A DNA stretch of 64,000 bases from Caldalkalibacillus uzonensis (GTDB lineage: Bacteria > Bacillota > Bacilli > Caldalkalibacillales > Caldalkalibacillaceae): NCBI RefSeq assembly GCF_030814135.1, contig NZ_JAUSUQ010000001.1:124001-188000 (forward strand), written 5' to 3'. Shown here piece by piece: positions 1-64,000 of this stretch; the first letter of the stretch is position 1, and every line of letters starts with the position of its first letter. A program made the translations under genes and the position numbers. The notes beneath the pieces were generated by a model. The model saw only the letters and a program-made list of their open reading frames with translations. It searched no databases and had not been told where the DNA came from.

Positions 1-1
1 T

Positions 2-40
2 ATTATCCACTATGTGGCAGGAAAATGGCAAATGGTCTAG
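2..40 (+). CDS. miaA: C-terminal end of a gene cut by the window edge, probably miaA
   Basis: The first complete codon starts at 2 and an open frame runs to a TAG at 38-40, giving the last twelve residues IIHYVAGKWQMV. The only support for naming it is position: in most Bacillales miaA (tRNA dimethylallyltransferase, which modifies A37 of tRNAs reading UNN codons) lies immediately upstream of hfq on the same strand. The tail is too short to recognise by sequence, so the assignment is inference from gene order. Confidence 0.35.
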   Translation: MIHYVAGKWQMV

Positions 41-82
41 AATAAATTAAAGAAGGACTAAGATGAGGAGGAACATTATAAA

Positions 83-316
83 ATGAAACAGAATATTAAT
101 ATTCAGGATTTCTTCCTAAACCAAATCCGCAAAGAGAATATCCCCGTGACAGTCTACCTTGTCAATGGTTATCAACTGAGAGGTTTTGTTAGAGCTTTTG
201 ATAATTTCACGATTGTGATCGACTCTGAAGGAAAACAGCAACTTGTGTATAAACATGCCATTTCCACCTTTACACCAGCCCGTCCCGTATCCCTGCAAGC
301 CGAACAGGAAAAATAA
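83..316 (+). CDS. hfq: RNA chaperone Hfq
   Basis: A 77-residue Sm-fold protein that forms a ring hexamer binding U-rich sRNA and mRNA tails in the cytoplasm. The Sm1 region (about residues 8-50) and the Sm2 signature with YKHAIST (about 55-61) are intact, and the length fits Bacillus Hfq (about 73-80 residues). The start ATG at 83 follows a GAGGAGG box at 66-72. It lies just after the presumed miaA end and may be cotranscribed with it. The C-terminal tail is short, as is usual in Gram-positive bacteria. There is little doubt about the call. Confidence 0.95.
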
Positions 317-353
317 AAAGCCAATCAGGGTGAATAAAGGAGGTCTTGAGTCT

Positions 354-791
354 ATGAATATGTTTTTCCAAAACCAGATGGATCTCATGATCCGACCCAT
401 GCGTGAAGAGTTAACTCGTCACGGGTTTGTCGAGTTGAAAACACCGGAAGAAGTGGACGAAGCGTTCCAATCGGCTAAAGGTGTGGCACTGGTTGTCGTC
501 AACTCTGTGTGCGGCTGTGCTGCCGGATTGGCCCGTCCTGCAGCCGTTCATTCATTAAACTATGACAAAAAGCCTGATCACCTGTTTACCGTCTTTGCCG
601 GACAAGAGAAAGAAGCGACGGCCCGTGCCCGTGAATATTTTGAAGGTTATCCGCCTTCGTCCCCTTCTTTTGCTGTACTAAAGGATGGTAAGATTGTAGG
701 CATTGTCCAGCGTCATGAAATTGAGGACAATGACATGGAGAGCATTATTGCCAAGCTGCACGCCTTATATGACAAAGCCCATGAGGCTTAA
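354..791 (+). CDS. Bacilliredoxin, BrxA/BrxB (YphP/YqiW) family
   Basis: A 145-residue thioredoxin-fold protein with the family's Cys-Gly-Cys motif (SVCGCAAG, about residues 52-59). Bacilliredoxins remove bacillithiol from S-bacillithiolated proteins after oxidative stress in the cytosol of low-GC Gram-positive bacteria. The frame is open further upstream, but ATG 354 is chosen because AAAGGAGG at 337-344 is correctly spaced and the protein then has the family length (about 144). Whether it is the BrxA or BrxB paralogue cannot be decided here. It is followed by a clear terminator at 851. Confidence 0.9.
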   Translation: MNMFFQNQMDLMIRPMREELTRHGFVELKTPEEVDEAFQSAKGVALVVVNSVCGCAAGLARPAAVHSLNYDKKPDHLFTVFAGQEKEATARAREYFEGYPPSSPSFAVLKDGKIVGIVQRHEIEDNDMESIIAKLHALYDKAHEA

Positions 792-850
792 ATGGGTCTA
801 CAGAGTGAATGTTACAATGACGATCAGTAAAACTTGATTAAGATAAGAAG

Positions 851-883
851 AACCTTTGAGGCATGGACTCAAAGGTTTTTCTA
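851..883 (+). terminator. Rho-independent terminator after the bacilliredoxin gene
   Basis: Ten-base perfect stem AACCTTTGAG / CTCAAAGGTT with a 7-base loop, followed by TTTTTCT. It lies between the convergent bacilliredoxin and ywhD genes and may also serve the minus strand. Confidence 0.85.
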
Positions 884-957
884 TTTGTAGCAGACAAGCA
901 TATGGTACAGGCCTGCCTTACTCTGGTGTTTTCTCACCACTTAAGGTAAAAAATAAG

Positions 958-1476
958 CTAAGCTTCCAACTCTTGCTTTAGCTGTTCACTGGCGCGCTCC
1001 CACATCTCTTTGTTATGGCCTTGTAAGAATTCTTTCAGGATCTTTTTGGACTTGTCATCCATATGGGAGACTACAATTTTGCGTTTGATCGCTTTATCCA
1101 TGTTGTTGACATGTTCAGCCAAATTTTTATATCCGCGCCGTGCTTCCTTGTCAACCGTCATCTCGCAAGCAGCCACTCCCGCATAATAGGGGCCATCTTC
1201 ATTACGGTCCACTGTGACCCATACCACCCAGTAAGGACGGCCACCCGGTACCTCATCTTTATTGGGGAGAAATTTAATCCGTTTTTCCACTTCACTTCTG
1301 GCATGTAAAGCGCCCATATCCACATATGCTGTTTCATGATCCACATCAATGATGACAGGAGAAACATCGTTTAAACTCAACGTGCCTACACCAAATCCGC
1401 CATGTCCATCAGTTGAGTCATTATTCAGGATAGTAAACTGTGATTTGCCCTTTTTCTTATTGTTTAAAAGATCCAT
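958..1476 (-). CDS. ywhD: YwhD family protein of unknown function
   Basis: A 172-residue soluble protein matching the Bacillus YwhD family in length and in its N-terminal pattern (DGHGGFGVG, then VDMGALHARSEVE about residues 50-63). No transmembrane segment or signal peptide is visible, and no enzymatic motif is known to me for this family. The start at 1476 is preceded on the minus strand by AAGGGTG. It is a monocistronic unit convergent with the bacilliredoxin gene. The function is not assigned. Confidence 0.85.
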   Translation of the reverse strand: MDLLNNKKKGKSQFTILNNDSTDGHGGFGVGTLSLNDVSPVIIDVDHETAYVDMGALHARSEVEKRIKFLPNKDEVPGGRPYWVVWVTVDRNEDGPYYAGVAACEMTVDKEARRGYKNLAEHVNNMDKAIKRKIVVSHMDDKSKKILKEFLQGHNKEMWERASEQLKQELEA

Positions 1477-1700
1477 CGTTTTTCACCCTTTCACTCAGGA
1501 TAAAAATAGAACTCGCTTAATCATAGTGGTTGTGTATCTAAAACACAACCTCTTGTGGTTCATATTTTATCATATTTTTAAGCAGATACATATTGAGCCG
1601 GGAGAGATTGACGCAGAGGGGTAATGAAGAACGTACCTTGTGTCTGCTGGGTTGTCGCGATATAATAATTACAGAGCACTCCTTAAGGAGGGATGTTGAG

Positions 1701-2051
1701 ATGATTACCATTACGGAAAGCGCCAGTGCCAAAATTAAAGAAATGCTGGCCCAGGAAGAAGGAAGCCCATATCTGCGGATCGGTGTGACCTATGGTGGAT
1801 GCAGCGGGTTTACTTACGGCATGGGTTTTGACACAGAAAAAAATGATGACGATGACGTATTTGAACAACACGGCATCACCATTGTGGTGGATGCTGAAAG
1901 CAAAAAATATTTGGCTGGGACCAAAATTGACTATAAAGAAAATTTAATGGGTGGCGGGTTCACCATTGACAATCCTAATGCAACTGTCACCTGTGGTTGC
2001 GGCACTTCATTCCGTACGGCTGATGATGCTGGCAAGCCGGAAGAGTGCTGA
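1701..2051 (+). CDS. erpA: A-type iron-sulfur carrier (HesB/IscA/ErpA family, YutM-like)
   Basis: A 116-residue protein with the three A-type carrier cysteines in the usual arrangement: GGCSGF (about residue 34) and CGCGTSF (about 99-105). The C-terminal tail ending AGKPEEC is typical of Bacillus YutM. These proteins receive Fe-S clusters from the SUF machinery and pass them to apo-enzymes. ATG 1701 is chosen over upstream in-frame starts because AAGGAGGG at 1685-1692 is well placed. The gene stands alone and is followed by a terminator. Confidence 0.9.
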   Translation: MITITESASAKIKEMLAQEEGSPYLRIGVTYGGCSGFTYGMGFDTEKNDDDDVFEQHGITIVVDAESKKYLAGTKIDYKENLMGGGFTIDNPNATVTCGCGTSFRTADDAGKPEEC

Positions 2052-2081
2052 TACAATGTTAATCCAATGATATGACATTGT

Positions 2082-2128
2082 TAGCCTTCCTATACTCCTG
2101 CTCTGGAGGGGAGGGCTTTAAATTTTTT
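2082..2128 (+). terminator. Terminator after the A-type carrier gene
   Basis: Long hairpin with outer arms AGCCTTCC / GGAGGGCT and an inner CTCC / GGAG helix, followed by an ATTTTTT tail. It sits between erpA and the UPF0182 gene. Confidence 0.7.
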
Positions 2129-2166
2129 GCTCAGTCATTACTGGGGGAACAGGGGGAAGCAGTGCT

Positions 2167-4992
2167 TTGAAGTTTAAAGTTTATCATAATGAAGATTTTA
2201 AGCCAAAACTAAACTTGAATAAGAAAAAAACATTCTGGACCGGTGTAGTTGTACTTCTCATTATACTGTTTATCGTGAGTGATCTGGGGATTGCTTTAGT
2301 AAGCGAATATATTTGGATGGATTCATTGGGTTTTAGCGATGTTTTTGTTACTATTTTTTCAGCACGGATACTCTTGTTTGCTGTTGGCTTTCTGTTGTTT
2401 AGCTGTACGCTGTTTTTGACTCTGCTGGGCATCAGGCGGGCATATGTGCGCAACTTTCAACCGGATGAATTACCGTTTGTGTTTCGTCACAGTAAGCTGT
2501 TTTTCCTCAGCAGCTGGGGACTGTCCTTTTTATATGGCTTGATAGGTTCAAGCATTGTGCAGGGGTTAGGCTGGGAAAGATTTTTAACTTACCAGCATCA
2601 GGTTCCTTTTCAGGTGAGTGATCCCGTCTTCGGTCATGACGTAGCCTTCTATGTGTATACCCTGCCTTTCTGGAATTTTGTTGTCAGTTCACTCTTAGGC
2701 TTGATTGTCGTCATTTTAATCATTCAAGGCAGTGCCTACGGGATATCAAAGTTGTATTGGACAGACTGGGGAGCCAGAGTGCAGCTCATGCTGAGCGTGC
2801 TGTTATTCGGTGTGGTTTTGGGGGCCAAACATTTTTTGGGTCGCTATGATACGCTCTTAAGCGATACCATAAATGGCTTTCAACAGAAGAGTGTGGTTTA
2901 TGGCGTAAGCTACACTGACGCTGTGATTAATATTCCTTTGGCCTACGTGCTTGCTGCCTTGCCGATTATCTCTGCCTTAGCTGTCATTGCCGGTTTATCT
3001 AGGCGCAACTGGCGCTTGTTAGTGGCCGGTCCGGCACTGTACGTGATTGTATTATTGTTCGGCCAACTGGCAGCATGGGGCGTGCAGCAATTTATGGTCA
3101 CGCCCAACGAGTTTCACCGTGAAGAACCCTATCTTGAACATAATTTAATTTTTACCAGGCAAGCGTATGGCTTAGATAACATTAACCAACAGGTTCATCC
3201 GGGCACGGGGACAATCTCTGGGGATTTGGTGGAGAGAAACAGCCTTACTTTGGATAATGTGCGCATTAATGACGCCAGACCTCTCCTTGATGTCTATAAC
3301 CAGATCCAATCATTTCGCACCTATTACCAGTTTAATGATGTGGACGTAGACCGCTATATGATTGATGGGGAATATCAGCAAGTGTTTATTGGGGCCAGGG
3401 AGTTAAACACAGATCAATTGCCTTCCCAGGCCCAAACATGGGTGAACCGGACGCTGCGCTACACACATGGATACGGTATTGCCGCCAGTCATGTGAATGA
3501 AGTGACGCCTCAGGGTCAGCCGGAATTTTTGGTTAAAAATCTGCCCCCTGAAGGCAGTCCGGAGATAACCCGGCCGCAGATCTACTTTGGGGAGCAGGTA
3601 TATCCCCATGTCATTATTAACACAAAAGTGGATGAGTTTAATTATCCTGAAGGAGAATCCAACGTCACTTACCGCTATACAGCCGATACAGGTATTCCCA
3701 TGACCCGGCTCAACCGTTTTATTTATGCCTGGGAGGAAGGATCACCGCGTATCTTTATTTCCGGTTTGATCAACCAAGAGAGTCAACTGCTCAGAAAGCG
3801 GAACATTATGGAGCGGCTTAACGCCATTGCCCCCTTCCTGACGTATGATCAAGATCCGTACATTGTGGTGCGTGATGATGGTACTCTGATCTGGATTGTA
3901 GATGCTTACACGACAACCCGTCAATACCCTTATGCTGAACCGGTGGGAGCAGGCTTCAATTATATCCGCAACCCGATCAAAGCAGTTGTGGATGCCTACA
4001 CTGGTGAAGTGCATTTTTATGTTGTTGACCCAGATGATCCGTTGTGGCAAACATATGCTAACATTTTCCCGGATTTGTTTACCGAAGAGATACCAGAGGA
4101 TATCCAGGCCCATTTCCGTTACCCCGTTAATATGTTCACCTATCAGGCAGAGATCTTTCGAACCTATCATATGAGTGATTTGGAAGTGTTCTACAACCGG
4201 GAGGATATGTGGGCCTTTCCTACAGAGAAATATTATGATCAAGACATTATCATGGAACCTTACTATATTACCATGCAGCTTCCCGATGAGGAGCGGGAAG
4301 AATTTATCCTCATGCAGCCATTCACCCCAAATAACAGGCAAAACATGATTGCCTGGTTGGCTGCCAGGAATGATGGAGAAAATTATGGTGAACTGCTCTT
4401 GTACCGTTTTCCCAAACAACGGACCGTGTACGGACCGCAACAGATTGAAAACCGGATAAACCAAGATCCTTATATCTCTCAACAATTAAATCTTTGGTCC
4501 CAAGGCGGCTCACGGACCATCAGAGGCAATTTGTTGGTGATTCCCATAGAGGATACACTTCTCTACGTCGAGCCTGTCTATATTGAATCCGATTCTCGCA
4601 GCTCCTTGCCTGAAGTAGGCAAGATCATTGTTGCTTACCAGGATTACATTGTGATGGAAGACACCTTTGCAGAAGCGATTGAACGTCTAGTGGAAATGGA
4701 AGCAGGGGCTGTCCGGCCCGATGGAGCACAACCTGGGCAAGACGAGCAAACACCATTGATCGTGACTGCCGAATCCTTGGTGGAACAATTAGCTGATCTG
4801 TTTGAGTCTTATCGGAACGCCATGGCAGCAGGGCAATGGGAGCAAGCAGGCCGGATGATGACGGAGATTGAAAAGCAACTGGCGGATTGGAAGCGTCAGC
4901 AAGGAGGGGGTGAAACGGGCTCCGACGAAGCAGCTGAAACGGACGATGAAGAAGCTGAATCTGCAACTGGACAGGAAACAGAGGTTGAGTAG
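2167..4992 (+). CDS. UPF0182 family large integral membrane protein
   Basis: A 941-residue protein. The first third holds about seven hydrophobic segments (roughly residues 20-45, 60-85, 105-130, 165-190, 205-225, 255-275, 285-310). A long extracytoplasmic domain rich in aromatic and acidic residues follows, with a strongly acidic low-complexity tail after about residue 890. Architecture and length fit UPF0182, a conserved family of unknown function found in many Firmicutes, actinobacteria and cyanobacteria. The apparent start is TTG 2167 with GGGGGAAG upstream. The acidic tail is unusual in extent and fits a surface protein facing alkaline or saline surroundings (inference). Confidence 0.85.
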   Translation: MKFKVYHNEDFKPKLNLNKKKTFWTGVVVLLIILFIVSDLGIALVSEYIWMDSLGFSDVFVTIFSARILLFAVGFLLFSCTLFLTLLGIRRAYVRNFQPDELPFVFRHSKLFFLSSWGLSFLYGLIGSSIVQGLGWERFLTYQHQVPFQVSDPVFGHDVAFYVYTLPFWNFVVSSLLGLIVVILIIQGSAYGISKLYWTDWGARVQLMLSVLLFGVVLGAKHFLGRYDTLLSDTINGFQQKSVVYGVSYTDAVINIPLAYVLAALPIISALAVIAGLSRRNWRLLVAGPALYVIVLLFGQLAAWGVQQFMVTPNEFHREEPYLEHNLIFTRQAYGLDNINQQVHPGTGTISGDLVERNSLTLDNVRINDARPLLDVYNQIQSFRTYYQFNDVDVDRYMIDGEYQQVFIGARELNTDQLPSQAQTWVNRTLRYTHGYGIAASHVNEVTPQGQPEFLVKNLPPEGSPEITRPQIYFGEQVYPHVIINTKVDEFNYPEGESNVTYRYTADTGIPMTRLNRFIYAWEEGSPRIFISGLINQESQLLRKRNIMERLNAIAPFLTYDQDPYIVVRDDGTLIWIVDAYTTTRQYPYAEPVGAGFNYIRNPIKAVVDAYTGEVHFYVVDPDDPLWQTYANIFPDLFTEEIPEDIQAHFRYPVNMFTYQAEIFRTYHMSDLEVFYNREDMWAFPTEKYYDQDIIMEPYYITMQLPDEEREEFILMQPFTPNNRQNMIAWLAARNDGENYGELLLYRFPKQRTVYGPQQIENRINQDPYISQQLNLWSQGGSRTIRGNLLVIPIEDTLLYVEPVYIESDSRSSLPEVGKIIVAYQDYIVMEDTFAEAIERLVEMEAGAVRPDGAQPGQDEQTPLIVTAESLVEQLADLFESYRNAMAAGQWEQAGRMMTEIEKQLADWKRQQGGGETGSDEAAETDDEEAESATGQETEVE

Positions 4993-5067
4993 TAGGCGGA
5001 GAATGTACGCATGTTTTGAGTAAACATCTATGTCTCTTTAAAGCTTAAGCGTATAGACTATGTTTTT

Positions 5068-5099
5068 ATGCCCTGAACTCTACAAAGTCAGGGCATCTT
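5068..5099 (+). terminator. Terminator after the UPF0182 gene
   Basis: Nine-base stem ATGCCCTGA / TCAGGGCAT with an 11-base loop, followed by CTTTAG. The U-tract is weak but the position after the gene fits. Confidence 0.65.
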
Positions 5100-5210
5100 T
5101 AGTTGACATAATCTTAAATTATGATGAATTTAACTAGAATTAATAAAATAATGTTAATACGATCAAAATAAATAAATTTTATAAACAAAACAAAAAATAT
5201 TATTTTTCTC

Positions 5211-5240
5211 TAGACAAAGTATAGGAATATCGTTTATAAT
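5211..5240 (+). promoter_or_regulatory. Sigma-A promoter of the LacI/TRAP operon
   Basis: TAGACA at 5211-5216 and TATAAT at 5235-5240 with 18 bp between them. The palindromic operator begins one base after the -10 box, so a bound repressor would cover the start site. Confidence 0.65.
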
Positions 5241-5241
5241 T

Positions 5242-5283
5242 CAGTTAAACGATTAGCTAATCGTTTAGCTAATCGTTTAACTG
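5242..5283 (+). promoter_or_regulatory. 42-bp palindromic operator for the adjacent LacI-family regulator
   Basis: Perfect inverted repeat with 16-bp arms, CAGTTAAACGATTAGC and GCTAATCGTTTAACTG, around a 10-bp centre. The left arm and centre also form a nested 22-bp palindrome (5246-5267), and the 11-mer CTAATCGTTTA occurs twice in direct orientation. Together they give three half-sites spaced about one and a half helical turns apart, which would allow two overlapping dimer positions. Placement just downstream of the -10 box indicates repression and autoregulation by the LacI protein at 5300. Confidence 0.8.
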
Positions 5284-5299
5284 GAAAAGGAGTGTAAGA

Positions 5300-6316
5300 T
5301 TGGGGATGGCAACGATAAAAGACGTAGCCAGAAAGGCTGGAGTATCAGTGGCAACTGTCTCTGCAGTTATCAATAAATCAAAATATGTAAGCGATGATTT
5401 AAAGCAACGGGTTCAACAAGCCATTGAAGACTTGGGATACCGTCCCAACAGAGTAGCTCGTTCTTTAAAAAGAAAAGAAAGCAATATCATAGGGATTACA
5501 GTGACAGAAATCACCAATCCGTTCTATCCGCTGATGTTAGAAGGGGTTGAGGACAACGCTATAAATGAGGGTTATAATGTGATGCTCTGTACTACTGGAG
5601 ATGATGAAGAGAAAGAATACCTATTATTGGAGTCTATGATAGACCAGGGCGTAGACGGTGTTATTCTGGCTACAATTGATGATTTGAATTCCAAGGCTCT
5701 TAAACTGGTCCAAAAAGAAGGTATCCCACATGTTCTTATAAATCGTGCCCCCGAAAACTATACAGGTAGCCTTGTTTGTGTTGATAGTTATAAAGTTGGA
5801 CAGATAGCTACTAAACATCTTCTACAACTCGGGCATACACAGATTGGCTTCATCGGTGGTAACCGTCAAAACAGCAAATCAAGGGAAAAAGGGTACCAAG
5901 CTATGTTAGCAAGTCATAACATTCCTGTCAATCCTTCCTGGATCATCGATGGAGAATATAGCATGGAGAAGACTTATGAAAAAATCACTAAGTTAATGCA
6001 AACTTCTCGCACAATTCCTACTGCTTTTTTTGCCGCCAGTGATTTAATGGCTTTTGGTGCAGCTAAAGCACTACTTGATAATGGTTATACAATCCCAGGT
6101 GATATTTCAATAGTCGGATCTGATAATATTGATTTTTCGGAGGACTTTAGAGTGCCATTAACTACTGTCGATGTCCAAAAATACGAGATCGGCAAACTGG
6201 GATGTGAACTTCTTCTCAACCATATTACCAGAAAAGAGGAGGTGAGCCACCAAAAAATTATTTTAGAACCTTCGTTAGTACTAAGGGAAAGTAGTGGAGC
6301 AGTCAGAAAAAAATAA
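5300..6316 (+). CDS. LacI-family transcriptional regulator, local repressor of the catabolic operon
   Basis: A 338-residue protein with an N-terminal LacI helix-turn-helix (IKDVARKAGVSVATVSAVIN, about residues 6-25), the hinge region near 50-60, and a periplasmic-binding-protein-like effector domain (about 62-330). TTG 5300 is 7 bases after AAAGGAG and is preferred; ATG 5306 is also possible. It is the first gene of the operon, and the next gene starts within about 20 bases. The effector is probably a CoA-pathway acid or its thioester rather than a sugar, judging from the genes it precedes, which is unusual for this family (inference). Confidence 0.9.
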   Translation: MGMATIKDVARKAGVSVATVSAVINKSKYVSDDLKQRVQQAIEDLGYRPNRVARSLKRKESNIIGITVTEITNPFYPLMLEGVEDNAINEGYNVMLCTTGDDEEKEYLLLESMIDQGVDGVILATIDDLNSKALKLVQKEGIPHVLINRAPENYTGSLVCVDSYKVGQIATKHLLQLGHTQIGFIGGNRQNSKSREKGYQAMLASHNIPVNPSWIIDGEYSMEKTYEKITKLMQTSRTIPTAFFAASDLMAFGAAKALLDNGYTIPGDISIVGSDNIDFSEDFRVPLTTVDVQKYEIGKLGCELLLNHITRKEEVSHQKIILEPSLVLRESSGAVRKK

Positions 6317-6336
6317 TGTTGGAAAGGGGAACAAAG

Positions 6337-7515
6337 ATGAAGGATGTTGTTATTGCTGGGTACGCTAGAACACCTATCGGGACAATGGGGGGCAGCTTAA
6401 AGGATGTTCATGCTGCAGATTTAGGGGCCATTACAGTCAAAGAAGCACTTAAACGTTCGGAAATTGAAGCTGGATTAATAGATGAGGTTATTATCGGCTG
6501 TGTGGGGCAAATTGCTGAAAATGCTTTCATCGCGAGGATGGTTGCCCTAAAAGCTGGACTTCCTACCAGTAGTAACGCCTATGCGGTTAACCGCTTATGC
6601 GGATCGGGATTACAAGCAATTAACAGCGCTGTGCAGCTAATTCAGACCGGTCATGCTGACGTGGTGGTTGCTGGTGGGACGGAAAACATGGATCAATATC
6701 CATATTATATTCGCAAGGGGCGTTATGGCTATCGATTTGGTCATGATCAATTAGAGGACGGTTTGTTAACAGCTTTAACAGACCCATTTGGTCACTATGC
6801 CATGGGAGTTACAGCAGAAATTGTAGCCAAACGATTTGGTATCAGTAGAGAGGAGCAGGATCAATTTGCCTTTGAAAGTATTCAAAAAGCTATTCATGCC
6901 ATAGACAATGGGTATTTCCAGGAACAGATCGTCCCTGTTGAAGTAAAAGGTCGCAAAGGCGATGTCACCATTTTCGATCAAGATGAACATCCTCGCCGAG
7001 GAACCAGTTTAGAAAAGCTGGCTAAACTTAAGCCCGCTTTTGAAAAAAACGGCACTGTAACAGCAGGTAATTCATCAGGTATCAATGATGGTGCAGCCGC
7101 ATTGGTATTGATGTCCAGGGAAAAAGCAGAAGAACTTGGCATTAAACCTGTAGCTGTTGTTAGAGAACAAGCGGTGGCGGGGGTTGATCCAGAAATTATG
7201 GGTATTGGTCCTGCACCGGCTGTAAGAAAGGTACTTAGTAAAGCGGGTTTAACGTTAGATGATATTGATCTTGTCGAGCTTAATGAAGCATTTGCGGCCC
7301 AAGCCGTTGCAGTTATCAAAGATCTTGAGCTAGATCCAGATAAAGTAAATGTCAATGGCGGAGCCATTGCTTTAGGACATCCAATTGGAGCTACTGGTGC
7401 CATCATTACCATTAAGCTATTGGAAGAGTTAAAAAGACGTCAATTAAAGCAGGGCATTTGCACCATGTGTATTGGAGGCGGTCAGGGTATAGCAACAATA
7501 TTCGAAATGGAATAA
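6337..7515 (+). CDS. Thiolase (acetyl-CoA acetyltransferase type)
   Basis: A 392-residue thiolase that cleaves 3-ketoacyl-CoA with CoA (or condenses two acetyl-CoA). The nucleophilic Cys lies in NRLCGSGLQAI (about residue 90). The catalytic His is in GGAIALGHPIGATGA near the C-terminus, and the second Cys is in MCIGGGQG. Length matches the 390-393 residues typical of the family. ATG 6337 is chosen over ATG 6316 because the sequence then begins MKDVVIAGYARTPIG like family members and GGAAAGGGG is properly spaced. The gene nearly abuts lacI, indicating cotranscription. Confidence 0.93.
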   Translation: MKDVVIAGYARTPIGTMGGSLKDVHAADLGAITVKEALKRSEIEAGLIDEVIIGCVGQIAENAFIARMVALKAGLPTSSNAYAVNRLCGSGLQAINSAVQLIQTGHADVVVAGGTENMDQYPYYIRKGRYGYRFGHDQLEDGLLTALTDPFGHYAMGVTAEIVAKRFGISREEQDQFAFESIQKAIHAIDNGYFQEQIVPVEVKGRKGDVTIFDQDEHPRRGTSLEKLAKLKPAFEKNGTVTAGNSSGINDGAAALVLMSREKAEELGIKPVAVVREQAVAGVDPEIMGIGPAPAVRKVLSKAGLTLDDIDLVELNEAFAAQAVAVIKDLELDPDKVNVNGGAIALGHPIGATGAIITIKLLEELKRRQLKQGICTMCIGGGQGIATIFEME

Positions 7516-7571
7516 TTTAACAGATTATATAGTCTGCAATAAGCAAAATACGCTAGAGGGGATGTGACTGG

Positions 7572-8312
7572 ATGATAACGCTTAATGGCAAAGTAGCCAT
7601 CGTAACAGGTGCTGCAAGGGGATTAGGAAAAGGTATTGCTGAAAAACTGGCAAGTCTGGGGGCCTATGTTGTTGTCAGTGATGTCAACAAGGAAGGAGCT
7701 CAAGACACTGTTACAGACATCAAACAAAATGGGGGGCGAGCAGAAGCTTTCTTATGCAATGTTGCTAATGTTGATGAGGCAAGGGAGCTCATTCATTCTA
7801 CCGTACGCAAACATGGTCATCTAGATATTTTGATTAACAATGCCGGTATTAACAGAGATGCTATGTTACACAAGATGACACAAGATCAGTGGAGTGAAGT
7901 GATTGCGGTCAATTTAAACGGTGTTTTTAATACAATGCAGCCCGCCAGCGTCATCATGAGAGAACAAGAATATGGAAGGATTGTTAATATTTCTTCCGCC
8001 AGCTGGTTAGGCAATATTGGGCAAGCCAATTATGCTGCTGCTAAAGCCGGAGTAGTAGGCATAACAAAAACGGCTGCTCGAGAATTGGCCAAAAAAAATA
8101 TTACTGTCAATGCTATTTGTCCGGGCTTCATTGACACAGATATGACAAGAGGAGTTCCAGAAAAAGTGTGGGAAATGATGATATCGAAGATCCCAATGGG
8201 CAGGGCAGGAAAACCGGAAGATGTAGCCAATTGCATTGCTTTTTTAGTTTCTGACCATGCATCTTACATCACCGGAGAAGTGATCAATGTAGGAGGAGGT
8301 ATGGTTTTATGA
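7572..8312 (+). CDS. Short-chain dehydrogenase/reductase (FabG / acetoacetyl-CoA reductase / 3-hydroxyacid dehydrogenase type)
   Basis: A 246-residue Rossmann-fold enzyme with TGAARGLGKG (cofactor binding, about residues 12-21), NNAG (about 91), the catalytic Ser in SSASW and the Tyr-x3-Lys pair in ANYAAAKAG (about 155-163). It should interconvert a 3-hydroxy and a 3-oxo compound using NAD(P). AGGGGATG precedes ATG 7572. It overlaps the next gene by 4 bases (ATGA), implying translational coupling. Sequence alone does not tell whether the substrate is free acid or thioester. Confidence 0.9.
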   Translation: MITLNGKVAIVTGAARGLGKGIAEKLASLGAYVVVSDVNKEGAQDTVTDIKQNGGRAEAFLCNVANVDEARELIHSTVRKHGHLDILINNAGINRDAMLHKMTQDQWSEVIAVNLNGVFNTMQPASVIMREQEYGRIVNISSASWLGNIGQANYAAAKAGVVGITKTAARELAKKNITVNAICPGFIDTDMTRGVPEKVWEMMISKIPMGRAGKPEDVANCIAFLVSDHASYITGEVINVGGGMVL

Positions 8313-9232
8313 GCCTTCAACTAGATAAAGTGAAGCACGGTAGAACGAGTGAATCCGGAATTAATCAAGTGTCAGTTATAGGAAGTGGGTTAATGGGATC
8401 CGGTATTGCTCAAGTTATTGCCGAGGCGGGATATCCTGTTCAGTTGATTGACATCAGTAGCGAACGTTTGCAATTGGCTCTAGACAACATAACAAATAAT
8501 CTGGAGCGCAAACAGAAAAAAGGGAAATGCTCAAAAGAACATGCCGAGCAAACATTACAGCGAATAAACGGATCGGTGGTGCTTGATTCTGTTTGTCAAA
8601 CAGAGTTGGTCATTGAAGCGGTCCCAGAGGAAATGAACATTAAAAAGGAAATCTTCAGAGAAGTGGACAGTAGAGTAGCTGAAAATACAATTATTGCCTC
8701 AAATACATCTGGACTGTCAATAGCTGCCTTGGGTTCTGTCACGAAGCAGCCTGAGAAAGTAATCGGGTTACACTTTTTCTATCCAGCGCCGGTCATGAAA
8801 CTGGTTGAGGTGATTCCTTCCTTAATAACATCACAAGCCACCTATGAATCGTGTGTATCATTTATCTATTCCATTGGTAAAGAGCCTGTAAAATGTCCCG
8901 ATTATCCAGGATTTCTTGTCAACCGAATCTTAATTCCAATGGTTAATGAGGCAATCTATTGTGTAATGGAAGGATCCTCACCAGAAGACATTGACAGGGC
9001 GATGACACTTGGAGCGAATCACAAAATGGGACCTATTACATTGGCCGATTTTGTCGGATTAGATGTGTTGCTAGCAACAATGGAAGGATTGTATGAAGGC
9101 TATAGTGACTCGAAGTACCGGCCATGTCCACTGTTAAAGAAGATGGTTGAATCAGGTAATTTAGGACGTAAAACCGGTCGTGGTTTCTATATTTATGAAA
9201 AGTCTGGAAAAATCATCAAGTCTGCTATCTAG
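8309..9232 (+). CDS. 3-hydroxyacyl-CoA dehydrogenase
   Basis: A 307-residue enzyme. The N-terminal NAD-binding domain has GSGLMGSGIAQ (about residues 26-36). Family motifs EAVPEE, ASNTSGLSI and the catalytic-His segment GLHFFYPAPVM (about 150-160) are present, followed by the C-terminal helical dimer domain with YPGFLVNRIL. It oxidises (S)-3-hydroxyacyl-CoA to the 3-keto thioester. The N-terminus carries about 20 extra residues before the Rossmann fold. The start overlaps the SDR stop codon. No enoyl-CoA hydratase accompanies it, so the pathway probably enters at the hydroxy level. Confidence 0.92.
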   Translation: MSLQLDKVKHGRTSESGINQVSVIGSGLMGSGIAQVIAEAGYPVQLIDISSERLQLALDNITNNLERKQKKGKCSKEHAEQTLQRINGSVVLDSVCQTELVIEAVPEEMNIKKEIFREVDSRVAENTIIASNTSGLSIAALGSVTKQPEKVIGLHFFYPAPVMKLVEVIPSLITSQATYESCVSFIYSIGKEPVKCPDYPGFLVNRILIPMVNEAIYCVMEGSSPEDIDRAMTLGANHKMGPITLADFVGLDVLLATMEGLYEGYSDSKYRPCPLLKKMVESGNLGRKTGRGFYIYEKSGKIIKSAI

Positions 9233-9244
9233 GAGGAAAGTTAC

Positions 9245-10882
9245 GTGTACGACAAACGATTACCACCAGAAAAGGTTGTTAGCCTCATAAAAAATAATAT
9301 GACCCTTGCTTTGTGTGGATTTACTTTGATAGGTGCTTGTGAAACGTTTTTAAGAACATTAGAGAATCACTATTTAAGTCACGGAAATCCAAAAAATTTG
9401 ACTTTGATCCATGCTGCGGGCCACAGTGATAAAGTAAATGGAATTGAACATTTGTCACATAAGGGTTTAGTAAAACGTATTATTGGTTCCCATTGGGGGC
9501 TTGCGCCCAGATGGGGAAAATTAATTCACAATAATGAAGTTGAAGCGCATTGTCTATCCCAAGGACAGTTGACCCACTTATTTAGGGCTATGGCAGCCGG
9601 TAAACCTGGAAATATTTCAAAAGTCGGTTTGGGCACATTTCTTGACCCCCGCATTGAAGGAGGACGAATCAACGACAAAGCCAAGGAGTCTGAAGCATTG
9701 ATCGATATATTGACTATTGATGATGAAGAATATCTGTTCTATAAAGAAATACCGATTGATGTATGTGTTTTAAGAGGAACTACAGCAGATGAATTTGGAA
9801 ATGTCACCATGGAGGACGAAGCATTAAAGCTAGAAGCTTTGTCTATTGCTCAAGCCACAAAACGATACGGAGGAACTGTCATCGTTGAAGTTAAACATTA
9901 TGCGAAATATGGGACTTTGCATCCAAAACAAGTCGTCATTCCGGGGGTATTTGTTGATCATGTCATCATTGCCAAAGATCCTATTAACAATCACCGTCAG
10001 ACTTCAAGCACATTTTTTGATCCCAGGTATTCCGGGGATTTACGGATTCCGGTCGACGTGATTAAACCGATACCCCTAAATGTCCGTAAGGTCATTGGGC
10101 GGAGGGCGGTTAAAGAGTTGCATCCTTGTGCTGTAGTTAATCTGGGAACCGGAATTCCGGGAGACACCATCGGCCCTGTTTCAAGTGAAGAAGGTATTCT
10201 AGATGACATTATTTTAACAGTAGAATCGGGAACAATTGGTGGTATTCCGATGGGAGGAACTGATTTTGGTATAACTATAAATGCAGATGCCATCATTGAA
10301 CATGCATACCAGTTTGATTTTTATAATGGACGGGGGGTTGATATCACCTTTATGGGAGCAGCAGAGATTGACAGTCATGGCAATGTTAATGTGAGTAAAT
10401 TCGGGACACGCACGGTAGGTTGTGGTGGATTTATTGACATCACCCAGAATGCAAAAAAAGTAGTTTTTTGCTCAACGTTTACCACTGGAGGACTGAAGGT
10501 GGATATACAAGGGGGAAAGCTGCATATTTTAAATGAAGGAAAGTTGAGAAAATTTGTTAATGATGTGGGTCACATTACATTTAGCGGTAAGGTAGGGCTG
10601 CAAAATGAACAAGAAGTAATTTATGTTACAGAACGGGCTGTATTTAAATTAACTCCTCAGGGGCTAATGTTAACAGAAGTTGCACCAGGCATCGATATAG
10701 AACAAGATATTCTAGCTCACATGGGGTTTACTCCTGTCATCTCTCCCGATCTAAAGAAAATGGATTATAGGATTTTTGAAGATGGAGCTATGGGGATTCG
10801 TGGTGAATTTTTGGAAGCGCTTAACAATAATAAAGAATTCGGTGTTTTATTTAAAAATGAAAAAGAGGAGGTCAAACAATGA
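9245..10882 (+). CDS. Class I CoA-transferase (fused alpha and beta halves, propionate/acetoacetate type)
   Basis: A 545-residue protein with both CoA-transferase halves in one chain: an alpha-like half (about residues 1-260) and a beta-like half (about 270-520). The beta-half Glu motif appears as VESGTIGGIPMGG (about 325-337), and the CoA-binding glycine-rich stretch NLGTGIPG is just before it. It should move CoA from acetyl-CoA or succinyl-CoA to the imported acid. GTG 9245 follows AGGAGG at 9232-9237. The stop overlaps the start of the TRAP binding protein, linking activation and uptake in one unit. Confidence 0.88.
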   Translation: MYDKRLPPEKVVSLIKNNMTLALCGFTLIGACETFLRTLENHYLSHGNPKNLTLIHAAGHSDKVNGIEHLSHKGLVKRIIGSHWGLAPRWGKLIHNNEVEAHCLSQGQLTHLFRAMAAGKPGNISKVGLGTFLDPRIEGGRINDKAKESEALIDILTIDDEEYLFYKEIPIDVCVLRGTTADEFGNVTMEDEALKLEALSIAQATKRYGGTVIVEVKHYAKYGTLHPKQVVIPGVFVDHVIIAKDPINNHRQTSSTFFDPRYSGDLRIPVDVIKPIPLNVRKVIGRRAVKELHPCAVVNLGTGIPGDTIGPVSSEEGILDDIILTVESGTIGGIPMGGTDFGITINADAIIEHAYQFDFYNGRGVDITFMGAAEIDSHGNVNVSKFGTRTVGCGGFIDITQNAKKVVFCSTFTTGGLKVDIQGGKLHILNEGKLRKFVNDVGHITFSGKVGLQNEQEVIYVTERAVFKLTPQGLMLTEVAPGIDIEQDILAHMGFTPVISPDLKKMDYRIFEDGAMGIRGEFLEALNNNKEFGVLFKNEKEEVKQ

Positions 10883-11928
10883 GACGCTACTTTAGGAAAA
10901 CTTATTTTCTAACCTTAATCCTCACATTAGCATTAATTATTACTGGGTGCGGAAGTGACAGTGTTTCAGAGCAGGGTAGTGAAAATGCTCAAACTACTAA
11001 TGATAATGTTAATGAGACTACACGAGTCATTGATGTTAGTTTGCCACTTGGACCTGATTCCCACCATGCGGCGGGAATTCACAAATTTGGGGAAGAGTTA
11101 GAAAGATTAACTGATGGGCGTTTAACAATAAATCCTCATTATAACAATGCCTTAGGAGGAGAGAGGGAAGTCATTGAGGGAATGAGTATTAACACGATTG
11201 ATGCAGGTATTTCTTCTACAGGACCTCTAGGTGGCTTTGTCAAGGAACTATTCCTTTTTGACCTACCTTATATATTTGAGAATGAGGAGCATGTATACGC
11301 TGTACTTGATGGAGAAATTGGGCGAGAGTTAGCAGCGCTTATTGAAGAGGAAGTGAATGTAAAAGTGTTGGGATGGATGGAAAACGGTTTCAGACATAAC
11401 ACCAACAGCGTTCGGCCGCTTAACCATCCAGATGATTTAAAAGGAATTAAGCACCGAACCCAAGAAAGCCAAGTCCAGGTTGATACTTGGACTGCTTTGG
11501 GAGCTGATGCAACACCTATGGCTTGGCCAGAAGTATATACAGCATTACAACAAGGAGTTATAGATAGTCAAGAAAACCCTATCCCGACAATCTATGATGT
11601 CCGATTTTACGAGGTTCAAGACTATCTGAACTTGACCCAGCATGTGTATTCGCCTGCACCACTTATGATGAGTAAAGAGTTGTTTGACTCCTTTTCACCA
11701 GAGGATCAGGAAGCCATATTGGAAGCTGCCGCTATTGCAACTCATTATCAAAGACAGGTGAGTACTGAGTTAACGAAAGAACTCATAAATGAACTCGAAG
11801 AGAAAGGTATGACAGTCACTAGACCAGACCTTGAGCCTTTCAGACAAGCTGTACAGCCAGTGATTGAAACATGGGCTCCAGAGGTAGGGGAAGAGATGAT
11901 TGAAAAAGTTATTAACTACGAATATTAA
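10879..11928 (+). CDS. dctP: TRAP transporter substrate-binding lipoprotein, DctP family
   Basis: A 349-residue lipoprotein. The signal peptide runs to a lipobox ITGC at about residue 22, and a Ser/Asn-rich tether follows. The mature part is a DctP-type binding domain. The conserved carboxylate-binding Arg is expected in the LKGIKHRTQES segment (about 180-190), and the family pattern QGVIDSQENP is seen near 225-235. TRAP systems import organic acids using sodium or proton gradients. The start overlaps the CoA-transferase stop by 4 bases. Confidence 0.93.
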   Translation: MRRYFRKTYFLTLILTLALIITGCGSDSVSEQGSENAQTTNDNVNETTRVIDVSLPLGPDSHHAAGIHKFGEELERLTDGRLTINPHYNNALGGEREVIEGMSINTIDAGISSTGPLGGFVKELFLFDLPYIFENEEHVYAVLDGEIGRELAALIEEEVNVKVLGWMENGFRHNTNSVRPLNHPDDLKGIKHRTQESQVQVDTWTALGADATPMAWPEVYTALQQGVIDSQENPIPTIYDVRFYEVQDYLNLTQHVYSPAPLMMSKELFDSFSPEDQEAILEAAAIATHYQRQVSTELTKELINELEEKGMTVTRPDLEPFRQAVQPVIETWAPEVGEEMIEKVINYEY

Positions 11929-11941
11929 GTATTTTTAAAAA

Positions 11942-11980
11942 CCTAAGAGAATGGTAAATACCAACTACCATTCTCTTAGG
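11942..11980 (+). other. Intercistronic 15-bp hairpin between dctP and dctQ
   Basis: Perfect inverted repeat CCTAAGAGAATGGTA / TACCATTCTCTTAGG with a 9-base loop and no U-tract. Its position after the binding-protein gene and before the membrane genes fits an mRNA 3'-end stabiliser or processing hairpin that raises the binding protein relative to the permease (inference). Confidence 0.7.
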
Positions 11981-12006
11981 CATAATCCTTCAGGAGGTGA
12001 GTTGAT

Positions 12007-12504
12007 GTGGGATCAATTGCAAGATACTACATTAGGTGCATAGATCTAATTAATAAATTCACAGGTTGGTCATTAGCTGTCATGTTAGCTACTATGAGCA
12101 TACTTATCTTTTGGCAGGTTTTTGCCCGATTTGTTGTGGGGAACTCATTAACGTTTTCTGAGGAACTGTCTCGGTTTCTAATGATTTGGATGACTTTGTT
12201 GGGTATGGCTTATGCTTATCGAAAAGGGATGTTAATTTCAGTAGATTTACTTCCAGATATAGTTAGTCACACGTTACGAAAATGGATTAAAATCGCTGTT
12301 TACATGTTGTCGTTCATCTTTGCTGTTGTTTTAGTTATTTTCGGTTGGGATATGGCACAAGCTGTATCCTCACAGACAGCACCAAGCACAAGAATTTCTA
12401 TGTTCTGGCCAATGCTGGCCCTGCCTATAGGAGGCTTATTAATTTTTCTCAATTCTATCGTTTTAATAATAGAGGAATTATCAGGCGGGAGAGATAAGAC
12501 ATGA
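12007..12504 (+). CDS. dctQ: TRAP transporter small permease, DctQ family
   Basis: A 165-residue membrane protein with four predicted helices (about residues 18-40, 52-68, 90-115, 133-152). It carries the DctQ pattern FSEELSRFLMIWMTLLG between helices 1 and 2. GTG 12007 is the usable start; the ATG two bases earlier is in a frame that stops after twelve codons. AGGAGGTGA lies 7 bases upstream. It forms the membrane complex with DctM and overlaps that gene by 4 bases. Confidence 0.9.
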   Translation: MGSIARYYIRCIDLINKFTGWSLAVMLATMSILIFWQVFARFVVGNSLTFSEELSRFLMIWMTLLGMAYAYRKGMLISVDLLPDIVSHTLRKWIKIAVYMLSFIFAVVLVIFGWDMAQAVSSQTAPSTRISMFWPMLALPIGGLLIFLNSIVLIIEELSGGRDKT

Positions 12505-13775
12505 TTACGCTTCTCTTTATAAGCTTACTCATTCTCATGGCTTTAAGTGTTCCTATTTCCATTTCTTTAGGTTTGGCTACGACCATTACAGTTTGGTTCG
12601 GAGACTTAACTTCCTTGAAGATTATTGTCCAACAGATGTTTAATTCGATCAATTCATTTCCCCTCATGGCCATACCTTTTTTTATTCTGGCCGGGTACTT
12701 GATGGAATCGGGAGGTATTTCTCAGCGTCTTGTTAACTTTGCCACTGCATTGGTCGGACATATCACAGGTGGTCTGGCCATGGTCGCGATCGTAACTTCC
12801 TTGTTTTTTGCAGCCATCTCAGGTTCAGGTGCTGCTACAACGGCGGCAATCGGAGCAATATTAATACCAGCGATGATTGCCAGAGGATACAGTCCCCAAT
12901 TTGCCACTGCCAACCAAGCTGTCTCAGGTGCATTGGGTGTCATAATCCCCCCTAGCATTCCTCTTATTTTGTATGGGATTGCGGCTCAGCAATCAATAGG
13001 AGATATGTTTTTAGCTGGAATTATTCCAGGAATTCTTGTAGGTTGTTCGTTGATAATCACTGCTTATTTTATCTCCAAAAAAAGAGGTTACATTGGGGTT
13101 GAAAAAAGAAGTTTTAAAGATTTAATCCATGCTTTTCGCAAAGCTGTTTTATCTTTGTTTATGCCATTTCTTGTGTTGGGTGGTATCTATGGCGGTGTCT
13201 TTACCCCCACTGAAGCGGCAGTCATTGCGGTTGCCTATTCATTTATTGTGGGTTTTGTAATTTATCGTGAAATTAAGTTAAAAGACATATTTGATATTCT
13301 TAAGCGTGCGGCGGTAACAACATCTGTTGTGATGAGTATTATTGCAACTGCAGGCTTGTTTAGCTTTATATTAAACCGCCTTGGGGTTCCTTCACTAATC
13401 TCTGATGCTTTCTTAAGTACCACAACCAGTGTGGTTGCGTTTATCTTTTTAGTCAATATTCTTTTGTTGATTACTGGTATGTTCATAGAAGCTGCTGCGG
13501 CCATTTTAATCTTTGTTCCCATTCTGCTTCCTTTGGCCGTTAATCTAGGTCTTGACCCTGTCCATTTTGGCATTATTATGGTCGTTAACCTTGCCATGGG
13601 CATGTTTACTCCACCAGTAGGCATTAACTTATTTGTCGCTTCGCAAATATCGGGGATCAAGTTAGAAAGATTGACAAAAGCAATTATTCCTTTTGTCATC
13701 GTACTTTTTGTCAATCTTATAATCTTAAGTTTTGTACCTTTCCTATCAACATGGCTGCCGTCTCTTGGAGATTAG
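12501..13775 (+). CDS. dctM: TRAP transporter large permease, DctM family
   Basis: A 424-residue protein with about twelve hydrophobic segments, the ion-coupled translocation subunit. Family signatures are GYLMESGGIS (near residue 60), SGSGAATTAAIG (near 110), PPSIPLILYG (near 150) and NLAMGMFTPPVGINLF (near 360). Length is standard for DctM (about 425). Coupled to dctQ by an ATGA overlap, it completes the DctPQM importer of this operon. Confidence 0.93.
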   Translation: MITLLFISLLILMALSVPISISLGLATTITVWFGDLTSLKIIVQQMFNSINSFPLMAIPFFILAGYLMESGGISQRLVNFATALVGHITGGLAMVAIVTSLFFAAISGSGAATTAAIGAILIPAMIARGYSPQFATANQAVSGALGVIIPPSIPLILYGIAAQQSIGDMFLAGIIPGILVGCSLIITAYFISKKRGYIGVEKRSFKDLIHAFRKAVLSLFMPFLVLGGIYGGVFTPTEAAVIAVAYSFIVGFVIYREIKLKDIFDILKRAAVTTSVVMSIIATAGLFSFILNRLGVPSLISDAFLSTTTSVVAFIFLVNILLLITGMFIEAAAAILIFVPILLPLAVNLGLDPVHFGIIMVVNLAMGMFTPPVGINLFVASQISGIKLERLTKAIIPFVIVLFVNLIILSFVPFLSTWLPSLGD

Positions 13776-13802
13776 CAAATATGATAAAAGAAGGGGTGAT
13801 GA

Positions 13803-15377
13803 ATGATGAAAATGGACTTAGAAACTCATTTTGGCAGGAACGTTTATGTTTATCCTGAGAGACCTGGCAATATTGCTGATATGCTTTTTGAATCTGCTCA
13901 AAAATATCAAGATAAAGTGGCTCTAGTATCAAATGATCATCGATTAAGTTACGGCGACTTTTGGGTGAGATCTGAACATATTGCTGGAAACTTACAAAAG
14001 CAATACGGCATTTTTAAAGGAGACAGAATAGCTGTGTTGCTTGGAAATAGTATCGAGTTTGCTTTAATTGTGTTTGCCTGTGCTCGCTTGGGGGCTATAC
14101 TGGTTCCTCTGAACACCAGATTACAAGAGAAGGAATTAAAGCACATGATTCTTAATTCTAAACCTAAAGCTATTTTTGTGGATGAGGAATTTGTGCCGAA
14201 AATGAATACTTTAAAAAATGAAGTCAATCAATTAAATGCTCACTATTTCTTAATAGGAAAAGAAACAAGTTCAGATTACTTGTCATTCAAGCAGTTAGAG
14301 CAGCAAAGTCAATTGGATACGGTCAGTGTTCATGAAGATGATCCCTTTTTCCTTATGTATACCTCTGGGACAACAGGCCTGCCTAAAGGGGCCCTGGGAA
14401 CACATTTAGGCGTTATTCATAGTGTGCTTAGTTATGAGAATGTATTAAAAACAAATGCGCTCACAAAAACACTGATTGCTGTCCCTCTTTTCCATGTCAC
14501 AGGATTAATAGGCCAACTTATACACATGGTTAGAGTAGGAGGGACCTCAGTTTTAATGAGAAGGTACAAAACAGATCCATTTCTGGAGTTGATTTCAAAA
14601 GAAAAAATTTCATTTTTATTTAATGTCCCCTCTATTTATATTATGATGATGTCTTCAGAGCAGTTCAGGCTTCATGAATATAGTTCAGTGACTTGTATTG
14701 CTTATGGCGGGGCGTCAATGCCTACAGAAGCAATATTCAAATTGAGAAAATACTTTCCCCATGCACATCTTCATAATTGTTACGGTGCAACAGAAACATC
14801 GTCACCAACCACGATAATGCCCCAGAAGTATGATGACAGTAAGTTAGCATCTGTGGGTAAACCGGTCCCAGGAGCTGAACTTAAAATTGTGAATGAAGAT
14901 GGAGAGGAGCAACCATTAGGAGAAGAAGGAGAATTACTAATTAAGGGTCCAATGGTAATTGGGGGTTATTGGAAAAACAAGCAGGCCAACAAAGCAGCTT
15001 TTGTTGAGGGCTATTGGCGATCTGGGGACATGGCAAAAATTGATGAAGATGGCTTTGTCTATATTTTAGACCGGAAAAAAGACATGATTAACCGCGGTGG
15101 GGAAAAAGTGTACTCCATTGAAGTCGAAAATGTCCTTCATCAACATCCGGACATTTTGGAAGCGGCAGTCATTGGCATTCCTCATCCCATATATGGAGAA
15201 GTGGTAAAAGCATTTGTTGTCACTAATAATAAACTGCTTTCAGAAGATAATATAAAGGAGTTTGTGTCAGAAAAGTTGGCAGATTATAAGGTGCCGGCGA
15301 AAATAGAATTTCTTTCCCAACTGCCCAGAAATCCAGGTGGAAAAGTACTTAAGCATACTCTTAAAAATGCACAATAG
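13803..15377 (+). CDS. AMP-forming acyl-CoA synthetase / ligase
   Basis: A 524-residue member of the adenylate-forming (AMP-binding) family. Motifs seen: the P-loop-like YTSGTTGLPKGA (about residues 180-191), NCYGATETSS (about 325), the RSGDMAKIDEDG hinge-region motif (about 400) and the C-terminal GGKVLKHTL with the catalytic Lys (about 515). It activates a carboxylic acid to its CoA thioester using ATP. It is the last gene of the LacI operon and offers a route of activation parallel to the CoA-transferase. ATG 13803 follows AAGGGGTGA. Confidence 0.92.
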   Translation: MMKMDLETHFGRNVYVYPERPGNIADMLFESAQKYQDKVALVSNDHRLSYGDFWVRSEHIAGNLQKQYGIFKGDRIAVLLGNSIEFALIVFACARLGAILVPLNTRLQEKELKHMILNSKPKAIFVDEEFVPKMNTLKNEVNQLNAHYFLIGKETSSDYLSFKQLEQQSQLDTVSVHEDDPFFLMYTSGTTGLPKGALGTHLGVIHSVLSYENVLKTNALTKTLIAVPLFHVTGLIGQLIHMVRVGGTSVLMRRYKTDPFLELISKEKISFLFNVPSIYIMMMSSEQFRLHEYSSVTCIAYGGASMPTEAIFKLRKYFPHAHLHNCYGATETSSPTTIMPQKYDDSKLASVGKPVPGAELKIVNEDGEEQPLGEEGELLIKGPMVIGGYWKNKQANKAAFVEGYWRSGDMAKIDEDGFVYILDRKKDMINRGGEKVYSIEVENVLHQHPDILEAAVIGIPHPIYGEVVKAFVVTNNKLLSEDNIKEFVSEKLADYKVPAKIEFLSQLPRNPGGKVLKHTLKNAQ

Positions 15378-15438
15378 AATGGGAATCAAGAATTACATGA
15401 TTTATTCGCAATCAGATTTTTTATTATAAATAGAATAA

Positions 15439-15562
15439 AAAGTAACCCACCCTGTTGGAGGCTGAGGGTAGGTTACTTTAACACTTGCCCAAAGGCCACC
15501 GCACTTCTTGCGGGATAGTTGCCAGTTTGAGCATCGGTGCGGCAACACCGCTGCTCTTTTTT
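15439..15562 (-). ncRNA. Candidate structured RNA / repeat element, copy 1
   Basis: Read on the minus strand (15562 to 15439), this block has three hairpins: GAGCA with inner CGGTG/CACCG; GGC-AACTAT with CCCGC/GCGG; and a final AAGTAACC stem ending in TTTTTATTC that looks like a terminator. A diverged copy of the same architecture and order occurs at 36068-36190. Shared blocks include AAAAA-GAGCA, GGCAACTA, CCGCAAG, CGGTGGC and AAGTAAC. A TATAAT with a weak -35 lies just upstream on the minus strand. On the plus strand the first hairpin plus TTTTTT (15529-15562) could end the acyl-CoA synthetase transcript. No known RNA family is recognised. Confidence 0.5.
15529..15562 (+). terminator. Plus-strand terminator of the LacI/TRAP operon
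   Basis: Stem GAGCA / TGCTC with an inner CGGTG / CACCG helix followed by TTTTTT at 15557-15562. It lies within the repeat element described on the opposite strand. Confidence 0.7.
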
Positions 15563-15667
15563 ATTATATACTGGTAGTATAAAAACATGCTAATTTTTAG
15601 TGCTAAATTATAAAAGAGTGACGGTTGTATTGCAAATAATTTCAAGGTTATGGTAGGTGAAACGGAA

Positions 15668-16384
15668 ATGAATCATGTATTATCTGTACACATTGATTAT
15701 GCTGGATATTCTGATAAAGAACCGATTATAAAAGATATTCGTTTTTCCATAAAATCAGGCGAATGGGTGGGGCTGATTGGAGGAAATGGGGCAGGAAAAA
15801 GTACGACAATCAACACCGTGCTCGGTTTGCTTAAACACCACAAATCTGCCATTCATTTCGGGGGTCAAAACGGCCATTACGGTTATGTCGCTGAACAACC
15901 AATATTTTATGATGAATTAACACTGTGGGAACACATGAAGTTAGCTGCTGCTGCTTTTGAAATGAAAAAGGACACCTATGCAGAAAAGGCAGAGGAGCTG
16001 TTGCATGCGTTTAGAATGGCACACGTGAAGCACGAGCTGCCCCAACATTTTTCTAAAGGTATGCAGCAAAAGTTAATGCTTATCCTGGCTTTTCTGGTTG
16101 AGGCCGATGTGTATATTTTCGACGAGCCGTTTGTCGGATTGGATCCACAGGCAACTCAAACTTTGCTGGAATACATCGATAAAGCTTGTCAACGAGGGGC
16201 CGGTGTGTTAATGTCTACCCATATTCTGGATACCGCTGAAAAAGTATGCGATCGCTTTGTGCTGCTTGATCAAGGGCGGCTGATTGCACAGGGCACCTTA
16301 ACTGACATACGTCAACAAGCAGGTCTTAGTCAAGGTTCTCTGTATGAGTGTTTTGATCGCTTGCAGGGTCGTGAGTGTGTATGA
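15668..16384 (+). CDS. ABC transporter ATP-binding protein, Ecs type (EcsA/YthP-like)
   Basis: A 238-residue ABC ATPase with Walker A GGNGAGKST (about residues 36-44), the signature region as FSKGMQQKL instead of LSGGQ, Walker B ADVYIFDEP and the switch His in STHIL. The altered signature is common in Ecs/ABC-2 type ATPases. ATG 15668 is preferred over 15650 because TAGGTGA is better placed. It overlaps the permease gene by 4 bases. Ecs systems in Bacillus influence secretion and membrane-protein processing. Whether this is the EcsAB or the YthPQ paralogue is not decided. Confidence 0.82.
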   Translation: MNHVLSVHIDYAGYSDKEPIIKDIRFSIKSGEWVGLIGGNGAGKSTTINTVLGLLKHHKSAIHFGGQNGHYGYVAEQPIFYDELTLWEHMKLAAAAFEMKKDTYAEKAEELLHAFRMAHVKHELPQHFSKGMQQKLMLILAFLVEADVYIFDEPFVGLDPQATQTLLEYIDKACQRGAGVLMSTHILDTAEKVCDRFVLLDQGRLIAQGTLTDIRQQAGLSQGSLYECFDRLQGRECV

Positions 16385-17619
16385 CGGCCAAACAATTATA
16401 TTTTAACCGGTTAAAATACGAGTGGAGTAGCGTCATTAAAGCTTGGAAAACGGCCATCGACTGGGTGGTCTGGCTGTACGTCATAATTCCCGTGTCCTTG
16501 GTGTTCGGACACCACTATTTAACTGTTTGGCATAAACAAGCTGTGTGGGCCGAGTCGATTCTTCCTCAATACATAGTTATTTTGTTGTTCATATTTACTT
16601 CAAAAGGCTTGGTTAGAACATTTGTCAAGGAAGCTGATCAGTTATTTTTGCTTCAACATAGCCACTGGTTGAGGGAGATTCGACTAAGAGGAATGCTTTA
16701 CTCTTTGCTGGTTATTTTTTTACAAACCATGACAGTCATGCTTATTTTGGCCCCGTATTTGCTCCATTATCAGGGATTTTCGTCAGAACAGCTGATTATA
16801 TTCGCTTTAGTCATTTTTTTGCTTAAACCTAATGCATTACTGGCCCAACAGCGTATCCCGTTAGAAGGCAAGTTCTGGCCGAACGCATTAAAGCGGATAT
16901 CCATCCGATTGATCACTGTAAGCATTCTCGGTACCGCATTCTTTTTTCATGCTGTACCATGGTTCAATTTATGCTTGAGCGGTGTATTAAGTTCGATATT
17001 ACTGTTCCAAATCTTCAGCAAACTGAACAGTTTCGCGATGTTTAGAGATGATGTCGCCAGAGAAATAAAACACAGCAATGGTAAAATATCCATCTTAGTT
17101 GGCATTGCTGAGCAGACGGGGTTAACTTATCTCAACCTCAAAAAAGAAAGACGCTTATTTAAAAAATTAAAATGGTTCCCTAAGTCTGGATTCCCAATCA
17201 CAAAGATCAATCAAGTGAATATGCTGGTGGAGTTGTTCAGTAAAACAGTGTTAAGGAACGATGCTTATGTTATGATGTATATTCAATTGATGCTCATTTT
17301 GGGAGCGGCGATCATTTTGCTGCCATTTTGGTTAAAATGGGGATTATGGCTGTTGTCTTATATTTGTCTTGTTTACTTCATCAGCGTGGTTTGGAAAGAG
17401 ATGATGAGGCATCCCTATTTGAAAACTTACCCGTGGAAAGAAAAAAATATCGCCAAGGCGTATCAAAAGACAGTATTATACTTTCTTACGCCAAGTTTTA
17501 GTTTGCTGGGCTTGCTCTTAGGTTCTTTGACCTTCCAATGGTTGGGAGCTGTATTGCTGACACTCATCAGTGTATTACTAGGTGTGTTGATGCATAGACG
17601 TCATGTTATAGTGAGATAG
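16381..17619 (+). CDS. ABC transporter permease, EcsB/YthQ-like
   Basis: A 412-residue membrane protein starting at the ATG that overlaps the ATPase stop codon. Hydrophobic helices occur at about residues 25-45, 60-78, 105-125, 135-150, 178-200 and again from 300 to the end. A hydrophilic stretch at about 225-270 contains Lys-rich sequence. It begins TAKQLYFNRLKYEW and carries the EADQLFLL pattern expected of EcsB relatives. Context with the upstream ATPase supports a two-gene exporter-like unit. The substrate is unknown. Confidence 0.78.
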   Translation: MTAKQLYFNRLKYEWSSVIKAWKTAIDWVVWLYVIIPVSLVFGHHYLTVWHKQAVWAESILPQYIVILLFIFTSKGLVRTFVKEADQLFLLQHSHWLREIRLRGMLYSLLVIFLQTMTVMLILAPYLLHYQGFSSEQLIIFALVIFLLKPNALLAQQRIPLEGKFWPNALKRISIRLITVSILGTAFFFHAVPWFNLCLSGVLSSILLFQIFSKLNSFAMFRDDVAREIKHSNGKISILVGIAEQTGLTYLNLKKERRLFKKLKWFPKSGFPITKINQVNMLVELFSKTVLRNDAYVMMYIQLMLILGAAIILLPFWLKWGLWLLSYICLVYFISVVWKEMMRHPYLKTYPWKEKNIAKAYQKTVLYFLTPSFSLLGLLLGSLTFQWLGAVLLTLISVLLGVLMHRRHVIVR

Positions 17620-17668
17620 GGGTATTATTACTTAACACCATTGTTGAAATTAAAATGAGGGATACTAA

Positions 17669-18070
17669 ATGGCCTACCATCATTTATACCTTTTATATCT
17701 GTACTATTTTAACATTAAAAGGGATTACTATGAGTGTCATGATGTCCTGGAGGAATTGTGGCTGGAGGAAGGATGTTATTCCTTCTATCAGGGTTTGATT
17801 CAAGTAGCCGTGGGTTTGTACCATTTTCGCTGGGATAACGTTGAGGGGGCCAAATTACTGTTTGAGGGCGGACTGAGTAAGCTAGAGTCCTATCCGGATT
17901 ATCATTATGGGATTAACGTTAAAAAGCTTCGCCATGAAGTGAAACGTTACCTGCAAAAGTTAAATAATATAAAAGAGGATCCGTTTGAGTTTTATGATTT
18001 GACAATTGAGATTGTAGATGACGAACTGAAAGAGATGGTGGAAGGTATTCAGCGGGAGATGGAACAATAA
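17669..18070 (+). CDS. DUF309 domain protein (YpuF-like)
   Basis: A 133-residue soluble helical protein with the DUF309 pattern ECHDVLEELWLEE (about residues 25-37) and FYQGLIQVAVGLYHF (about 42-56). Members are small proteins of unknown function; the His and Glu of the HDVLEE motif are conserved. ATG 17669 is the first start in frame. It follows the Ecs-type pair by about 50 bases and could be cotranscribed. Confidence 0.85.
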   Translation: MAYHHLYLLYLYYFNIKRDYYECHDVLEELWLEEGCYSFYQGLIQVAVGLYHFRWDNVEGAKLLFEGGLSKLESYPDYHYGINVKKLRHEVKRYLQKLNNIKEDPFEFYDLTIEIVDDELKEMVEGIQREMEQ

Positions 18071-18227
18071 CATATCGCTTCAAGCTGGCCGGATTCCGTT
18101 ACAACAGGGAAGCACTTACAGTCTCAGACTGAAAAAGGTGACCAAACAAGCCATTAAAGAAGAAGGGCTTGCCGAAGCGTACCGGCAAGCAGGATGGGAA
18201 TTGCGGCATGTCCGTTTCACTCTGTAG
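18067..18227 (+). pseudogene. Frameshifted small gene with no good start codon
   Basis: One frame reads TYRFKLAGFRYNREALTVSD and then stops at a TGA. The next frame reads LKKVTKQAIKEEGLAEAYRQ and runs on to GWELRHVRFTL before a TAG. Joining the two at the single missing base near 18129 gives a continuous, plausible protein of about 53 residues. Where an ATG would be expected there is ATA (18067-18069), preceded by GGGAGATGG. It overlaps the end of DUF309. I do not recognise the family. It is either a decayed gene or an assembly error. Confidence 0.4.
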
Positions 18228-18236
18228 CATTATCTC

Positions 18237-18445
18237 TTACTTTTTTGCTTTAAAATGAACCACAGCACTATACAAGGGCTGGCCAGTGCGCGGGTCAAAA
18301 GCCACTTGATGTTGGACAGAATGGACTTCCAACAGCAGTGCTTTGTTATTCTCAATTTGCTCGTCAATTTTTTCTCCAGTGTTTTTATGTCGGTTGCCTC
18401 AAAAAATTCCACTTTGTCCTCAATGCGTTCCAGCTTTAATTGCAT
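18237..18445 (-). pseudogene. DUF2536 family protein (YrzA-like), interrupted by a one-base frameshift
   Basis: The minus-strand frame begins MQLKLERIEDKVEFFEATDI, which matches the start of the DUF2536/YrzA family. After LEKK it drifts into unrelated sequence. Adding one base in the run of six A/T at 18368-18373 restores KIDEQIENNKALLLEVHSVQ and then HQVAFDPRTGQPLYSAVVHF before a stop, and a 69-residue protein of normal family length. The homology continues on both sides, so the break is recent or is a homopolymer sequencing error. The family's function is unknown. Confidence 0.7.
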
Positions 18446-18574
18446 ACATCATCACCTCACCAAATCCCTATTATACCACATTACTTTACCATTCTAGTGT
18501 CTATGCCCTTGAGTCACCATTGTCTGGGCTCCTGCGTATGATACTATACATTGACACAGGAGAGGTGACCGATT

Positions 18575-19531
18575 GTGTCTAAGCCTGTAATTCGTCACGA
18601 CGGAGGACATATCAATATAAAATTTATGCCAGCGTCCCAGCAGGTGCACCAATCACAAGCCGTCTATCAGCGCACGTCTGTCTCTGAGTCTCCAAAGCAT
18701 ATGGTTTTGGAACGGGCCATGAAACAGCTTGAGCGCTTGGTGGGCTTAGAGAATGTGAAAGACTTTATTTATGAAATTTACGCTTGGTTATATATCAGCC
18801 AAAAAAGAAAAGAGATGGGTTTAAAAACCACATCTCAGAGCTTGCATATGATTTTTAAAGGAAACCCAGGCACTGGAAAGACAACAGTGGCCAGGATTTT
18901 AAGCCAGATGTTCCAGGACATCGGGGTACTGAGTAAAGGACATCTTGTGGAGGTGGAGCGGGGAGATCTGGTTGGGGAATATATCGGTCATACGGCACAA
19001 AAAACACGGGAGACCGTTAAAAAGGCACTGGGGGGGATTTTGTTTATTGATGAAGCTTACTCATTAGCCAGGGGAGGAGACAAGGATTTCGGCAAAGAAG
19101 CCATAGACTGCCTGGTTAAGGCCATGGAGGACTACCGGGATCAGTTTATCCTCATTTTGGCCGGATACCCCCAGGAAATGGATTATTTCCTGTCTTCCAA
19201 TCCAGGGCTGCCATCCCGTTTCCCAATTATGCTGGAGTTTAAAAACTATACCATTGTTGAACTGTTAGCCATTGCTGACATTATGGCCGAAGACCGGGAA
19301 TACCGGTTGACGGCTCCGGCCAGGAAAAAGCTGCGTCTGATCCTGGAACAGCATATGCGGCTTAACCCTCATAATTTTAGCAACGCCCGTTTTGTACGCA
19401 ATGTGATTGAGCGGGCTATCAGGGAACATGCTGTGCGGATGCTGTCTTCTGAGCCCCATACCCGTGAAGAGTTAATGACACTCTCTGCTGAAGATTTTAT
19501 CCTGCAGGAAGACAATACTTACTTCAACTAG
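18575..19531 (+). CDS. spoVK: Stage V sporulation protein K, AAA ATPase
   Basis: A 318-residue AAA-family ATPase with Walker A GNPGTGKTT (about residues 95-103), Walker B GGILFIDEAYSLARG (about 152-166) and an arginine-finger region GLPSRFP (about 212). SpoVK acts in the mother cell during spore maturation. The start is GTG 18575, well spaced from AGGAGAGGTG. Gene order spoVK-hflX-ynbB-glnR-glnA is the same as in Bacillus subtilis, which supports the name. Confidence 0.92.
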   Translation: MSKPVIRHDGGHINIKFMPASQQVHQSQAVYQRTSVSESPKHMVLERAMKQLERLVGLENVKDFIYEIYAWLYISQKRKEMGLKTTSQSLHMIFKGNPGTGKTTVARILSQMFQDIGVLSKGHLVEVERGDLVGEYIGHTAQKTRETVKKALGGILFIDEAYSLARGGDKDFGKEAIDCLVKAMEDYRDQFILILAGYPQEMDYFLSSNPGLPSRFPIMLEFKNYTIVELLAIADIMAEDREYRLTAPARKKLRLILEQHMRLNPHNFSNARFVRNVIERAIREHAVRMLSSEPHTREELMTLSAEDFILQEDNTYFN

Positions 19532-19565
19532 CAAAGACAGCCCAGTTTTGATACGATAAAGGATA

Positions 19566-20837
19566 ATGACTTATAAAGGACTGAAGAAAAGAATGGACGA
19601 AAAGGCCATATTGGTTGGCTGTCTGTTACCCCATCAACATGAGCGGGAAGTTGAGAGCTCATTGCATGAGCTCTCTTTATTAGCTGAAACAGCACAGGCC
19701 CAGGCAGTGAGTACGGTAATCCAGAAGAGGGAACGGGTTGACCCCGCCTATTACATCGGTAAAGGGAAAGTGCTGGAAGTGGACGAGCTGGTTGAGAACC
19801 ACGAAGCAGATCTTGTCATCTTTAACGATGAGCTGTCACCCAGCCAGGTTAACAACCTTGAACGCCTGCTACCTTGCAAAGTGATTGACCGCACTCAGCT
19901 GATTCTGGACATTTTTGCCCTCAGGGCCAGGTCTAAAGAAGGGAAGTTACAGGTAGAACTGGCTCAGTTGAACTATTTATTGCCCCGTATCGTGGGTAAA
20001 GGAACGGAGCTGTCCCGACTCGGAGGCGGCATCGGCACCCGCGGTCCTGGTGAGACAAAACTGGAAATGGACCGCCGTCATATCCGCCGCCGGATACGGG
20101 ATATTAAGCATGAACTGGACAAGATTGTGGCTCACCGGGGACGCTATAGGGCACGGCGCAAAAAACGGGATCTGTTTCAAGTCGCTCTGGTGGGCTATAC
20201 TAACGCCGGTAAATCAACTCTCCTTAACCAATTAACCCAAGCAGAGGCATATACGGAGAACCAGCTGTTTGCCACTTTAGATCCATTAACCAAGCAAATG
20301 CGGTTACCTTCTGGGTACACCGTTCTGTTAACCGACACCGTCGGATTTATTCGGGATCTGCCCACCACGCTCGTTGCTGCATTCCGCTCCACACTCGAAG
20401 AAGTCAGAGAGGCAGATCTGATCCTGCATGTGATTGACAGCCATGATGAGGATCATCAGGATCAGATTGAAGTGGTGGAGTCCTTGTTAACGGAGCTTGA
20501 GGCCGGACATATTCCCGTTGTGCGGATTTATAATAAAAGAGATCTTCCCCCAGCTCCTGATCTTCTGGTGCGTCCAGAAGATCTGTACATTAGCGCCTTT
20601 CATGCTGACGATTGCCGGAAGGTGAGGGCATGTATTGAAACTGTCTTGAAACAAGAGATGCACCTTCATGAGCTGCTGCTTCCTGCCAGTGAAGCCCATC
20701 TCATTCCCAAACTGCGACAGGCAGGCTTTGTGGAGCGACTTGACTGGGATGATGAACAGGAAGCCTACCGACTTCATTTGTATTTACCGGCTCATCACCC
20801 GTTACAGGAAAAACTAGCCTCCTATCAAATCCGATAA
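19566..20837 (+). CDS. hflX: Ribosome-associated GTPase HflX
   Basis: A 423-residue GTPase. The N-terminal glycine-rich HflX domain includes RLGGGIGTRGPGETKLE (about residues 155-171). The G domain has GYTNAGKSTLLN (G1, about 208), DTVGFIRDLPTTL (G3, about 256) and NKRD (G4, about 325). HflX binds the 50S subunit and splits or rescues stalled ribosomes under stress. An internal ATG at 19593 (MDEKAILVG) looks more like family N-termini, so the true start may be there. It lies between spoVK and ynbB as in other Bacillales. Confidence 0.93.
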   Translation: MTYKGLKKRMDEKAILVGCLLPHQHEREVESSLHELSLLAETAQAQAVSTVIQKRERVDPAYYIGKGKVLEVDELVENHEADLVIFNDELSPSQVNNLERLLPCKVIDRTQLILDIFALRARSKEGKLQVELAQLNYLLPRIVGKGTELSRLGGGIGTRGPGETKLEMDRRHIRRRIRDIKHELDKIVAHRGRYRARRKKRDLFQVALVGYTNAGKSTLLNQLTQAEAYTENQLFATLDPLTKQMRLPSGYTVLLTDTVGFIRDLPTTLVAAFRSTLEEVREADLILHVIDSHDEDHQDQIEVVESLLTELEAGHIPVVRIYNKRDLPPAPDLLVRPEDLYISAFHADDCRKVRACIETVLKQEMHLHELLLPASEAHLIPKLRQAGFVERLDWDDEQEAYRLHLYLPAHHPLQEKLASYQIR

Positions 20838-20875
20838 TTGGCAATATGATACAGTTAGCAAGGAGACAGGAACAC

Positions 20876-22159
20876 ATGAACCTTTATGAGCAACTGAGTT
20901 ACGGCAAACAATTGCAACCTTACGTGGAACAAGCAGAAGCCAAAATCAGGCCAGTGTTGGATCAGATTCGGCGCACGGTTGAACTGAACCAATGGAAGGT
21001 TCTGCATGCTTTTCGTGACCATGAAGTAGGGGATCATCATTTTGCGCCCAGTACGGGTTATGGCTACGATGATATGGGGCGGGAGATACTGGAAAAAGTT
21101 TACGCCACCATCTTTCATACAGAGGCCGCTATTGTGCGTCCCCAACTTATTTCAGGCACACATGCCATCGCGACCTGCCTGTTTGGACTGTTAAGACCGG
21201 GTGATGAACTGGTTTATATCACTGGTAAGCCGTATGACACCCTGGAGCAGGTGATTGGACAGGCAGCTGAAGGATCACCTGTGCCAGGCTCTTTAGCCGA
21301 CTTTGGCATTGGTTATCAGGAGGTTTCCTTGACGAAAGAAGGTGAAATTGACCCGGAGGGTATTCAAAGGGTCATCTCCGAACGGACCAAGGTGATCGGC
21401 ATACAGCGTTCAAGGGGGTATGCGGACCGTCCTTCATTTAACATTGACCAGATCCAGGACATGATTACCCTGGTCAGGAAGGTTAAACCTGACGTGATCA
21501 TTTTTGTTGATAACTGTTACGGTGAATTTGTGGAGGAGCGGGAACCGACTCAGGTCGGAGCGGATATCATGGCTGGTTCATTGATTAAAAATCCCGGGGG
21601 TGGTTTGGTTCGCAGCGGAGGGTATATCGTTGGCAAACAAACACTGATCGAACGGGTAGGCACCCGCCTGTTCGCACCTGGCATTGGCTTAGAAGGAGGC
21701 GCTAATCTGAATACGCTTCCCGAGATGTATCAAGGCCTGTTTCTTGCCCCACATATCGTGGGAGAGGCATTAAAAGGTGCCATCTTTTCCTCCGCTTTAC
21801 TGGCAGATCTAGGATTTCAAACCACCCCAGTATGGGATGAAAAAAGAACCGATTTGATTCAATCCATCCAATTTAACTCCAGGGAAAAATTAATTGCCTT
21901 CTGCCAGGGGATCCAAAAAGCGTCTCCCATTAATGCTCATGTTGTTCCCTACCCCAGCCCAATGCCCGGATACGAGGATGAGATTATTATGGCAGCAGGC
22001 ACTTTTATCCAAGGGGCTAGTATTGAGCTTTCAGCTGATGGCCCGTTGCGCCCCCCGTATTTAGGTTTTGTCCAGGGCGGTTTGACCTATGAGCATGTTA
22101 AGATCGGCATCCTTACAGCGCTTAACGAGCTATTGGAAAAAGATTTGTTAAACATTTAG
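20876..22159 (+). CDS. ynbB: PLP-dependent methionine gamma-lyase family protein (YnbB, 'aluminium resistance' family)
   Basis: A 427-residue fold-type I PLP enzyme homologue. The PLP-binding Lys lies in GSLIKNPGGGLV (about residue 238), preceded by VDNCYGEFVE (about 210-219), which would stack and hold the cofactor. ATG 20876 is chosen over 20846 because AAGGAG precedes it and the protein then begins MNLYEQLSYG. The family is often annotated as a Cys/Met lyase or aluminium resistance protein, but the physiological substrate is not established. It is followed by a strong terminator before glnR. Confidence 0.88.
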   Translation: MNLYEQLSYGKQLQPYVEQAEAKIRPVLDQIRRTVELNQWKVLHAFRDHEVGDHHFAPSTGYGYDDMGREILEKVYATIFHTEAAIVRPQLISGTHAIATCLFGLLRPGDELVYITGKPYDTLEQVIGQAAEGSPVPGSLADFGIGYQEVSLTKEGEIDPEGIQRVISERTKVIGIQRSRGYADRPSFNIDQIQDMITLVRKVKPDVIIFVDNCYGEFVEEREPTQVGADIMAGSLIKNPGGGLVRSGGYIVGKQTLIERVGTRLFAPGIGLEGGANLNTLPEMYQGLFLAPHIVGEALKGAIFSSALLADLGFQTTPVWDEKRTDLIQSIQFNSREKLIAFCQGIQKASPINAHVVPYPSPMPGYEDEIIMAAGTFIQGASIELSADGPLRPPYLGFVQGGLTYEHVKIGILTALNELLEKDLLNI

Positions 22160-22166
22160 ATTTTTG

Positions 22167-22191
22167 GAGTCCAACACTTGGACTCTTTTTA
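22167..22191 (+). terminator. Terminator after ynbB
   Basis: Perfect 8-bp stem GAGTCCAA / TTGGACTC with a 3-base loop and TTTTT tail. Confidence 0.88.
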
Positions 22192-22208
22192 TGTAAAAAT
22201 ACTTAACA
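22192..22208 (+). promoter_or_regulatory. GlnR/TnrA binding site upstream of glnR
   Basis: TGTAA-AAATACT-TAACA matches the consensus TGTNAN7TNACA exactly. It lies six bases upstream of the -35 box of the glnR promoter, the position used for nitrogen-dependent repression of glnRA. Confidence 0.85.
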
Positions 22209-22213
22209 TCATA

Positions 22214-22242
22214 TTGACAACATAGTTTACTTCACGTACACT
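22214..22242 (+). promoter_or_regulatory. Sigma-A promoter of glnRA
   Basis: TTGACA at 22214-22219, 17-bp spacer, TACACT at 22237-22242. It is directly preceded by the GlnR box. Confidence 0.8.
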
Positions 22243-22312
22243 AGGGATAGGTTAAAGATTCAAACAATTTTTTAACAAGGGCTTGGATTTTAATATAGTG
22301 GAGGCGATCTTG

Positions 22313-22723
22313 ATGACCCAAGAGATTCGTCGCAATATGGCCCTTTTTCCCATTGGGATTGTGATGAAGCTGACCGATTTAACCGCCCGGCAGATTAGGT
22401 ATTATGAAGAGCAGGGATTAATCAAGCCTGCACGCAATAAAGGAAATCAGCGCATTTTTTCTTTAAACGATATTGACCGTTTGTTGGAGATTAAAGAGTT
22501 AATTGACCAGGGAGTCAATATCGCTGGCATTAAGGCGATTTACGAAAATAAAAAAGCGCCTGAAGCCAATCTGGTACCGGAAGAAACTGAAAACAAGAAA
22601 AAGAAGCGTGACTTGACAGACGAAGAAGTTCACAGATTGCTAAAACAGGAGTTATTAAGCGGCTTATCAAAAGAAAAAGCGTCCCTCATCCAAGGGGAAT
22701 TGTCCCGCTTTTTCCGGTCCTGA
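22313..22723 (+). CDS. glnR: Glutamine synthetase repressor GlnR (MerR family)
   Basis: A 136-residue MerR-type regulator. It starts MTQEIRRNMALFPIGIV, followed by the winged HTH with ARQIRYYEEQGLIKPAR (about residues 24-40). The Lys-rich C-terminal tail (about 95-136) is the part that senses feedback-inhibited glutamine synthetase in Bacillus. ATG 22313 is preferred to the upstream ATG 22283 because GTGGAGGCG is correctly spaced and the N-terminus then matches GlnR. It is in an operon with glnA, and an operator sits upstream of the shared promoter. Confidence 0.95.
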   Translation: MTQEIRRNMALFPIGIVMKLTDLTARQIRYYEEQGLIKPARNKGNQRIFSLNDIDRLLEIKELIDQGVNIAGIKAIYENKKAPEANLVPEETENKKKKRDLTDEEVHRLLKQELLSGLSKEKASLIQGELSRFFRS

Positions 22724-22795
22724 TCCTTTCGCTCATTTCTTCTGTGTTCTATTTTTTAAAAATAGATTCATCATCACTAGGGAGGGGAACCTGCT

Positions 22796-24133
22796 GTGAC
22801 TAAGAACTACACCAAAGATGACATTTTAAGAATGGCAGAGGAGGAAAATGTCCGCTTTATCCGTCTCCAGTTTACGGACTTGTTGGGAACCATTAAAAAC
22901 GTAGAGATTCCCGTCAGCCAGCTGCCTAAAGCACTGGACAACAAAATGATGTTTGATGGTTCATCCATTGAAGGATTTGTCCGTATTGAAGAATCGGACA
23001 TGTATCTGTATCCTGAACTGGATACCTGGATGATCTTCCCCTGGATTACGGATGAAGGTAAGGTGGCCCGTTTGATTTGTGATGTTTATAATCCGGACGG
23101 TACACCTTTTGCCGGAGATCCGCGCGGCGTATTGAAACGGGTGCTTAAACAAGCTCAGGATATGGGCTTTTCAACGATGAATGTTGGTCCTGAGCCGGAA
23201 TTCTTCCTGTTTAAGACCAATGAAAATTTAGAACCTACATTGGACGTCAATGATGACGGTGGCTACTTTGACTTGGCACCCCTTGATCTGGGTGAAAACT
23301 GCCGCCGGGATATTGTATTGACCCTGGAAAAAATGGGCTTTGAAATAGAAGCTTCTCACCACGAAGTGGCGCCAGGCCAGCACGAAATTGACTTTAAATA
23401 TGCTGATGCTGTGACAGCTGCAGATTACATCCAAACTTTTAAATTAGTGGTTAAAACAATCGCCAGGAAACACGGTTTGCACGCCACTTTTATGCCCAAA
23501 CCCATCTATGGTATTAACGGGTCTGGCATGCACTGCCATCTGTCCTTATTCCGCGGCAATGAGAATGCCTTTTATGACGAAAACGATCCATTGGGTTTAA
23601 GTGAAACTGCAAAGCATTTTTTGGCTGGGCTCTTAAAACACGCCAAAGCATTCGCTGCCATTACCAATCCGACTGTCAACTCATATAAACGTTTGGTTCC
23701 TGGCTATGAGGCGCCGTGCTACATTGCCTGGTCTGCCAAAAACCGCAGCCCGTTGATTCGTATTCCTGCTTCACGCGGATTGAGCACCCGTGTGGAATTG
23801 CGTAATCCTGACCCTGCTGCCAATCCGTACTTAGCGCTGGCGGCCATGCTTGCCGCTGGTTTGGACGGTATCAAGAACAAGCTGCCTTTACCAGAGGCCA
23901 CAGACCGTAATATTTATGTCATGAATGAACAAGATCGTGCTGAAGCGGGTATTGAAAGCTTACCATCCACATTAAAAGAAGCGATTGATGAGCTGAAACA
24001 AGATGAAGTGATCGTCAATGCATTGGGTGAACATGCTTTTACACACTTTGTTGAGGCCAAAGAAATCGAATGGGATATGTTCAGAACTCAAGTCCATCCT
24101 TGGGAAAGAGATCAATACATGACCCAATATTAA
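22796..24133 (+). CDS. glnA: Glutamine synthetase, type I
   Basis: A 445-residue GSI-alpha enzyme that makes glutamine from glutamate, ammonia and ATP. Family motifs are [13 protein letters not shown] (about residues 52-64), GPEPEFFLF metal site (about 130), [19 protein letters not shown] (about 185-203) and [10 protein letters not shown] (about 240-249). The adenylylation site seen in GSI-beta enzymes is absent, as expected in Bacillus, where GlnA is controlled by feedback inhibition and GlnR. GTG 22796 follows GGAGGGGAACC. A terminator follows. Confidence 0.97.
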
Positions 24134-24139
24134 CAATGA

Positions 24140-24174
24140 AGGGGAACAGCCAGTGCTGTTCCCCTCATCGTTTT
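24140..24174. terminator. Terminator between glnA and lexA
   Basis: Perfect stem AGGGGAACAGC / GCTGTTCCCCT with a CAGT loop and downstream CGTTTT on the plus strand. It lies between convergent genes and probably works in both directions. Confidence 0.75.
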
Positions 24175-24183
24175 GCGGTTTAT

Positions 24184-24813
24184 TTAGTGAATATGGCGAA
24201 AAACCCCGATTACTTTACCCAAGATGGTCACGTCTTTAAGGATGATGGGCTCCAGTGCAGCGTTTTCCGGCTGTAGGCGGATCACATTTTTCTCTTTGAA
24301 AAACCGTTTTACAGTAGCCTCATCTTCCTCAGTCATAGCCACGACAATATCGCCGTTGTCAGCATAATTTTGTTTGCGGACAATGACATAGTCCCGGTCA
24401 TAGATACCCGCTTCAATCATACTGTCACCCTGGACAACGAGCATAAACAACTCACTGGGGTCAGTGGCAAATTTATCTGGCAGTGGAAAATATTCTTCAA
24501 TATTTTCCACTGCTGTGATGGGTTGTCCCGCTGTGACTTTCCCGATCACCGGCACATAAGTGGTGCTAATCGATTCGGGTTGAGGCTGGGTGCGCATGTC
24601 ATCGTCCAAAACTTCAATGGCTCTGGGTTTGGTGGGATTACGGCGTATATATCCCTTTTTCTCGAGCCGGGACAAGTGACCATGGACAGTAGAGCTGGAA
24701 GCCAATCCTACTGCTTCACCGATTTCACGGACTGATGGAGGATACCCTTTTTCCCGCACTTCCTTTTTAATAAAATCCAGGATCAGCTTTTGGCGTTTGG
24801 ATAATGTGGACAT
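24184..24813 (-). CDS. lexA: SOS repressor LexA
   Basis: A 209-residue protein. The winged HTH is at about residues 1-65 ([20 protein letters not shown]). The Ala-Gly self-cleavage site is in GKVTAGQP (about 92), the catalytic Ser in [12 protein letters not shown] (about 128) and the Lys in EATVKRFF (about 166). ATG 24813 has AGGTGA at the right distance; an upstream TTG is also in frame. It is divergent from ynzC. The division inhibitor yneA, which normally sits in this divergent position in Bacillus, is not present here. A LexA box overlaps its promoter. Confidence 0.96.
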
Positions 24814-24904
24814 CAATTTTCACCTCAATACCAAGAAATAAAATGCACACAAGAAAACTGGACGAATGAAGATGGTAAGTTTTAACTATGTATACTTATG
24901 AGAT

Positions 24905-24944
24905 ATTATATCAAATGTAAGGGACGAATACAAACGTAAGTTCG
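24905..24944 (-). promoter_or_regulatory. lexA promoter with overlapping LexA box
   Basis: On the minus strand: CGAACTTACGTTTG (24944-24931) matches the Bacillus SOS box with one half-site mismatch. It overlaps TTGTAT (-35, 24933-24928), followed by a 17-bp spacer and TATAAT (24910-24905). This is a standard autoregulated lexA arrangement. Confidence 0.78.
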
Positions 24945-25026
24945 AGTGATGTGGATTATCGATTGACGAAATCATTTAAAAGTATTACTGTAATAATATG
25001 GACATTCTTAAGCAAAGGGGATCGAT

Positions 25027-25263
25027 ATGCTATCCAAGGCAAAACTAGACCGGATTAACCAGTTGGCACAAAAAGCAAAGCAAAAAGGGCTAACAGCAGA
25101 GGAGAAGGAAGAGCAAGCTCAGCTGCGCCAAGAATATATCCAGTCCTTCCGTTCTTCATTCAAAAGTAATTTAATGGGTTTAAAAGTGATTGACCCAACA
25201 GGAAGAGATGTAACACCAGATAAGTTGAAAAAAGAACAACAGAGATATAAAAAACAACATTAA
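25027..25263 (+). CDS. ynzC: DUF896 family protein YnzC
   Basis: A 78-residue, highly charged, helical protein with the DUF896 pattern AEEKEEQAQLRQEYIQSFR (about residues 25-43) and VIDPTGRDVTPDKLK near the end. In Bacillus subtilis it is encoded beside lexA-yneA-yneB. Here the two genes between lexA and ynzC are missing. The function is unknown; the fold is a two-helix hairpin. AAAGGGGATCGAT precedes ATG 25027. Confidence 0.9.
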   Translation: MLSKAKLDRINQLAQKAKQKGLTAEEKEEQAQLRQEYIQSFRSSFKSNLMGLKVIDPTGRDVTPDKLKKEQQRYKKQH

Positions 25264-25287
25264 ATCAAAGGAGTGGCAACAGACAAA

Positions 25288-25926
25288 ATGAATAGAGAAA
25301 GCAGACGGAAGTTGCTCTTTTTCACCGCTTGTATGATGGTACTGGTCTTGGCTGCCTGTGGCCAGGGAACAATCGATACGCAAACGGGAGCAGGAGATGC
25401 AGAAGAAACGGGCCAGGAAACAGAAGAAGAAACTGTAGCAAACGAATCAAGTGAAGAGGAAGCTGGTACAGAAGAACAGGATGAAGCCGAGAACGGCAAT
25501 AACGAACAACAGGGTGAAATTGTGACCATGACTTTTTACTATACGGATGAAGACTTGTTAGAATTAGTCGAAGAGCAACATGAAGTGATGTTTGAAGACG
25601 AAGAGGGGAAAATGCGCGCCGTTTGGGATCATTTACAACATCCACAGACAGATAAGGCCATTGCCCTGTGGGAAAATTTTAGTCTGAATGATATGAGATT
25701 GGAAGGTTCGACCTTAGTTATCGATGTATCCATGCATGAAGGTGTTTATTTTGGTTCAAGTGCAGAAGGATTTGCGATCCAAACACTGTTGCAGACATTC
25801 GCCCAAGTCGACGGTATTGAACAGATTCAATTATTGGTTGATGGAGAAAAACAAGAAACACTGGCTGGTCATATCAGTATTGAAGAACCTATTTCGGTAG
25901 ATACTGAAGTCTATTCTACCCAGTAA
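25288..25926 (+). CDS. GerMN-domain lipoprotein
   Basis: A 212-residue exported lipoprotein. After a Lys/Arg-rich N-terminus and hydrophobic core comes the lipobox LAAC (about residue 24). A long Glu-rich, Thr-rich linker (about 30-82) leads into a C-terminal GerMN domain (about 85-205; TMTFYYTDEDLLELV...). GerMN domains occur in GerM and other cell-envelope or spore-associated proteins. ATG 25288 is preferred; GTG 25273 overlaps the ribosome binding site. The acidic linker is striking and fits an extracytoplasmic alkaliphile protein (inference). A terminator follows. Confidence 0.82.
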   Translation: MNRESRRKLLFFTACMMVLVLAACGQGTIDTQTGAGDAEETGQETEEETVANESSEEEAGTEEQDEAENGNNEQQGEIVTMTFYYTDEDLLELVEEQHEVMFEDEEGKMRAVWDHLQHPQTDKAIALWENFSLNDMRLEGSTLVIDVSMHEGVYFGSSAEGFAIQTLLQTFAQVDGIEQIQLLVDGEKQETLAGHISIEEPISVDTEVYSTQ

Positions 25927-25981
25927 GTTATTCAAAAACACCGGATACTGACTTAGACGAAAAATGTTTTTGCTTGAAATA

Positions 25982-26017
25982 AAAGCTGGCTCCGCAACAA
26001 AGAGTCAGCTTTTTCTT
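25982..26017 (+). terminator. Terminator after the GerMN lipoprotein gene
   Basis: Stem AAAGCTGGCTC / GAGTCAGCTTT with one mismatch, followed by TTTTTCTTT. Confidence 0.82.
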
Positions 26018-26055
26018 TGGGCTAATTATATTGTTATCATTGTATGGAAACGATG

Positions 26056-26071
26056 ACCTACGCACGTAGGT
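26056..26071. repeat. Short palindrome in the GerMN-uppP intergenic region
   Basis: ACCTACG-CA-CGTAGGT, 7-bp arms with a 2-base centre, followed 10 bases later by GC-rich CCGGCCCGCCGG. The compact form looks more like a protein-binding site than an RNA hairpin. No regulator is recognised. Confidence 0.4.
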
Positions 26072-26115
26072 AAAGTATACGTCCGGCCCGCCGGTCGGGT
26101 ATTCTTTAACCATAG

Positions 26116-26946
26116 TTATAAATCAATAATCAGTGAACGATCAAGGTAGAAGTAAACAAAGGCAGCCAGGATATAACAATAGATGGCAAAGTAAATCAGA
26201 CGGCTTTTTTTCAAGAAATCAATTAACCAAATGATCCCGATGATGGAGAAGATAAAGGAAGCAATAAAAGCAATGACCAACGGGATAATACCAATTTCAT
26301 TAACCAATCCCGGTTCGAAGTCTTTCACCAGTAATACAGTTGAGCCTAAAATAACGGGAATAGCCAGCAAAAACGAAAAGCGTACAGCTGTTTCCCTGTT
26401 TAATCCTGTCCATAAGGCAGCAACCAAAGTGGCACCTGAACGGGAGATGCCAGGGATGACGGCTAGCGTTTGGCCCAAGGCAACTACAAAGGTATCTTTT
26501 AAGCCCATTGTTTCTTCATTTTTATTACCGTAGCGATGAAAACGTTCTATAAAAATAAGCAAACTTCCTGTCACAACTAATGAAATGGCAATAACAGGGG
26601 GGGTTTTTAGAGATTCTGCGATAAAATCGGTCAGAATCACACCTAACACTCCAGTGATCATCGTGGCGATAATAATATAGATACTGAATATAAACGAAAC
26701 TTTATCATGAGGAGAACGGTAACGTATGAAAGCAAAAAATCCTGTAATGATTTGGGCTAAATCGCGGCGGAAATAAATAATGACAGCCAGCACAGATGCC
26801 AAGTGTAAGAAGATCTCCATAACCAGACCTGGGAACGGCAAATCTAGCAGCAAAGAAGTAATGACAATATGAGCCGTACTTGAGATGGGCAAAAACTCTG
26901 TAATGCCTTGAACGATTCCTAAAATGAGCGCTTCAAGTAATGACAT
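26116..26946 (-). CDS. uppP: Undecaprenyl-diphosphatase UppP (BacA)
   Basis: A 276-residue polytopic membrane enzyme that recycles undecaprenyl pyrophosphate to the monophosphate for cell-wall synthesis and confers bacitracin tolerance. Family motifs are GIVQGITEFLPISSTAH (about residues 10-26) and GISRSGATL (about 168-176). About eight hydrophobic helices are seen. ATG 26946 is preferred to 26970 since GGAAGGGAG precedes it and the length then equals the common 276. It is transcribed away from ydjM-like and thiD, which lie upstream on the same strand. Confidence 0.95.
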   Translation of the reverse strand: MSLLEALILGIVQGITEFLPISSTAHIVITSLLLDLPFPGLVMEIFLHLASVLAVIIYFRRDLAQIITGFFAFIRYRSPHDKVSFIFSIYIIIATMITGVLGVILTDFIAESLKTPPVIAISLVVTGSLLIFIERFHRYGNKNEETMGLKDTFVVALGQTLAVIPGISRSGATLVAALWTGLNRETAVRFSFLLAIPVILGSTVLLVKDFEPGLVNEIGIIPLVIAFIASFIFSIIGIIWLIDFLKKSRLIYFAIYCYILAAFVYFYLDRSLIIDL

Positions 26947-27013
26947 GTAGAAGAGTCTCCCTTCCAACATAATTAACCAAAACTAGTCACACAAAACACA
27001 TTTTATCACAACT

Positions 27014-27565
27014 CTATGGAACGACAAACAGATTTATGACAGGCAGTTTTATATTTGTTAACAGTAACAAAAACAAGTAGAGATTGATCATAACAAGAAC
27101 AAAGAGTATTCCCCGTTCAGTTAAGCTGCCGGTTCGAATGGAGAGGGGAAAGGCAAATCGTTTTTTATAAGGATATAATAAAGCCACCCCTCCCTTGGTC
27201 ATAAAATCTCCTGCCACATGGCAGGCAACGCCAAGGGTCCAACCCAGCGCATAAACAGGATGGACATCTAAAGCCTGTGTAACCCACAAACTGCTAACTC
27301 CCATGATAACAATAAAAAGCAGGGAATGGGTGAACCCACGGTGGCTAAACAATACACTGATGAAGGCAGACAGAAACCACAACTTGCGTCCTAACCGGGA
27401 GCGGAATTTATCAATATCGGGAAAAATGCTGCCTATGAGCACTAAAATGAGAAAAAAACCATAACTTAAAGGATCAGTAAAAGGGAGCGTACCCGATGAT
27501 TGCATAAACATAATAGTCAGCAGGCCCCACATCAGGCCAAATGATTCATGTGTTGAGGCAACCAA
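27014..27565 (-). CDS. YdjM-type membrane-bound metal-dependent hydrolase (DUF457 family)
   Basis: A 183-residue membrane protein of the DUF457/YdjM superfamily. It begins STHESFGLMWG (metal-binding His in the first segment). GSIFPDIDKFRS follows (about residues 48-59), then FSHRGFTHSLLF (about 76-87) and CHVAGDFMTKGG (about 124-135), which together supply the expected His/Asp ligands. The true start is the TTG at 27565, 7 bases after GAAAGGAG. The longer open frame adds 38 residues unlike the family. In Bacillus YdjM is linked to LexA-regulated and cell-wall genes, but no LexA box is seen here. Confidence 0.8.
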   Translation of the reverse strand: MVASTHESFGLMWGLLTIMFMQSSGTLPFTDPLSYGFFLILVLIGSIFPDIDKFRSRLGRKLWFLSAFISVLFSHRGFTHSLLFIVIMGVSSLWVTQALDVHPVYALGWTLGVACHVAGDFMTKGGVALLYPYKKRFAFPLSIRTGSLTERGILFVLVMINLYLFLLLLTNIKLPVINLFVVP

Positions 27566-27675
27566 GCTGAATCTCCTTTCAACCCACTTACTTTGATGGA
27601 CAAAACAAAAAATATTCCACCCTGACGCTACCGTGTCATGGGTGGATTGAACAGTTTGGCATGTTGTGCAATGCT

Positions 27676-28494
27676 TCAAGCATGTGAGGAATTATTTAGA
27701 GCAAGATGGTTAATAGAGCCAACATATTGATTCAACTTAAATCCTTGACGGATAGCCAGTGTAATGTATTTTTTGGCTTGATGCACAGCTACCTTAACAG
27801 AAGCTCCTTTAGCCAGCTCAGCAGCAATGATGGCTGCAAATGTACAACCGGCGCCGTGAGTATATGCCGTATCCACCCGGTCCCACTCCAAAAGTTCAAA
27901 AGACTGGCCATCATACAAAAGATCAACTGCCTTATCATTTTTTAATTTTCCGCCTTTGATGACTACGTAACGGGGGCCTAATTGATGAATGATTGTTGCT
28001 GCCTCTTTCATATCATCGATGGAATTAATAGCAGGGCGTTGGCTCAACTGTGCGGCCTCAAACAAATTAGGCGTAACAACGGTTGCTTTTGGCACAAGCA
28101 CGTCCCTTAAACTGGCAGCAGCGTCAGGATTAACAGGTTCGTCAGCCCCTTTACATACCATTACTGGATCAACAACAACACGGTCAAGTTGATGACGGTC
28201 AATAGTTTCAGCGACCAGTTCGATGATTTCAGAGGTCGGCAGCATACCTGTTTTTACAGCATCAACACCAATGCCGGAAAGCACCGTGTTTAGTTGTGCT
28301 TGCACTGTTTCTGCGGGAAGAGGGTAGACAGCATGGAACCAATTGCGGTCAGGGTCCTGTGCCACGATTGTGGTCAGTGCTGTCAAACCGTATACGTAGC
28401 GGGACTGAAAAGCTTTAAGATCGGCTTGGATGCCTGCTCCTCCACTCGTATCTGAGCCAGCGATGGTCAAGGCTTTATACACTTTCGTGTCCAT
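27676..28494 (-). CDS. thiD: Hydroxymethylpyrimidine/phosphomethylpyrimidine kinase
   Basis: A 272-residue ribokinase-fold enzyme that phosphorylates HMP and HMP-P in thiamine synthesis (some homologues act on pyridoxine). TIAGSDTSGGAGIQADLKAF is near residues 9-28, and the catalytic/anion-hole segment YTHGAGCTFAAIIAAELAKG is near 212-231. ATG 28494 is chosen since AAAGGAGA is 7-8 bases upstream; a TTG 24 bases earlier is less likely. The preceding YdjM-like gene starts about 110 bases downstream on the same strand. No TPP riboswitch is visible upstream. Confidence 0.92.
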   Translation of the reverse strand: MDTKVYKALTIAGSDTSGGAGIQADLKAFQSRYVYGLTALTTIVAQDPDRNWFHAVYPLPAETVQAQLNTVLSGIGVDAVKTGMLPTSEIIELVAETIDRHQLDRVVVDPVMVCKGADEPVNPDAAASLRDVLVPKATVVTPNLFEAAQLSQRPAINSIDDMKEAATIIHQLGPRYVVIKGGKLKNDKAVDLLYDGQSFELLEWDRVDTAYTHGAGCTFAAIIAAELAKGASVKVAVHQAKKYITLAIRQGFKLNQYVGSINHLALNNSSHA

Positions 28495-28618
28495 ACTTTC
28501 ATCTCCTTTAGTATCCAAACTCTAGCATCATTATTATTTTAACATTGGACTATCCGTGTTTCGACCATTGTTTGTAATGGAGAAGAGGAATGGACGGGGA
28601 GGAGGGGGATTTTATGTT

Positions 28619-28705
28619 TTATTCGGAAACCGTCTCCCCCTTAAAAATGAAACTGAGAATTGTTAACGCCACCAACCAGAGTGAGAAACTAAGCAACCCT
28701 TCCAT
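28619..28705 (-). CDS. Candidate SOS-induced micro-membrane-peptide, 28 residues
   Basis: The minus-strand ORF MEGLLSFSLWLVALTILSFI... (28 residues, ending KGETVSE) is one hydrophobic helix (residues 4-21) with a short charged tail. It lies 30-70 bases downstream of three LexA boxes and a TATAAT. A strong GAGGAGG (28727-28721) is 7 bases from ATG 28713, which is in another frame (16 codons), and 15 from ATG 28705. One extra G in the GGG at 28699-28697 would fuse the two into a 31-residue peptide with ideal spacing. Size, topology and control resemble the SOS peptides SidA of Caulobacter and TisB of E. coli; no sequence homology is claimed. Confidence 0.45.
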   Translation of the reverse strand: MEGLLSFSLWLVALTILSFIFKGETVSE

Positions 28706-28734
28706 TCAATCATTGAATTTCCTCCTCACTAAAC

Positions 28735-28784
28735 AAAACGTATGTTCCAGGAATATATGTTCCAGAACGTTTGTTCTTATTATA
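28735..28784 (-). promoter_or_regulatory. Triple LexA-box promoter for the micro-peptide
   Basis: Three SOS-box-like palindromes lie 14-15 bp apart: AAAC-GTAT-GTTC (28736-28747), GAAT-ATAT-GTTC (28751-28762) and GAAC-GTTT-GTTC (28765-28776). The last is a full match to GAAC-N4-GTTC; the others have one mismatch. A minus-strand TATAAT at 28784-28779 places the start of transcription inside the third box. The arrangement predicts tight LexA repression of the minus-strand transcript. Confidence 0.72.
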
Positions 28785-28879
28785 CAAAAAGCATAGGAAA
28801 AAGGAAAGAGAAAATTAAATATTAATACTCAAATTTTTAACTGGAGATACTCTATACAAAACCAAAAAGTTGGAAAGGA

Positions 28880-29488
28880 TAATGGTCGTTTATGAAACAC
28901 ATTTGAAGTATGTAATCGCCGCAGTTACTATACGGAAGGGGGCACAGGCGAAATTCTGTTCTCCCACTACGGTGATATTTCCCTTATACCTGTAATGAAA
29001 CAGGTTGGGCCGGTGCTCAGGTTTCTGCCCTCACTTTGGCTCCGGATGAAAAATATCAGGCGGGAACAGTGATTGTAGATGTCTATCCGGATGTAAACAT
29101 ATTGAACTTTGCTCATACATCAAAACAAGAAACACGCCAGATTATTTCTGTTGTGTGACGAGCATGATAAAAACTTGATTAAAGTTTAAGGAGAGATTCC
29201 GCTTGGTGCCCCTGCTTATAGAGCCAGAGTGAGTGTGGAGGATCCAACTTGTTATGCTCAGTTAACATCTTATTAAAAATTAAAAGAAATTGGCAGTTGG
29301 TAAAAGTACACGTTAAAACCGGGGCGTTAACAACAAAATCATCTCTATCTGGATATGTGACAACCCGAGATGATCACTGGCTGATTTTCTCAATAATTAT
29401 GATCAATAACTTTACAGGAGACTCATCCGAAATGAAACAAATTGAAGATCAAATCGTATTGCGCCTAGCTGAATTTAGCTTAGAATAA
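28880..29488 (+). pseudogene. Remnant of an S13 D-Ala-D-Ala carboxypeptidase/endopeptidase (PBP4/DacB type)
   Basis: Translated pieces in shifting frames match the C-terminal half of DacB-type enzymes. First QVSALTLAPDEKYQAGTVIV (about 29010-29070), then EIPLGAPAYRARVSVEDPT (about 29190-29255), then VHVKTGALTTKSSLSGYVTT (from about 29300; KTG is the third penicillin-binding motif) running to the end of the 29249-29488 frame. The Ser-x-x-Lys nucleophile region is gone and there are several stops and shifts. A peptidoglycan hydrolase gene was lost here by deletion and drift. Confidence 0.75.
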
Positions 29489-29520
29489 AAAAACTGAAGT
29501 TAGATTGGACCAATAGCATA

Positions 29521-29693
29521 GAACGCAAAAGTTAGGAATGCAAAAAACAAATATTAATATTAATTTGGAAAAAGTGACCCCAAATAAAGGCCACTTAAAG
29601 CTTTTCAGTTGAGTCCGATAATATATATTATGTAAACTAATGAATAATAATGTTATCCTATTTGTTAAAGCTTGACGCGGGAGTTTTGCGTTC
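29521..29693. repeat. Short element bounded by a 10-bp inverted repeat
   Basis: GAACGCAAAA at 29521-29530 and TTTTGCGTTC at 29684-29693 face each other across about 150 AT-rich bases. A near-copy TAGGAATGCAAAA lies next to the left end and TAGGAACGCAAAA forms the right end. No coding content is evident. It may be a small non-autonomous insertion (MITE-like) at the end of the degraded coiled-coil gene, or chance. Confidence 0.3.
29569..29597 (-). terminator. Minus-strand terminator-like hairpin
   Basis: On the minus strand AAGTGGCC / GGTCACTT with a 7-9-base loop, followed by TTTTTCC. It lies downstream of the degraded minus-strand gene. Confidence 0.5.
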
Positions 29694-30151
29694 CTACATT
29701 TTTCATGCCACTTGAGTGATTTTAAATATTTCATAATCTTATCCTTTACTCTACTAGCCAACTTCTTATGTTCAAGAAATATCTGTTGTTTTTTTAATTT
29801 GTCTATTTTTTCTTTTGGATCTTCGAGAGTTTTTCATGATTTATACGTGATATCTCATCCTGGAGTGGTTTGATATTAATATTAATAGGTTGAACATTAA
29901 GTACAAACTCAATATTTTTTAATTTATTTATTACGTCTTCTATAAAATGATAATAAATTTTCAATTCATCTTCTAATCTTTTGTGATATTCAGGTAACTG
30001 TTCTAACAAGTATCTTACTACTGTATTATCTTCTTCCATGTTCAACTTTTTAATTTGTTTAAGCTCTGAAATTTTACGTTCGATTTTTTGTTTAGAGATA
30101 TTTAATTCCTCTTCAGCTTTACTTTCAAGAAAGTGCTAATCCCTTACTCAT
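29655..30151 (-). pseudogene. Broken gene for a coiled-coil protein of unknown family
   Basis: The clearest open piece (30045-29803) reads MNMEEDNTVVRYLLEQLPEY... and is helical, Lys/Glu-rich and coiled-coil-like. Upstream in the same frame are KAEEELNISKQKIERKISEL and a stop. A one-base shift joins this to ATG 30151 (MSKGLAL). Downstream, one missing A near 29828 separates it from DPKEKIDKLKKQQIFLEHKK and KLASRVKDKIMKYLKSL. Repairing both shifts gives one protein of about 160 residues. It follows DUF3307 directly. I do not recognise the family. Confidence 0.4.
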
Positions 30152-30156
30152 AGTCC

Positions 30157-31038
30157 CTACCCTAAGAGCATACTTCTTACGGAAACAAGGATGAAACCAA
30201 TCAAAAAGGCGATTGAAAAACTGGCAAAAGTGCCGACAATGTAATAATCACTTGTTTTATTATTCAGTTCCTTAAAGCGTCCAATAGACTTAATTGCCAC
30301 CAAGAGTGCAATTAATTGATATTGATTGATGAGCATGGCAAAGATAATGATGAGCCTTTCAATATTTCCGATTACTTTTCCATATCTTTTAAGTTCTTCT
30401 TTGCGATGATCTTCAAAATTGTCGCTACGATCATAAATCTCAGTTGTTGCGGCAACTTCATTCCGACCGAGCTGCTCAATGATTGGCCCTGTTTTGTCCT
30501 TTGGATTATAGTCAGTTTTTTCATTGGGTAAATTAATGATCAACAGGGACAATTCCGTCCCCCCTCTTATCGAAAATAACATCGCTGCTGCAACAAGTAC
30601 GATATAAGCCAAAAGATTGATATGATTGACTGCTTCCAAAAACGGGTAATACATCATCACATACCCTATAACCCTATTAGCCCACGCGTTTAGCTCCGTG
30701 TTTGTCAGAAAAGGATACGCAGCGACGATGATGACAATACGGGCCAGCTGCTCGGATATCAACAATAATAATGACGTTAAAGGCTTATGGTCATTAGGAA
30801 AGCTGATTTTAATTTTATTTATGACAAAATGAAAAACAGCAATGATGAGGATAACGGCGAAAAGGGTCAGATTAAAAAAAGCACTCGTTAATATGAGAGA
30901 GCAAAGCAAAAAGGTCGTTGAGTGCCACAAAATGCTGAGATTGCTGTTACCCATATTTTTCAATTTATCGGTCGGAAAATAAAAATCTGCCAAAACATGA
31001 CTCAATAGAAACAGACTTATAATCAATATTTCAGACAT
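30157..31038 (-). CDS. DUF3307 family membrane protein
   Basis: A protein of about 293 residues with an N-terminal segment LLSHVLADFYFPTDKL (about residues 8-23), in which the His and Asp are typical of DUF3307. Hydrophobic helices occur at about 30-60, 95-115, 130-160, 230-250 and 270-290. DUF3307 genes often lie next to satD, as here (satD is about 100 bases upstream on the same strand). The role of the pair is not known to me; satD was first linked to acid tolerance in streptococci. ATG 31038 is preferred to 31047 on spacing from AAGGA. Confidence 0.78.
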   Translation of the reverse strand: MSEILIISLFLLSHVLADFYFPTDKLKNMGNSNLSILWHSTTFLLCSLILTSAFFNLTLFAVILIIAVFHFVINKIKISFPNDHKPLTSLLLLISEQLARIVIIVAAYPFLTNTELNAWANRVIGYVMMYYPFLEAVNHINLLAYIVLVAAAMLFSIRGGTELSLLIINLPNEKTDYNPKDKTGPIIEQLGRNEVAATTEIYDRSDNFEDHRKEELKRYGKVIGNIERLIIIFAMLINQYQLIALLVAIKSIGRFKELNNKTSDYYIVGTFASFSIAFLIGFILVSVRSMLLG

Positions 31039-31141
31039 TTTCCCCATTTCCTTATACCAATGTAAAAAATAAATAATAAATTCCAGAGATTATCATCATC
31101 AACAATAAACTGTAGCGTTTATTTTTTGCCAATGAGCGTTT

Positions 31142-31765
31142 TTATGCCCATTTTTCTTCTAAAAAACGCTTGATCACTTTTTGACTATGCTCAATCTCTT
31201 TGAAAAGTGCTTTTTGTAAAGTCACACTGACAGCACTCTGACTGATTTTTAGTTTTTCTGCTACTTTATATTGAGAGCCAAGCTCTTTGTATAAACCGAC
31301 AACCTCCTGTTGTCTTTTTGTTTGTGACTGTGTACAAGCTTCTGTAAACAGGATTAAGGCATTGATCAATTCATCCTCAGGAGAATCCGAAAAAAAACAT
31401 ATTGATGGTTTTTTTAATTTGGCTTTTTCAACCATTTTCCTCGCATACCAATACGCTGGACCATCCGATCCAATCGCTACCGTTTTAGAGAAACTCGTTT
31501 CCATTGAGCCGACGCCGATACCAAACACCAGATCCACCGGTTTCATTTTTTCCTTGATAAAATCTATAACGTCAAAACATATACTCGGAGTATATAATAA
31601 TCCCTGAAATTCGTCCCCCAGCGTTATTGTAAAGTACGAGGCTATATAAGCGTCATATTGATCATTGGCCATTTGTATTACAGATTGAAACTGTTCCTGA
31701 ACCTTTTTTCGGTTTTTGATGTTTTTGGAACCTACGATATCACCAATTATTGCACAATAATTCAT
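31142..31765 (-). CDS. satD: SatD family protein with C-terminal HTH
   Basis: A 207-residue protein with the SatD opening pattern CAIIGDIVGSKNIKNRKKVQ (about residues 4-23) and TLGDEFQGLL (about 49-58). The C-terminal third carries a sigma-70 region-4-like helix-turn-helix (GSQYKVAEKLKISQSAVSVT, about 168-187). Such proteins probably act as DNA-binding regulators. It pairs with the DUF3307 membrane protein downstream, suggesting a membrane/regulator module. Function is inferred only from family and context. Confidence 0.82.
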   Translation of the reverse strand: MNYCAIIGDIVGSKNIKNRKKVQEQFQSVIQMANDQYDAYIASYFTITLGDEFQGLLYTPSICFDVIDFIKEKMKPVDLVFGIGVGSMETSFSKTVAIGSDGPAYWYARKMVEKAKLKKPSICFFSDSPEDELINALILFTEACTQSQTKRQQEVVGLYKELGSQYKVAEKLKISQSAVSVTLQKALFKEIEHSQKVIKRFLEEKWA

Positions 31766-32000
31766 AAGAGAGCTCCTTACTTGTCCGATCTTTATCCATG
31801 TTTCCGACTATTATTTTATCACATACGCACAATGTTGTGATTTTGATCTCACTATCCATCTGTGGATTATAGGAACAATAAAAAGGAGCGAGATAAACCA
31901 TAATGTATTGAGGGAGAGTCTCGTATAAAGAGAGTGATGTATATGCCACTCTTATATATACCACTCTATTAGCTGTCCAAAAATCATACATTGTTAGTTT

Positions 32001-33457
32001 CTAGGTACCGCAAAAGGTTCGGTAAGGACGATCTGACGGTTCAGGCAATGTGGTGTACTCCTCCTGTTCAGGAGAGTGTGCGTACGGTTGTGAAAGAACG
32101 TTTAAAAGCCGCTCCAGCACGCTATAGTCTCCCTGATTCACTGCCGCTTCTAGTGCCTCTTCTACCCGGTGGTTACGTGAAATGACGGCAGGATTAGAGT
32201 GACGCATCAACTGCTGCGAGGCGTCCTTCGATTCAGGCTGCCTGTCTCGTCTCGCCTGCCACTGTTTTTGCCACTCTGCAAATTCTGTAGTCTGAAAAGG
32301 GCCGCATCCTCCAGCTTTTCAAAAGTTAATGCACGAAAGGTATTCGTATAGTCCGCACGATGCTTGTGCATCATACTGAGAAGTCCCTCAATTAAGGATT
32401 CATCCTCTGGTTCTTCATTAAAAATTCCCAGTTTTGCTCTCATGCCCGCGAGCCAATAGCGGCGGAAATGCTTAGTAAAGTCTGAAATCGCATCCTGGGC
32501 TATTTGGACGGCCTGCTCCTGATTGTCATGCAGCAACGGCAATAACGCTTCAGCGAATCTGGCCAGATTCCACAAAGCCATTGGCGGCTGATTTCCATAG
32601 GCGTAGCGACCGTGAATGTCAATGGAACTGAACACGGTTTCCGGGTCATAAGTATCCATGAAAGCACAAGGACCATAATCAATCGTTTCTCCGCTGATGG
32701 CCATGTTATCGGTGTTCATCACACCGTGGATAAAACCGACCAGCTGCCATTTGGCGATGAGCTCGGCCTGACGTCTGACTACTTCCTTAAGCAGCGAAAG
32801 ATATCGATTCTCATCCGCTTCAATATCGGGAAGATGTCTTTGTAACGTATAATCAGCGAGTGTTCGGAGTTCCTCAATGGTGCCCCAATTTGCAACGTAT
32901 TGAAAAGTGCCGACACGCAGATGACTGGCAGCTACACGGGTCAGAATGGCACCGGGCAGGTCGGTTTCGCGGATGACTGACTCACCGGTTGTCACCACGG
33001 CTAGACTGCGAGTGGTCGGAATGCCAAGTGCGTGCATCGCTTCGCTAATTAAGTATTCGCGCAGCATCGGCCCCAGTGCCGCCCGGCCATCCCCACCCCG
33101 GGAATATGGTGTTCTGCCTGAACCCTTTAGCTGAATATCAAAACGCTCGCCTTGGGGTGTCATTTGCTCGCCAAGCAGCACGGCCCGTCCGTCCCCTAAC
33201 ATCGTAAAATGCCCGAATTGGTGTCCTGCATATGCTTGTGCAAGCGGTACAGCCCCTTCCGGAATCTTGTTTCCAGCAAATGCCGCTACGCCGTCTTCCG
33301 TCCTCAGTGCAGCGGGATTCAAACCTAGGGACGTTGCTAACGAATCATTGAGAATAATCAACTTCGGCGCGCGTACAGGGGTTGGGTTGACAAGGCTGAA
33401 AAATGATTCCGGCAGACGGGCATAACTGTTGTCAAAATTCCATCCTGTTTCTGTTAT
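32001..33457 (-). pseudogene. selO: SelO/YdiU-family protein AMPylase, frameshifted and without a standard start
   Basis: SelO transfers AMP to Ser/Thr/Tyr of proteins. The open frame from 33457 reads [19 protein letters not shown] and continues with [31 protein letters not shown] and [12 protein letters not shown], all SelO signatures. Near 32295-32298 one T is missing on the minus strand; the next frame continues [17 protein letters not shown] and ends [14 protein letters not shown] at 32001. With one base restored the length is 485 residues, normal for the family. The codon where ATG is expected is ATA (33457-33455), and no ATG/GTG/TTG occurs upstream in frame before a TGA. Confidence 0.85.
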
Positions 33458-33552
33458 TGCTCCCTTTGTACTTTTGGCAACAAAATGAGTGGCATAACGC
33501 TGTTCAATGTCTGGGTTACAGGATAAGTCAGCTTTTCATGCAACTGAGGGGT

Positions 33553-33744
33553 GTCATGGGAGATTTACTCAAACTGGATGCAGGCATTATCGTCGATTTC
33601 CAGTTTTATGCGGATATGTGGTCCATACTGGGAGGATTTTCGCTTGGTGTTCTGCTGATTAGTATTGCCGGTTATGCGGGCGGATTGGGCTGGGCAGCGC
33701 TTCTCGGATGGTTCGCGATCAAGCTGAGGAGCCAATCCGCTTAA
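33553..33744 (+). other. Hydrophobic orphan reading frame, origin unknown
   Basis: A 63-codon frame, MGDLLKLDAGIIVDFQFYAD followed by two hydrophobic stretches rich in Gly and Ala, ending at TAA 33742-33744. It could be the C-terminus of a small membrane protein whose 5' part was lost, because upstream frames show no continuous homologue. It lies in the decayed interval between selO and the truncated response regulator. The following 250 bases hold another short plus-strand frame (33708-33998) that I cannot place. Confidence 0.25.
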
Positions 33745-33941
33745 AAGGTCAATTTAAAGTAAAATGGAAACCATTCAGTAAGTTACCCGTTGAAAAAAAT
33801 GGTGAGTTCAAATATATGCATGTGCAAATTTCACCACAAGAAAGAGATAACCGGCAAGTTGCTGCCCAATTCATTCAAACATCAGATGCCCAAAGTTCAC
33901 GGGAATGGGTTACTGGAGGTGAAAAAGTGAGAGATCATCGT

Positions 33942-34127
33942 CTATCTGAACGTCATCGAGTTGAAAAAACGGGGAATTTCGTTTTCCTCAACTCCTAGTC
34001 TGTCGGCGGCCACGTCCGAAAGGATCATTTCACCCGCTGCCAGCTTTTCCGGAAGGAGGGCTGCCCCTGTGGGATCAAAAGCTTGAGCTAAGTCGTGGGA
34101 AAAACCAAAAATGTAGACAGATGACAA
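33942..34127 (-). pseudogene. ABC-transporter permease (FtsX/MacB periplasmic type) remnant
   Basis: The minus-strand frame reads GFSHDLAQAFDPTGAALLPE, then KLAAGEMILSDVAADRLGVE, then NEIPRFFNS. The pattern of a leading residue block, 'G-x-M-I-L-S-D-x-A-A-x-R-L-G-V' and a following 'P' fits the extracytoplasmic domain of FtsX-like permeases. It is joined directly to the cut end of a response-regulator gene at about 34128, so an internal deletion probably removed the DNA-binding domain's end, a sensor kinase and an ATPase. The family call is tentative. Confidence 0.35.
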
Positions 34128-34653
34128 CGAATTCGGTTGGTGTCAAGGCTAATTCACGACCATGCAGGATCACCCGGTGTTCATCCCTCAGGATACGCAG
34201 CTCGCCCCGTTCCAGAACGCCCTGTTTGGCTTGTGAAGCTGCAGCGGAGGAAGTGCCCCTGGCCACGGGATGTGGGACATGGCCGTCAGGCTGCACACGC
34301 TGTAAAATCACCTTAATGCGGGTGGCCAGTTCTCTGAGTGAAAAAGGCTTGGTTATATAGTCATCGGCCCCCAATTCCAGCCCTAACAGTTTATCAATTT
34401 CATCTGTTTTAGCAGTCAAAAATATAATGGGTACCGTCGATCGGGCACGAATCTCCCGGCATACTTCCAGACCATCTCTCTCAGGAAGCATCCAATCCAG
34501 AGTCACCATATCAAAAGGCTGGTGAGTTGTGAAAATTTGCATCGCTTGTAATCCGTCCTCCGCAGGGTACACTTCCCATCCTTCCCGGCGAAAATAGTGG
34601 CATATATTATCCATGATTTTCGCTTCATCTTCCACGACGAGCATCTTCAACAC
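34128..34653 (-). pseudogene. OmpR-type response regulator truncated in its DNA-binding domain
   Basis: The receiver domain is complete (VVEDEAKIMDNI, phosphoacceptor Asp in MVTLDWMLPERDG at about residue 53, Lys in ITKPFSLREL at about 105). A linker rich in Ala/Ser follows, then the start of the winged-helix domain (VILHGRELALTPTEFVV). After that the frame passes into unrelated sequence (ICLHFWFF...) and stops at 34075. A full regulator would have about 40 more residues forming the recognition helix and wing. The protein probably cannot bind DNA. GTG 34653 or ATG 34644 is the start. Confidence 0.75.
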
Positions 34654-34789
34654 TGGTCACCTCTGTGTTTATTGATTTATCTTTGTATGTTCGACGCGGA
34701 TGCTCTGTTTCCTCCAGCCCTGCTGTTATTTCTGAAGCATCACCTATGTAAACGTATGTACTATGTAAGATGAAAGAATCATTCCAAAA

Positions 34790-34826
34790 AAGAACTCAAG
34801 GATTGTTACCCTGAGTTCTTTGTGAA
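34790..34826 (-). terminator. Terminator after the M48 protease gene
   Basis: Stem AAAGAACTCA / TGAGTTCTTT with a 13-base loop. On the minus strand it is followed by TTCTTTTTTGG, so it ends the protease transcript. Confidence 0.8.
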
Positions 34827-34883
34827 AGAAATGGATAATAATGTTTGACGCGTTATGTTAATAAGGAGAAATTCTTCTCATTT

Positions 34884-35753
34884 TCATACATTTGCTGCAA
34901 CAACTTTTTCTAATCTCGCTATTCTTTGGTCAGCATCAGGATGACTAGCAGCTAAATTTGCCCACAGTCCTTTTCCGGAACTTTGATCATGTTGGCTCAG
35001 GCTATCCAATACTGATATCAAGTGCTCACCATAGCCACAGCGACGTGCAAAATCATCGGCAAAATATTCATTTTGCCGGTTTGAATGCATGACAAGAAGA
35101 GTTCCAATTTTTGTCCATATCCAAATTAAACCCACCAGAATTAGGTCAACAAATATTGTGATAATAATCGGGGCTAAGCTTCTATAAACAGCACCTGCCA
35201 TAAAGCCAATGATATAGAATATTATACGATAAATAACAAAAATAGTTGCCACAATCAAATTTCCAACCGAAATGAATAATATGAGATCCGTATCCTTCTT
35301 TGACAAGTGGCCAAATTCATGAGCTAAAGTTGCTTTGATTTGCTCATCTGAATATTGTAAGAATCCTTTTGTCACACAGATTGTTTTTCTGCCAGTAGCA
35401 AAGGCGTTAGGCTCATTATCATTGGAAATAAATAGCTTCACATCTTGTGGAATAGATGGATCCAAAGCTCTAGCTCTTTCCTTTACTTCTTCAAATAGTG
35501 GCTGTAGTCTTTCAATATGCTCTCGCCTTACAAGTGGCTTACAACCGAGTTGCTTACGAAGAACCCATTCACCTACAGGAGATAGGGCAATTGTGAGAGA
35601 GAGTGCGTAAATGAATAAACCGGTAACTATACCTTGAGGATGGTCAAAACCACCGAAAAGAAAAATAACAAGAAGTATATTGAGTATGAGATAAATCCCT
35701 GCTCCCACATTTCTCTTTTCGATTAGAGTTCTTACAAAATCGGCTACATACAT
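34884..35753 (-). CDS. M48 family zinc metalloprotease (HtpX-like)
   Basis: A 289-residue membrane protease with two N-terminal helices (about residues 17-37 and 45-62). The zinc motif LAHEFGHLSKKDTDL lies near residues 142-156 (HExxH). Two further helices lie at about 160-185 and 205-230, and the third-ligand region NEYFADDFARRCG is near 237-249. HtpX-type enzymes remove misfolded membrane proteins. ATG 35753 has AGGAGG upstream. The gene stands alone within the decayed region but shows no damage. Confidence 0.85.
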   Translation of the reverse strand: MYVADFVRTLIEKRNVGAGIYLILNILLVIFLFGGFDHPQGIVTGLFIYALSLTIALSPVGEWVLRKQLGCKPLVRREHIERLQPLFEEVKERARALDPSIPQDVKLFISNDNEPNAFATGRKTICVTKGFLQYSDEQIKATLAHEFGHLSKKDTDLILFISVGNLIVATIFVIYRIIFYIIGFMAGAVYRSLAPIIITIFVDLILVGLIWIWTKIGTLLVMHSNRQNEYFADDFARRCGYGEHLISVLDSLSQHDQSSGKGLWANLAASHPDADQRIARLEKVVAANV

Positions 35754-36067
35754 TTTTTCAAAACCTCCTGTCAATTAGACTCTGTCCCTAACTTAGACTA
35801 ATACTTGATATTTTTAGATAAATACAGGACATCAAAATACAAGACATCAAATTGGTAGCTATGTTACCCTCCTTTTCTTTCCGGCTATTCAGGAAAGCAC
35901 ACGAATTTTTATGGAATATCAAGTACCTTCACTATTAATATCGGTTCTTCATAAATATATTTTAGTCATGCCAAATTTCGGGATCAGGTTAGTATGATAA
36001 TAAGCTATTTCTACACTCTTCTTCTTTGGAGTCTTTTGCATAAGACTGGTATTAGTTACATAAAAAA

Positions 36068-36190
36068 ACGAGCACCGGTGCTGCAACACCAGTGCTTAAA
36101 AAGGCAACTACACCGCAAGGCGTACGGTGGCTTATTGGGGAGCTGTGAAGTAACTCACCCTAAGACCTCAATGGTGATTTCCATGGTTAA
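36068..36190 (+). ncRNA. Candidate structured RNA / repeat element, copy 2
   Basis: Plus-strand block with the same order of hairpins as copy 1 (15562-15439, minus): GAGCACCGGTG...CACCAGTGCTT; linker AAAAAGGCAACTACACCGCA with partner CGGTGGC; then GTGAAGTAACTCACC with a degraded terminal stem TCACC / GGTGA. Base changes in the first two stems are partly compensated between copies. A possible promoter (TTGCAT ... TACATA) precedes it. It lies next to a transposase remnant and is not the leader of any gene in sense orientation. Confidence 0.45.
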
Positions 36191-36416
36191 TTTTGGTTTT
36201 ATCATGAGGGCAATCCACTTTTCCCGTAGCATGGGAACAGCGAAATTTAAGATATCGGCCTTCTGCGCCCCAATACGCCATCTCATAGCCCATGGAACAC
36301 ACAGGTGTTCCATTTGAAGTCAGGCCTTCTGGTAATTCTTTCTCATTCCTGAGATTTAAAGACCTTCTACCCGAGGGGTATACACTAAAACACTCGCTTG
36401 CTTCTCCCTTATTCAA
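36168..36416 (-). pseudogene. Transposase fragment
   Basis: The minus-strand frame includes GLTSNGTPVCSMGYEMAYWG followed by YLKFRCSHATGKVDCPHD. This is the Cys/His-containing central segment seen in DDE transposases of several Bacillales insertion sequences. Only about 45 recognisable residues remain; there are no catalytic residues and no clear terminal repeats. Its downstream end runs into the structured element (copy 2). It marks an old insertion between the protease and sucrose genes. Confidence 0.6.
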
Positions 36417-37878
36417 AGATCTTCCTTAATGTCCACTTTTTCAAGCGGAACGTGACCTTTCCCTTTGAAGAGAAAACAATGGATTCATCGGCGACATCTC
36501 CAAATATCCTTGATGAAAAAACCTCTTCTCCATCGTTTAGAAAAATTTCGGCGGAAGATGTATCTAAAAAAATGTGTAATTTATGAAGAGAGGGCACTTC
36601 ACAATGCCTGGATTCGATTTTGTCTTCTTTTAGACTTTTTCGTTCAAGCGTAGCCCGTTTTTTAACAGGGTCGTAAATGAAACGGGCATGTCCCTTAAAT
36701 GAAATTTCAAGGCTTTCTGTAGCAAAGTGCATTGAATCGAGGATCATCTCAACGGCTTTTCCATTGACCTGCTCCAATTTTATTGCCCTTCCAGCGATTT
36801 GTACATGGGGATAGGTTACCTCTTTTTCCCGAAGCATTTGTAATTCATCGACAGGTTTTTGATAAAGTCTGCCATCTTTTAATTTAAGTTGCCGCGGTAT
36901 GGTCATGCAATGGATCCACCGATGATGGATGGTTGGGTGATAAGCTTCATTTTCCTCCGGAACCCCCATCCATCCTATTAAGATTCTTCTTCCTTGTTCA
37001 TCTAACGTTGTTTGCGGAGCATAAAAGTCAAAGCCACGATCCAATTCTATGAACTCACCATGCTCAAAATTTATATTTTTATAGTCCATTTTTCCAACAA
37101 AATAACCTGTTTGATAAAGATTATTATACGAATATCCCTTTGGCTGTAATCCTTGGGGAGAAACAATCAAAACATCTTGTCCATCGAGTTCAAACAAGTC
37201 CGGACATTCCCACATATAGCCGAATTCCCCAAGACCATTCATATTTCCACCGGCAAGAGCACCTAAATATTTCCATGTGTACAGATCCTTGGATGAGTAA
37301 AGCACGACCCTGCCTTCTTCCTTCTCACTTTGTGCCCCAATGACTAAATACCATGTCTCGCCCTTTTTCCATACCTTCGGATCACGAAAATGAGCCGTAT
37401 ATCCTTGAGGAAGACGAATAATTGGCCCCTTTTTTTTGAAATGAATCCCGTCCTGGGATATCGCTAAGCATTGATACGATTCACGGTTTCCTTCTCTATT
37501 TTTTACATTACCTGTATAAAAAAGGAACATCTTTCCTTCATGTTCAATCGCACTTCCTGAATAACAGCCATTTTTTTCATACCATTCACTAGGCGCTAAG
37601 GCAGGCGGCTGATGCTCCCAGTGAACGAGATCGGCAGATGTATAATGTCCCCAAAATTTTGATCCATGTTTTGTATCAAACGGGTTCCATTGATAAAACA
37701 GGTGGTAAACGCCATGAAAGTGAATAAATCCGTTCGGGTCGTTTAATAAACCCACCGGCGGCATGATATGATAATGTAACCGAAATGGGTCTTTGCACAC
37801 AATATCTTTATATTTGTTGATTTCATCGTACACTTGACTGAATAGCTCTTTTTCACGTTCCGAATTGACGATGATCAT
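36409..37878 (-). CDS. scrB: Sucrose-6-phosphate hydrolase (GH32)
   Basis: A 489-residue GH32 enzyme that splits sucrose-6-phosphate, made by the PTS, into glucose-6-phosphate and fructose. Catalytic nucleophile Asp in LLNDPNGFIHF (about residues 45-55), transition-state stabiliser in HFRDPKVW (about 167-174) and acid/base Glu in WECPDLF (about 230-236). ATG 37878 follows AAGGAG; the GTG 9 bases upstream lies inside the ribosome binding site. It is the third gene of scrR-scrA-scrB, separated from scrA by a hairpin. Confidence 0.95.
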   Translation of the reverse strand: MIIVNSEREKELFSQVYDEINKYKDIVCKDPFRLHYHIMPPVGLLNDPNGFIHFHGVYHLFYQWNPFDTKHGSKFWGHYTSADLVHWEHQPPALAPSEWYEKNGCYSGSAIEHEGKMFLFYTGNVKNREGNRESYQCLAISQDGIHFKKKGPIIRLPQGYTAHFRDPKVWKKGETWYLVIGAQSEKEEGRVVLYSSKDLYTWKYLGALAGGNMNGLGEFGYMWECPDLFELDGQDVLIVSPQGLQPKGYSYNNLYQTGYFVGKMDYKNINFEHGEFIELDRGFDFYAPQTTLDEQGRRILIGWMGVPEENEAYHPTIHHRWIHCMTIPRQLKLKDGRLYQKPVDELQMLREKEVTYPHVQIAGRAIKLEQVNGKAVEMILDSMHFATESLEISFKGHARFIYDPVKKRATLERKSLKEDKIESRHCEVPSLHKLHIFLDTSSAEIFLNDGEEVFSSRIFGDVADESIVFSSKGKVTFRLKKWTLRKIFE

Positions 37879-38004
37879 GATTGACACTCCTTGCTATGAT
37901 GATTTCTTGGTCAATTGTCCTTTCACTTGAGCCGAATTCGGTAACGCGAGCATCGCTCCTTTGACAGAAGCGGCTAAACGTGACCACAAAGCGTTGCACT
38001 TTTT

Positions 38005-38027
38005 AAGGCGAGTACATGACTCGCCTT
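38005..38027. other. Hairpin between scrA and scrB
   Basis: Perfect 9-bp stem AAGGCGAGT / ACTCGCCTT with a 5-base loop. There is no U-run on the transcribed (minus) strand, so it is more likely a processing or partial attenuation structure than a full terminator. Confidence 0.6.
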
Positions 38028-38039
38028 TTCCCGCTTTGA

Positions 38040-39458
38040 TTATGCCGCTTTGCTATCGTTTTCAATTTGCTGTTTCAAATTTTCCGTATAGCCAAATGTC
38101 CATGTTAGGGCAAAGGCCACACCAATCGCAATGAGATTGACGAAAAGATATAACAAGATTTGACCATTTAAGTACAATAAAGTACCAGGAATCACGGTAA
38201 TCGCCATACCTGTTGCTTTGAGTCCGAAAATCGATGCGGCAAATCCTCCTGCTGCCCCTCCGATTAACCCCATAATAAATGGTTTGACATATCGTAAATT
38301 CACCCCGAAAATAGCAGGTTCTGTAATGCCTAAGAAGGCTGATAAAGAGGATGGCAGAGCTAATGCTTTTAGTTTCTTAGATTTTGTTTTTAGTCCGACT
38401 GCTAAAGCAGCGCCCCCTTGGGCCGCAATGGCACATGTAATAATTGCGTTGAACGGATTACTTCCAAATTTCTCTAATAACTGAATCTCCAGTAAGTTAA
38501 AGATATGATGAACACCTGTGATAACGATAATTTGATGCACAAATCCGATGAACAAGCCGCTTAAGCCAAACGGTAATTCTAAAACAGCTACTGTCCCTGC
38601 TAAAATCAATTCCTCTACAGTATGGAACACAGGACCAATGACAAATAAAGCGAGTATAATCATGACCAATAATGTCAGGAATGGCGTTAAAATTAAATCT
38701 AACGTTTCCGGGACACGTTTGCGAATTTTTTGTTCAAGCTTAGCCCCTATCACTCCAGCGATAAAGGCGGGGAGAACAGAACCTTGATAACCTAATACGG
38801 GGATAAACCCTAAGAACATAATCGGTTGTGCATCTCCTCCTGCCACCGCCCACGCGTTCGGCAACGCCGGACTAACAAGCATTAATCCCAGTACTAAACC
38901 GATGACCGATGTACCACCAAACACTCTGAATGTTGACCAGGCAATAAGCGCAGGCAGGAATATGAAAGCAGTATCTGTTAACACTTGAGTAAAGAGAATG
39001 AAGTTTTCTGAAATATGATCGGGCGTTAATCCAAAAGATGCTAAGATTTTTTCTTGCATCACCAGACCACGTAAGCCCATAAATAAACCTGTGGCTACTA
39101 AAACTGGAATAATCGGAACAAAGACATCACCAAAAGAACGAACCGCCCGTTGAAATGCATTTCCACTTTTAGCAGCTTCTTTTGCATGTTCAGCCTTTGT
39201 TGTACCAGTAACTCCTAACTGGCGAACTTCGTCGTAAATCCGATTCACTGTCCCTGTGCCAAGGATGATTTGAAATTGACCGGAATTGAAAAAGGCCCCT
39301 TTCACTTTGTCAATATTTTCTACTTTTTGTAAATCAATTTTCTCTTTGTCCTTAACCATCATACGTAATCTTGTCGCACAGTGAGCCGCTGACACAATGT
39401 TATCCTTTCCTCCGACCGCTTCAATGATTTCTTGAGCAATCTGCCGGTTTTCTGACAT
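38040..39458 (-). CDS. scrA: PTS sucrose-specific EIIBC component
   Basis: A 472-residue fused EIIB-EIIC permease. The EIIB domain (about residues 1-85) has the phosphorylated Cys in SAAHCATRLRMMV. The EIIC domain (about 105-460) has about ten helices and the GITEPAIFG motif (about 378-386). No EIIA domain is attached, as in other ScrA proteins that use the glucose-type EIIA. ATG 39458 follows AAAGGAG by 8 bases. It lies downstream of scrR, with three operators in the gap. Confidence 0.94.
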   Translation of the reverse strand: MSENRQIAQEIIEAVGGKDNIVSAAHCATRLRMMVKDKEKIDLQKVENIDKVKGAFFNSGQFQIILGTGTVNRIYDEVRQLGVTGTTKAEHAKEAAKSGNAFQRAVRSFGDVFVPIIPVLVATGLFMGLRGLVMQEKILASFGLTPDHISENFILFTQVLTDTAFIFLPALIAWSTFRVFGGTSVIGLVLGLMLVSPALPNAWAVAGGDAQPIMFLGFIPVLGYQGSVLPAFIAGVIGAKLEQKIRKRVPETLDLILTPFLTLLVMIILALFVIGPVFHTVEELILAGTVAVLELPFGLSGLFIGFVHQIIVITGVHHIFNLLEIQLLEKFGSNPFNAIITCAIAAQGGAALAVGLKTKSKKLKALALPSSLSAFLGITEPAIFGVNLRYVKPFIMGLIGGAAGGFAASIFGLKATGMAITVIPGTLLYLNGQILLYLFVNLIAIGVAFALTWTFGYTENLKQQIENDSKAA

Positions 39459-39491
39459 CTTATTCACTCCTTTTTCAACATCTTTTCAATT

Positions 39492-39597
39492 ATGTAACCG
39501 ATTCCATATTATTAAAAATAAATAAAATCATCATTTAATAATCACGATGTGTAATCGATTCCACATCACCTAAAAATAATATGGAATCGATTACACA
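39492..39597 (-). promoter_or_regulatory. Three operators for the sucrose repressor
   Basis: Three related LacI-type sites with an ATCGAT or ACCGAT centre: ATGTAACCGATTCCATA (39492-39508), TGTGTAATCGATTCCACA (39548-39565) and TATGGAATCGATTACACA (39580-39597). The last two face each other. Their position between scrR and scrA, with about 32 and 56 bp between centres, suggests cooperative or looping repression of scrAB. Confidence 0.75.
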
Positions 39598-39601
39598 CAC
39601 A

Positions 39602-40591
39602 TTATACACTATCTCGAATTATTAGTCTATAATCTAATATGATTTTTTTTGTCGATTGATCCTTTTTTATAATATGATTTAAAATAAGCTTTGCCGCTTC
39701 ACGGCCAGCATTTTCGTTTTGATAGTCGACGGTTGTCAAAGTTGGTGTGACATATTTTGATAATTCGGATGCCCCGATTCCCGCAACGACTATCTCTTTC
39801 GGAATGGAAAAACCCTTTTCTTTCATATATTGCATGGCACCGATTGCCAACCGGTCAGTAACAGCAAAAATAGCAGTTGGACGGTTTTTGGCATGTTCTA
39901 GTATCCGCTTCATGGCTTCGTATCCGGATTGAATATCAAAGACGCCTTTTTGGACCCATGCCTCTTCTACAGCAAAGCCATGCTCTGCCATCACGTCCAA
40001 GTATCCTTTTTTTCGCCAATACCCTACTGCCCTGTCAGATTCGTCAACGCCAATAAACGCAATTTTTTTATGCCCTTTTTCAATAAACATCGTTGTGATC
40101 TCTCTTGCAGCATGATAATCATCATATAGTACATTTGAGACACCCGGTATCTCTTGTCCAATAACGACAAACGGAATGTTGAGTTGGTTGATTTCACGTA
40201 CAAGCTCCCTGTTGATATTGGTAGCTGTTAAAATAATCCCGTCAACTTGCCGAACTTTTAGAAGGTTTATAGATTCGATCTCTTTTTCTTTCTGTAAATT
40301 TGTGTTGGCAAGTAAAATTTGATAACCTTCTTTGGCTAGCACTTCATCGATTCCACTCACCAATCTGCTCGATGTTTCCGTACTGATTTTCGGTAAAATA
40401 ACGCCAATGACCTTTGTCTGTTTCGTTCGTAAAGACTTGGCATGCTCATTTGGAACATACCCAGTTTCTTCTATTATTTTTAATATTCGTTTCCTTACTT
40501 CCTCACTCACATATCCTGAATTATTTAAAACGCGTGAGACCGTTGTCCGAGATACATTGGCCATTTCAGCAATATCTTTTATGGTAGGCAC
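39602..40591 (-). CDS. scrR: LacI-family sucrose operon repressor
   Basis: A 329-residue regulator beginning with the LacI HTH TIKDIAEMANVSRTTVSRVL (about residues 3-22), the hinge near 50-60 (AKSLRTKQTKVIGVILP) and a sugar-binding-type effector domain. It is the first gene of scrR-scrA-scrB on the minus strand and presumably responds to sucrose-6-phosphate or fructose. Its binding sites are probably the three ATCGAT-centred palindromes immediately downstream. ATG 40591 is the start. Confidence 0.92.
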   Translation of the reverse strand: MPTIKDIAEMANVSRTTVSRVLNNSGYVSEEVRKRILKIIEETGYVPNEHAKSLRTKQTKVIGVILPKISTETSSRLVSGIDEVLAKEGYQILLANTNLQKEKEIESINLLKVRQVDGIILTATNINRELVREINQLNIPFVVIGQEIPGVSNVLYDDYHAAREITTMFIEKGHKKIAFIGVDESDRAVGYWRKKGYLDVMAEHGFAVEEAWVQKGVFDIQSGYEAMKRILEHAKNRPTAIFAVTDRLAIGAMQYMKEKGFSIPKEIVVAGIGASELSKYVTPTLTTVDYQNENAGREAAKLILNHIIKKDQSTKKIILDYRLIIRDSV

Positions 40592-40652
40592 CCGCTACCC
40601 CCTCCTGCCAATCAGACTGTCTAGTCCTTGCATAAAAAATCATTTTAACCAT

Positions 40653-41093
40653 TTAGCTATGATCTGCAACGTATGTTGAAACATGCCAGGTTACACCAAA
40701 TTTATCTGTTACTTGTCCATATAAAGGGCTCCAAAAAGTTTCTTGAAGTGGCATGAGGACTTGACCACCTTCGCTTAACTTGGCAAATACTTCTTTTGAT
40801 TTTTCCACATTGGCCGTAGTGAGGGCTATGGTGACTTGAGAGCCAATTTGATGGGGTTGACTGTGGGGCCCCGGGAATGTATCAGAAATCATAAGATCAG
40901 TATTGCCGATTTTCAAATGCGCATGTAATATCCGGTCTTTCGCCTCAGCAGGGATATTTAATTCTGAATTTCCCCCCATTTCTCCGAATGTTTGAATGCC
41001 AAGAACTTTTGCATCCAATGCTTTTTCATAAAATTTTACTGCTTCCTGTCCATTACCATCAAAGACTAAGTATGGGTTAATACCTAAAATCAT
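40653..41093 (-). CDS. VOC superfamily protein, PhnB type
   Basis: A 146-residue glyoxalase/dioxygenase-fold protein of the PhnB group: INPYLVFDGNGQEAVKFYEK (about residues 5-24), ILHAHLKIGNTDLMISDTFP (about 55-74), PLQETFWSPLYGQVTDKFGV near 120. Members are predicted metal-binding proteins with mostly unknown substrates. ATG 41093 is chosen because GAGGTGT is 7 bases upstream; the longer frame uses a GTG within that region. It shows no operon link to its neighbours. Confidence 0.8.
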   Translation of the reverse strand: MILGINPYLVFDGNGQEAVKFYEKALDAKVLGIQTFGEMGGNSELNIPAEAKDRILHAHLKIGNTDLMISDTFPGPHSQPHQIGSQVTIALTTANVEKSKEVFAKLSEGGQVLMPLQETFWSPLYGQVTDKFGVTWHVSTYVADHS

Positions 41094-41284
41094 TAAAGGA
41101 CACCTCTTCACTCATATTTTTCTGATCCTCATCTTGTCAGACCTGAATGACTTATGCTTCTATTATAACATGTTACCTGAAATAATATTGCTTGCCGATT
41201 GTTTTTTTGGAGAAAAAGGTCTTAGTCATATGACGGGGATCGCACACAAGAATACAATAAGAGCAAAGATCCCTAAGCAACGGC

Positions 41285-41315
41285 AAAAAAGCCCCCGCCT
41301 GTAACCTGGCGGGGG
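41285..41315 (-). terminator. Terminator of the OpuC-like operon
   Basis: Stem CCCCCGCC / GGCGGGGG with an 8-base loop. Read on the minus strand it ends in CTTTTTT. It lies directly after the binding-protein gene. Confidence 0.9.
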
Positions 41316-41345
41316 TCAAGACAGAGAAGAGAAGTTCAAATGTTG

Positions 41346-42320
41346 TTAATCGATCAATCCTGCAGACTTGAGCCATTCCCTGGCTACTTCCGTCACATCC
41401 TTATGCTCGACATCCACCGTGTAATTTAACTCAACCATCGTTTCAGTGTCCAAGTGGTCGGCCAAGGTGTTCAACAGCTCTGCCAGTTCCTCGTTTTCTT
41501 CCAGCACAGCTTGTCTGATGACAGGAACGGCATTATAGGCAGGAAAGAACAGTTGGTCATCTTCCAAAACCACCAAATCAAAGCCTTTGATCCGGCCGTC
41601 GGTGGCAAAGCCGACGGAGACATCCACCTGATTATCCCGCAGGGCATTATACAGCAATCCGGAATCCATGCGAATCACTTTGGAAGACGGGAATTCAAAC
41701 CCATAGGCCGCTTGTAAGCCTGGCAGTCCATCTTCCCTGGAGCTAAATTCCGCGTTGGTCGCAAAGGTTAACTCATTCGGCTGTTCATTCACAAATGCAG
41801 CCAACTCAGAAATGGTTTGAATCCCCAACTCTTCAGCACGATCACGTCTCATCAAAATCGCGTAGGTATTGTTAAAGTCTGCTTTATCCATCCAAACCAG
41901 TCCGTTAGCTTCATCCGTTTCCTTGACAATGTTATAAGCAAGTTCCGGATCAGACTCCGCTTCCTGTTCCAGGTAAATGACGAGCGCTGTTCCGGTGTAC
42001 TCCCAATACACATCAATCTGTCCATTCTCCAGCGCACTTCTCACCACTGCGCTGCCCATACTTCCTACTTCTTCCACATCATACCCTTTTTCTTTCAAAT
42101 ATATGGACGTGATTTTAGATAAAATTTGCTGCTCGGTAAAATCTTTTCCTCCTACAACCACTCTGCCTTTTGAACCTCCATCGTCACTGGCCTGAGGAGT
42201 TGCATCATTTGATCCCCCTTGATCTCCCGAAGCATTCGAATCGCTCGAACCACAAGCACTTAATAGGAGCAAACTCACCACTACTAAGCATAGCCAAAAG
42301 ATACCCTTCCACTTTTTCAT
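41346..42320 (-). CDS. Quaternary-amine/osmoprotectant-type ABC transporter binding lipoprotein (OpuCC-like)
   Basis: A 324-residue lipoprotein with lipobox LSAC at about residue 23 and a Ser/Asp/Gly-rich tether. The binding domain is of the OpuAC/OsmF class (GGKDFTEQQILSKITSIYLK near 57-76; YWEYTGTALV near 108-117, where aromatic residues usually form the cage for a quaternary ammonium group). It is the last gene of a four-gene minus-strand operon ordered permease-ATPase-permease-binding protein. Promoter type (sigma-54 with a cre site) suggests nutrient uptake rather than osmotic protection (inference). Confidence 0.88.
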   Translation of the reverse strand: MKKWKGIFWLCLVVVSLLLLSACGSSDSNASGDQGGSNDATPQASDDGGSKGRVVVGGKDFTEQQILSKITSIYLKEKGYDVEEVGSMGSAVVRSALENGQIDVYWEYTGTALVIYLEQEAESDPELAYNIVKETDEANGLVWMDKADFNNTYAILMRRDRAEELGIQTISELAAFVNEQPNELTFATNAEFSSREDGLPGLQAAYGFEFPSSKVIRMDSGLLYNALRDNQVDVSVGFATDGRIKGFDLVVLEDDQLFFPAYNAVPVIRQAVLEENEELAELLNTLADHLDTETMVELNYTVDVEHKDVTEVAREWLKSAGLID

Positions 42321-42359
42321 TTTTGTGATACCTCCTTGAACTGTTTGTTTATGATTTTT

Positions 42360-43097
42360 TCACACCGCATCTGTGGTGCGTTGCAAACCTTTGGAAATCA
42401 TGACTGTTTCAAGCTTACCTAGCACATAATCAAGGGTGAGGGCCAAGAAGGTAACCGGCAAGGCACCGGCTAACATAATGCCTGTGTTGTGCAGGGCAAT
42501 GCCAGTAAAGATCAGATCTCCAAGTCCGCCGCCCCCGATTAAAAAGGCCAGGGCTGCTGTCCCCACGTTGATGACGATCGAGGTTCTGATCCCGGCAAAA
42601 ATGGCATAAGCTGCGTTGGGCAACTCCAACTTCCACAAAATTTGCCTTGCTGTCATGCCCATGCCTTTTCCGGCATCAAGAACCGCTTGATCCACTTGCT
42701 TGATCCCTGTGATCGTATTGCGCAAGATAGGTAACAGGGAGGCGATCCACAAAGCGAACACGGCCGTGTAGAAGCCCAGGCCAAGATAGCTCATGACCAA
42801 GGCCAATATGGCCAGGCTGGGAACGGTTTGGCCTATATTGGCAAAATTAACAGCAAACCATTCCAGAAACTTGAATCGGGGCCGGGTCACAACAATCCCG
42901 ACTGGTACAGCAAAGATAATGGCCAATAGCGCCGATACGCCCACCAATTGCAAATGCTGAAGGGCCAGATGAAGTATGACAGTGGTATTGTCCAGCATAT
43001 ATTGAAAGGCCCCTTCCACAAACGCCCAGCTCAAAAACAGGACGAAAACACCGATTAAAAGGAGACGTACTGTTTGTTCGACCATTTGCTCTCTCAT
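42360..43097 (-). CDS. ABC transporter permease (OpuCD-like)
   Basis: A 245-residue inner-membrane permease with about six helices and the EAA-type loop TARQILWKLELPNAAYAIFA (about residues 148-167). It pairs with the second permease encoded upstream in the operon. The binding-protein-dependent transport signature and its similarity to OpuCD/YehY place it in the quaternary-amine uptake group. It starts 12 bases after the ATPase stop codon, so the genes are cotranscribed. Confidence 0.87.
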   Translation of the reverse strand: MREQMVEQTVRLLLIGVFVLFLSWAFVEGAFQYMLDNTTVILHLALQHLQLVGVSALLAIIFAVPVGIVVTRPRFKFLEWFAVNFANIGQTVPSLAILALVMSYLGLGFYTAVFALWIASLLPILRNTITGIKQVDQAVLDAGKGMGMTARQILWKLELPNAAYAIFAGIRTSIVINVGTAALAFLIGGGGLGDLIFTGIALHNTGIMLAGALPVTFLALTLDYVLGKLETVMISKGLQRTTDAV

Positions 43098-43109
43098 GCT
43101 ATCCCCCCT

Positions 43110-44120
43110 TTACTTAGCTGCTGTCTCAATTGAACCAGCACCAGCTCCCGTTATGTGATCAAAATCTTTCAGATTGAGCCAGCCCATGGATGTCCCATCT
43201 TCCCTTTTGACTTCCACCATTCCGCTTTCTGACGCTAACAGTTGGGCTAACGCGGTCCATAGATCCGTCTCCAGCGTCACCGTTGGACTTGAGGATGGGG
43301 CATGAACTTGCCGTTTGGCATAATGGCCAATTTTACTCACCAAATCCTGAACCTTTAACAGGCTGAGCCGTTTCAACGCTCTGTCCTGGCCGACAAATTG
43401 GGCCACAAAATCATTACGGGGTTGGGACAATATCTCGTTAGGCGTCCCATGCTGCATCAGCTGGCCGGCATTAAAGATGGCAATGGTATTGCCCAGCTTC
43501 AAAGCTTCATTGATATCATGGCTGACGAAGAGGATGGTCTTGTTAACCTCCTTTTGAATGCGTAAAAACTCATTTTGCAAGCGGTCGCGTATGATGGGAT
43601 CCAATGCGCCGAAAGGCTCATCCATCAGCATGACAGGGGGATCGGCTGCGAGGGCCCGGGCCACACCGATCCGCTGTTGCTGTCCCCCTGACAGCTCCCA
43701 GGGATACCGGTTCCGGAACTCTTCAGGGTCAAGTCCCATCATGTCCATCAATTCAATGTACCGCCGTTTCATTTTCACCCGGTCCCAACCCAGAAGTTTG
43801 GGAACGACACAAATGTTTTCCTCAATGGTCATATTGGGAAACAGACCGGTCTGTTGAATCACATATCCGATATTTCGCCTCAATTCGATCGGGTGGACAT
43901 CATGGATGTCCTTTCCGTTCACTTCAATACTTCCGCTGGTGATGGGAATCAAGCGGTTCACCATCCGCAGCAAAGTGGTCTTTCCGCAACCTGACGGACC
44001 TAGAAAGACACAAATCTGCCCCTCTTCCACCCGTAAGGTGACGCCATCCACCGCTGTGACCTTTTTGTCATCACTTTCGTAAATTTTCGTCACTTGGTTA
44101 AAGAAAATCACAACATTCAC
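43110..44120 (-). CDS. ABC transporter ATP-binding protein (OpuCA-like) with reduced regulatory tail
   Basis: A 336-residue ABC ATPase: Walker A LGPSGCGKTTLLR (about residues 37-49), signature ELSGGQQQRIGVARAL (about 143-158), Walker B VMLMDEPFGALDP (about 163-175), switch His in FVSHDINEA. OpuCA proteins usually end in two CBS domains (about 380 residues) that sense ionic strength or c-di-AMP. Here only about 90 residues follow the ATPase core, enough for at most one CBS-like unit. ATG 44120 has GGAGGAAGG upstream. Confidence 0.9.
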   Translation of the reverse strand: MNVVIFFNQVTKIYESDDKKVTAVDGVTLRVEEGQICVFLGPSGCGKTTLLRMVNRLIPITSGSIEVNGKDIHDVHPIELRRNIGYVIQQTGLFPNMTIEENICVVPKLLGWDRVKMKRRYIELMDMMGLDPEEFRNRYPWELSGGQQQRIGVARALAADPPVMLMDEPFGALDPIIRDRLQNEFLRIQKEVNKTILFVSHDINEALKLGNTIAIFNAGQLMQHGTPNEILSQPRNDFVAQFVGQDRALKRLSLLKVQDLVSKIGHYAKRQVHAPSSSPTVTLETDLWTALAQLLASESGMVEVKREDGTSMGWLNLKDFDHITGAGAGSIETAAK

Positions 44121-44154
44121 CTTCCTCCCTGTTTGTAAAGACTTAAGACTTGTC

Positions 44155-44805
44155 CTAAGATTTTACGGTTTTGGGTGCCAGTGATTTTTGGACATATCCC
44201 AGCACAAGATCAAAGAGAATGGCCAACAAAGAGACAGCAATAGCACCCACTTGGATCATGGTTTGATAACTCATGGAAATGCCGCGGGCAATGTAAACCC
44301 CCAGTCCCCCTGCCCCGATATAAGCGGCGATGGCCCCAATGCCGATGGTTAATACGACAGCCACACGCACTCCAGCCATAATGACAGGCAGAGCAATGGG
44401 AATTTCCACCTTGAACAACCGTTCTCTGGTTGTCATTCCCATGCCGATGGCGGCATCGCGTATGTTGGGATCCACATTTTTGATGGCCACATACGTATTA
44501 CGGATAATTGGCAACTGGGAATACAGGACCAGGGCAATAAAAGCGGGCCAGAAACCGATTCCCCTGTTAATGATGGATAAAATGGGAATCATAATGCCAA
44601 ACAGAGCAATACTCGGTATGGTCATGATCATTCCAGCTACTGACAGCACCAATTGGGCTAGTCGTTCCCGCTGAGTGATGTAAATCCCGAACGGAACCCC
44701 GGTCAAAACCGCAACCCCAACAGCCAAGCCCACGAGCTTGATATGTTGCCAGGTCAGTTGAATGAGTTCCTCCCAATTGGCTATGACAAATGAGATAATA
44801 TCCAT
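44155..44805 (-). CDS. ABC transporter permease (OpuCB-like), first gene of the operon
   Basis: A 216-residue permease with about five to six helices and the EAA loop TTRERLFKVEIPIALPVIMA (about residues 132-151). The N-terminal part (ELIQLTWQHIKLVGLAVGVA) is typical of OpuCB. ATG 44805 has AAGGAGGG 7 bases upstream; an upstream ATG 44826 is also in frame. It is the first gene after the sigma-54 promoter. The order permease-ATPase-permease-binding protein differs from the usual opuCA-CB-CC-CD order. Confidence 0.87.
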   Translation of the reverse strand: MDIISFVIANWEELIQLTWQHIKLVGLAVGVAVLTGVPFGIYITQRERLAQLVLSVAGMIMTIPSIALFGIMIPILSIINRGIGFWPAFIALVLYSQLPIIRNTYVAIKNVDPNIRDAAIGMGMTTRERLFKVEIPIALPVIMAGVRVAVVLTIGIGAIAAYIGAGGLGVYIARGISMSYQTMIQVGAIAVSLLAILFDLVLGYVQKSLAPKTVKS

Positions 44806-44857
44806 CCTTGCTCCCTCCTTGTTCATGATAATGGCCAGCTTTCCTTCTCCCGCCCCC

Positions 44858-44871
44858 TGAAAACGCTCTCA
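44858..44871. promoter_or_regulatory. cre site (CcpA) at the start of the OpuC-like operon
   Basis: TGAAAACGCTCTCA fits the cre consensus TGNAANCGNWNNCA. It lies 10-23 bases downstream of the -12 box, where a bound CcpA would block sigma-54 transcription. Similar pairing of a -24/-12 promoter with cre is known for other Bacillus catabolic operons such as lev and aco. Confidence 0.65.
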
Positions 44872-44879
44872 AGAATTAA

Positions 44880-44898
44880 CAAGCAAAATCCATGCCAA
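44880..44898 (-). promoter_or_regulatory. Sigma-54 (-24/-12) promoter of the OpuC-like operon
   Basis: On the minus strand TTGGCATG-GATT-TTGCTTG: -24 GG (44896-44895) and -12 GC (44884-44883) are separated by exactly 10 bases, as the sigma-54 consensus TTGGCACG-N4-TTGCW requires. A T-run lies directly upstream. The NtrC-type activator gene is the next gene upstream. Confidence 0.82.
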
Positions 44899-44900
44899 AA

Positions 44901-44931
44901 AAAAGCCCCAGAAAAGGCGTCTGGGGAGCTG
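44901..44931 (-). terminator. Terminator of the kinase/activator transcript
   Basis: On the minus strand CTCCCCAGA / TCTGGGGCT followed by TTTTTTTT; its U-run abuts the -24 element of the sigma-54 promoter. A second hairpin AGAGCGCC / GGCGCTCT without a U-run lies at 45017-45044. Confidence 0.82.
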
Positions 44932-45053
44932 TAACCGCAAAAAAAGTGGACGAGAGCGTAAAAATTTTTTTACACACAAACGTTTTGGCACACATTTCGT
45001 ATGATCAAAGCAGACCAGAGCGCCCCCTAGACCTTTGGCGCTCTGTTAAGCAC

Positions 45054-46415
45054 TCAATTAATGAAGTATTTGTTCATCTTATAAAACAGGTTTTGCCGGG
45101 AAATCCCCAGTTTTCTGGCCGCTTCCGCTACTTTACCCCCGGTTTCGTCCAACGCTTGCATAATCAATTGTTTTTCCATTTCCTCCAGCAGTTCGGGCAG
45201 GGATTTATCTTTTTTCAGGGAAATAGGGGGAAGCGAAGATGGTTCATCCTTTCTTTCCCTGACCTCACGGGGAAAATCCTCCACGGACAGCTGATGGTTG
45301 CGGCATAGGATGACAGCCCGTTCGATGGCATTTTCCAACTCCCTCACATTTCCCGGCCAGTCATATTCCGTCAAGACATTCATCAGCTCAGGAGAAATGC
45401 TGTAATCGATCCCGTTTTTATGGCGCTGCTTGTTTAGGAATGTTTCCACCAAAACGGGAATATCCTCTCTTCTTTCTCTCAACGGCGGAATATGAATATC
45501 CACGATATTTAAGCGGTAGTACAAATCTTCTCTGAAATCTCCTGATTCCACCATTTTCTTCAAATCCCGGTTACTGGCCGAGATCAGCCGGACATCCGCT
45601 GTTTTGGTTTTGTTACTTCCCAGCCGCATAAAAGTTTTGTCCTGTGTCACTTGCAATAATTTCGCTTGCAGGGCAGGGTTGACCTCACCGATTTCATCCA
45701 GAAAAATCGTTCCCCCGTCAGCGGCCTCAAATTTACCGGGACGGCTCGTTGTAGCCCCTGTGAAAGCCCCCTTTTCGTAACCGAACAACTCACTCTCCAA
45801 CAACTGCTCAGGAATCGCCGCACAGTTTACAGAAATAAAAGGTCCGTTTTGACGGCCGCTCCATAGGTGAATCAAACGGGCAATCATACTTTTGCCGGTC
45901 CCGCTTTCTCCTTGAATCAACACATTGGCATCCGTATTGGCCACCCGTTCCACTAATTGGATAATGCTTTTCATGGCTGGACTTGTTCCAACAAGAGGAG
46001 CAGACTCCAAGCTCTTTAATTTTTCTCTGAGCTGTCGGTTTTCTTCTTTCATCTGCAGCCATTCACAAGCTTTGTCAATGACCAGTTGGATGTTGTCCAG
46101 CTGCACCGGTTTGACCATGTAATCAAAGGCCCCTGCTTTCATGGCACTCACGGCACTTTCAATGTCTCCATAAGCCGTCATCATGATATAAAATTTATGG
46201 GGGTAAAGGGAGACCCATTCCTCTAACAGTTCCAATCCGGAGACATCGGGAAGCATCAAATCCAAAAATACGATGTCAGCCGGTTGCGCCGCCATTTTCC
46301 GTCTTGCTTCTGCTCCAGTGGCAGCCGTTTCCACCCTGTACCCTTTCTTTTGTAATGCTCCTTTTAAAATGCGCAATAACTTTACTTCGTCATCAACAAT
46401 CAGAAGGCGTCTCAT
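45054..46415 (-). CDS. NtrC-family sigma-54-dependent response regulator
   Basis: A 453-residue activator with three domains. The receiver (about residues 1-120) has Asp in VFLDLMLPDVSG and Lys in YMVKPVQL. The AAA+ domain (about 140-375) has Walker A GESGTGKSM, the sigma-54 contact loop GAFTGATTSRPG and Walker B TIFLDEIGEV. The Fis-type HTH (about 410-453) has EAARKLGISRQNLFYKMNKY. ATG 46415 has GAGGAG upstream; the longer frame overlaps the kinase. It overlaps the kinase gene end by about 23 bases. It should activate the -24/-12 promoters at 44898 and 55669. Confidence 0.93.
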   Translation of the reverse strand: MRRLLIVDDEVKLLRILKGALQKKGYRVETAATGAEARRKMAAQPADIVFLDLMLPDVSGLELLEEWVSLYPHKFYIMMTAYGDIESAVSAMKAGAFDYMVKPVQLDNIQLVIDKACEWLQMKEENRQLREKLKSLESAPLVGTSPAMKSIIQLVERVANTDANVLIQGESGTGKSMIARLIHLWSGRQNGPFISVNCAAIPEQLLESELFGYEKGAFTGATTSRPGKFEAADGGTIFLDEIGEVNPALQAKLLQVTQDKTFMRLGSNKTKTADVRLISASNRDLKKMVESGDFREDLYYRLNIVDIHIPPLRERREDIPVLVETFLNKQRHKNGIDYSISPELMNVLTEYDWPGNVRELENAIERAVILCRNHQLSVEDFPREVRERKDEPSSLPPISLKKDKSLPELLEEMEKQLIMQALDETGGKVAEAARKLGISRQNLFYKMNKYFIN

Positions 46416-48525
46416 CGTCCCACTCCTCTCTGCTTTTAGGCAGCTGCACAAACATGGTGGTACCCTGTCCTTCTGCACTTTCAGCCCAAATCCTCCCATT
46501 ATGGCGGGTGACAATTTCATGGGCAATGGCCAGACCCAGCCCGGTACCCTCCCGTTTGGTGGAATAGAAGGGGGTAAAAATCCATTTTAACTGTGAAGGC
46601 GGGATGCCTTTTCCCGTGTCTTTTATTTCAACTAACCATTCATCATGCTTATCCCTAAGCTGCACACTGAGTGTGCCTCCGTGTCCCATCGCCTGCAGGC
46701 TGTTCAAAATAATATTTAAAAACACCTGTACCAAGCCGTTACGCCGGGCATGGACCCAAGCTCCCGTTTGCTCATAAGCCTTGACAACTTCAATATCTTG
46801 GTCATTGCACCGTTTTCTTAATAAATGCAACAGCTCATTTAAAACAGAAACAAGACTCACCGGTTCCCTTTCACCATTGTCTTCCTCTTTGGTTAATTTC
46901 AAAAAATGGATCAATAACTGATTCATCCTGTGAGTGGTTTCTAATATGTCGTTGACCAATTCTTCAATAGGGGAAGCTTGGCGGGGGGATTCTGTCAACT
47001 CCAGTTGCAGCGCCTCTGCCGCTGCCTGGATAATGCTCAACGGATTTTTAATCTCATGAGCGATCCCTGCTGTCAGTTGTCCCAAAGAGGCCAAGCGTTC
47101 ACTCTGGCGCACGTATTCTTCCAACTTCTTCATGTCACTGACGTCCCTCATGATCACAATGGTGCCGAGTAACTCCTCATGTTCCCCCCGGAAGCGGGAG
47201 GCATAGATCCGGACGTCCCGTTTATACCCATGTTTATCATAGATATAGCTTTCCACCTCATCAAATGCTTTGCCTTCCTTTAATGTTTTCCAAGATACAA
47301 ACTCTTCCTTTCTCTCTTTGAGCGGCAACGTAAATATGGACCGTCCCAGCACTTCATCTCTGGAAAATCCCGTCAGTTTCTCTGCACCCTTATTAAATGT
47401 GATAATATTCCCGTGCTGATCCGTAGTAATGACCCCATATGGGACGGACTCCAGTATATAAAAGAGGCGTCTTTCCTGTTCCCTCAGAGCATTGGCCATC
47501 TTGCCCATGGTGACAGACAATGCTTCGATCTCGTCTTTTGTCTTTAAGGGTGTGAACCATTTGCGTTCATTCCGCTGATATTCTTTCACCTGCCGGATGA
47601 GTTGCAAGATGGGGTGTAACACCCTGAGGCTTAACACCGTACTCAAGACAATACCAATCAATAAAACCGCAAAAAATCCTTTAAATAAAACGTTTCTGAG
47701 CTGATGGGCAGGAACCATGGCTTGTTCAAAAGGCTCCGCGACAATCAGGCCCATGCCGCCCCAGCGAAGCGGTCGGTAGGCAGCAACCATTTGTTCACCG
47801 AACAATTCGCCCTGCCACATCCCGTAACGGTCACGGTACAAATGTTGACCCAACGGGTGTTGGTGTATGTTCGTTCCAATCCACTGGGGGGAACTGTGTC
47901 CGACAACATGGCCTTGACGGTCAATGAGGACATTAACCCCCTCTTCCCCTATTTTCAGCTTGTTCAGATGGTCAGACAAAACGTTAAGATTTAAAAAGGC
48001 GACCACCCCTCCTTCAAATGTTCCATCTTCATCAACCGCCGGATGGGCCACGGCAATGGCCGGCGTTCCATCTGGCAATGAGATGAGCGGCGAAACATGA
48101 TAAGTTTTGCTCCAGGATAACCGTTCATGGATATGGCCGATAACGACAGCTTGATCAAATGAGGTTCCTGGAATGCTTTGGACAATATGTCCTTGGGCAT
48201 CAAATGACAGGATGAAAAGGTACAAAGGTTCCGTTGCAATACGCCTTTCCATCTCCGCCGTAAATGCCTCATGGGCCGCCGCATTCTTGTTCAACAGAAA
48301 TAAGGACGCCTGCCTTAAATCCTGAATCATGCTTCCCAGCGTAAAATTGATCCGGCTGCTCAAGGTGTGGGCAATTAATTCATCCCGGTACTCAATTTGT
48401 TCCTGTACAGACTGTTTCATTACCTGAGTGGTAATCCCGTACAAAAGGGCGAGCGTCGCAAAAATCACCACGCTGGTAATAAAGATATACCGTTTGGTCA
48501 GTTTCGAGCGAAAAAGTTGGATCAT
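46393..48525 (-). CDS. Sensor histidine kinase with extracytoplasmic Cache-type sensor, HAMP and PAS
   Basis: A 710-residue membrane kinase. TM1 is at about residues 12-35 and the extracellular Cache-like sensor at about 36-280 (SLPDGTPAIAVAHPAVDEDG and VIDRQGHVVGHSSP-like segments). TM2 is at about 285-305, HAMP about 306-355 and PAS about 360-480 (VPYGVITTDQHGNIITFNKG). HisKA has the phosphoacceptor His in GIAHEIKNPLSIIQ (about 500). HATPase_c has NIILNSLQAMGHGG, DTGKGIPPSQL and GTGLGLAIAHE. It senses an external ligand directly, probably the substrate of the importer or of the catabolic operon. A terminator lies upstream. Confidence 0.92.
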   Translation of the reverse strand: MIQLFRSKLTKRYIFITSVVIFATLALLYGITTQVMKQSVQEQIEYRDELIAHTLSSRINFTLGSMIQDLRQASLFLLNKNAAAHEAFTAEMERRIATEPLYLFILSFDAQGHIVQSIPGTSFDQAVVIGHIHERLSWSKTYHVSPLISLPDGTPAIAVAHPAVDEDGTFEGGVVAFLNLNVLSDHLNKLKIGEEGVNVLIDRQGHVVGHSSPQWIGTNIHQHPLGQHLYRDRYGMWQGELFGEQMVAAYRPLRWGGMGLIVAEPFEQAMVPAHQLRNVLFKGFFAVLLIGIVLSTVLSLRVLHPILQLIRQVKEYQRNERKWFTPLKTKDEIEALSVTMGKMANALREQERRLFYILESVPYGVITTDQHGNIITFNKGAEKLTGFSRDEVLGRSIFTLPLKERKEEFVSWKTLKEGKAFDEVESYIYDKHGYKRDVRIYASRFRGEHEELLGTIVIMRDVSDMKKLEEYVRQSERLASLGQLTAGIAHEIKNPLSIIQAAAEALQLELTESPRQASPIEELVNDILETTHRMNQLLIHFLKLTKEEDNGEREPVSLVSVLNELLHLLRKRCNDQDIEVVKAYEQTGAWVHARRNGLVQVFLNIILNSLQAMGHGGTLSVQLRDKHDEWLVEIKDTGKGIPPSQLKWIFTPFYSTKREGTGLGLAIAHEIVTRHNGRIWAESAEGQGTTMFVQLPKSREEWDDETPSDC

Positions 48526-48593
48526 CAACTATTCTCCTTGCCATGACAGATTTGCCATTTGAAGCAGAATGAAACATGAGATGATATAATGCC

Positions 48594-48621
48594 AAAAAAC
48601 TCCTGACCCTCGCCAGGAGTT
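48594..48621 (-). terminator. Terminator between the catabolic operon and the kinase gene
   Basis: Stem AACTCCTG / CAGGAGTT with an 8-base loop. On the minus strand it is followed by TTTTTTGG. It ends the six-gene operon. Confidence 0.88.
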
Positions 48622-48685
48622 TCCCCTATTGGTTTACCTCATTATTGTTCAGCGCCCTTTTGACGGTCAAGTCCAAATTTTTAGA

Positions 48686-49525
48686 TCAAACCTGTGTGCC
48701 AGAAAGATTTTCCAATTGTGAACGTGTAAAAAGCAGGTCCTCATCACGCATTGTAGGTAACAGGCGGCGAGCCTCAAACACTTCTCTTCTGTCAATCGTG
48801 ACCATTTTATAATCTTCCTGGTCAAAAGGACAGCTCTCCACTATTTGGCCAAAGGGATCGATCAGCAGGGAACGCCCGTAAAATGACACACCCTTTTCTA
48901 CTCCCACACGGTTAACGAGCACGACATAGCAACCATAGATCGTCGCATAAAACCGGCCAACCCGTTCCCATCCTTCGGCACTGGAATAACGTTGGCCTAG
49001 CCCTCCTTGGGGACTGTTGACCAGGCCGATCAGCAAGGAGGCATGACGATAGGCACACAGCTGAACCAATGACGGATGCCACAGATCATTGCAAATTAAT
49101 AGGGTGGCCTTAAAGTTTCCAAATGGGACGACTGTCACCTTCCTGCCCCGTCCATACACCTTCCCTTCTTCAAAAAGCCCATAGGTGACCGGGTACACTT
49201 TACGGTGAACGGTCATTAACCGGCCTTCATGAACCAGGGCGGCCGAGTTGTAGAGGATGTCATCATCACTTTTTTCCACAAAACCGAAAACGACCCCCAT
49301 GTTCAAATCCCGGCTGGCCTCTTTGATTAAACGCATCTCCGTGGCATCCAGTGCCAGAGCCACCTCATAAGCCTTTTCTTGCAGCATATAGCCGGTGAGG
49401 GACAACTCGGGAAAGATGAGCAGATCGGCTTTCCCCTGATGGATCTCCATCGTTTGCAACAGATGTTTCAGATTGTGCTGAACATCTCCTAAAACCGGTT
49501 GTGTTTGAGCCATTGCCAGACGCAT
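48686..49525 (-). CDS. Carbon-nitrogen hydrolase (nitrilase superfamily amidase)
   Basis: A 279-residue nitrilase-fold enzyme with the Glu-Lys-Cys triad: Glu in LIFPELSLTGY (about residue 40), Lys in VHRKVYPVTYG (about 109), Cys in LLICNDLWHP (about 144). It would hydrolyse an amide or N-carbamoyl bond. The sequence fits the family of single-domain amidases of unknown specificity rather than NAD synthetase or beta-ureidopropionase. It is the last gene of the minus-strand catabolic operon, starting two bases after the glcF stop. Confidence 0.85.
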   Translation of the reverse strand: MRLAMAQTQPVLGDVQHNLKHLLQTMEIHQGKADLLIFPELSLTGYMLQEKAYEVALALDATEMRLIKEASRDLNMGVVFGFVEKSDDDILYNSAALVHEGRLMTVHRKVYPVTYGLFEEGKVYGRGRKVTVVPFGNFKATLLICNDLWHPSLVQLCAYRHASLLIGLVNSPQGGLGQRYSSAEGWERVGRFYATIYGCYVVLVNRVGVEKGVSFYGRSLLIDPFGQIVESCPFDQEDYKMVTIDRREVFEARRLLPTMRDEDLLFTRSQLENLSGTQV

Positions 49526-49527
49526 GC

Positions 49528-50844
49528 CTATACCTCCTTTTCCGTTAACCCGCAGGCTTCCGCCAGGACATCTACCAGATGGACCGCTCTCATCTTGGCC
49601 GGTTGACCAAACTTTAACACACCTAAACGCATCTGCAACAAGCAGCCTGGGTTGGAGGTGACAATAACTTGAGCCTGTGACTGCTGAACAGAGCCCATTT
49701 TCTCCTCCAAAATGGCCATCGATTCATCATAATGTAACAGGTTGTAAATGCCTCCTGAGGCACAACAGCGTTCACTGCCTGTAAACTCGACAAAGCGAGC
49801 ACCGGGGATGGACCTGAGCAGCTCCCTGGGTTCTTGGAACACGCCTTGGACGTTGCGTAAATGGCAGGAATCTTGATAGGTGATAACCCCTTCTATCTTT
49901 TTTTGAAATGGGAGGGGACCAAAATGGACCAAAAGTTCGCTGATATCTCTGACCTTGGCCACAAACCGTTCCGCCCGCAGCCCCCAGTCTTCGTCGGACG
50001 CCAACAGACGGTCATATTCCCTCAACATGGCCCCGCATCCACCGGCATTGTTCACATAATAATCGGCTTCCACGGCCTCAAAGGCGGCCAAATTGGCTTT
50101 GGCCAACGCCTTGGCCATTTCCGTCGTTCCCTGGTGAGCATGGAGTGCACCACAACAGGTCTGTTGAGGAGGAATGACCACTTCACAACCCACCTTGCTC
50201 AACAACTCAATGGTCAGCCGGTTGGTCCGGGACATGAGGGTATCGGTGATACATCCGGTAAACAAAGCTACCCGGGCTTTTTTCTGGCCTTCAGGCGGAA
50301 TCACTCCTCCCCGTTTGGGTTTTTTTAAGGGATTTTCGACTGCAGGCAGGGCTTTTTCAAACCAGGCCAACGGTTCGGACACTGTTTCCAACAACTTCGT
50401 TTTTCTTAATAGAAAAGGTAAGGGCGATTTTTGATAAAACCACATCAAATAGCCTAGTCCTTGCAAACGTTTGTAATAAGGAAACACATGCTTCAACACA
50501 AACCGTTTCCCTTTTTCTTTCCATGTCAAAGACTCAGCCGTCTGTGCCTGGGCGATTGCCTCTTTGGCTTCCTCTAGAATATGACCGTAGGGAACATTGA
50601 CAGGACAAGCCACTTCACAGGCCCGGCAGCCGAGACACAAATCCAGGGGCTCGGCCAAATCGTTGGTGACGTGAATCTTCCCTTCTGCCGCCATCTTCAC
50701 CAGATTAATTCGTCCCCTGGGAGACGCTGACTCTTTGCCCATGGATGTGTATGTGGGACAGGATGGCAGGCAATAACCGCATTGAATACATTGGTTGGTG
50801 TCAGCATGGACGCGTTCGTACAATTGACGGGCTGGATCACTCAT
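49528..50844 (-). CDS. Glycolate/2-hydroxyacid oxidase iron-sulfur subunit (GlcF-like)
   Basis: A 438-residue electron-transfer subunit. Two 4Fe-4S motifs are at the N-terminus (CIQCGYCLPSCP, about residues 18-29; CLGCRACEVACP, about 69-80). Two CCG domains follow (QTCCGALHAHQG about 224-235; ERCCASGGIYN about 362-372). It passes electrons from the GlcD-type flavoprotein to the quinone pool. Its start overlaps the glcD-like stop (ATGA). The partner genes and lack of a separate GlcE suggest a two-subunit 2-hydroxyacid oxidase. Confidence 0.88.
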   Translation of the reverse strand: MSDPARQLYERVHADTNQCIQCGYCLPSCPTYTSMGKESASPRGRINLVKMAAEGKIHVTNDLAEPLDLCLGCRACEVACPVNVPYGHILEEAKEAIAQAQTAESLTWKEKGKRFVLKHVFPYYKRLQGLGYLMWFYQKSPLPFLLRKTKLLETVSEPLAWFEKALPAVENPLKKPKRGGVIPPEGQKKARVALFTGCITDTLMSRTNRLTIELLSKVGCEVVIPPQQTCCGALHAHQGTTEMAKALAKANLAAFEAVEADYYVNNAGGCGAMLREYDRLLASDEDWGLRAERFVAKVRDISELLVHFGPLPFQKKIEGVITYQDSCHLRNVQGVFQEPRELLRSIPGARFVEFTGSERCCASGGIYNLLHYDESMAILEEKMGSVQQSQAQVIVTSNPGCLLQMRLGVLKFGQPAKMRAVHLVDVLAEACGLTEKEV

Positions 50845-52244
50845 GTTAACACCACCTTGTTTTGGCCCGGTTGGGGAAAAATTTTGCCCGGATTTAAAAT
50901 ATGGTTCGGATCCCAGGCCTCTTTGATCTTTTTCATCATGATCACACCTGTTTCTCCTAATTCTCTCTTCAGGTAAGGGGCTTTCAATGTCCCGATCCCA
51001 TGCTCACCGGAAAGGGTGCCGCCAAGGGCCAACGCCGCCTCAAAGATTTCACCAATCGCATCTTCCACCCTTTTCATCTCTTCTTTGTTCCTCTTGTCAG
51101 TGAGAATGTTCGGGTGCAAATTTCCGTCTCCAGCATGGCCAAAAACCACCAAGTTCAACTGATATTTTTCACGTATCTTCCTCAAGTGCTCCATCATGTC
51201 GGGAATTTTACTTCTCGGTACCGTTGCATCTTCGGAAATTTTTGTTGGCCCTAACTTGGAAATCGCCGGCGAAACCATCCTCCGTGCCTGCCACAATGTT
51301 TGCCGTTCCTCCTCATTGTTGGCCACCTTAACCTCCAGAGCATCATGTTGATGGCAAATCTCGGCACATGTATGGATTTCCTCCTCCACGGCCTTAGGAT
51401 GTCCGTCCACTTCAATGATGATCAGGGCTTCAGCCTCCACCGGCAAACCGGACGGCCGGTAATGTTCAACCGCTTGAATGCAATATTGGTCCATCATCTC
51501 CAGGGCAGAGGGCAAAATCCCAGATTGGAGGATACGTGTGATGGCATAACCCGAATCGACCAAACGCTTAAAAGTGGCCATCATGGTTTTTCGGGCAGGC
51601 GGTTTGGGGATTAATTTTAAAATTGCCTCTGTCACCACGGCCAAAGTTCCTTCTGAACCGACAATCAAACGGGTTAAATCATATCCTGTGACGTTCTTGA
51701 CCGTCTTTCCTCCGGTGCGCATGATCTCCCCTGTAGGCGTGACCACCTCCAGACCGATGACATAATCTTTTGTCGTCCCGTATTTCAGCCCTTTTGGACC
51801 ACTTGAATTTTCCAGCAGATTCCCCCCGATGGTCGACACGTGGGAACTGGAAGGATCGGGAGGATAATACAGCCCCACTTCTTCGGCTTTCTGGTGAATA
51901 TCCGCCGTGATCACCCCCGGGGAGACAATCGCTAACAAATTCTCCTTGTCGATGATCAATTTTTCCTTCATTTGGGACATGTCCAAGACCATACCCCCTT
52001 GTACCGGAAGAGGACCACCGCTTAAGGAGGTGGCTGCCCCCCGGGGGTAAACGGGAATCTTATACCGGTTAGCCAACTGAAGAAGTTGGCTGATCTCTTC
52101 AGTGCTCTGGGGCTGCACCACCACATCGGGAAGATATTCGCCAAAGGAAGCATCAAAACTGTATGAGTACCGGTCAGCCACATTCTGCAGAATGCGTTCC
52201 TTTGACATAATGCGGGACAGCTCTTCGATTATCTTGGCATCCAT
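50841..52244 (-). CDS. FAD-linked 2-hydroxyacid oxidase/dehydrogenase (GlcD-like)
   Basis: A 467-residue VAO-fold flavoprotein. The FAD-binding PCMH domain (about residues 35-215) has YPRGAATSLSGGPLP, PDPSSSHVSTIGGNLLENSS and VTGYDLTRLIVGSEGTLAVV. The C-terminal FAD-oxidase domain has FGHAGDGNLHPNIL (about 375-388) and SGEHGIGTLKAPYL (about 418-431). It oxidises a 2-hydroxyacid such as glycolate or D-lactate to the 2-oxoacid. ATG 52244 is preferred over 52253 on spacing from AAAGGGGG. Operon context points to a 2-hydroxyacid intermediate. Confidence 0.88.
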   Translation of the reverse strand: MDAKIIEELSRIMSKERILQNVADRYSYSFDASFGEYLPDVVVQPQSTEEISQLLQLANRYKIPVYPRGAATSLSGGPLPVQGGMVLDMSQMKEKLIIDKENLLAIVSPGVITADIHQKAEEVGLYYPPDPSSSHVSTIGGNLLENSSGPKGLKYGTTKDYVIGLEVVTPTGEIMRTGGKTVKNVTGYDLTRLIVGSEGTLAVVTEAILKLIPKPPARKTMMATFKRLVDSGYAITRILQSGILPSALEMMDQYCIQAVEHYRPSGLPVEAEALIIIEVDGHPKAVEEEIHTCAEICHQHDALEVKVANNEEERQTLWQARRMVSPAISKLGPTKISEDATVPRSKIPDMMEHLRKIREKYQLNLVVFGHAGDGNLHPNILTDKRNKEEMKRVEDAIGEIFEAALALGGTLSGEHGIGTLKAPYLKRELGETGVIMMKKIKEAWDPNHILNPGKIFPQPGQNKVVLT

Positions 52245-52305
52245 CGGTCTCATCCCCCTTTAGTAGCCTTTGATCGCGTGAAATATCCCCGGGTTCTTTC
52301 TGAGC

Positions 52306-53205
52306 CTATTCCCCAGGGAAGGCATCTTCAATCCCCAATAGCCGGCGCGGGTTGTGAACAATCATGGTCTCAATGTCATTCTCCTTTATCCCAGCTTTGA
52401 GCAGTTTTTCGACAAACTGGCTTAACCCCTCTACCACAGGCACGTTGTGGACCTGTCCGTAATCAGTGACCAGTACGCAAGCGGAGGGGCCAAGCCGGCG
52501 GATACTTGCAGCCATCTGTTCGATGGTCAAATCATTAAAATCCTCGCTGACGGCCAAATAACACTTTTCAATTATAGCCCCCTGCTTGGCCAAGGTGATT
52601 TGCTGCTCCAACGGAATGGGTGCAATGCCTAGATCAGCATGTTGAATCAAAATTTTTTCCACTTTGTGTTCCTTGGCCGCACCGACCAGTGCGTGTACCT
52701 CTTCTGCAGACAAATGACCGGTGGCCAATATAATGCCGGCATCAGCGATTAAGGAAAGAATCTCATGCACTTCCGGTAATAGTTTTCTGTTCTCATCCCA
52801 GATGCGAATCCCTTCTTGCGGATGAACAAGAGGCTTGTCACTGTTGAAGAAGCGAGTCTTTTTTTTAGCAAAGTGACATTGGTGCTGTGCTGCCGAAAAG
52901 GTGGGCATCCAAATCATTTTGGCCCCCAGGCGGATGGCGCAATCTACAGCCGTTGGTGACAGTCCGCCTGTGAAATAATTGAGCACCAGTCCGCCGTAAA
53001 CGTGAAGCCCAGGTTCCTTCATGCGAATGAGCGAAGCCCTGTCCACCGTTTGGGATTCATGAGATTTAATCACCACGCCGGCCATATTGGCCTGTTTGAT
53101 ATCTTCGATCAGCTCCCAATCGGTTTGTCTGCGTGGAAACAAGCTGGGATCAGCATGGCAGTGAAGTTCAATGGCTCCTTCTAACAGAGGATGGTAAATG
53201 GACAT
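52306..53205 (-). CDS. DUF6282 family metal-dependent hydrolase-like protein
   Basis: A 299-residue TIM-barrel protein of the amidohydrolase/PHP-like class. Putative metal ligands are in IELHCHADPS (about residues 11-20), VIKSHES (about 44-50), LATGHLSAEEV (about 164-174), LIQHADLG (about 190-197) and VTDYGQVHN (about 247-255). I assign it to DUF6282; no substrate is established. ATG 53205 has AAAGGAAG upstream. It lies between the hydrolase and glcD-like genes, so it may open or trim a lactone or amide ring (inference). Confidence 0.75.
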   Translation of the reverse strand: MSIYHPLLEGAIELHCHADPSLFPRRQTDWELIEDIKQANMAGVVIKSHESQTVDRASLIRMKEPGLHVYGGLVLNYFTGGLSPTAVDCAIRLGAKMIWMPTFSAAQHQCHFAKKKTRFFNSDKPLVHPQEGIRIWDENRKLLPEVHEILSLIADAGIILATGHLSAEEVHALVGAAKEHKVEKILIQHADLGIAPIPLEQQITLAKQGAIIEKCYLAVSEDFNDLTIEQMAASIRRLGPSACVLVTDYGQVHNVPVVEGLSQFVEKLLKAGIKENDIETMIVHNPRRLLGIEDAFPGE

Positions 53206-53250
53206 GTTTCTACTTCCTTTCCAAATGCGTGCTCGAAGCAAAATATTTTG

Positions 53251-54171
53251 TCAGCAGGTCAAAATATTTTTACAGTTATCATGCTCTCTTAAGCAATCAT
53301 CAAAAAACGCTTTCAGGGCATCCACCAAATCAAGAAATACTGGATGATCCTGATACATAAAGTCGTTGTGCTTCCCGTCAATCAGATATAAACGTTTGGG
53401 CTCCCGGGCTTTCTCACAGAGAGATAAGGCTTCCTCCACCGGATGCAGGGCATTATCCCTGCCATGGGCAATAAACAGAGGACGGGGAGCAATGTCTTGA
53501 ACCACTTTCTCAGCATTCATGCGGATGATAGATTCCGTAAATTGGATAGTGGTTTTTTGACCGAATGCTGAAAGCGGTGCCAATTCCTTCTGAACATAAT
53601 CATCAGTATCAGGATCCAGAGGATAATGAATAAAAGGATCAGCGAGAAGGGATTGACCCGTCAAAACCCGTTTGAGCCTGTCTTCATCCACCATGTGTAA
53701 AATTTTGCGCCATTCCACATACGAGTGAACCGATTTTAACCAGCGTTCCCCATGATAAAAACCGTTCAACGCGGCGACCGCTTTCACCCTCTGATCCTGG
53801 GCGGCCACACGGATCACATTGGCTGCCCCCATACCCCAGCCGATCAGGCCGATCCGTTCAGGATCCACTTGCGGCTGAGCCCGAAGATAGGTCACGGCAT
53901 TGATGATATCTTCCACTTGTTCGTCCAGTACCACCCGTCCCGGAATCCCCTCACTTTGGGCAAAGCCCCTGTAGTCAAATCCCAAGCAGACATACCCTGC
54001 CGCTGTCAGATAACGGGCAAAAAGACGGGGATAAAATTCATTGAACCCTTGGTAGCCGGAATTGGGAATAATGGCGGGACGTTTCTCACCTTCTTGATAA
54101 TCATCAGGTAAATAGAGGGTGCCCTCCAATTTGTACCCATCGCTGTAAAAATGAATCGGTCGTTCTTGCAT
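53251..54171 (-). CDS. Alpha/beta-hydrolase fold protein with Gly at the nucleophile position
   Basis: A 306-residue alpha/beta-hydrolase. The oxyanion region is GYQGFNEF (about residues 43-50), and FDYRGFAQSEG lies near 69-79. The nucleophile elbow reads LIGWGMGAANV (about 118-128), where GxSxG would be expected. The acid and His appear in AHGRDNALHP (about 239-248) and DGKHNDFMY (about 268-276). The Ser codon position is GGT, one base from AGT. Either catalysis is lost, or the protein uses a different mechanism. ATG 54171 follows GGGAGGGA. Confidence 0.8.
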   Translation of the reverse strand: MQERPIHFYSDGYKLEGTLYLPDDYQEGEKRPAIIPNSGYQGFNEFYPRLFARYLTAAGYVCLGFDYRGFAQSEGIPGRVVLDEQVEDIINAVTYLRAQPQVDPERIGLIGWGMGAANVIRVAAQDQRVKAVAALNGFYHGERWLKSVHSYVEWRKILHMVDEDRLKRVLTGQSLLADPFIHYPLDPDTDDYVQKELAPLSAFGQKTTIQFTESIIRMNAEKVVQDIAPRPLFIAHGRDNALHPVEEALSLCEKAREPKRLYLIDGKHNDFMYQDHPVFLDLVDALKAFFDDCLREHDNCKNILTC

Positions 54172-54257
54172 TGATCCATTCCCTCCCATGATCTGAAAGA
54201 TAGGCCTTCAACTTTAAATCTAGCAATTTCTGTGCCAACAGCAACTTACTGGACAAA

Positions 54258-55607
54258 TTATTTATTCATTGTCTGCGCCCTACTCTGAACCAAACGAGAG
54301 AAAAATCTGCTTAGGCACTTGATATCCTCCAGTTCCTCCAGGTGAGTCAGGAGCGTAAGGAGATCTTCAGCATGTTCTGCACCTAAACAGGGAGAGGTCA
54401 GCCACAGAAATTTTTCCTTGAGCTCATTAATAGGCATTGGATTGTCAACATCTCCCCTGGCTTGCATGACCGGTGAAGCCATTTGTTTCCCGTCTCTTGT
54501 CATAATCTCTACCTGGCTCATGGTTTTTGCCGGAAACTGCTGGTCAAACTCCGGTTTGACCTGAACGCTCAGCTTATCCATCAATTCCAGGATGGCCGGA
54601 TGATTCAATTCTGCCAATACCTGCCGTGGCCCCACCTCTCCACAAACCAGAAAGGCAGCGACGGGAAAGGCCAGATTATACTGGGCTTCCTCTGTGTTAG
54701 CAGGTGGCCGTCTGGACAAGCAAGCCGCTTCCTTGAAAGTGTGAATAACAATACGTTCCACTTGCTGAAAAGAAAGCTGATAGTGTTCTTTGATAAATCT
54801 TACGCCTTCGACAGCTGGATGGGCCCAACGACAACAAGCATAAGGTTTATAGTACAATTCCCGGATCCGGTAATATTCTCCCAATTCATCAAGCAGCATC
54901 TTGGCTTCAGGACAGGAAAAGAGAGACGGAATACCGGTAAATCCCTGAGCGGCTAACAAAGCAGCAGCGATACCGCTCAAACTGCCCCATCCGATGGCAT
55001 CCTTAACCATGGAAGGGTGATCGATCCCCCTCATCATGGGAGAATAAGTGCCATGATATTCTGCGATACCCAGGGCATGAGCGGCGGCTGAGGGAGAGAG
55101 TCTCATCAGCCGGGCGACCCCTGCCGCAGCCCCAATGGATCCCCAGGATCCTGTGCAGTGATACTCCGGCCGTAATTGGTGAGCGAGGATGCCCGCCCTG
55201 ATGCCTACCTCATATCCGATCAACAGAGCTGTCAACAAGTTCCTTCCACTAGCCCCTTGCTCTTCCCCTGCAGCGAACACAGCAGGAAATATCACTGCTC
55301 CGGGATGTCCCTTGACCAGACGATGCCCATCGTCAATATCCAGAGCATTGGCCATAACGGCATGAACGAAAGCGGCCCCTGTTGATGAGAACGTGCGATC
55401 GAAAATCATGACAGAGCAAGGCCCCTCCGCCCACTGGCTGGCGGCCATTTCGTACGCTATTTGGGCAGCTTCCGTATGGGCCCCGGCGATAATGGCACCC
55501 ACCACGTCAATCACAGCACCCTTCAGGCTCTCGACAACGTCCTCCCCACACCGGTCCAGGTGTTCCTGTTGAATATATTGAACAAGCAGACGGTGGTGCG
55601 AATCCAT
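54258..55607 (-). CDS. MmgE/PrpD family protein
   Basis: A 449-residue all-helical/alpha-beta protein of the superfamily that includes 2-methylcitrate dehydratase and cis-aconitate decarboxylase. Signatures include DVVGAIIAGAH (about residues 33-43), ANALDIDDGHRLVKGHPGAV (about 83-102), GIAEYHGTYSPMMRGIDHPS (about 181-200) and YYKPYACCRWAHPAVEG (about 263-279). ATG 55607 is chosen since AGGAGG is 7 bases upstream. It is the first gene of the operon and lies behind a sigma-54 promoter. Reaction type would be dehydration, hydration or decarboxylation of a tricarboxylate-like acid. Confidence 0.85.
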   Translation of the reverse strand: MDSHHRLLVQYIQQEHLDRCGEDVVESLKGAVIDVVGAIIAGAHTEAAQIAYEMAASQWAEGPCSVMIFDRTFSSTGAAFVHAVMANALDIDDGHRLVKGHPGAVIFPAVFAAGEEQGASGRNLLTALLIGYEVGIRAGILAHQLRPEYHCTGSWGSIGAAAGVARLMRLSPSAAAHALGIAEYHGTYSPMMRGIDHPSMVKDAIGWGSLSGIAAALLAAQGFTGIPSLFSCPEAKMLLDELGEYYRIRELYYKPYACCRWAHPAVEGVRFIKEHYQLSFQQVERIVIHTFKEAACLSRRPPANTEEAQYNLAFPVAAFLVCGEVGPRQVLAELNHPAILELMDKLSVQVKPEFDQQFPAKTMSQVEIMTRDGKQMASPVMQARGDVDNPMPINELKEKFLWLTSPCLGAEHAEDLLTLLTHLEELEDIKCLSRFFSRLVQSRAQTMNK

Positions 55608-55651
55608 ATCTTTTCCTCCTACTTTCATGACTGTTCTGTTCATCAACAATA

Positions 55652-55669
55652 ATGCAAATTTAATGCCAA
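55652..55669 (-). promoter_or_regulatory. Sigma-54 (-24/-12) promoter of the catabolic operon
   Basis: On the minus strand TTGGCATT-AAAT-TTGCAT: GG (55667-55666) and GC (55655-55654) are separated by exactly 10 bases. It begins about 45 bases upstream of the MmgE/PrpD start, again with a T-rich stretch in front. With the promoter at 44898 it brackets the NtrC-type regulator genes. Confidence 0.82.
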
Positions 55670-55686
55670 AAAGAGCTAGAGGCTTT

Positions 55687-55716
55687 AAAAAAAAACGGTT
55701 GCCTGTCACGGCAACT
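55687..55716 (-). terminator. Terminator upstream of the catabolic operon
   Basis: On the minus strand GTTGCC / GGCAAC with a 6-base loop, followed by CGTTTTTTTTT. It ends the symporter-fusion transcript. Confidence 0.85.
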
Positions 55717-55794
55717 GTCAGACTTGTAGACGAACGGTCTACACTACAGATATATAGATGTTTAGTTTTAAACCTGTATATGACTCATTCCTTT

Positions 55795-56640
55795 TTAAAC
55801 GGACATGATTTTTTCCGAACGTTGTTGTTCCTTGGCACTCAGCGTAAACAGATAACTGCCCACCACACAGATCAGCACATTAACTAATAACCCCCATAAT
55901 CCACTGTGAAAACCTAATAGTGTTCTTAAACCGGTGATGGTCATGTAACCGGCAAGCCCTGCTCCTGCTAACATGCCCAGCAGGACCGCATGCTTATGAA
56001 GACGCTTCCAGTATAATCCTAAAATAAAGGCTGGGGCCACTTGAATCAACACTTCAAATTTCAAGATAAAAATCTCATACAGTGTAGCCGGCTGATACCA
56101 GGCAATAATCAGTAAAATGAAGACCACCACGGCACCTGTGGCACGCCCGACCATGATTTTGGTTTGGTCTGAAGCCTGGGGGTTGACCAGGCGGCCATAG
56201 ATGTCTTTGGACACCATAGATGAGAGACTTAACAGAGCAGAATCAGCGGTTGATACAATAGCGGCCACAATACCCCCAAACAGCAAAATCATGGCCCAAT
56301 AAAACAGGATGAGCTCATTGGCAATGGCGCTGGCCATTATGCCCCCCAGCTGTTCCGATTCTTGGTTCTCCAGACCTGGAAAAGCTTTGATGCCAATCAA
56401 ACCGATCAGGAAGACAAGACCTGTTGTGATAAACGGCATCCAGGCCATGTTGCACAGCGATCGTTTCAAGGTCGCTTCACTTCTGGCACTAAAAATCCGT
56501 TGTACCGCATGGGGATAAACAGCGGCCCCGATGCCCACCAGTATCAATAACAAACGTCCTGAAAACGGACCAGCCAGCAGGGTTCCCACTTCCAAAACCC
56601 GAATGCCTTCCAGCGGCAACTTTTCCTTTTCTGCTTTCAT
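55795..56640 (-). pseudogene. Deletion fusion: CaiB-type CoA-transferase N-terminus joined to sodium:solute symporter C-terminus
   Basis: The first 28 residues (PLEGIRVLEVGTLLAGPFSG) are the start of a class III CoA-transferase (CaiB/BaiF). At about residue 31 the frame passes straight into the second half of a sodium/solute symporter: AVYPHAVQRIFSARS, the sodium-site region AAIVSTADSALLSLSSMVSK, then five or six helices to the end. A symporter would need about 250 more residues at the N-terminus, and CaiB about 370 more at the C-terminus. The frame is open because the deletion kept phase. The product is unlikely to transport. Confidence 0.82.
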
Positions 56641-56759
56641 GAAAGCCCCCCTATGCCCCCGGTTTCCGATATTTATATTCGTCAAAAGTCGGTTTATACC
56701 ATATCATTGATATAAAATGTTCATCTGTCCAAAAATAAAGAAAACGGGGAGGCATACAG

Positions 56760-56910
56760 ATGATCCGGATTTGTGAAGTGGGACCGCGCGACGGTCTGCA
56801 AAATGAAAAGAAGATGTTTTCCTGAAGCGGTTCAAGCAGGCATTCCGGTGGTCGGTGTACTGGGTACTGCCTTCGGCTTTGCTGGCAGGATTTGAAGTGG
56901 CATGATGACC
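56760..56910 (+). pseudogene. Remnant of an HMG-CoA lyase-like gene
   Basis: ATG 56760 begins MIRICEVGPRDGLQNEKKMF and stops at once. The motif VGPRDGLQNE is the substrate/metal-binding start of HMG-CoA lyase-family enzymes. A shifted frame just after reads AGIPVVGVLGTAFGF, resembling the family's internal strand motif. The rest is gone. It is divergent from the CaiB stub, so a CoA-transferase/lyase pair once stood here, the usual pair for activation and cleavage of a branched dicarboxylic acid. Confidence 0.6.
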
Positions 56911-57084
56911 TTCAGAAGAAACGGTGTTATGGGTGCTTTTAAAGATTTGGCAAAAATAAGTTGACATTTCATTATCCAGCAGGTATGCTTGTTCTATACT
57001 ACATATTGTATTTTTTTCTTAATAAAATCAATATGTAGTATTTGAAGTGTTTCCTGGTTCTGTACCTGCAATTGAATAGGCTCG

Positions 57085-57260
57085 GGTAAAGGTGCCTGAG
57101 GAGGCTTAATAGGGAATCTGGTGAGAATCCAGAACTGGCCCGCAACTGTATTTGTGGACGAAATGAGAACAACCACTGTAGGCTCACTCTCCCTTGTGCA
57201 GAGTACCTATGGGAAGGCTCAGAGTAGGATGAAACATAAGTCAGGAGACCTGCCTTTACC
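57085..57260 (+). promoter_or_regulatory. Cobalamin riboswitch upstream of nrdE-nrdF
   Basis: Core sequences fit the B12 riboswitch: GGTGCC-TGAGG, then AGGGAATCTGGTGAGAATCC, then CCGCAACTGTA, and a closing GTCAGGAGACCTGCC. The outer helix is exact: GGTAAAGG (57085-57092) pairs with CCTTTACC (57253-57260). Downstream are competing hairpins and a terminator (57441-57469), so B12 probably ends transcription before the ribonucleotide reductase genes. Confidence 0.92.
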
Positions 57261-57305
57261 TTATGTTTTCTGTCTCTTCGGGGATTGAGAGAAGAAAACG
57301 GAAGC

Positions 57306-57356
57306 GTGTCACAAATCCGGAAGAAGCCAGTTTGTGATACAAAACTGGTCTTTTAT
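57306..57356 (+). promoter_or_regulatory. Mutually exclusive hairpins in the riboswitch expression region
   Basis: GTGTCACAAA (57306-57315) can pair with TTTGTGATAC (57331-57340), or CCAGTTT (57327-57333) with AAACTGG (57342-57348) followed by TCTTTTATT. The two helices share bases, as expected of an antiterminator/terminator pair. Confidence 0.5.
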
Positions 57357-57440
57357 TGGCTTGTGCTTTCATGATTTGCATCCACATTTTTTGTGCTTGT
57401 TTATTTTTTTCAACCGGTTTTGTGGCCTGTGACGTTTTCA

Positions 57441-57469
57441 CTCTTTCTCCGTTGAGAAAGGGTTTTTTT
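57441..57469 (+). terminator. Leader terminator ahead of nrdE
   Basis: Stem CTTTCTC / GAGAAAG with a 4-base loop and TTTTTTT tail, 37 bases before the nrdE start. It is probably the output of the cobalamin riboswitch. Confidence 0.8.
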
Positions 57470-57505
57470 ATTGTCAATCTTCGGGCTTAAAAACAAGGAG
57501 AAGGA

Positions 57506-59815
57506 GTGAGTGTATTGAATCTTCCTGTGATGCAAAGAGAACAGAAAGAAAAGGGTTGGGAAGGGTATGATCAAAAAGAGAGTTTGGAACGTTTGCAGAA
57601 GTGGTTATCCCAAGTAAAAAACCGCTTCCCTCACCTTGACTTTCAGGAATATGAACACAAGGCACACCGGTGGCTGGAACGTCGTTCCGACGTGACAGAC
57701 GAACATTTGCTGACTCATCTGGTATTATCTGCTTTAGAACGTGTGACTGGTGAAGAGCCAGATTGGACCTATGTGGCTGCCACTTTTTATCTGTGCATGC
57801 TTTACGCGAAGGTGATCAAACACAGGGGACTGGCCATGGATCCAAACCAGCCGGTTAAATATCCGCAACATGCCCTGTATCGGTTAATCCATGACTTGTC
57901 AGAGGAAGGTCTCTACGCCCCAGAGATGTTGACGGCCTATTCAAAAGCAGAAATGGAAGAATTAGCCGCAATGATTGATTTTGACAAGGACAAGCTCTTC
58001 ACCTACATCGGGATTAAAACTTTGGCCGACCGCTATCTGCTCCGCAATTATGACGATCAAATCATGGAGTTTCCCCAAGAACGGTGGATGATCATTGCCA
58101 TGTACCTGATGATGGGAGAGGACCGTCACCAGCGGCTGAAGTTGGTCAAAGAAGCTTACTGGGCCTTATCCAATCTGTACATGACTGTGGCTACGCCTAC
58201 ACTGAGCAATGCCGGTAAAGCAAAAGGGCAACTGAGCAGTTGCTTTATCGATACGGTGGAAGACTCTTTACGCAGCATTTATGACAGTAACACGGATGCA
58301 GCCACTTTGTCCAAAAACGGCGGAGGATTAGGCATTTATCTGGGCAAGATCCGCAGCCGGGGTTCTAACATTCGCCGCTTTAAAGGCAAGTCACTGGGTG
58401 TATTGCCCTGGATGAAACAATTGAATAACACGGCAGTCAGTGTGGATCAGCTGGGTCAGCGGCAGGGTGCTATTGCTGTCTATCTGGACGTTTGGCACAT
58501 AGATATCTTTGATTTTCTGGATGCCAAGTTAAACAACGGGGACGAACGTTTCCGCACCCACGATCTGTTTACCGGCTGCTCCATACCTGATCTGTTTATG
58601 GAACAAGTGCAAAAACGGGGAGACTGGTATTTGTTTGATCCCCATGAAGTGCGCCAAGTGATGGGCTGGTCCTTGGAAGATTTCTATGACGAGAAGCCGG
58701 GCCGGGGCAGTTTCAGAGAGAAGTATGCGGCGTGCGTCAACGAGCCCCGTTTAAGCAAGGAAAAAGTCCCGGCCATCGAGGTGTTTAAACGCATTCTGAA
58801 ATCCCAACTGGAAACCGGCACACCGTACATGTTTTACCGCGATGCAGCCAACCGCCTGAATCCTAATAAACATGCAGGTATGATTTACGCTAGTAACTTG
58901 TGCACAGAAATTATGCAAAACATGTCTCCCACCGTTGTAGAGGAAGAAACAACACGCGACGGCAAAATCATCATAACCAAAAACCCTGGTGATTTTGTCG
59001 CGTGCAACTTGAGCTCCATCAACCTGGCCCGGGCGGTAACAGATGATGTATTGGAACGCTTGATTCCCATCCAGGTGCGCATGTTGGACAACGTCATTGA
59101 TCTTAACAATATAGAGGTGCCGCAAGCCCAGCTCACAAATCGTAAATACCGCGCGATTGGTCTGGGTACGTTTGGCTGGCATCACCTGCTGGCCATGAAG
59201 GGCATCCGCTGGGAATCCGAAGAAGCCGTTCAATATGCGGATCAGCTCTATGAACAGATCAACTACTTAACCATCAAAGCTTCCCTGACATTGGCCAAAG
59301 AAAAAGGAGCTTATCAGCTCTTTCAAGGATCAGACTGGCAAACTGGCCGGTACTTTGAACTGAGAGGCTATACGGACGGGAGCTGGAGGAACCTGCTAAA
59401 AGATGTTCAGCGGTATGGACTACGCAACGGGTACCTGCTGGCTGTAGCCCCCAATTCATCTACCAGCATTATTGCCGGCTCTACAGCAGGAATCGACCCC
59501 ATCTTCAAACGGGAATATGTCGAAGAAAAGAAAAATTATAAAATTCCTGTGACGGCCCCTGATCTTTCAGCTGAGACAGCCTGGTATTACAAATCGGCCT
59601 ATCACATTGACCAGGAGTGGAGCATCAGGCAAAATGCGGCCCGGGCCCGGCACATCGATCAAGGCATCTCCTTCAACTTGTATGTCCGTCATGATATTAA
59701 AGCGAAAACGTTATTACATTTGCACTTGGCCGCCTGGTCATCCGGGTTAAAATCCACCTATTACGTCCGCTCTACCGCTGTTGAAGTTGAAGGCTGTGAC
59801 AGTTGCGAAGCCTAA
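57506..59815 (+). CDS. nrdE: Ribonucleoside-diphosphate reductase, alpha (catalytic) subunit
   Basis: A 769-residue class I RNR large subunit that reduces NDPs to dNDPs. Active-site Cys in GQLSSCFIDTVEDS (about residue 248), the Asn-Cys-Glu catalytic set in SNLCTEIM (about 472-477), the second redox Cys in ACNLSSIN (about 500), the radical-transfer Tyr-Tyr in STYYVRST (near 753) and the C-terminal CDSC redox pair. No N-terminal ATP-cone is recognisable. GTG 57506 follows AAGGAG; TTG 57515 is an alternative. No nrdI lies nearby. It is controlled by the B12 riboswitch upstream. Confidence 0.93.
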   Translation: MSVLNLPVMQREQKEKGWEGYDQKESLERLQKWLSQVKNRFPHLDFQEYEHKAHRWLERRSDVTDEHLLTHLVLSALERVTGEEPDWTYVAATFYLCMLYAKVIKHRGLAMDPNQPVKYPQHALYRLIHDLSEEGLYAPEMLTAYSKAEMEELAAMIDFDKDKLFTYIGIKTLADRYLLRNYDDQIMEFPQERWMIIAMYLMMGEDRHQRLKLVKEAYWALSNLYMTVATPTLSNAGKAKGQLSSCFIDTVEDSLRSIYDSNTDAATLSKNGGGLGIYLGKIRSRGSNIRRFKGKSLGVLPWMKQLNNTAVSVDQLGQRQGAIAVYLDVWHIDIFDFLDAKLNNGDERFRTHDLFTGCSIPDLFMEQVQKRGDWYLFDPHEVRQVMGWSLEDFYDEKPGRGSFREKYAACVNEPRLSKEKVPAIEVFKRILKSQLETGTPYMFYRDAANRLNPNKHAGMIYASNLCTEIMQNMSPTVVEEETTRDGKIIITKNPGDFVACNLSSINLARAVTDDVLERLIPIQVRMLDNVIDLNNIEVPQAQLTNRKYRAIGLGTFGWHHLLAMKGIRWESEEAVQYADQLYEQINYLTIKASLTLAKEKGAYQLFQGSDWQTGRYFELRGYTDGSWRNLLKDVQRYGLRNGYLLAVAPNSSTSIIAGSTAGIDPIFKREYVEEKKNYKIPVTAPDLSAETAWYYKSAYHIDQEWSIRQNAARARHIDQGISFNLYVRHDIKAKTLLHLHLAAWSSGLKSTYYVRSTAVEVEGCDSCEA

Positions 59816-59870
59816 TCTGTCGCAAAGTGTTGAAAAGCCGTACTATACGATGTGAGGAGGATACCTACAG

Positions 59871-60908
59871 ATGAATACCTTACACAAACGTCCCCTGTAT
59901 GACCTTGACGCCCCTAACGCTTCGACAGGTATTATTAATGGCAAAAGCTCCAATGTCTTAAACTGGGATGATGTCCGCTTTCCTTGGGCATATCCTTTAT
60001 ATAAAAATATGTTGGCCAACTTCTGGACCCCTTTTGAGATCAACATGGCCCATGATGTCCGCCAATATAAAGAATTGACAACTGATGAAAGGGATGCGTT
60101 CAATAAAATCATTGGCTTGCTGGCCTCATTGGACAGCATTCAAACCGACTACTCCTTGCGCGTGGCTGATTTCCTGACCGATTCAAGCCTGGTGGCCTTA
60201 ATGGTCACTCTCTCTTTTCAGGAAGTGGTTCATAATCAATCATATTCCTACATCCTCTCCAGTGTGGTCAACAAACAAAAACAAGATGAAATCTTTGACT
60301 ACTGGAAGCATGATGAGATGCTGAAAGAGCGTAATGCTTTCATCTTTGAGGGGTATCAACGCTTTGCCGATCATCCCACGCCCCGGACGTTCATGGAATC
60401 CATCGTCTTGGACGTTGTCTTGGAAGGCCTTAATTTTTATTCCGGATTCAGCTTTTTCTACAATTTGGCTCATAACCAAAAAATGGTCTCTACATCGACA
60501 ATGATCAATTACATCAACCGGGATGAGCAACTGCACGTCTACCTGTTCACCAATATCTTCAAAGCATTGCTCCAGGAATATCCCGAGTTGAATAACCAGG
60601 AAACGTCCCGTTTCGTCCAGGAAACGTTCCGCCGGGCGGCAGAGCTGGAGATCAAATGGGGACGTTACATCATCGGTGACCGTATTGAAGGCATCGACAT
60701 GGATGATTTGGAAGCATACATCAAATTTATCGCTAACAAACGGGTGAACCAGTTGGGGATTGACCGCCCGTTTGAGGGATACCGGACAAACCCGCTGCCC
60801 TGGATCAAAGCCTATGCAGATGCCAACAGTATCAAAAGTGATTTCTTCGAGCAGAAGTCCAGACAGTACAGCAAAGTATCAGATGTCAACGGCTTTGATG
60901 AGCTATAA
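59871..60908 (+). CDS. nrdF: Ribonucleoside-diphosphate reductase, beta (radical) subunit
   Basis: A 345-residue ferritin-like subunit carrying the di-metal/tyrosyl radical. Metal ligands and radical Tyr are all present: Asp in SLDSIQ (about residue 83), Glu-x-x-His-x3-Tyr in QEVVHNQSYSY (about 115-125), Glu in EGLNFYSGF (about 183) and Glu-x2-His in RDEQLHVYL (about 219-227). It is thus a Tyr-radical enzyme (class Ia/Ib), not the Tyr-free class Ic. It follows nrdE by 55 bases with GAGGAGG upstream. Confidence 0.94.
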   Translation: MNTLHKRPLYDLDAPNASTGIINGKSSNVLNWDDVRFPWAYPLYKNMLANFWTPFEINMAHDVRQYKELTTDERDAFNKIIGLLASLDSIQTDYSLRVADFLTDSSLVALMVTLSFQEVVHNQSYSYILSSVVNKQKQDEIFDYWKHDEMLKERNAFIFEGYQRFADHPTPRTFMESIVLDVVLEGLNFYSGFSFFYNLAHNQKMVSTSTMINYINRDEQLHVYLFTNIFKALLQEYPELNNQETSRFVQETFRRAAELEIKWGRYIIGDRIEGIDMDDLEAYIKFIANKRVNQLGIDRPFEGYRTNPLPWIKAYADANSIKSDFFEQKSRQYSKVSDVNGFDEL

Positions 60909-60919
60909 GCATGCAAGCA

Positions 60920-60957
60920 GCCCTTGCCTGTGTACACTCGCACACGGCAAGGGCCTT
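60920..60957. terminator. Hairpin between nrdF and cysI
   Basis: Stem GCCCTTGCC / GGCAAGGGC with an inner TGTG / CACA helix. U-tracts are poor on both strands, but the position between convergent genes fits a bidirectional terminator. Confidence 0.65.
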
Positions 60958-60978
60958 AAATACGGTTTACATTTAAAC

Positions 60979-62727
60979 CTACTCATGAAAGTCTAGTCCT
61001 GATTGCACTTCTTGAATATAACCTGCCCGAATGACAAAGTCACCAAAACGTTCGCCATGCTTTCGTTCTTGCGCATACCTGTGGAGAATGGGTCTCAAGG
61101 TCTCCACAATTTCTTCTTCCCCGATATTTTCACGGTAAAGCTTATTGAGCCGGGCCCCTGCAAAGCCCGCACCCAGATACAAATTGTATTTGCCAGGAGC
61201 CTTTCCTGTGAACCCGATTTCCCCCAAATACGGCCGAGCGCATCCGTTAGGACAGCCAGTCATGCGAATAACAATCTCCTCTTCCCGCAAACCAGCCTCT
61301 TCCATGATTGTCTCCAGCTTCTCCAGCAACGTGGGAAAGTACCGTTCCGCTTCGGCCATGGCCAGTCCGCAGGTGGGCAATGCCACGCAGGCCATGGAGC
61401 TCCTTCGTAATGCTGAATAGTGCTTGCCATCGGTGAGTTTGTATTCCTTGACCAGTTTTTCGATCTCACGCTTTTTCCGGCTTGTCACGTTGCCGATGAT
61501 CAGATTCTGGTTTGGCGTGAGCCGAAAATCACCAGTATGGATCTTGGCTATTTCCCGCAAGCCAGTCATCAAGGGATAATCGTCCCAGTCTTGAATCCGG
61601 CCGTTTTGGATCAAGAGCGTCAAATGCCACCGGCCGTTCGTTCCTTTCACCCAGCCGTAGCGGTCATTGTTATGTTCAAAATGATATGGGCGGGTCGTGT
61701 CGAGTTCCCAACCCAGTCTTTGGTTCAGCTCCTTAGTGAACCACTCGATTCCGCGCCTGTCAATGGTATATTTAAGCCGGGCGTATTTACGGTCGGAACG
61801 ATTTCCGTAATCCCGTTGGATCATCACCACTTTTTCCGCTAGGTCAACGATCCGGTTTGCCGGGCAAAAGCCAATCACCCTTGCCAGTTGGGGATAGGTT
61901 TTGGGATCACCATAAGTCATCCCCAAACCACCCCCCACCGCGACGTTAAATCCTTTGAGTTGACCTTGGTCAATGATGGCAATAAAGCCTAAATCTTGGG
62001 AAAAGACATCCACATCATTAGCTGGAGGAACTGCCAGGCCGATTTTAAATTTGCGCGGCAAATACAGCGGTCCATAGATAGGCTCTTCATCTTCATTTTC
62101 CTCGCGGCTGTCCGCCACTTTTTCGCCATTGAGCCAGATCTCGTGGTACGCCTTCGTCCTCGGACAAAGGTGCTCGCTGATCCGCTGGGCCCATTGATAA
62201 ACTTCTGCATGAATCTCCGACTGGTAGGGATTGGGTGTACACATAACATTGCGATTGACATCACCGCAACCGGCCAGTGTTGTCAAGAGCGCTTCATTGA
62301 TTGCATTGATGGTCTGGCCCAAGTTCCACTTCAGAACGCCGTGTAACTGGAAGGCCTGCCTTGTCGTCAGCCGTAGAGAACCGTTGGCATAGTGCTGGGC
62401 GAGACGGTCCATCACCAGCCACTGTTCTGGTGTGACAACACCCCCAGTCACCCGCACACGTACCATAAATTGATAAGCAGGTTCCAACTTCTGCCGCCTG
62501 CGTTCATCACGCAGATCCCGGTCATCCTGCTGGTAGCTGCCGTGGAATTTCAACAGCTTGGCATCTTCCTCAGACAAGGCTCCGGTAATCGGGTTTTGGA
62601 GGGACTCAAGTATGGTCCCCCGCAAGTAGCGGCTTTGTCGCTTAATACGCTCCATTTCGCCGGGCGGGCCATCCTGCGCTTTACTGGACGTACTGCTTTG
62701 GGTTGGGACAAAACGATCTTGTGACAT
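60979..62727 (-). CDS. cysI: Assimilatory sulfite reductase, hemoprotein (beta) subunit
   Basis: A 582-residue siroheme/4Fe-4S enzyme that reduces sulfite to sulfide with electrons from CysJ. Cluster/siroheme ligands are visible as [15 protein letters not shown] (about residues 446-460) and [16 protein letters not shown] (about 490-505). Substrate-binding Arg/Lys are in [14 protein letters not shown] (about 120-133) and [14 protein letters not shown] (about 154-167). ATG 62727 has GAAAGGAGCG upstream; the longer frame overlaps cysJ. It is the second gene of a cysJ-cysI unit. Confidence 0.95.
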
Positions 62728-62758
62728 GCCTCTCGCTCCTTTCGGTCCGGATTGGAGT

Positions 62759-64000
62759 TCAGTATACATCCCGCTGGTAACGTTTTTCCTGCCGCATTCG
62801 GGTCAGATAAGCCTCGCTTTCTTCCCGGCTCATGCCCCCTTCCCCCTCGAGGATGTCAATCAAGGCAGCATGGACATCTTTGGCCATGCGCTGCTTATCA
62901 CCACAAACATATACATGGGCGCCTTCCTCCAACCATTCAAAAAGTTCCCTGCTTTTTTCCTGCATGCGGTGTTGCACGTATACCTTGCTGTCGGTATCGC
63001 GTGAAAAAGCGACATCCATTCTTGTTAACACCCCTTCCTTTAGCCAGCGCTGCCATTCCAGCTGATACAAAAAGTCTGTGCGGAAATGACGGTCACCGAA
63101 AAACAGCCATGTTTTCCCCTTGGCACCAATTTCCTCCCGTTCGGCCAGAAATCCCCGGAAAGGAGCGACACCGGTGCCTGGCCCGATCATGATCACCGGT
63201 GTATCCGGATTGGACGGCAGTTTGAAATCCGGGTTATGGTGAACGTATACCGGAAGGGTATCCCCTGGCTGGACACGCTCGGCACAGTATACCGAACAGA
63301 CACCGAAGCGTTGGCGTCCATGGGCATGGTAACGCACTGCCCGGATAGTCAGATGGACTTCCTCTGGGCTGGCCTTTGGACTGCTGGCAATGGAGTAGAG
63401 ACGAGGAGGAATCATGCGGAGCATGGGTACAAAGTCGCGGGCAGGGATACCAGAAAGAGCGTAATCCTCAACCAAATCTAATAAATCCCGCCCTTCCACG
63501 TAAGCCCTGAAAGCTTTTTCATTGCCCTGTTTCAGAAGCTCTTTCAGCCCAGGATTGGCAGAAAGCTGTGCCACTTGCTCCAGCACTGTCTTGGTCAATA
63601 CCGTTATTTCATAATGGCGGAGCAACGCTTCCCGCAGCGGGCACTCCCCCCTCTCTTTGCCCACCGGTACCAGCTCTTCAGGATGCCAGCCCATAACATT
63701 GATCAAAGTATCGACCAGCATGGGCTGATTTTGCGGATAAATACCCAGGCAATCCCCCGGCTCATACTGAAGATTAGATCCTTCAATGGACAGTTCCAGG
63801 TGACGGGTTTCCCGGTCCGATCCACGACCGTTCAGATTCAAATTGTCAAGCACTTCAGCCTCAAAAGGATGAGACCTTGAATAAACAGGCTGGTCTGTGA
63901 CTGGTGGAGTCCCTGACGCCAGCAAGGCTGGAGACGGCCCAGGTGCTGGGCTTCCGGCGGATACAGTGGCTGCCGTTATAGCAGAGGCGCTCTCTGGCAT
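62759..64000 (-). CDS. cysJ: Assimilatory sulfite reductase, flavoprotein (alpha) subunit, N-terminus beyond the window
   Basis: The C-terminal 413 residues of the NADPH-flavoprotein. Visible are a Pro/Ala/Ser-rich linker (about 1-35), the FAD domain ([10 protein letters not shown] about residues 200-209, GVCSVYCAE near 233) and the NADPH domain ([16 protein letters not shown] about 273-288, ending YQRDVY). The N-terminal FMN flavodoxin domain lies off the edge; an internal Met at the edge only gives the appearance of a start. It passes electrons to CysI encoded just downstream on the minus strand, with a 31-base gap. Confidence 0.94.

Follow-up and report, generated by a model that had tools for sequence, protein, structure and literature searches.

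The window analysed here is a stretch of 64,000 nt from Caldalkalibacillus uzonensis. A preliminary description had placed on its minus strand a promoter overlapped by three SOS boxes, one perfect and two with one mismatch, followed by a GAGGAGG ribosome binding site (RBS) and a short hydrophobic ORF, and all of these elements were found where they had been reported (Table 1). The ORF had also been described as the only thing immediately downstream. It does follow the boxes, but a pyridoxine/HMP kinase gene begins approximately 124 bp beyond it, and no terminator was detected between the two. A promoter-like site of the kinase's own is present in the gap, at 28564-28536, and the kinase probably lies outside the SOS peptide system. 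On the plus strand, 28850-29490 carries what is left of a decayed D-Ala-D-Ala carboxypeptidase gene. Within it, 29249-29485 matches Peptidase_S13 (E value 4e-10), over the end of the profile only, and the DNA before this segment has stops in all three frames.

Table 1. Features of the peptide locus and of the lexA region in the window, and loci of related peptides. Positions are those of the window unless a genome and contig are given. G000, the genome containing the window; G001, a second genome of the genus; G002 and G003, genomes of other genera of the order.
Feature	Position	Strand	Remarks
lexA	24184-24816	-	Without yneA as divergent neighbour
Single LexA-like site, CAAACGTAAGTTCG	24931-24944	.	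Left between lexA and ynzC
ynzC-like gene	25027-25263	+	Follows yneA in relatives; here adjoins lexA
Pyridoxine/HMP kinase gene (pdxK/thiD)	27676-28494	-	Follows the peptide gene; synteny shared with G001
SOS peptide gene, 28 codons in the window (MEGLLSFSLWLVALTILSFIFKGETVSE)	28619-28705	-	Ortholog of G001 L002:1603-1701
RBS-proximal ORF, 16 residues (MIEWKGCLVSHSGWWR)	28663-28713	-	Frame differs from that of the conserved peptide
Ribosome binding site GAGGAGG	28727-28721	-	From sequence; kept in G001
LexA box 3, GAACATACGTTT, one core mismatch	28747-28736	-	Degenerate in G001
LexA box 2, GAACATATATTC, one core mismatch	28762-28751	-	Identical in G001
LexA box 1, GAACAAACGTTC, perfect core	28776-28765	-	Identical in G001
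-10 element TATAAT, preceded by TG	28784-28779	-	From sequence; identical in G001
Related peptide L049	G000:C5:167938-168045
Related peptide L050	G000:C12:74688-74789
Related peptide L051	G002:C8:20307-20414
Related peptide L052	G003:C15:100290-100391
Related peptide L053	G001:C10:44179-44286

A cluster of three boxes within 45 bp, none of them with more than one mismatch, would be expected 0.017 times per shuffled 64-kb window. A strict tandem-pair pattern, GAACNNNNGTTC-N0-30-GAACNNNNNTTC, was found once per genome in G000 (3.9 Mb) and G001, in both cases at the peptide locus, and the same pattern read backwards, as a control, had no matches in either genome. The Firmicutes-type SOS operator, GAAC-N4-GTTC, is present at the promoter and is conserved in G001. 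From the -10 element through box 2, 33 of 34 bases are identical between G000 and G001, whereas the upstream DNA is 60% identical, and the operator is therefore regarded as conserved. Boxes 1 and 2 are kept in G001; box 3 is not, at the one-mismatch level. Elsewhere in G000, single perfect boxes were located at a gene for a Y-family polymerase and in the interval between a YolD-like gene and an SRAP-like one, as judged by reading the translations, which indicates that this type of operator is in use in the genome. Taken together, these comparisons provide good support for the proposed control of the peptide gene by LexA.

Another perfect pair of LexA boxes, 20 bp apart, was observed in G002 (L160, C12:236197-236240). 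The pair lies between two genes, downstream of one for a small holin-like membrane protein and just upstream of the other, which is YolD-like.

When 60 related genomes were searched at the DNA level, a single true match to the locus, 77% identical, was obtained, in G001. The promoter, box 1 and box 2 recur there, followed by GAGGAGG, directly by an intact 32-codon ORF (MVEWLEGLLSFSLWLLGLTILSFIFKGEQVSE), and then by the pyridoxine/HMP kinase gene, in the same order as in the window. Over the 84 bases shared in frame, 15 differences were found, 11 of them at third positions; of the codons affected, 10 are changed silently and three with a change of residue. When these differences were placed at random in simulations, 9.9 residue changes were expected, and as few as three occurred in 0 of 100,000 trials, a result that refers to one pair of genomes, the two of the genus. 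The excess at third positions and the small number of residue changes indicate purifying selection on the hydrophobic frame, and the same signal was absent from the other reading frames. Loss of the frame in relatives that keep the boxes had been named in the preliminary description as grounds for discarding the peptide; in G001, which keeps boxes 1 and 2, the frame is conserved, and the one-helix peptide appears to be genuine. A 68-codon ORF on the opposite strand (28590-28796) was rejected as a real gene, having six silent and seven changing codons as compared with 10 and three for the peptide. Coding status of the hydrophobic ORF is thus well supported by the pattern of substitution, and the locus very probably represents a LexA-controlled, translated gene of the genus.

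The beginning of the window copy requires separate consideration. As had been noted, the ATG favoured by the RBS, at 28713 and 7 nt past GAGGAGG, is out of frame with the hydrophobic peptide; it opens only the 16-residue ORF. The in-frame ATG, at 28705, sits eight bases past the first one and 15 nt past GAGGAGG, and opens the 28-residue ORF that ends at 28619, so that the first four residues of the G001 form are lost. Relative to G001, the window is a net four bases short between the RBS-proximal ATG and a shared GAA codon, and it is this shortfall that puts ATG 28713 out of frame. The size of 28 residues previously given stands, while the figure of 31 residues with one base restored does not, the relative having 32 codons and the difference being four bases net. 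Nor is the length of a G run in 28690-28715 the cause, as had been suspected: the shortfall lies elsewhere, and no change of frame occurs across the G runs. A one-base assembly error in such a run was accordingly rejected, and the earlier choice among frameshift, assembly error and reinitiation narrows to a net four-base difference with an in-frame ATG eight bases on. As the shortfall is outside any homopolymer, it is more likely to be a real allele than an assembly error. The G001 form is probably ancestral, since the W-[LT]-[DE]-G start is shared by related peptides (see below). In the window strain, translation would have to begin at the second ATG, and the product would be a peptide four residues shorter, probably made in lower amount.

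The out-of-frame ATG could reflect decay in that lineage. The window copy would then be a pseudogene in decay whose counterpart in the sister species still functions, a reading that applies to the window strain only, is compatible with the explanation preferred below for the genus, and is considered rather unlikely. The four-base shortfall at the RBS-proximal start speaks for it; against it, the remaining 27 codons contain no stop and no sign of relaxation in comparison with G001, an in-frame ATG is available 15 nt from the RBS, and box 1, box 2 and the -10 element are all kept. That the gene is fully active in the window strain is marginally favoured.

The preliminary description had also reported that yneA is missing beside lexA, and this was confirmed in the window. 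In the genomes of the other three genera of the order (G002, G003 and G004), yneA is situated between lexA and ynzC, with LexA boxes, and the YneA proteins score above the NF010723 cut-off. Nothing is encoded between lexA and ynzC in G000 and G001, and YneA was found in 0 of these 2 genomes of the genus. A yneA relocated elsewhere in the genus was sought in both and rejected; the matches to NF010723 are confined to frames of at least 300 residues, lie below the cut-off and in several cases have more than one LysM match. The peptide gene is 3.8 kb from lexA. Loss of yneA and gain of the peptide may each represent a single evolutionary event, in which case the correlation between them has n=1.

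In one genus of the class (g44), a class-wide scan located a tight tandem operator some 40-50 bp ahead of yneA. In another (g20), the same tandem operator precedes a LysM-less, one-helix protein of 77-79 residues. Its gene occupies the yneA position, is read divergently from lexA and has a recombinase-like gene and ynzC behind it (loci L181-L188, e.g. L181:1551-1787; the protein begins MKDTLNGIILVGMLLVGMFAFYLAGEMRG). No family model names this protein, which is probably an analogue of SosA/YneA. The occurrence of yneA in the one genus and of this protein in the other behind the same operator suggests that such an operator, together with a one-helix protein, is a recurring mark of SOS division inhibitors.

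Weaker relatives were recovered when the order was searched with the intact peptide: in G002 (E value 4e-5), at a second locus in G001 (0.001), in G003 (0.002) and at a second locus in G000 (0.003); the weakest match (0.1) came from a phage-like region of G000. The reversed peptide as query gave nothing below an E value of 0.7 in the order. The relatives at L049-L053 are one-helix peptides of 34-40 residues, and peptides P0003-P0007 share, with exceptions, the pattern W-[LT]-[DE]-G-[LI]-L...G-L, with a glycine in the helix. No LexA boxes were found at the loci of the related peptides, which, as judged from translations, adjoin a kapB-like gene (G002 and G003) or spore-protein-like genes. A profile of all seven peptides gave no convincing member outside the order among 399 genomes of the class; a search of named genomes by the peptide pattern gave no homologs, and there was no match of note to the peptide in Pfam, NCBIfam, PHROGs, PADLOC, phages or the PDB. 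The related peptides, too, are absent from the family libraries. Their short length keeps genes of this sort out of annotation, and no family model covers them, which is how they come to be missed. In the genus from which yneA was lost, a LexA operator is likely to have captured one member of the family. The fuller proposal, namely an undescribed, order-restricted family of 32-40-residue one-helix peptides (W-[LT]-[DE]-G-[LI]-L), of which one copy in one genus was captured by a tandem LexA operator at the time of yneA loss and became a bare-helix Gram-positive division inhibitor, is put forward tentatively.

AlphaFold2 predicts a single helix for the G001 ortholog (residues 2-31, mean pLDDT 85), and the best 19-residue Kyte-Doolittle window averages 2.06-2.20. 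On the basis of the predicted helix and the hydropathy, the product is taken to be a single-pass membrane peptide. To judge from the operator, the gene would be kept silent by LexA occupying the tandem boxes, which are placed at the start of transcription. DNA damage would lead to RecA-driven cleavage of LexA and turn the gene on, and the peptide would enter the membrane and delay septation, most likely via helix-helix contact with the late divisome, in the region of FtsW, as SidA does in Caulobacter. It would thereby take the place of YneA in this genus. Induction, membrane insertion, the block to division and FtsW as target are all inferred. A division inhibitor of the size of SidA, unrelated to YneA and standing in for it, is reasonably probable. 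Replacement of YneA had been suggested in the preliminary description and is retained as the best reading. SOS control, a real peptide and the absence of yneA have held up as well, while the likeness to SidA and TisB that was drawn there extends to size and control only. It does speak against a YneA role that the peptide gene is not beside lexA and that the peptide has no extracellular domain.

The main rival to a division inhibitor is an SOS-induced membrane peptide of the TisB/DinQ type, which would lower the proton motive force and slow growth, with effects on persistence or the nucleoid, and would not bind the divisome. DinQ, which like TisB is from Escherichia coli, is a LexA-controlled one-helix peptide of 27 residues (PMC3567139), and the peptide resembles this type in size, in its one helix and in its putative SOS control. 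It differs in that neither an antisense RNA nor a structured, translation-blocking leader, as in type I toxins, was detected at the locus. No antisense promoter-like site or Rfam match was found there, and the RNA fold is unremarkable (z-score 0.12). The short leader and strong RBS are likewise unlike those of type I toxins; two acidic residues precede the helix, which has no cationic face, and the loss of yneA is not accounted for. This alternative is considered unlikely. A milder task under LexA, inherited from the order-specific peptide family (e.g. modulating a transporter, a protease or a sporulation-linked membrane protein), would fit the relatives P0003-P0007, which share the pattern without LexA boxes, other members lying beside kapB-like or spore genes. 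It is quite improbable, in that the peptide locus alone has the genome's only tandem LexA operator, which points to a principal SOS effector. That the boxes serve the downstream kinase, the ORF being merely a leader, is highly improbable: the nearby start and the lack of a detected terminator would allow it, but purifying selection acts on the amino-acid sequence of the peptide, the kinase has a promoter-like site of its own, and among 80 kinase loci in other genomes none had paired boxes upstream or a homolog of the peptide nearby.

The division inhibitors known from the Gram-positive SOS response consist of a one-helix anchor and an outer part. If the interpretation of the peptide as a division inhibitor is correct, a bare 32-residue helix under a YneA-type operator would constitute a natural test of whether a helix by itself can stop the divisome, and an outer domain of the LysM type would be dispensable for the SOS block to division. 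The peptide would also add a further case to the repeated exchange of the protein at this checkpoint (YneA, SosA, the g20 protein and the window peptide).

SidA, SosA and YneA establish small one-helix proteins as a known kind of SOS division inhibitor. No sequence relationship was found between the peptide and any family searched. With YneA of Bacillus and Listeria the peptide shares the tandem LexA operator, the single helix and, as proposed here, the niche that YneA holds in the sister genera. It differs in lacking LysM, in having one third of the length, in its chromosomal place, which is neither divergent from lexA nor before ynzC, and in the absence of detectable sequence similarity, with no NCBIfam (NF010723 included) or Pfam match up to an E value of 10. 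The YneA helix binds FtsW TM7 and the LysM domain blocks synthesis; in B. subtilis, division is not blocked by the helix when LysM is missing (PMC13396833), and a bare-helix peptide therefore cannot work exactly like YneA. SosA of Staphylococcus (approximately 77 aa) is encoded beside lexA and has a conserved membrane-proximal C-terminal part (PMC6851548). SosA and the g20 protein are, like the peptide as proposed here, LysM-less single-helix SOS proteins standing in for YneA; both are encoded next to lexA and carry an extended C-terminal part, of which the peptide, at 28-32 aa and 3.8 kb from lexA, has almost none. SidA of Caulobacter crescentus, a protein of 29 aa, acts on FtsW (PMC4211646). 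It comes from an unrelated phylum, between which and that of the peptide sequence homology would not be expected, and the likeness is one of size and control; in those terms the window peptide matches it as an SOS peptide of about 29 residues, with one hydrophobic helix, hardly any tails and putative control by LexA.
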